20,981 nucleotides of DNA from Candidatus Tectimicrobiota bacterium (lineage in GTDB: Bacteria; JACPSX01), in assembly GCA_016193065.1 (NCBI GenBank), contig JACPSX010000086.1, positions 1-20,981 on the forward strand. The letters are read 5' to 3'. Every line of letters begins with the position of its first letter. The stretch's first letter is position 1. This document shows, one piece after another, positions 1 through 20,981 of the stretch. The notes under the pieces are model-generated. The model was not told the origin of the DNA and searched no databases. It worked only from the letters and a program-made list of their open reading frames with translations. The position numbers were made by a program, and so were the translations under genes.

Positions 1-180
1 ACCTTTCTCTACGTGCCCGAATCCACCCCCGCTCTGCACCGGGAGGAATTTAAGATCCTGCGCCGACGTCCAGGAGGCCAGCTCAAAGAGGAAGAGATTC
101 AGATGACCAAGGTGGGGCTCACCTATTATTTAAACCAGTGGTTCCGGACCAGGAACAGGCCGGCCTTCGCCCCGGAGTGA
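1..180 (+). CDS. C-terminal fragment, probable ABC-transporter substrate-binding protein (partial)
   Basis: The first 59 codons of the window are open in frame 1 and end at TGA 178-180; the start lies outside the window. The residues begin TFLYVPESTPALHREEF. A YVP-x4-P-x-x-H string near the C terminus recalls family 5 (peptide/nickel) extracellular binding proteins, whose genes commonly sit just before dppB/dppC permeases. The next gene begins 10 bp downstream, which fits one transcript. The end of the protein, rich in Arg and Pro, is not diagnostic. The assignment rests mainly on context and a short motif, so another exported protein is possible. Confidence 0.55.
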   Translation, partial: TFLYVPESTPALHREEFKILRRRPGGQLKEEEIQMTKVGLTYYLNQWFRTRNRPAFAPE

Positions 181-190
181 GGGAGATCCC

Positions 191-1150
191 ATGTTCGGCT
201 ACATCATCCGCCGCCTGATTCAGACCATCCCGGTGCTCGTCGGGATCACGGTGATTTCCTTCACCATGATCCACATCGCCCCCGGTTCCCCCATCGGGCA
301 GGCCCTGGATCCCAAGGTGCCTAAAAAGGTGGTCGAGCAATGGGAAAAAAACTTCCACCTCAACGAGCCTCTGCCGGTGCAGTACTGGTTATGGCTTAAA
401 GATCTCGCCGCGGGTGATTTGAAGTCCTTCAAGGACGGCAGGCCGGTGCTGAAAAAAATCCTGGAGAGGCTGCCGGCCACCATCTGGCTGAACCTGGTGG
501 CCACTCTGATCTCTTTTGCGATTGCCATCCCCATGGGGATTTTTTCCGCCACCCATCGCTATTCGCCGGCGGATCACGTATTCACCTTTTTCGCCTTCGT
601 GGGCATCTCGGTCCCCAGCTTCTGGCTCGCCTACATGCTCATCCTCCTGCTCGTGCAGGGCTTCGGGATTCCCGTCCTGGGGGTGCAGACTTTCGGCCTG
701 GTCCCCCTCCCCCCCCTATCAGGCCTGGCGGACCGGGCCTGGCACCTTTTCCTGCCCGCCGTGATTTTCGCTGTAGGAGAAATCGCCGTCCTCTCCCGGT
801 ACATGCGGGGGAGCATGCTGGAGGTCGTCCGGGAGGACTACATCCGCACCGCAAAGGCCAAGGGGCTCACCGAAGACCAGGTCAATTACCGCCACGCCCT
901 GCGTAACGCCCTGTTGCCGATCGTAACGATCTTCGGTTTTCTCATCCCCTCGCTCATCGGAGGCTCGGTGATCATCGAATCGATTTTCGCCTGGCCCGGA
1001 ATCGGCCAGCTCGGCTACCAATCGGTCTTGTCCCGGGATTACCCGACGATCATGACCCTGAACACCATTGCGGCCTTCCTGGTGCTTCTCGGGAACCTGG
1101 TGGCCGATGTTCTCTACGCCTGGGTGGACCCGCGGATCAGCTATGCCTAG
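191..1150 (+). CDS. dppB: ABC transporter permease, DppB/OppB family
   Basis: This is one of two inner-membrane permease subunits of a peptide/nickel-type (family 5) ABC importer. The 319-residue protein has the typical length. It starts with a membrane segment beginning MFGYIIRRLIQTIPVLVGIT, the usual N terminus of DppB-like proteins, followed by a periplasmic loop and about five more helices. The cytoplasmic EAA loop that docks on the ATPase is visible at roughly residues 214-240, with EDYIRTAKAKGL and the RHALRNALLP continuation. The ATG follows a GAGGGAG ribosome-binding site and lies 10 bp after the preceding gene. The next permease gene starts 9 bp after its stop. The substrate (oligopeptide, dipeptide, nickel, glutathione) cannot be decided from sequence. 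No ATPase gene is downstream, so the ATPases must be upstream or elsewhere. Confidence 0.9.
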   Translation: MFGYIIRRLIQTIPVLVGITVISFTMIHIAPGSPIGQALDPKVPKKVVEQWEKNFHLNEPLPVQYWLWLKDLAAGDLKSFKDGRPVLKKILERLPATIWLNLVATLISFAIAIPMGIFSATHRYSPADHVFTFFAFVGISVPSFWLAYMLILLLVQGFGIPVLGVQTFGLVPLPPLSGLADRAWHLFLPAVIFAVGEIAVLSRYMRGSMLEVVREDYIRTAKAKGLTEDQVNYRHALRNALLPIVTIFGFLIPSLIGGSVIIESIFAWPGIGQLGYQSVLSRDYPTIMTLNTIAAFLVLLGNLVADVLYAWVDPRISYA

Positions 1151-1159
1151 GGGAGAACG

Positions 1160-2071
1160 GTGACAGGTAACGCCATTGCGACCAGCGCGGGAGAAGTACT
1201 GAGAACGAAGCCCTACAGCTTTTGGCGGGAGCTGTCCATCCAGTTCCGCAAGAACCACCTGGCCATGGGCGGCCTGGCCGTCATCGGAGTCCTCTTTGTC
1301 ATCGCCCTCATTGTCGTCCTCTTCTCCTTGTTTAAAATTTACTTCCCTTACGATCCCAACGCCATCGACCTCACCCGGAAGCTGCTTTTTCCCTCCACCG
1401 TTCATCTTCTGGGGACCGATCACCTGGGCCGGGACGTCCTGAGCCGCATGCTCCATGGGTCCTGGATCTCCCTCACCGTGGGTTTCGTCTCCGTGGCCAT
1501 TGCCATCAGCATCGGCCTCTTGATCGGAAGCTTGGCCGGGTACTTCGCAGGCTGGGTCGATGCGGTCCTCATGCGTTTTGTCGATATCATGATGACCTTT
1601 CCAACGTTCTTTCTCATCCTGACCGTCATTGCCTTGCTGGGCCCGGGATTCTGGAAGGTGATGATCGTCATCGGTCTTACCAGTTGGACCGGGACCGCCC
1701 GCTTTGTGCGAGCCGAGATTCTCTCCCTGCGGCAGCGGGATTTCGTCCAGGCGGCCCGGGCCGTAGGGGTCCCCAGCCACCGGATTATCCTCCGGCACGT
1801 CCTCCCCAATGCCATGGCCCCTGTGCTGATCTCCGCAACCCTCGGGGTCGCCGGGGCCGTCCTGACCGAGTCGGGTCTGAGCTTTCTGGGGTTTGGGGTG
1901 CAGCCCCCGCAACCCACCTGGGGGAACATCCTGACGGAGGGGCGGCTTTACATCTTCGACGCCTGGTGGCTCACCTTGTTTCCGGGCCTGGCCATCCTGA
2001 TCATGGTGCTGGCCTTCAACTTGTGCGGGGAGGGGCTGCGCGACGCTCTGGATCCCCGTTTGCGCCGCTGA
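1160..2071 (+). CDS. dppC: ABC transporter permease, DppC/OppC family
   Basis: This is the second permease subunit, 303 residues, starting at GTG 1160 behind GGGAGAA and 9 bp after dppB. It has the DppC-type N terminus: a cytoplasmic stretch with FWRELSIQFRKNHLAMGGL, then the first helix, then a periplasmic loop ending in LGTDHLGRDVLSRMLHG, which is the conserved OppC-N signature. The EAA loop (RDFVQAARAVGVPSHRIILRHVLPN) lies at roughly residues 194-216. It should pair with DppB to form the transmembrane pore for a small peptide or related ligand. The operon seems to end here: the next feature is a tRNA with its own promoter. An imperfect stem (TTGTCT with AGACAA, about 2104-2133) follows the stop but lacks a clear T-run. 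Confidence 0.9.
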   Translation: MTGNAIATSAGEVLRTKPYSFWRELSIQFRKNHLAMGGLAVIGVLFVIALIVVLFSLFKIYFPYDPNAIDLTRKLLFPSTVHLLGTDHLGRDVLSRMLHGSWISLTVGFVSVAIAISIGLLIGSLAGYFAGWVDAVLMRFVDIMMTFPTFFLILTVIALLGPGFWKVMIVIGLTSWTGTARFVRAEILSLRQRDFVQAARAVGVPSHRIILRHVLPNAMAPVLISATLGVAGAVLTESGLSFLGFGVQPPQPTWGNILTEGRLYIFDAWWLTLFPGLAILIMVLAFNLCGEGLRDALDPRLRR

Positions 2072-2152
2072 CCCATCCCCTTGACTCGAGCATAACGGGA
2101 TGTTTGTCTGTCCAAAACCCGCTGGGAGAGACAAGGGGGATTCTTTTGCGTC

Positions 2153-2180
2153 TTGACAAGCGGGCCCTTCCCTTTATAAT
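2153..2180 (+). promoter_or_regulatory. Consensus sigma-70 promoter of tRNA-Leu
   Basis: TTGACA at 2153-2158 and TATAAT at 2175-2180 are both perfect consensus hexamers separated by 16 bp. The tRNA begins 18 bp after the -10 hexamer, so the 5' leader would be only about 10 nt. This is a stable-RNA-type strong promoter and indicates that the tRNA is transcribed independently of the permease operon. Confidence 0.85.
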
Positions 2181-2197
2181 TCTTAAGAACAAACCGT

Positions 2198-2283
<86 letters not shown>

Positions 2284-2327
2284 TTTTCTTATCCTCTCCC
2301 CTGGTTTTTTCCTGCCGATTTTTTCTG

Positions 2328-2503
2328 TTGACACGTCTCTTGCCAATCTGCTAGATAAGACTAGCTCCAAGGATCACCCTCAAATCAGTCACACGGACGG
2401 AAGATTCGGCTGCAAAGCCGAAAGAGGGCTGCTCTCTCTGGGGGCTATGGCTTACGTGAGTCCCAATCATCTCGGTGAACCACAAAAGGAGGAGGTGAAA
2501 GAG
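2328..2503 (+). promoter_or_regulatory. Candidate promoter and structured 5' leader of the small exported protein gene
   Basis: TTGACA at 2328-2333 is followed after 18 bp by TAGATA (2352-2357), a weak -10. Transcription from there would give a leader of about 140 nt before the ATG at 2504. The leader contains a perfect 7-bp hairpin, TTCGGCT (2405-2411) and AGCCGAA (2416-2422), closed by a GCAA (GNRA-type) tetraloop. Further imperfect stems (AGAG with CTCT; GGCT with AGTC) follow. A GNRA-capped stem in a long leader suggests a folded regulatory RNA, but I cannot match it to a known riboswitch class. Confidence 0.4.
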
Positions 2504-2836
2504 ATGAAGACAGGAAAGCTGGTTGTCCTATCGCTGTGCGCCCTTGCTCTGGTAGGTCTGGCCTTGTCCCCCGTGTTGGCCCAGGAGAAGGCGAAGGCCA
2601 AGTTGACCAAGATCGCCGGGGACGTGGGAAACGTGAATGAGGAGAAAAACACGATCACGATCGTGACCAGGGATGCCAAGATCATCACGATCAACATCCC
2701 GCAGAAGGCCAAACTGCAGATCGCCAAGCCCGGCAAGCTGGCTGATACCCCCCTGGGAGCCGCAATCGAAGCCAATGTCGACGAAAAGGGTGATGCTGCC
2801 AACGTGCTTGTTGTTCCCAGAGGTGGTGAAGAATAA
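2504..2836 (+). CDS. Small exported protein with a DUF5666-like beta domain
   Basis: This 110-residue protein has a clear Sec signal peptide (Lys-rich start MKTGKLVVL, hydrophobic core, probable cleavage after VLA-Q). The mature part of about 85 residues alternates charged and beta-branched residues (GDVGNVNEEKNTITIV, then KIITINIPQKAKLQI). That pattern resembles the small beta-barrel, DUF5666-like exported domains, but no catalytic or metal motif is visible. The ATG at 2504 is chosen over the upstream in-frame ATG at 2447 because AAAGGAGGAGG lies just before 2504 and the signal peptide begins there. It has its own leader and is followed by a strong hairpin, so it is probably monocistronic. 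No specific function is assigned. Confidence 0.75.
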   Translation: MKTGKLVVLSLCALALVGLALSPVLAQEKAKAKLTKIAGDVGNVNEEKNTITIVTRDAKIITINIPQKAKLQIAKPGKLADTPLGAAIEANVDEKGDAANVLVVPRGGEE

Positions 2837-2852
2837 TCCGCTTCCTCGCTGA

Positions 2853-2910
2853 CTGGCCGGAGATGCGCCCTCGCGAGCGCACTCCGGCCAGATGATCTCT
2901 TCTGTTTCTT
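2853..2910 (+). terminator. Rho-independent-like terminator after the small exported protein gene
   Basis: CTGGCCGGAG (2853-2862) pairs perfectly with CTCCGGCCAG (2882-2891), and an inner TGCGC (2864-2868) pairs with GCGCA (2877-2881). This gives a 15-bp stem with one bulged A. A pyrimidine-rich, T-interrupted tract follows. The stem is very stable, though the T-run is not continuous. Confidence 0.65.
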
Positions 2911-2985
2911 TCCCTTTCTGACTGCAACAACTCCGTCTTGCAGGCGGGTAATTTCCTGCCAGAAATCCCTGCCGGGACAAAAAAG

Positions 2986-3015
2986 TTGACGGCTCTCCGC
3001 GAGCGATGCTAGCAT
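2986..3015 (+). promoter_or_regulatory. Candidate sigma-70 promoter of serS
   Basis: TTGACG (2986-2991) and TAGCAT (3010-3015) are separated by 18 bp and lie about 40 bp before the GTG start of serS. They match the consensus at 5/6 and 4/6 positions. An AAGGAG ribosome-binding site lies between this promoter and the gene. Confidence 0.5.
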
Positions 3016-3052
3016 AAAAATTTCAAGGAGTTTTACAGCGAAGGAGCATCCC

Positions 3053-4330
3053 GTGCTCGACCTGAGACAGATCCGATCCCGACCGGAAGAAATTCAAAAG
3101 GGCCTGGAAACCCGGGGGGGCACTTACAGTCTTGAACCCATTTTGGAACAGGACACGATTCACCGGGATCTTCTTCGTCAAGTCGAAGAGCTGCGCTCCC
3201 GGCGCAATGCAATTTCCGATGAAATCGGGAAGCTCGTGCGGGAAAAAAAGGATGCCTCTGCGAAAATCGCCGAGATGAAATCCCTCGGCGAGGAACTGAA
3301 GGCCCTGGAAGAAACTGAGCGCACGTGCCAGGAACGATTGACCGCACTCCTGCTGACGATCCCGAACCTCCCCCATGCAGATGTCCCCTTGGGGAAAGAC
3401 AGTTCCCAGAACCTGGAAGTAAGGCGCTGGGGTGAGCCCCCAGAGTTCGGGTTTAAACCACGCTCCCATGTGGAGATCGGGGAAGACCTGGGGATTCTGG
3501 ATTTTCAGCGGGCCGGAAAGATCGCTGGGAGCCGCTTTGTCCTGCTCAAAGGGCTGGGAGCCCGGCTGGAGCGGGCCTTAATGAACTTCATGGTGGAGCT
3601 TCATACCCGCGAACACGGTTATGAGGAGATCTGGACCCCTTTCATGGTGAACCGGGAAAGCGCCACGATCACCGGGAACCTCCCCAAGTTTGAGGAGGAT
3701 CTCTTCAAGGTGGAAGACGGGGAGTATTACCTGATCCCCACCGCTGAAATTCCTGTTACGAATATCTTTCGGGACGAGATCCTGCGGCAGGAAGACCTCC
3801 CCCTCCGCTACGTGGCCTACACCCCCTGTTTCCGGCGGGAGGCGGGCTCTTACGGCCAGGACACCCGCGGGCTCATCCGCCAGCACCAATTCGACAAGGT
3901 GGAACTGGTGAAGTTCGCCTCCCCCGAAGATTCCTATGATCAACTGGAGGGACTTGTGGCCGACGCCGAAAGCGTCCTGCAGCGCTTGGGACTCCCTTAC
4001 CGGGTTGTGATGCTGTGCACGGGGGACATGGGGTTTGCCTCGGCCAAGACCTATGACCTCGAGGTCTGGGTCCCTTCCCAGGGGCGCTACCGGGAAATCT
4101 CCTCGTGCAGCAACTTCGAGGACTTCCAGGCCCGCCGGGGGAACATCCGCTTCCGGCCCCGGGGGGGAAGCAAGCCGGCCTTCGTGCACACCCTCAATGG
4201 GTCGGGACTGGCCATCGGCCGCACGATGGTGGCCCTTCTGGAAAATTACCAGCAGGAGGACGGCAGCGTCCTGATCCCCCCGGCCCTGGGACCTTACATG
4301 GGAGGATGCGAGCGAATTACGAAAGGGTGA
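3053..4330 (+). CDS. serS: Seryl-tRNA synthetase
   Basis: This enzyme charges tRNA-Ser (and tRNA-Sec where present) with serine using ATP. The 425-residue length is normal for bacterial SerRS. The first ~105 residues form the long coiled-coil arm that contacts the tRNA-Ser variable arm. The class II core follows: motif 2 near residue 260 ([20 protein letters not shown]) and motif 3 near residues 380-410 ([19 protein letters not shown], then PYMGG). The serine-site TAEIP string is present. The start is GTG 3053, placed 6 bp after AAGGAG. tRNA-Ser(UGA) begins only 9 bp after the stop, so enzyme and substrate are probably on one transcript. Confidence 0.97.
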
Positions 4331-4339
4331 GTCGGCGGC

Positions 4340-4422
4340 GGAGGGATGGCCGAGTGGTTTAAGGCGGCGGTCTTGAAAACCGTTGGGCGCGAGCCCCGCA
4401 GGTTCGAATCCTGCTCCCTCCG
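4340..4422 (+). tRNA. tRNA-Ser (anticodon UGA), CCA not directly encoded
   Basis: The acceptor stem GGAGGGA (4340-4346) pairs with TCCCTCC (4415-4421), with discriminator G at 4422. The anticodon loop CTTGAAA between CGGT and ACCG gives TGA, which reads UCA/UCG. A variable arm and a perfect 5-bp T-stem (GCAGG/CCTGC) are present. Oddly, the body is followed by a second copy of its own last 21 bases (4422-4442), and the encoded GCCA comes only after that copy. The other seven tRNAs in the window have CCA directly attached. Maturation probably needs removal of the extra copy and CCA addition. It lies 9 bp after serS. Confidence 0.93.
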
Positions 4423-4446
4423 GTTCGAATCCTACTCCCTCCGCCA
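4401..4446 (+). repeat. 21-bp tandem duplication of the tRNA-Ser 3' end
   Basis: Unit 1 at 4401-4421 and unit 2 at 4422-4442 are directly adjacent and identical at 20 of 21 positions; the difference is G4413 against A4434. Each unit covers the 3' part of the T-stem/loop and the acceptor strand of the tRNA. The second unit lacks a matching 5' T-stem strand and ends in GCCA (4443-4446). The segment is the same part of tRNA genes commonly used as an integrase attachment site. Confidence 0.9.
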
Positions 4447-4519
4447 GTTGCCGACGCCCCATTTAATCCGCCACAGGCCGCCAATTCTGTGATAACCTGG
4501 GGCGAAAGAGGTCAGACGC

Positions 4520-4614
<95 letters not shown>

Positions 4615-4653
4615 GAAAATAATCCGCTGGCTCGCCAGAAACCTTCTCCCGGC

Positions 4654-4730
4654 GCGCCCTTAGCTCAACTGGATAGAGCGACGGACTACGGATCCGTAGG
4701 TTGGGGGTTCAAATCCCTCAGGGCGCGCCA
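4654..4730 (+). tRNA. tRNA-Arg (anticodon ACG)
   Basis: Acceptor GCGCCCT (4654-4660) pairs with AGGGCGC (4720-4726); discriminator G and encoded CCA follow. The anticodon stem ACGGA/TCCGT encloses CTACGGA, giving ACG. In bacteria A34 of this tRNA is deaminated to inosine by TadA so that it reads CGU, CGC and CGA. The tadA gene is in the same window at 13589. A short TTTTT run follows the CCA. Confidence 0.97.
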
Positions 4731-4937
4731 GTTTTTCAATACGTTAAGCAATTCCTCCGACAGCCCCATCAGGCCTGCCGCGCCCCCTCCGGCAGCCGCA
4801 CCTCCTCCAGATTACAAAAGAAACGAAGTGCAGGTCACACACCGGTGACTCAAGAAAGACTCTGCCGAATCGATGGAAACCAGGAGGGGTTCCGAATCTT
4901 CTGAAGTGGTAGTTGCCCGGCGGATAAGGAGACTTCC

Positions 4938-5390
4938 ATGGGGAACGGCAGCCTGGCATGGATAGGGAGTAATCAGACGGACGACTCTATTGCCCGACGA
5001 AGCAAGCAGGTCCGCTTTCTTGTGATTCACGAGAACGCCCCGGTGCGCAAACTCATCAAATCGATCCTGAGGAACATGGGCTTTCCCACAGTCCTGGAGG
5101 AATCCGTCGCCGGGAACTTTTTGGACACCTTGGTGAAAGAAAAAGTCCACGTGCTGATCTGCAGCGGTGGGGATCCACACGAACAGGATTGGGACTGGGT
5201 AAAAGCCCTACGGGCCCAGGAGCACACTCAGAAGACCGGCGTGATCATCATCAGCAGCCTGACCGAGAAGGACGTGATTCTTGACGCCGTCCGGGCCGGC
5301 GTCGATGACTACATTGTCATGCCCTTCTCGGCCCTGGTCTTTGAAGAACGCATCGACACCCTGCTTCAGAAAAAGCAGCTCATTTCCTGA
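4938..5390 (+). CDS. Degenerate response-regulator receiver (pseudo-receiver) protein
   Basis: This is a stand-alone CheY-like fold of 150 residues. Beta-1 is VRFLVI (25-30), beta-3 VHVLICS (70-76), beta-4 VIIISS and beta-5 YIVMPF. The residues needed for phosphorylation are missing: the acidic pair after beta-1 is His31-Glu32, the phospho-acceptor position is Ser76, and the conserved Lys is Met128. Classical aspartyl phosphotransfer is therefore unlikely, and it may act through protein contact or bind another ligand. The ATG at 4938 has AAGGAG 7 bp upstream. The first ~24 residues are a non-conserved tail. No output domain, kinase or other signalling gene is nearby; neighbours are tRNA-Arg upstream and a convergent cytochrome gene downstream. 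Confidence 0.8.
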   Translation: MGNGSLAWIGSNQTDDSIARRSKQVRFLVIHENAPVRKLIKSILRNMGFPTVLEESVAGNFLDTLVKEKVHVLICSGGDPHEQDWDWVKALRAQEHTQKTGVIIISSLTEKDVILDAVRAGVDDYIVMPFSALVFEERIDTLLQKKQLIS

Positions 5391-5476
5391 ACCGTCCTTC
5401 TTGTCTCCGATCCGCTCCCTGCCCTGCAACCAGCAGAGCCCGGGTCCCGGCCGTGCTCCTGGTTTTATCCGAGAGT

Positions 5477-5983
5477 TTACTTGCCGCGCAGCTTTTTGAC
5501 GTCCTCGGGCGTGAGGGTCGGGGCATTATTCCCCCAGCTCGTGCGCTCGTGATTCACTACCGCGGCAATCTCCTCATCGCTCAGGTTGGCCTGGGGTGGC
5601 ATGGGGGTCTGGTAGGCGACTCCGCCGATCTTCTTGCCCTGCACTCCCTTGAGGATCGACTGGATGTGATCCTTGGGATCCTTGGCCAACACCACCGCGT
5701 TCCCCTTCAAGGGCGGGAAGGTGTTGGGCACTCCCTGGCCGTTGGGCTGATGGCAGGCGGCACAGGTGTTGGTGTACACCTGAGCCCCCAACTTTTTCCA
5801 GTCAAAACCCTTGGAGGCTTTGGCCGGAGCTTTGGCCGCGGCCAGAAGGACTCGCTGAGAAGTCAGGGTATCCCCGGCTTCCGTGGTTTCGTACAGCGCA
5901 GCGGTCAAGAGAAAGGAAGCAAATAGGAAGGAGAACAAAGCCGTGTAAATCGAAAGATGGGACTGGCTCGGACGACATTTCAT
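5477..5983 (-). CDS. Exported monohaem class I cytochrome c
   Basis: This 168-residue protein has an N-terminal signal or anchor helix (about residues 12-30), an Ala/Lys-rich linker, and one haem site CAACH (Cys74, Cys77, His78). The probable distal ligand is Met128 in QTPMPPQ. This is the small class I cytochrome c fold and a likely periplasmic electron carrier. The ATG at 5983 (minus strand) is chosen over upstream in-frame ATGs because AGGAGG lies just before it and the signal helix starts there. It is divergent from actA across a 344-bp region, so it is a candidate electron acceptor of ACIII; this is inferred from position only. A weak minus-strand -10 (TATATT, 6087-6092) lies upstream without a good -35. 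Confidence 0.88.
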   Translation of the reverse strand: MKCRPSQSHLSIYTALFSFLFASFLLTAALYETTEAGDTLTSQRVLLAAAKAPAKASKGFDWKKLGAQVYTNTCAACHQPNGQGVPNTFPPLKGNAVVLAKDPKDHIQSILKGVQGKKIGGVAYQTPMPPQANLSDEEIAAVVNHERTSWGNNAPTLTPEDVKKLRGK

Positions 5984-6327
5984 CACCTTTATCCTCCTGT
6001 GAACAAAATACCGCTTTGGTTTGAACTCCCGTCCCCCGGCACTCCGCGTGAAACAGAACCCCCGGCTGACGGTACGCAACTTAACCAATATAGCACTTCT
6101 TTTTTTTCTGTCCCCAAAAAGTTCTCCTAGACATTTGGAAGGTTCGTGGTTATCATACCGCCGCACGCCGTAAAAAGGCTTCGTCAGTTACCCGAGTCAA
6201 AACCGAAAGTGATCAAAATCAATGGGGGAACGCGGAGCCGCGTGAGCAGAGCGGAATAGCGTAGGGACGGGAAACTTACCCAGCGGAACGCGGTTCTGGG
6301 GGAAGCGGCACTGCCAGGAGGATCGTT
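5984..6327. other. Divergent intergenic region between cytochrome c and actA
   Basis: No gene is visible in this 344-bp stretch. It holds the ribosome-binding site and putative promoter of the minus-strand cytochrome gene and the candidate act promoter at 6128-6156. A perfect inverted repeat CGCGGAGCCGCG lies at 6231-6242. The nonamer GGAACGCGG occurs twice (6227-6235 and 6285-6293). The repeats lie in the presumed act leader and could be regulator or RNA-structure sites; nothing further can be assigned. Confidence 0.6.
6128..6156 (+). promoter_or_regulatory. Candidate promoter of the act operon
   Basis: TAGACA (6128-6133) and TATCAT (6151-6156) each match the sigma-70 consensus at 5 of 6 positions and are separated by the optimal 17 bp. 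They lie about 170 bp before the TTG start of actA, so the operon would have a leader of roughly 165 nt containing the GC-rich repeats at 6227-6293. Confidence 0.5.
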
Positions 6328-6828
6328 TTGCGGCGCCTTCTCATCGGTCTGGCTGCAGTTGTGCTCATCGTCATTGTGATGGGTCTTTACCTCCTGGTGA
6401 GCAGCGGGGCTTCCGGACCCGTGCAACCGATCGCTTACAGCCACAAGCTCCACGCCGGCGAGTACCAGATCCCATGCCAGTACTGCCATTCCAGCGCCCG
6501 CCGATCCCCTGTGGCGGGAATTCCCTCGGTGGAGCGCTGCATGGGCTGCCACAAGATCGTGGCCGCGGATAAGCCCGAGATTCAAAAACTGAAAAGCTAC
6601 TGGGACCGCAAGATGCCGATCCCTTGGATTCGGGTCTACAACCAACCCGATTTCGTCTTCTTCGACCACGAGCCCCACGTCCGCAAGGGAATCGAGTGCC
6701 AGAGCTGCCACGGTCCCATCCAGACCATGGAGCGGGTCTACGAAGCGGTGAATCTGAACATGGCCCGCTGCGTGAACTGCCATCGCCAAAACCAGGTCAG
6801 CGTCGACTGCCTGATCTGTCATCGTTGA
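6328..6828 (+). CDS. actA: ACIII subunit ActA, pentahaem cytochrome c
   Basis: This is the multihaem electron-output subunit of Alternative Complex III. The 166 residues start with one membrane helix or anchor (residues 3-24), followed by five CxxCH haem sites at 50-54 (CQYCH), 71-75 (CMGCH), 124-128 (CQSCH), 148-152 (CVNCH) and 161-165 (CLICH). Five haems and a cytochrome c7/NapC-like layout are characteristic of ActA; the related Qrc complex has a hexahaem QrcA. The start is TTG 6328, supported by CAGGAGG 7 bp upstream. actB follows after 11 bp. Haem attachment takes place outside the cytoplasmic membrane. Confidence 0.9.
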   Translation: MRRLLIGLAAVVLIVIVMGLYLLVSSGASGPVQPIAYSHKLHAGEYQIPCQYCHSSARRSPVAGIPSVERCMGCHKIVAADKPEIQKLKSYWDRKMPIPWIRVYNQPDFVFFDHEPHVRKGIECQSCHGPIQTMERVYEAVNLNMARCVNCHRQNQVSVDCLICHR

Positions 6829-6839
6829 GGGGAATCTCC

Positions 6840-9785
6840 ATGGGGGGAATCGATCGACGGGATTTCTTGAAGGTCATCGGCATCGGTGGAGCTACTGCCG
6901 TATTGGCAGGCTGCTCCTCCCAGAAGCCGGAGAACGTCATCCCGTATCTAGTCCCTCCCGAGAACCCCCACCTGGGACTCTCCCTGTGGTACGCCACTAC
7001 TTGCCGGGAATGTCCGGCAGGTTGCGGCCTGCTGGTGCGCACCCAGGATGGCCGGGCTCTCAAGGTAGAAGGAAACCCTTCCCACCCTGTGAACCAGGGA
7101 CGCATCTGCGCCCGGGGGCAATCTTCCGTCCAGGGCCTTTACAACCCGGACCGGATTCGCCAGCCGCTGCGCAGAAAGGGCGACGGCCTCTTTGAGCCCA
7201 TCGACTGGGTCCAAGCCGAGAAAATAGTGGCGGAGCGTCTGGCGGCCCTGCTGGAAAAAGAGACTTCCTCCAGGGTGGCCTGCATAACGCCCCTGTTGAC
7301 GGGAACCCTTGACCGTCTCTTCGACGCCTGGCTTGCGGGACTCGGTTCCAAGCTGCGCTATTCTTACGAGGCTTTCTCCTATGAACCCCTGCGGGCCGCC
7401 AACCGGCTCACCTTTGATCAAGACGCGATTCCGGACTACGATCTCTCCCAGGCCCAGATGATTCTCTCCTTCGGCTGCGACTTTCTGGAGACCTGGGTTT
7501 CTCCGGTCTCCTTCAGCGCCCAGTACGCCCGCATGCGAACCTTCCGCAACGGCACCATGGGTACCTTCGTCCACGTGGGACCGCGCCTGTCCATGACCGG
7601 CGCCAATGCAGACGAGTGGATTCCGGCCAAGCCCGGCGCCGATCTGTACGTCGCCCTGGGGATGGTCCGCGAGATCCTGGCCCAGGGGAGCAGCCCGCTG
7701 CCCGCGGCGGAAAGAGAGATGATCGCCCGGCTGGCGGCGCCCTACGACCCCAAGACCGTGGAATCCCGCTCCGAGGTGCCGCCGGCGACCCTGAAGCGCC
7801 TGGCGCGCCAATTCGCCAAGGCCCGACCTGGGCTCGCCCTGGGCGGGGCCGTGGCCAGCAGCGGGCGCAACGCCACACCGACACAAGTCGCCATCAACCT
7901 CGTGAACTACGTGACCGGCAACGTGGGCCGTACGGTCCACTTCGGCTCTTCTTCGAGCCTGGGGCGACTTTCCACGTACCAGGACATGCTGGGACTTGTG
8001 GAGCGCATGAACCGAGGGGAAATTGAAGTGCTCTTCCTCTACCAGGTAAACCCCCTGTTTACGCTCCCTGAAAGCGCCGGGTTCCGGGAAGCAATAAAAA
8101 AAGTCCCCATGGTCGTGAGCCTGAGCAGTTTTCCTGATGAGACCACGGCCCAGGCCCACGTGGTGCTGCCGGACCACTCGCCTCTGGAGAGCTGGGGGGA
8201 TTTTTCACCCCGGCAAGGGGTCCACGGCCTTATTCAACCTGTAATGAAGCCCCTGTTCGACACCAAGGCGGCCGGAGACACGCTGCTGTCCGTCGCCCGC
8301 CACGTGGGAGGGAAACTGGTCCAGGCGCTCCCCCAGGAGTCTTTCTACGAAGCCTTGCGGGGGGACTGGAAGAAGATCTACCGCGCCTCGGCCTCCGCGG
8401 AGGACTTCGAGACCTTCTGGGAAAACGCGCTCCGCGCCGGAGGGGTGTGGAGCGAGCCGAAAAAGAGGGGTGTGCGTCTCTCTTCCCAGATCGCCCGGGT
8501 GGACTTCTCCGAGCCCTCCTTTGACGGAGACGATCCTGCCGCTCTGGCGCTCACCCTCTATCCGTCCATCAATCACTTCGACGGCCGGGGAGCCAATCGG
8601 CCCTGGCTTCAAGAGATCCCCGATCCGGTGATCCAGGCGGCCTGGGACAACTGGGTTGAGATCCACCCCGAAACGGCCAAAAAGCTGGGCATCACCTCCG
8701 GGGATCTGGTGGAAGTGAAGTCCTCTCACGGCCGCATCGAATTGCCCGTCTACCTTTACGAGTGGATCCGCCGGGATACGGTAGCCATCCCCATCGGTCA
8801 GGGGCACGAGGAGTTCGGGCGCTACGCCAAAGGGCGCGGGGCAAATCCCATCCGCCTGCTGGGCCCAAAAGCCGAAGGCGGCTCCGGAGGACTCCCCTGG
8901 CTTTCCGTGAAGGTGACCATGAAGAATACGGGAAAGCGCTACCTGCTCACCCCTGTTGCCGGCAGCAACACCCAGTATGGGCGGCCGATCTCCCTGGCGG
9001 TTTCCCTGTCGGATCTTTTGAAGGAGGAGCACCCCGAGAGCGAAGCCCATCCTTCCATGTACGCCCCGCACCCGCACCCCAAGCACCGCTGGGGGATGAC
9101 CATTGACCTGAACGCCTGCACGGGCTGCAGCTCCTGCGTGGCCGCCTGCTACGCCGAGAACAACCTGGGCATTGTGGGCAAAGAGGAGATGATGCGCGGG
9201 CGGGAGACCTCCTGGATCCGCCTGGAGCGCTTCATGGAGGGGAGGAGCCCGGAGAACCCGGACTTCCGGTTCTCCCCCATGCTTTGCCAGCACTGCGACA
9301 GCGCCCCCTGCGAGCCCGTCTGCCCCGTGTACGCCACCTACCACACCACCGAGGGGCTCAACGCCCAGATCTACAACCGCTGCGTGGGCACGCGCTACTG
9401 CGCCAACAACTGCCCCTACAAGGTGCGGCGGTTCAACTGGTTTACGTACCAATGGCCCGAACCCCTCAACCTGCAGCTCAACCCCGACGTCACGGTGCGG
9501 GAAAAGGGGGTCATGGAGAAGTGCACGTTCTGCGTGCAGAGAATCCGCAGGGTGGAAATCAAGGCCCAGGTGGAGGGGCGGGCGGTCCGCGATGGGGAGA
9601 TTCAGCCGGCCTGCGCCCAGGCCTGCCCGACTGAGGCCATCGTCTTCGGAGATCTGAACGACGCCGGCTCCGATGTGTCCAAGAGAGCGCGGGATCCCCG
9701 GCGCTACCGGGCCCTGGAAGAGATCAACACGCACCCGGCGATCACGTATTTGAAGAGGATCCGAGTGGATTCGGAAGAGGGCTAG
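6840..9785 (+). CDS. actB: ACIII subunit ActB, fused molybdopterin-oxidoreductase-like and Fe-S protein
   Basis: This 981-residue fusion has a twin-arginine signal (RRDFLK, residues 6-11) with a lipobox-like LAGC ending at Cys25. The N-terminal B1 domain (to about 730) resembles the catalytic subunit of the DMSO-reductase family and has an Fe-S-type motif Cys55-x2-Cys58-x3-Cys62-x27-Cys90. The C-terminal B2 domain (about 740-981) is a four-cluster ferredoxin. Cluster I uses Cys760/763/766/770, cluster II 816/819/824/828 and cluster IV 895/898/925/929. In the third motif Thr851 replaces a Cys (Cys848-x2-Thr-x2-Cys854-x3-Cys858), which predicts a [3Fe-4S] cluster as in known ActB. The clusters pass electrons from quinol to the haems of ActA/ActE. 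ATG 6840 follows GAGGGG and lies 11 bp after actA. Confidence 0.92.
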   Translation: MGGIDRRDFLKVIGIGGATAVLAGCSSQKPENVIPYLVPPENPHLGLSLWYATTCRECPAGCGLLVRTQDGRALKVEGNPSHPVNQGRICARGQSSVQGLYNPDRIRQPLRRKGDGLFEPIDWVQAEKIVAERLAALLEKETSSRVACITPLLTGTLDRLFDAWLAGLGSKLRYSYEAFSYEPLRAANRLTFDQDAIPDYDLSQAQMILSFGCDFLETWVSPVSFSAQYARMRTFRNGTMGTFVHVGPRLSMTGANADEWIPAKPGADLYVALGMVREILAQGSSPLPAAEREMIARLAAPYDPKTVESRSEVPPATLKRLARQFAKARPGLALGGAVASSGRNATPTQVAINLVNYVTGNVGRTVHFGSSSSLGRLSTYQDMLGLVERMNRGEIEVLFLYQVNPLFTLPESAGFREAIKKVPMVVSLSSFPDETTAQAHVVLPDHSPLESWGDFSPRQGVHGLIQPVMKPLFDTKAAGDTLLSVARHVGGKLVQALPQESFYEALRGDWKKIYRASASAEDFETFWENALRAGGVWSEPKKRGVRLSSQIARVDFSEPSFDGDDPAALALTLYPSINHFDGRGANRPWLQEIPDPVIQAAWDNWVEIHPETAKKLGITSGDLVEVKSSHGRIELPVYLYEWIRRDTVAIPIGQGHEEFGRYAKGRGANPIRLLGPKAEGGSGGLPWLSVKVTMKNTGKRYLLTPVAGSNTQYGRPISLAVSLSDLLKEEHPESEAHPSMYAPHPHPKHRWGMTIDLNACTGCSSCVAACYAENNLGIVGKEEMMRGRETSWIRLERFMEGRSPENPDFRFSPMLCQHCDSAPCEPVCPVYATYHTTEGLNAQIYNRCVGTRYCANNCPYKVRRFNWFTYQWPEPLNLQLNPDVTVREKGVMEKCTFCVQRIRRVEIKAQVEGRAVRDGEIQPACAQACPTEAIVFGDLNDAGSDVSKRARDPRRYRALEEINTHPAITYLKRIRVDSEEG

Positions 9786-9983
9786 GAGCGTGTCCGCAAC
9801 AGGAAAAGCGCCTTTTTCGGCGGTAGCAAAACGATTCCTTGAGGGTCGGTGGGCGATTCTCGGGCAGTGGAACGTGTCGAATAAGGCCGGAATCCCCTTC
9901 CTCTGTCATTCCGGCGAAGGCCGGAATCTAGGAGGAGAGAGGCTGGACCCCGGCTTGCGCCGGGGTGACGGCGGGAGGCTGAG
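9786..9983. other. actB-actC intergenic insertion region
   Basis: The other actB-F junctions overlap by 4, 14 and 4 bp, and actA-actB is 11 bp, but actB and actC are 198 bp apart. The gap contains the REP-like element at 9905-9969. A 12-bp direct repeat AAGGCCGGAATC occurs at 9883-9894 and 9917-9928. Short open frames here translate the palindrome and are not believable genes. The actC ribosome-binding site GGGAGG (9973-9978) lies just after the element. Confidence 0.75.
9905..9969. repeat. REP-like palindromic repeat element (65 bp)
   Basis: The element begins GTCA and ends TGAC. It contains two hairpins with 8-bp stems and 4-nt loops: ATTCCGGC (9908-9915) with GCCGGAAT (9920-9927), and ACCCCGGC (9947-9954) with GCCGGGGT (9959-9966). 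Translated in one frame it yields CHSGEGRN and DPGLRRGDG strings, which are familiar spurious peptides from dispersed GTCATTCC-type genomic repeats in many bacteria. It is probably one copy of a non-autonomous repeat family. Confidence 0.8.
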
Positions 9984-11303
9984 GTGACCCAGCTTACGTA
10001 TTCCCGGGTCAACCGGGACCTCATCAAGACCATGGAGCCCCCCAAGAAAAACTACTACCTGACCCTGGCGGGTCTCGTGGTCGTGGTGGGGACGGGACTT
10101 GCCGCCTGGTTGTACCAGATCTCCGTAGGGCTCGGGGTGAGCGGATTGAACCACCCGGTGGGCTGGGCGGTCTACATCACCAACTTTGTGTTCTGGGTGG
10201 GCATCGCCCACTCGGGGACGCTGATCTCGGCGATCCTGTTTTTGCTACGTTGCAAGTGGCGGACCTCCGTATACCGGGCCGCCGAGGCGATGACCGTATT
10301 TGCTTTGATGACGGCGGGCCTCTTCCCGCTCATCCACCTGGGGAGGCCGTGGTTGTTCTACTGGCTTCTCCCCTATCCGGACCGCGGGCTTTTGTGGCCC
10401 AACTTCCGCTCCCCCCTCATGTGGGATGTTTTCGCGGTGAGCACCTACCTCACGGTGAGTGTCATGTTCTTCATCACGGGCCTGGTCCCTGACGTGGCGG
10501 CCGTCCGGGATAAAGCCACTGGCCTGCGAAAGAAGATCTACAGTCTTCTGGCCCAGGGGTGGCAAGGGACGGACAACCAGTGGCGCCACTACTCCAGCGC
10601 TTATCTCTTTCTGGCGGCCTTTGCCACTCCCCTGGTGATCTCGGTCCACAGCGTGGTCTCCTGGGATTTCGCCATGTCCATCGTGCCGGGCTGGCACAGC
10701 ACGATCTTCGCCCCCTATTTCGTGGCCGGGGCGATCCATTCGGGGCTGGCCATGGTGCTCACGATCATGATCCCCCTGCGCAAGCTCATGAAACTCGAGG
10801 ACTACGTCACCGGAAAGCACCTGGAAAACCTGGCCAAGCTCATCATCGTCACGGGGCTTATCGTGGGCTACTCTTACATCGCGGAGTTTTTCGTGGCTTG
10901 GTACAGCCAGGTCCCCTACGAACAGGCGGCCTTCCAGTACCGGGCCTTCGGGGACTACAAGGTGCTCTTCTGGTTCATGGTCCTGTTCAACACCATCGCC
11001 CCCCTGTTCTTCTTCGCGAAGAAGTTCCGCACCAGCACGTTCTGGCTGCTGGCGATCGCCATCATGGTGAACATCGGCATGTGGCTGGAGCGGTTCGTGA
11101 TCATCGTGGGCTCCCTTGCCCACGAATTCATGCCGTTCACCTGGGGGCTTTACCGGATCCGGTTGCCCGAAGTGCTGATCACGATCGGCGGCTTCGGCTG
11201 GTTCTTCCTCCTGTTTCTGATCTTCGTCAAGATCCTGCCCGTGGTCTCCATCACGGAGATTAAGGAAGAGATCCGACACGAAGTCGAGGAGGGGAAGCCA
11301 TGA
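9984..11303 (+). CDS. actC: ACIII subunit ActC, NrfD/PsrC-like membrane protein
   Basis: ActC is the polytopic membrane subunit of the NrfD family that sits next to the Fe-S domain of ActB and carries a quinol-oxidation site. The 439-residue protein has about ten hydrophobic helices. Conserved-looking features include NFVFWVGIAHSGTLISAIL (helix 2-3 region), HLGRPWLFYWLLPYP, and a late WLERFVIIVGSL segment. The start is GTG 9984 with GGGAGG 5 bp upstream; ATG 10032 (MEPPKKNYY) is a possible alternative that would shorten the N terminus by 16 residues. Its 3' end overlaps actD by ATGA. The unusually long upstream gap contains a repeat element that could affect expression relative to actB. Confidence 0.9.
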   Translation: MTQLTYSRVNRDLIKTMEPPKKNYYLTLAGLVVVVGTGLAAWLYQISVGLGVSGLNHPVGWAVYITNFVFWVGIAHSGTLISAILFLLRCKWRTSVYRAAEAMTVFALMTAGLFPLIHLGRPWLFYWLLPYPDRGLLWPNFRSPLMWDVFAVSTYLTVSVMFFITGLVPDVAAVRDKATGLRKKIYSLLAQGWQGTDNQWRHYSSAYLFLAAFATPLVISVHSVVSWDFAMSIVPGWHSTIFAPYFVAGAIHSGLAMVLTIMIPLRKLMKLEDYVTGKHLENLAKLIIVTGLIVGYSYIAEFFVAWYSQVPYEQAAFQYRAFGDYKVLFWFMVLFNTIAPLFFFAKKFRTSTFWLLAIAIMVNIGMWLERFVIIVGSLAHEFMPFTWGLYRIRLPEVLITIGGFGWFFLLFLIFVKILPVVSITEIKEEIRHEVEEGKP

Positions 11304-11815
11304 GAAAGGCCGAACCGGGCGTGCTGGGGATCTTTGCGCGCCTGGAGCCGCTGCTGGAAGCCTGCAAAAGACTGCGGCGTGAGGGGGTTCAAAAGTTCCA
11401 GGTGATCACGCCGATCCCGGTGGAAGAGGTGCAGGAAATTCTGGAAAAACCCAGGAGCTCCGTCCGCCTCTTCGCGCTCATCGGCGGCATGCTGGGCATG
11501 GCCTCCGGATTCGCCCTGACGATCTGGACATCGCTGGACATCGGGTTGATCTCCGGGGGGAAGCCGATCATCTCCCTGCCCGCCTATGTAGTTATTGCTT
11601 TCGAGATGACGATCCTCTTTGGCGCCCTGGGAACCGTGCTGGGCCTTTTCTGGAACATCCGGCTGCCCCGCTTCACGCTGGACCCCTTTTACGACCCCAA
11701 GTTTTCCGAAGACCACTTCGGCCTCTGGATCCCCTGCGGAGCCTTGGACGCGCCCCGGGTGGAGGCTTCATTGCGCTCCCTGGGAGCCGAGGAGGTGCGT
11801 TTTGAAAAAGGCTAG
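11300..11815 (+). CDS. actD: ACIII subunit ActD (DUF3341)
   Basis: This small membrane subunit has 171 residues. An N-terminal soluble part (residues 1-50) contains LEACKRLRREGVQKFQVITP, typical of DUF3341. Two transmembrane helices follow (about 54-75 and 92-116), then a C-terminal soluble tail ending SLGAEEVRFEKG. DUF3341 proteins are ActD in ACIII operons; a structural or assembly role, not a redox role, is expected because no cofactor motif is present. The ATG at 11300 overlaps the actC stop by 4 bp, indicating translational coupling. Confidence 0.88.
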   Translation: MRKAEPGVLGIFARLEPLLEACKRLRREGVQKFQVITPIPVEEVQEILEKPRSSVRLFALIGGMLGMASGFALTIWTSLDIGLISGGKPIISLPAYVVIAFEMTILFGALGTVLGLFWNIRLPRFTLDPFYDPKFSEDHFGLWIPCGALDAPRVEASLRSLGAEEVRFEKG

Positions 11816-12299
11816 CTTCGCACTTCTGGTGGGATTCCTGATCTTTTGGCTGGGGGCGGCGGGACCGGCGCAGGGGTTTCCGTGGAGCAAGGACATGATC
11901 CGGCAGCCCTCCGTGAAGCCCCAGGAAAACCCTCGACCGGAGCCCGAAGGGTCCGTCCCCGTGGACGGGCGGGATCGCCCCATGAGCCGAGAAAAGGCAG
12001 GGCAGATCTTGCGCAACCCCGTCCAGACCACCGCAGATTCCGTTGAAAACGGCAAGAAACTCTACAACATCTACTGCGCGCTTTGTCACGGGCCCACGGC
12101 CACCGGGGGTGGGCCCGTTTCCCGGAAATTCGTCCCCCCTCCCAACTTGACGGATGATTTCTTCAAGAAGAGACCCGACGGCTTCCTCTTTGAGACGATC
12201 CGCAGCGGCGGGCCCGTCATGCCCGGCTACCGGGAGAGCCTTACGCCCAAGGAGCGCTGGGACATCGTGAACTATCTGAGGAGATTGCAAGGTCAATGA
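11802..12299 (+). CDS. actE: ACIII subunit ActE, monohaem cytochrome c
   Basis: This 165-residue cytochrome has a signal peptide (MKKASFALLVGFLIFWLGAA, cleavage around AQG) and a Pro-rich stretch. The class I cytochrome c domain has haem motif CALCH (Cys92, Cys95, His96) and a probable distal ligand Met140 in GGPVMPGY. It should collect electrons from the complex for a downstream carrier or oxidase. TTG 11802 is chosen as the start because GAGGAGGT lies 6-7 bp upstream and the signal peptide begins exactly there. No in-frame ATG precedes the signal helix at a sensible place. The gene overlaps the end of actD by 14 bp and the start of actF by 4 bp. Confidence 0.88.
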   Translation: MKKASFALLVGFLIFWLGAAGPAQGFPWSKDMIRQPSVKPQENPRPEPEGSVPVDGRDRPMSREKAGQILRNPVQTTADSVENGKKLYNIYCALCHGPTATGGGPVSRKFVPPPNLTDDFFKKRPDGFLFETIRSGGPVMPGYRESLTPKERWDIVNYLRRLQGQ

Positions 12300-13534
12300 T
12301 GGCACCGCAAGCGCCTGCTCAACCCCTGTCGGAGAGTCTGCCGGAGACGCGCCGCCTGCGTTCTTTTCTCTGGGTGTTGCTGATCCTGGGTGCGGCGGCA
12401 TTCCTGATCGGGGCGCTGGGCGCAAGCCCCCAACGCGCCTGGCAAACCTACCTGGTCAACTTTCTCTTCTGGTCCGGGATCGCCCAGGCCGGCATCGTCT
12501 TTTCCGCCGCGTACCGTCTCACCAACGCCCACTGGGGGGAATCCATGCGCCGGCTGGCCGAGGGAATGGCGGGGGTCTTGCCCGTATCTTTCGTCCTCTT
12601 TCTGCTCCTGTTCTTCGGTCGTTCCTTTCTCTTCCCATGGATCGAAACCTCGGCCCACGGCAAGGAATCCTGGCTCAACTTCCCCTTTCTGTTCGCCCGG
12701 GACGGAATCAGCCTGATCATGCTCTACGGGGTGAGCTTCGTTTACCTCTACTACACCCTGCGCCCGATTGCGGGAGAAAGATTCGAAGGGCGGGGAACCC
12801 CCTCCGGCCTGCATCGGTTCCTCATCCGGGGCTGGCAAGGCTTGAGCGGGGAGCGGGCCCGCAGTGAGCGGGTCCTGAGAAGCCTGGCAGTGGCCGTCGT
12901 CCTCACCTATGCGGCCGTATACACCTTGCTGGCCTTCGACCTGGTCATGTCCCTGGAACCCCAGTGGTACAGTACCCTGTTCGGGGCTTACTTCTTCATG
13001 GGGAACTTCTACCTGGGCCTGGCGTTCCTGGGCGTCACGACTATCCTGGTGCGCAAATCCGCACGGCTGGCGTCCCAACTCCCGTCCCGCAACTTCTGGG
13101 ACCTCGGCAAGCTCATGCTGGCCTTCGGCATGGTCACGGGGGACTTCTTCTTCTCCCAGTTCCTAGTGATCTGGTACGGAAACCTCCCCGAAGAGATCAC
13201 CTTCGTGATCCACCGCACCAAAGACATGCCCTGGGCGACTCTGTCTTGGATCGTGCTCTTCGGCGGGTATCTGGGACCCGTTCTCCTCCTCTTCAGCCGC
13301 GCCGTCAAGCTGCACGCCCGCAGCTTCGTCCTGGTGAGCCTCCTGGTCCTGGTCGTCATGTGGATCGAGCGCTACCTGCTCGTGGTGCCTTCCCTCTGGC
13401 ACGAGAAGTCGCTGCCGCTGGGATGGATCGAAGTGCTGGTGACGGCGGGATTCGCGGGCGCGATGGGTCTCAGCGTTCTGGAGTTCTGGCGCCGCCTGCC
13501 CTTCTTTTTCCCCTCCTCCGGTTCCAAGCCTTAG
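12296..13534 (+). CDS. actF: ACIII subunit ActF, NrfD-like membrane protein
   Basis: This second polytopic subunit, 412 residues with about ten helices, is distantly related to ActC. A matching segment (NFLFWSGIAQAGIVFSAA) aligns by eye with ActC NFVFWVGIAHSGTLISAI, but the His is replaced by Gln. A late MWIERYLLVVPSLWHE string also parallels ActC. The start is ATG 12296 overlapping the actE stop (ATGA); a second ATG follows at once at 12299. It is the last gene of the operon. No actG and no cytochrome oxidase genes follow, and no convincing terminator is seen before tadA, which begins 54 bp later. Confidence 0.88.
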   Translation: MMAPQAPAQPLSESLPETRRLRSFLWVLLILGAAAFLIGALGASPQRAWQTYLVNFLFWSGIAQAGIVFSAAYRLTNAHWGESMRRLAEGMAGVLPVSFVLFLLLFFGRSFLFPWIETSAHGKESWLNFPFLFARDGISLIMLYGVSFVYLYYTLRPIAGERFEGRGTPSGLHRFLIRGWQGLSGERARSERVLRSLAVAVVLTYAAVYTLLAFDLVMSLEPQWYSTLFGAYFFMGNFYLGLAFLGVTTILVRKSARLASQLPSRNFWDLGKLMLAFGMVTGDFFFSQFLVIWYGNLPEEITFVIHRTKDMPWATLSWIVLFGGYLGPVLLLFSRAVKLHARSFVLVSLLVLVVMWIERYLLVVPSLWHEKSLPLGWIEVLVTAGFAGAMGLSVLEFWRRLPFFFPSSGSKP

Positions 13535-13588
13535 CCCGATCGCTCTCCGCGACCAAATGGACTATACTTAGGAATCGCGGGGACCCCA

Positions 13589-14062
13589 ATGGACGAGGAC
13601 AGTCGCTACATGGAGATGGCCCTGGAAGAAGCCCGGCAGGCCTTGGCCCAGGGCGAGGTGCCGGTCGGAGCCGTCGCTGTTCTGGACGGGTCCGTGGTGG
13701 GCAGGGGCCACAATCGTCCCATCGGCCTTTGCGACCCCACGGCCCATGCGGAGATTCAGGCACTGCGCCAGGCCGCGCACAGGCTCGGGAGTCACCGGCT
13801 CCCCGGGAGCACTCTTTACGTCACCCTGGAGCCCTGCCTGCTGTGCGCGGGAGCGCTGATCCAGGCCCGGGTCCGCCGCCTGGTCTTCGGCGCCAGTGAT
13901 GCGAAGGCAGGGGCCGTGGTTTCTCTTTACCGGGCACTGGAGGACGCCCGCCTGAACCATCAGGTGGAAGTGACCTCCGGGGTTCTGGCGGTTCAGGCGG
14001 AGATTCTCCTGAAGGATTTTTTCGCTGCCAAGCGCCGCACCGGGGATCGGGGATTGCTATAA
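13589..14062 (+). CDS. tadA: tRNA-specific adenosine deaminase TadA
   Basis: TadA deaminates A34 to inosine in tRNA-Arg(ACG), which is encoded at 4654-4730. The 157-residue protein has the cytidine-deaminase fold with zinc and catalytic motif His53-Ala-Glu55 and the second zinc motif Pro82-Cys83-x2-Cys86 (EPCLLCAGAL). GEVPVGAVAV near the N terminus and FGASDAKAGAV are typical of TadA. ATG 13589 is preceded by a modest CGGGGA site. A TATACT -10-like hexamer at 13563-13568 lacks a good -35, so a promoter here is uncertain and some transcription may come from the act operon. tRNA-Ser(CGA) begins 14 bp after the stop. Confidence 0.95.
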   Translation: MDEDSRYMEMALEEARQALAQGEVPVGAVAVLDGSVVGRGHNRPIGLCDPTAHAEIQALRQAAHRLGSHRLPGSTLYVTLEPCLLCAGALIQARVRRLVFGASDAKAGAVVSLYRALEDARLNHQVEVTSGVLAVQAEILLKDFFAAKRRTGDRGLL

Positions 14063-14063
14063 T
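14056..14063 (+). promoter_or_regulatory. Extended -10 promoter element for tRNA-Ser(CGA)
   Basis: TATAAT at 14058-14063 overlaps the tadA stop codon. It should be an extended -10, because the sequence just before it reads TTGC (TG-n-TATAAT type). No recognisable -35 lies 16-18 bp upstream. The tRNA begins 13 bp after the hexamer. Confidence 0.4.
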
Positions 14064-14076
14064 AGCGACGAGCGGC

Positions 14077-14172
<96 letters not shown>

Positions 14173-14303
14173 ACTTTGTCAGAGACTGTAGGACGGGTAA
14201 TTGGGCACCCCATCTTTTCTTCTTTCGAGGTATCCTGCTCAACTTTTTTTTCTAGCCTCGGCGGCGCGAACTGCCAGCGCGCCTCGCTTTCGATCCAACC
14301 TCG

Positions 14304-14332
14304 TTGACCGTCCCCAAGGGGCGTGATACACT
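14304..14332 (+). promoter_or_regulatory. Candidate promoter of tRNA-Ser(GGA)
   Basis: TTGACC (14304-14309) and TACACT (14327-14332) are separated by 17 bp. The predicted leader of about 60 nt contains a hairpin at 14347-14383: GATAAG with CTTATC, then GGGT with ACCC. The tRNA starts at 14401. Confidence 0.5.
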
Positions 14333-14400
14333 GATGAAAATCATCCGTGAGGGTTGATAAGAAGACCACTTATCTTCACCCACTGGCTGAGGACATGAGC

Positions 14401-14495
<95 letters not shown>

Positions 14496-14506
14496 GTTAT
14501 CCCTTG

Positions 14507-14774
14507 GGTCGTGCTAGGCGGGGAGCTAGCGGTGCCCTGTACCCGCAATCCGCTACAGCGGGGCTGAATTCCTCTCTGCGGCCGTTGTCGCGGGTGAGTC
14601 AAGGTCTGGTAAGTGGCGTTGAGAGTCAGGTCTTGCGCAACGAGCTCCTGTGAACCCCGTCAGGTCCGGAAGGAAGCAGCGGTAAGCAGATTGGCTCGTG
14701 TGCCGCGAGGCCACCTGGCTTGAGCTAACTGCCGGGCCAGACCATCCCGAAGCGGTCAAGGAGAGGTGCACGGC
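14507..14774 (+). ncRNA. ffs: Signal recognition particle RNA, long bacterial type with Alu domain
   Basis: The near-invariant SRP domain IV sequence GTCAGGTCCGGAAGGAAGCA lies at 14659-14678, closing the Ffh-binding hairpin. Upstream, GTGCTAGGCGGGGAG and GCGGTGCCCTGTACC match the 5' Alu-domain region of Bacillus-type scRNA. The ends pair: GTCGTGC (14509-14515) with GCACGGC (14767-14773), one G-U. The RNA is therefore about 268 nt, the long form, unlike 4.5S RNA. The exact ends are estimated from this helix. No clear terminator separates it from dnaX, whose start codon is 46 bp downstream. Confidence 0.93.
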
Positions 14775-14819
14775 CTCTGGATTCACGTCCGTGGAATCAG
14801 CAAACCAATTTGGGAAGCG

Positions 14820-16523
14820 ATGACCTATCAGGTGACGGCGCGCCGCTGGCGCCCGCAGACATTTACCGAGATTATTGGCCAGGAGCACGTGAGCCGCACG
14901 CTGCGTAACGCTCTGGAGATGGGCAGGATTGCCCACGCCTATCTGTTCTCGGGGTCCCGGGGGGTGGGCAAGACCACCACAGCCCGGGTCCTGGCCAAAG
15001 CTCTCAACTGCTCCGGAGGGCCTCGTCCGGACCCTTGCAACCGCTGCAATTCCTGCCAGGAGATCACCGCCGGCACGGCTCTGGATGTGATTGAGATTGA
15101 TGGGGCCTCGAACCGGGGAATCGACCAGATCCGGGAGCTCCGGGAAACGGTGCACTACGTTCCCACCCGGGGCACCTACAAAGTCTACATTATCGACGAA
15201 GTCCACATGCTCACCAAGGAGGCCTTCAATGCCCTCTTGAAGACCCTGGAGGAGCCCCCCCCTCATGTGATCTTCATCTTCGCCACCACCGAGCAGTCCC
15301 GGATACCCCCCACGATCCTGTCGCGCTGCCAGTGCTACGAGTTCAAGCAACTGCCCCAGGCGCTGATTGCCGAGCAACTCGCACAGATTGCTGGAAAAGA
15401 ACAGATCCAGATCTCTCCCCATAACCTGCAACTGCTGGCCAAAATGGCCCGGGGGAGCATGCGGGACGCCCAGAGTCTCTTCGATCAGGTGGTGGCCTTC
15501 TGCGGCCCGGTCGTCGGCGAGGACCACGTTCAGACCCTCCTGGGGGTGGTACGGACCGACTCACTGCGAGCCTGCCTGGATGCCGTGAGCAGCCGGAACG
15601 CGCAAGCCCTGCTGGAAACCCTGCACGAGGTCGTGCAGCGGGGCACCAACCCGCTGGCCCTCTGTCAGGAGATCCTGGAACAGTTCCGCCACCTGCTCGT
15701 GATCCAAAAAGTTCCGGACCATGCCCATCTCGTCGACGTCTCCCCGAGCCATCTCGAAGACCTGAGACGCCTGGCAGGCCGGTTTTCCGGGGAGGAACTA
15801 CACCTGTTCTGTCGCCTTCTCTCCCAGGCCGAGGCGGAGATGCGGCGCTCCAGTGACCCCCTTCTCCACCTGGAAGTAGGCCTCCTGCGCCTGATTCATG
15901 TGAAGCCTCTGGCCTCTCTGGACGAGCTCGTGGCGCGGCTCGACCGCATGGAGGAACGCCTCAGGGGCGGCGCAGAGACGCCCCCGGGTACCCACCCGGT
16001 GGGTGCCCCGGCAGGAAAAAATCGGCCGCCCGAACGCCTCTTTCCAGAAACGGCAAATCCCGGCCGGCCGGCCGAGAGCTCCCCGCCCCTGAAATTGCCG
16101 AAGGGTCCCACGGAGAAACCGAACCCCAGGGTAGCGGAAACACTCCCCTTGGCAGAACTCTGGCAGGAGATCGTGAACCGCTCGGTGGCCCGGAAACCTC
16201 TGCTGGGAACTTATCTCGAACCGGGATCTCTCCTGGAGAAGGAAGCGCATGTTCTGACGGTGGGCTACGCCAAGGCCGACGCTCTGCACCGGGAAAAAGT
16301 TCAGGAAGGGGAGAACCGGCAGATACTCGAGGAGGCAGCCTCCGAGGTTCTGGGACGCCGGGTGCAGCTTCGCCTGCGCGAGCTTCCCTTGCAGGCTCCG
16401 GATGTGGACCCCGCCCCTGCGCAGCCGGCCGAGGAAGCCAGGAAAGAAACGGAACCCCAGCGGGCTACGGACATTGTCCAGGAGGCCCTCGAACTGTTTA
16501 ACGGCACCATTGTCTTACAGTAG
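14820..16523 (+). CDS. dnaX: DNA polymerase III subunit gamma/tau
   Basis: This is the clamp-loader ATPase of the replicase. The 567-residue protein starts with MTYQVTARRWRPQTF, the classic DnaX N terminus. It has Walker A GSRGVGKT (45-52), a zinc module (Cys64, Cys73, Cys76, Cys79), DEVH (126-129, Walker B) and the SRC sensor (168-170). A Pro-rich linker covers about 385-440, and the C-terminal tau domain contacts the polymerase. ATG 14820 is chosen over the GTG at 14766, which lies inside the SRP RNA. An A6 run (16016-16021) in the linker could allow slippage to a shorter gamma-like product. ebfC and recR follow, the usual bacterial order. Confidence 0.96.
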   Translation: MTYQVTARRWRPQTFTEIIGQEHVSRTLRNALEMGRIAHAYLFSGSRGVGKTTTARVLAKALNCSGGPRPDPCNRCNSCQEITAGTALDVIEIDGASNRGIDQIRELRETVHYVPTRGTYKVYIIDEVHMLTKEAFNALLKTLEEPPPHVIFIFATTEQSRIPPTILSRCQCYEFKQLPQALIAEQLAQIAGKEQIQISPHNLQLLAKMARGSMRDAQSLFDQVVAFCGPVVGEDHVQTLLGVVRTDSLRACLDAVSSRNAQALLETLHEVVQRGTNPLALCQEILEQFRHLLVIQKVPDHAHLVDVSPSHLEDLRRLAGRFSGEELHLFCRLLSQAEAEMRRSSDPLLHLEVGLLRLIHVKPLASLDELVARLDRMEERLRGGAETPPGTHPVGAPAGKNRPPERLFPETANPGRPAESSPPLKLPKGPTEKPNPRVAETLPLAELWQEIVNRSVARKPLLGTYLEPGSLLEKEAHVLTVGYAKADALHREKVQEGENRQILEEAASEVLGRRVQLRLRELPLQAPDVDPAPAQPAEEARKETEPQRATDIVQEALELFNGTIVLQ

Positions 16524-16576
16524 AGAACGGGGTCCTGCCATGGCAGGCCTCCGGGATCTCCCCGGGAGGAAAGCAC

Positions 16577-16897
16577 ATGTCCAAGATGTTGGGCAACCTG
16601 ATGAAGCAGGCCCAAAAGATGCAGGAGCAAGTGGCCCAGCTCCAAAAGGAGCTGGCCAATCGGACCATCGAGGCCACGGCCGGCGGCGGGATGGTCAAGG
16701 TGGTCGCCAACGGCAACCAGCAGGTGGTCTCCGTAAAAATCGACCCTACCGTTGTCGACCCGGCCGAGATCGAGATGCTTGAGGATCTGGTGGTGGCTGC
16801 GGTCAACGAGGCACTGCGCAAGGCTCAGGAGATGACCGCCGAGGAAGTCTCCAAGCTCACCGGAGGGTTGAAGATCCCAGGGCTCTTCGGGGCCTAG
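16577..16897 (+). CDS. ebfC: YbaB/EbfC nucleoid-associated protein
   Basis: This small DNA-binding protein has 106 residues. It begins MSKMLGNLMKQAQKMQEQVAQLQ, the helical N terminus of the family, followed by the beta-sheet segment MVKVVANGNQQVVSVKIDP and a C-terminal helix with LEDLVVAAVNEAL. YbaB/EbfC dimers bind DNA and are almost always encoded between dnaX and recR. ATG 16577 has GGGAGG upstream. The leader contains the palindrome CCTGCCATGGCAGG (16534-16547). A CCTCC at about 16548 can pair with the GGAGG ribosome-binding site, so translation may depend on ribosomes arriving from dnaX. Confidence 0.95.
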   Translation: MSKMLGNLMKQAQKMQEQVAQLQKELANRTIEATAGGGMVKVVANGNQQVVSVKIDPTVVDPAEIEMLEDLVVAAVNEALRKAQEMTAEEVSKLTGGLKIPGLFGA

Positions 16898-16913
16898 ACG
16901 AAGTGCAACCTCC

Positions 16914-17510
16914 ATGATCGGTCCCAAGGCCCTCGACAACCTGGTTCAGGAACTCCTCAGGCTTCCTGGCGTCGGCCCCAAGACGGCGCAGCGCCTGGCC
17001 TTTCATTTGCTCAAGCGCCCCAAAGCCGAGGCGGAGGCACTGGCTCAGGCTGTGGTTAATCTCAAGGAAAAAGTCGTGCACTGCTCCGTGTGCTGCGGCA
17101 TCACCGAACAGGATCCCTGCCCCATCTGCCGGAGCCCCGAGCGGAATCCGGCTCTCATCTGCGTCGTGTAAGAGCCCAACGATCTCTTCGCCCTGGAGAA
17201 GTCCGGGGAATATCGGGGGAAATACCACGTCCTTATGGGTGCCCTTTCTCCCTTGGACGGGATCGGCCCGCAGGATCTGCGCATCGACCCCTTGCTCAAC
17301 CGTCTCCGGGACGGCGGCGTGGAGGAAGTCATCATTGCCACCAACCCCAACATGGAAGGGGAAGCCACCGCTCTTTATCTCGCCAAGCTCATCAAGCCCC
17401 TCGGCATCAAGGTGACCCGGATCGCCCACGGTCTCCCCATGGGAGGGGATCTGGAATATGCCGACGAAGTGACCCTGGCCAAGTCTCTGCAGGGACGCAG
17501 GGAGATCTAA
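16914..17510 (+). pseudogene. recR: Recombination mediator RecR, interrupted by an in-frame TAA
   Basis: RecR works with RecO/RecF to load RecA at gaps. Read through, the frame is 199 codons including the stops, the normal RecR length. It has the HhH region LPGVGPKTAQRLAFHLL (17-33), a four-Cys zinc finger (Cys57, Cys60, Cys69, Cys72), and a TOPRIM domain with [24 protein letters not shown] and [10 protein letters not shown]. Codon 86 is TAA (17169-17171) between CVV and [10 protein letters not shown]. Family members have Glu there (E. coli CVVESPAD), so one base (GAA to TAA) explains it. No frameshift or other damage is visible. The result is an 85-residue fragment, with a possible restart at ATG 17235. 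It could be a recent null mutation, a sequencing or assembly error, or readthrough. Confidence 0.88.
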
Positions 17511-17569
17511 ATTCTAAGACGCTATTCTCATTTTCCCAGAATTCATCGGAGCTTAGGCAAGGATGGACC

Positions 17570-17597
17570 TTGACAGGAAGCGCGGCAGGGCTATAAT
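17570..17597 (+). promoter_or_regulatory. Consensus sigma-70 promoter of tRNA-Asn
   Basis: TTGACA (17570-17575) and TATAAT (17592-17597) are perfect hexamers with a 16-bp spacer, the same architecture as the tRNA-Leu promoter at 2153. The tRNA starts 66 bp after the -10, giving a leader of about 58 nt. Confidence 0.85.
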
Positions 17598-17662
17598 TCC
17601 TCCGGTGATTGGGAAGCATGTAGTCCTTCCCGTCCAAAAACGTAGCTGGCTGCGAATTGAGT

Positions 17663-17738
17663 TCCCCGGTAGCTCAGTTGGTAGAGCAGGTGGCTGTTAA
17701 CCACCCTGTCGCTGGTTCGAGTCCGGCCCGGGGAGCCA
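17663..17738 (+). tRNA. tRNA-Asn (anticodon GUU)
   Basis: Acceptor TCCCCGG (17663-17669) pairs with CCGGGGA (17728-17734); discriminator G and encoded CCA follow. Anticodon stem GGTGG/CCACC encloses CTGTTAA, giving GTT. The short variable loop marks a class I tRNA. Confidence 0.97.
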
Positions 17739-17745
17739 GATTTCA

Positions 17746-17785
17746 AAAGGGCCGCTGGAGACACCTCCGGCGGCCTTTCTCTCTT
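17746..17785 (+). terminator. Rho-independent terminator after tRNA-Asn
   Basis: The arm from AAAGG (17746) through GCCGCTGGAG (17751-17760) pairs with CTCCGGCGGCCTTT (17764-17777), with a bulged G and one G-T pair. A TCTCTCTT tract follows. It begins 8 bp after the tRNA CCA. Confidence 0.75.
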
Positions 17786-17944
17786 CATGGGCAGCGGCTG
17801 TCATCACGAACCCATCGAACCGAATTCGCCGGCCCGGCACGAAAAAACACCTTGAAGCGGATCGGGAGCAATCCTAACCTGCTCTAGTGGACTTTCCACA
17901 TCCGATCCTCGGAATTCATCCCTGGTCTCATTCAGGAGGACCCC

Positions 17945-18640
17945 ATGCCACAAACACCTCACATCGAAAAGCACTTTACCTCATCCAAAGTCGTACGCGA
18001 CATCGTCATCGGCATGGCGGACGGTCTTACCGTCCCCTTTGCACTCGCCGCTGGACTCTCCGGTGCCGTTGCATCCACGGCCATCGTGGTTACGGCCGGC
18101 TTGGCGGAGATCGCGGCGGGCTCAATCGCCATGGGGCTCGGCGGCTATCTGGCCGCCCGCAGCGACGCGGAACATTACGACAGCGAACGGCGGCGCGAGC
18201 AGCAAGAAGTCAGCGAGAAACCCTTGGAGGAAGCCGCGGAAGTGACAGCGGTCTTCCGTTCTTACGGGCTCACCGCAGAGGAAACAGCACCGATCGTTGA
18301 GGCTTTGCGCAAGCGCCCGAAAGACTGGATTGATTTTATGATGCGCTTTGAGCTGGGCCTCGAGAAACCCAACCCGGGCCGCGCTCTCAGCAGCGCCCTG
18401 ACCATCGGAGGAGCCTATGTCGCCGGAGGATTCATCCCTCTGGCACCCTACATCTTTTCTTCCTACTTGCCGACCGCGCTGTTTATCTCTGTGATCCTCA
18501 CCCTTGCCGCCTTGACAATCTTCGGATACATCAAAGGGCACTTCACAGGAACGGCGCCCGTGCGCAGCGCGATTCAGACCATGCTGATCGGGGGAATCGC
18601 CGCCAGCGCTGCCTTCCTCATTGCCAAATGGATCTCGTAG
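17945..18640 (+). CDS. VIT1/CCC1-family iron/manganese transporter
   Basis: This 231-residue integral membrane protein belongs to the vacuolar iron transporter family, which in bacteria exports or sequesters Fe2+/Mn2+. The first helix has the family signature IVIGMADGLTVPFALAAGL. The second is GLAEIAAGSIAMGLGGYLA. A charged cytoplasmic segment rich in Glu (AEHYDSERRREQQE and following, about residues 77-120) corresponds to the metal-binding domain between helices 2 and 3. Three more helices complete the five-helix layout. ATG 17945 follows CAGGAGG. The gene stands alone between tRNA-Asn and a convergent doxX gene. The physiological metal cannot be decided from sequence. Confidence 0.88.
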   Translation: MPQTPHIEKHFTSSKVVRDIVIGMADGLTVPFALAAGLSGAVASTAIVVTAGLAEIAAGSIAMGLGGYLAARSDAEHYDSERRREQQEVSEKPLEEAAEVTAVFRSYGLTAEETAPIVEALRKRPKDWIDFMMRFELGLEKPNPGRALSSALTIGGAYVAGGFIPLAPYIFSSYLPTALFISVILTLAALTIFGYIKGHFTGTAPVRSAIQTMLIGGIAASAAFLIAKWIS

Positions 18641-18720
18641 TACCGCCCCAACTGGATCCGGCGAATTTGAACCGCCTGCATCGGGACCCGTCCGGCCCGG
18701 CCAGGGGGGAAGCGCGACGT

Positions 18721-19131
18721 TTAGCCTTTCAGGACACTTTCCAACGCTGCATCGCCGCCCCCCTGGAACGCCAGGGCGACATTCGCGGCCAGCAGGGTCA
18801 AGGCGAACTCGTACCCGTTGGGCAGGAAGAAGCCTGCCTTCAGGTGAACAGCGAAGATCGCCACCAACATGTCCACCGCCAGCAAAACGGCGGCCCAGCG
18901 CGTGAACAGTCCCAGCACAAGGGCCAAGCCGCCCAGAAACTCCACCGCCGTGACCACTACGGCGGCCAGCATGGGCACCGGGATTCCCACCTGGGTCATG
19001 AAAGCGGCCACCCCGCCGAACCCCCAGACGAAGAGCTTCTGCCCGCCATGCAGCAGAAACACGACACCGACGATCACGCGCAAAACGGTGATCCCCCAGC
19101 CTCCCCTTGCTGCAGACTCGCCTGTGCTCAT
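18721..19131 (-). CDS. DoxX family membrane protein
   Basis: This 136-residue protein has four predicted helices. The first carries VLRVIVGVVFLLHGGQKLF, the typical DoxX signature R-x3-G-x3-x2-H-G-x2-K. Later segments PMLAAVVVTAVEFLGGLALVLGLFTRWAA and NGYEFALTLLAANVALAF are also family-typical. DoxX-like proteins are small quinone- or redox-associated membrane proteins with poorly defined roles, some linked to oxidative or thiol stress. The ATG at 19131 has GGGAGAAG upstream. It lies downstream of a marR-type gene on the same strand, 206 bp away, and a motif shared with the marR promoter precedes it, so MarR control is plausible. Confidence 0.9.
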   Translation of the reverse strand: MSTGESAARGGWGITVLRVIVGVVFLLHGGQKLFVWGFGGVAAFMTQVGIPVPMLAAVVVTAVEFLGGLALVLGLFTRWAAVLLAVDMLVAIFAVHLKAGFFLPNGYEFALTLLAANVALAFQGGGDAALESVLKG

Positions 19132-19308
19132 CTCTTCTCCCTTCCTTACTGCTCTGATCTCCAGTTACCGAGCAGTATCCTAGAGACCCCTGTGAGTCCC
19201 GTCGCAGAACGGCCCGCTGCCGGTATGCTTGCACTGACAGAGAGCAACGGTCTTCTTCTCGCTCAGAGCAAACTCCATTCGGTTCACTGCTTTCATCTAA
19301 AGCCTTTT

Positions 19309-19323
19309 GACGTTAAACGATAG
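19309..19323 (-). promoter_or_regulatory. Candidate MarR operator upstream of doxX
   Basis: On the minus strand this reads CTATCGTTTAACGTC. It matches the marR promoter segment CTATAGTTTAATGTT (19815-19829) at 12 of 15 positions in the same orientation relative to the gene. Its core CGTTTAACG is a 9-bp odd palindrome. It lies about 178 bp before the doxX start and just past the marR stop. Confidence 0.35.
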
Positions 19324-19337
19324 CCCCAAAAAAAATC

Positions 19338-19790
19338 CTACTTCCCCACCTTCCTCCCCACCTTCCGGCACAGGCGGCGGAGCTCTTCCTGCTCGGAATC
19401 CGTCAGGGTGCCCATTTCATCCACGATGGATTTCACATGATGCGGGAAGAACTCGCCGATGAACCGCCGCCCCTTTTCGGTCAGGTGGACGGTTACGAAC
19501 CTGCGGTCCTCCCCGGCGCGCTCGCGCCTGACCAGCCCTCGCTTCTCCAGGTTGTCGACGACCATGGTGATGTCCCCGCTGCTCTTGAGCAGCTTCTCGC
19601 CGAGTTCCCGCTGGCACAAGGGGCCCAGGTGGTAAAGCGCTTCCAGGGCTCCGAACTGCCGCACGGTCAATCCGGCGGCCGTGAGGCGAGGGTTGAGCCG
19701 CGAGGTGACAGACTCCGCCGCCCGCATCAAGGTGATGTAGGCGTTTAAGACCCTGACCTCCTTCTTCGTCCCTTTGTAGCGGGTTCCCAC
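19338..19790 (-). CDS. MarR-family transcriptional regulator
   Basis: This 150-residue winged-helix regulator has the dimerisation helix LNAYITLMRAAESVTSRL near the N terminus. The DNA-recognition helix follows in LGEKLLKSSGDITMVVDNLEKRGLVRR, with the wing signature RRERAGEDRRFVTVHLTEKGR that defines MarR/SlyA proteins. The start is GTG 19790 (minus strand) with GGAGG 7 bp upstream. MarR proteins usually repress their own promoter and neighbours and respond to small phenolics, oxidants or other ligands; the ligand cannot be predicted. The single Cys residues in LCQREL and LRRLCRK do not prove a redox sensor. The downstream target is probably doxX. Confidence 0.9.
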   Translation of the reverse strand: MGTRYKGTKKEVRVLNAYITLMRAAESVTSRLNPRLTAAGLTVRQFGALEALYHLGPLCQRELGEKLLKSSGDITMVVDNLEKRGLVRRERAGEDRRFVTVHLTEKGRRFIGEFFPHHVKSIVDEMGTLTDSEQEELRRLCRKVGRKVGK

Positions 19791-19814
19791 ACTTACCTCC
19801 AGATCGAATCACTT

Positions 19815-19849
19815 AACATTAAACTATAGGACCTTCTGCGCGCTGTCAA
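19815..19849 (-). promoter_or_regulatory. Candidate marR promoter with overlapping operator-like motif
   Basis: On the minus strand, TTGACA (19844-19849) and TATAGT (19823-19828) are good hexamers but only 15 bp apart, shorter than usual. The motif CTATAGTTTAATGTT (19815-19829) overlaps the -10, as expected for autorepression. Confidence 0.45.
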
Positions 19850-20202
19850 GATCTGGCTTTCCCCTCTCTAGGGTGCAGGGTCCCCTGTGCAACGGGTTGC
19901 GCACTCCTGCGCACCGCTCTGCACATCCATGGTGCCGACTCCCTCATTCCTGAATTTCGCTGCGGGCGGAAGTCCTTTCCCCATCGGACAGAAGCAAGTA
20001 CTGCAAAGAAACCCGCGTCATGGCACGCGGCTTGCTTTTCTTTAAGAACGAATAGAGAAACAAGTGAATCGGTCCATTTTCTACTGGAAAAGGAGGCAGC
20101 GCTATGGTGTGACCAGAAAAGACAGTGACGAGGGGGGCCGTGTGCAGGAAATCCACCCGCATGGATCTGCGGGGGCGCAAGGGCGTAAGGAGGTAACAAA
20201 CT
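19850..20202. other. Intergenic region with several inverted repeats, upstream of the cupredoxin gene
   Basis: No believable gene is seen here. There are three inverted-repeat structures. The first is nested: GTGCAG (19873-19878) with CTGCAC (19919-19924), around TGCGCA (19898-19903) and TGCGCA (19908-19913). The second is AAGCAAG (19992-19998) with CTTGCTT (20031-20037) enclosing CCGCGT/ACGCGG (20013-20018, 20025-20030). The third is CCCGCA (20156-20161) with TGCGGG (20168-20173). No clear promoter for the cupredoxin gene was recognised. A strong ribosome-binding site before a two-codon frame lies near 20104. Confidence 0.55.
19992..20043 (+). terminator. Terminator-like or attenuator-like hairpin
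   Basis: CCGCGT (20013-20018) pairs with ACGCGG (20025-20030) around a 6-nt loop, and an outer AAGCAAG/CTTGCTT pairing can extend the structure. A T-rich tract (TTTTCTTT) follows at once. No gene on the plus strand ends nearby, so if it terminates transcription it would act on a leader or on read-through. Confidence 0.35.
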
Positions 20203-20670
20203 ATGCTGTCTAACAGTGGCATGAGCGTATGGCGAGTCGGTCTTCTGGGGGTCCTAATCGGGCTTCTGGTCCTGTCGTGTGGGCTCAGGACCGCTCAGGC
20301 TCAATCGGTAAAGGAGTTCCTACTGGTCACGGGGGAGTGGTCATGGAAAGCCAAGGAAGGAGAGGCCCCCGTGGTGGACCGCAACCGAGGGGCGGTCAAG
20401 GAGATCGAGCGCTACACTTTTGATCCCCCGTTCCTGGTAGTCAACAGGGGTGATACTGTGGTCCTGAAGATCCATGCCCTCAAGGGGGCGAAACACGTTC
20501 TCGAGATCAAGGACTTCGGAGTCGGCGAGACCACCATTAACAAGGGAGAGGAGAAGACGATCAGGTTCGTCGCTAACAAGGCCGGAACGTTTAAGTTCCT
20601 CTGCACCAACCATATCAATGCGGAGAAAGAAGGGCCGATGGTGGGGTACATCTATGTCATCGGCCGGTAG
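20203..20670 (+). CDS. Exported cupredoxin (type 1 copper) protein
   Basis: This 155-residue protein has a signal peptide (hydrophobic core at 10-28, probable cleavage after AQA; an alternative lipobox-like LSC at Cys26). The cupredoxin domain has likely copper ligands His98 (KHVLEI), Cys134 and His137 (FLCTNH) and Met146 (EGPMVGYIYV), a type 1 blue-copper arrangement. The gap between His137 and Met146 is longer than in plastocyanin. There is only one Cys, so it is not a CuA site. AAGGAGGT lies 8 bp before ATG 20203; ATG 20221 is an in-frame alternative. It probably carries electrons in the periplasm. The next gene overlaps its end by 17 bp. Confidence 0.85.
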   Translation: MLSNSGMSVWRVGLLGVLIGLLVLSCGLRTAQAQSVKEFLLVTGEWSWKAKEGEAPVVDRNRGAVKEIERYTFDPPFLVVNRGDTVVLKIHALKGAKHVLEIKDFGVGETTINKGEEKTIRFVANKAGTFKFLCTNHINAEKEGPMVGYIYVIGR

Positions 20671-20981
20671 GAGCAAATCTTTTGCCATAGACCTTCGGCC
20701 CATCGCGCTCGTAGGGGCAAGTCTCGTTGCGATCTTCTGGACGGCACTCGCCGGTGGACAGGAAGGCTACCGGGAAGGAACCGTCGCTAATGGCGCTACA
20801 ATCGTCGGGGAGACGAGCTTTGCGGGGTCGCCCTCTGGCCCTTTTGTGGTCTGGGTGAAGAAGAACGCCGACGTCTTCGGCGAAAAGCTTCCGGACGAAC
20901 GCGTCATCGTCTCGCCGACAGGCAAGGTGAAAAACGTACTGGTTACCCTAGAGGGGATCAAGAAAGGGAAGCGATGGCCAG
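20654..20981 (+). CDS. Exported protein of the cupredoxin-associated type (partial, 3' end outside window)
   Basis: A frame starting at ATG 20654 stays open to the window edge (109 codons). It begins MSSAGRSKSFAIDL, then a hydrophobic signal segment (LVGASLVAIFWTALAGG). The exported part reads GATIVGETSFAGSPSGP, then SPTGKVKNVLVTLEGI. The G-x-I-x-G-x2-F-x-G-x-P start and the S-x-x-G-x-V-x-N-V-x-V-x-L string resemble the N-terminal beta domain often found with plastocyanin-like or methylamine-utilisation-type proteins. The Cys usual in the VCG position appears as Phe (VFG). It overlaps the cupredoxin stop by 17 bp, so the two are probably cotranscribed and coupled. The start is inferred from signal peptide and overlap. 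Confidence 0.65.
   Translation, partial: MSSAGRSKSFAIDLRPIALVGASLVAIFWTALAGGQEGYREGTVANGATIVGETSFAGSPSGPFVVWVKKNADVFGEKLPDERVIVSPTGKVKNVLVTLEGIKKGKRWP

Follow-up and report, generated by a model that had tools for sequence, protein, structure and literature searches.

The recR gene of this draft Candidatus Tectimicrobiota genome carries a single in-frame TAA at codon 86, in a frame that otherwise looks like that of a working gene. We give slightly better than an even chance to the reading that most cells do not carry the TAA, and that it reached the consensus through an error in sequencing or assembly or from a minor strain allele. A genuine and very recent nonsense mutation, giving a strain without RecFOR gap repair, is nearly as likely, falling a little short of an even chance; the ranking of these two readings is a judgement and not a measurement. 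The finding is ordinary in kind, and as it stands the TAA in recR matters little. Should the allele be real and common in the population, it would mark a lineage naturally deficient in RecFOR whose recO and recF are still intact, offering a useful view of pathway loss at an early stage. Should it be an error, it would serve as a caution against inferring gene loss from one draft genome.

The interrupted recR frame

The window, by which we mean the whole stretch of 20,981 nucleotides analyzed, is one contig (C34) of a 2.90-Mb draft that consists of 294 contigs and is 86.3% complete. Its recR frame spans 198 codons from the ATG at 16914 to a terminal TAA, and the letters at 17166-17174 read GTG TAA GAG. 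The interruption reported in the initial annotation was confirmed by the sequence, by the translation and by a match to TIGR00615 that falls into two parts, with the N and C parts of recR forming consecutive stretches of the one model (Table 1). With the TAA taken as Glu, the protein scored 271.1 bits against a cut-off of 162.55, and the score was 268.9 bits when recR was searched from DNA. Read through, the product carries all the RecR domains (PF21176, PF02132, PF13662 and PF21175); the uninterrupted frame expected of RecR is broken by the TAA. Upstream of recR lie dnaX and ybaB, in the gene order familiar from E. coli.

Table 1. Coordinates in the window of recR, its in-frame TAA and the upstream genes of the cluster
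Feature	Position	Strand	Content and basis
dnaX (DNA polymerase III gamma/tau), first of dnaX-ybaB-recR cluster	14817..16523	+	TIGR02397, 455 bits, above cut-off
ybaB/ebfC nucleoid-associated protein	16577..16897	+	PF02575 and TIGR00103, above cut-off
recR, N part	16914..17168	+	Helix-hairpin-helix and Cys4 zinc finger, 85 codons; TIGR00615 positions 4-85, 91.6 bits; PF21176, PF02132
In-frame TAA, codon 86	17169..17171	+	Sequence and translation
recR, C part	17172..17510	+	TOPRIM and C-terminal domains, 112 codons, own TAA 17508-17510; TIGR00615 positions 87-196, 162.4 bits

Two further features of the window were observed. A perfect sigma-70 consensus promoter (TTGACA, 16 nt, TATAAT; 12/12 matches) lies at 17570-17597, between recR and a tRNA-Asn gene. 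The cluster at 6849-13531 resembles alternative complex III and includes a fused molybdopterin-like and iron-sulfur protein, whose QrcB-like and QrcC-like halves share a single frame, together with a DsrP/QrcD-like membrane protein and cytochromes.

If the TAA is real, translation would end after the zinc finger, leaving an 85-residue fragment with the helix-hairpin-helix and the zinc finger but no TOPRIM. The TOPRIM domain of RecR binds RecO and RecF (PMC3510498), and since the fragment lacks it, a null is the expected outcome. The Pfam Toprim_4 match spans 82-171 of the product, so that the TAA sits near its start, as might suit a split RecR, with each half made as a separate protein and the division close to the domain border. 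We regard this as the least probable of the readings considered, with next to no chance of being correct. The first ATG, GTG or TTG past the TAA is the ATG at 17235, 21 codons on, and a product starting there would lack Asp90, a residue invariant in 68 relatives, as well as the first strand of TOPRIM. In addition, there was no split recR among those listed in the other genomes searched.

Codon 86 and the state of the remaining gene

The stop had been placed exactly at the conserved TOPRIM glutamate. The site does match that glutamate by alignment to the DnaG motif, but the residue is variable in RecR. Among 109 relatives, position 86 is Glu in 75, Gln in 31 and Ala in 3 (codons GAG 51, GAA 24, CAA 19, CAG 12, GCC 2 and GCT 1); after sequences 90% alike were dropped, the counts were Glu 59, Gln 6 and Ala 3 (n = 68). 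Glu was found in all the nearest relatives, and the solved RecR 3vdp has Ser at the corresponding position. Judged from these sequences, RecR has no strict need for Glu at this position, with Gln, Ala and Ser tolerated. The initial annotation also took the lesion for a single substitution of GAA or GAG. This holds for GAA, and would hold for CAA, where one change suffices to give TAA, but not for GAG, where two are needed.

Past the TAA the gene is fully constrained in appearance. Only one of 32 near-invariant columns departs (A191S), no more than intact relatives show, and recR ranks 48 of 69 for identity after versus before the TAA. Codon usage in this part is strongly gene-like. A 390-kb sample of the draft contained 321 gene-like segments that are preceded by a stop, and of these the one in recR had the strongest coding signal between that stop and its first start codon, beyond what chance would give. 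The description of the remaining 112 codons as intact and RecR-like was borne out by the TIGR00615 match and by the lack of decay relative to other recR genes, and a decayed pseudogene was rejected because no conserved residues were lost after the TAA beyond what is seen in intact relatives. The partner genes recO and recF are present and free of stops.

The absence of decay past the TAA indicates that the change is either recent or not real. The constrained remainder, its codon usage and the intact partners all argue for an error or a minor allele; nevertheless, a recent true mutation accounts just as well for an intact remainder. For such a mutation, the lack of decay in recR, recO and recF means that the change must be very recent. 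The genuine null draws support from the finding that the TAA lies in the sole recR of the draft: protein, family and DNA searches, a check put forward with the initial annotation, returned no second recR in the 86.3%-complete assembly, and no strain-variant contig was found in the draft. Deletion of recR is tolerated in Thermus thermophilus (PMC11143384), and some near-complete genomes gave no recR match, both of which also favor a genuine null. Against it, nearly all of the genomes examined have retained RecR.

Reading of TAA as a sense codon

Full-length RecR would be made if a suppressor tRNA or a changed code allowed the TAA to be decoded, and the C part is indeed as conserved as in intact relatives. 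We consider this very unlikely. TAA is the terminal stop of 74 of the 314 sampled genes, recR included, for which reason a code change is disfavored. The same conclusion had been drawn earlier from two genes in the window, which were correctly described as ending in TAA (2834-2836 and 14060-14062). There was no tRNA with a UUA anticodon among the tRNAs found in the draft, which is 86.3% complete. Less likely still in our estimation would be a natural ochre readthrough that controls how much full-length RecR is made, the inserted residue falling at a TOPRIM position where several amino acids are tolerated. The draft encodes the selenocysteine factor SelB, but the selenocysteine system reads TGA and not TAA, so the TAA in recR is not explained by selenocysteine. 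Of the four explanations originally listed (recent null, error, polymorphism and readthrough), the best readings were among them as error or minor allele and as recent null, while readthrough has become unlikely, given that TAA is an ordinary stop and that no UUA tRNA was among those found in the incomplete draft.

An in-frame TGA was observed on another contig (L179, G000:C39; 2379-2381, +) at the expected redox Cys of an OsmC-like protein (GIGF*LLTQ), which is probably a selenoprotein. An OsmC-like selenoprotein family has already been reported (PMC1088965). The predicted hairpin past this TGA was no stronger than in shuffled sequences, and there was no clear tRNA-Sec in the incomplete draft, where the best match was a tRNA called Trp by ARAGORN.

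Other lesions and recR in other genomes

If the TAA is an error or a minor allele, the consensus of this metagenome-like draft assembly would hold an isolated one-base nonsense change, and the reads would carry a sense codon at codon 86. The fragmentation and incompleteness of the assembly favor this reading, as does a second lesion encountered in a 390-kb sample (approximately 13% of the genome) that was scanned with limited sensitivity. On the minus strand of another contig (L177, G000:C37), cofD (2-phospho-L-lactate transferase) has an apparent frameshift with a few codons lost at approximately 13,130-13,175; the match to TIGR01819 starts in one frame, and its positions from 51 on fall in another, with the break at approximately 13,170. 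Isolated lesions thus occur in the draft assembly, by error or in nature. Counting against an error, no convincing nonsense interruption other than that in recR was found in the 390 kb, which suggests that the assembly is not generally error-ridden. Since the window was picked for its stop and the sensitivity of the scan was limited, these counts do not give an unbiased rate. The scan also spoke against general decay of the genome: besides the cofD frameshift, its strongest other candidates were L123, which proved to be two ordinary neighboring sugar-nucleotide enzymes, L132, two unrelated neighboring genes, and L179, the probable selenocysteine codon.

Comparison with recR of other genomes, also proposed at the outset, revealed no stop in any of the approximately 280 genes listed (from 56 genomes, from 76 genomes and from the approximately 150 listed of 180 genomes). 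That RecR is nearly universal and unbroken among these genes favors an error or minor allele. A search of the phylum returned this genome only and so offered no close relatives for a polymorphism comparison; the best named relatives, at approximately 65% identity or less, are Rokubacteria, Nitrospinota and Nitrospirae MAGs.

A similar case was found in one of 80 MAGs of another collection, where recR of Bacillota bacterium RYN_353 (L109) has a lone TAG at 6274-6276, and this too is in favor of an error or minor allele. As in the present gene, there is a single stop and the gene is otherwise intact, whereas the stop is TAG, at another codon (approximately query position 101) and in another lineage. 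Compared with RecR itself (TIGR00615), the recombination mediator of the RecFOR pathway, the gene has the same order of helix-hairpin-helix, Cys4 zinc finger, TOPRIM and RecR_C, the dnaX-ybaB-recR gene order and identity of up to approximately 65% to relatives from Rokubacteria, Nitrospinota and others, and it differs by the one in-frame TAA at codon 86.
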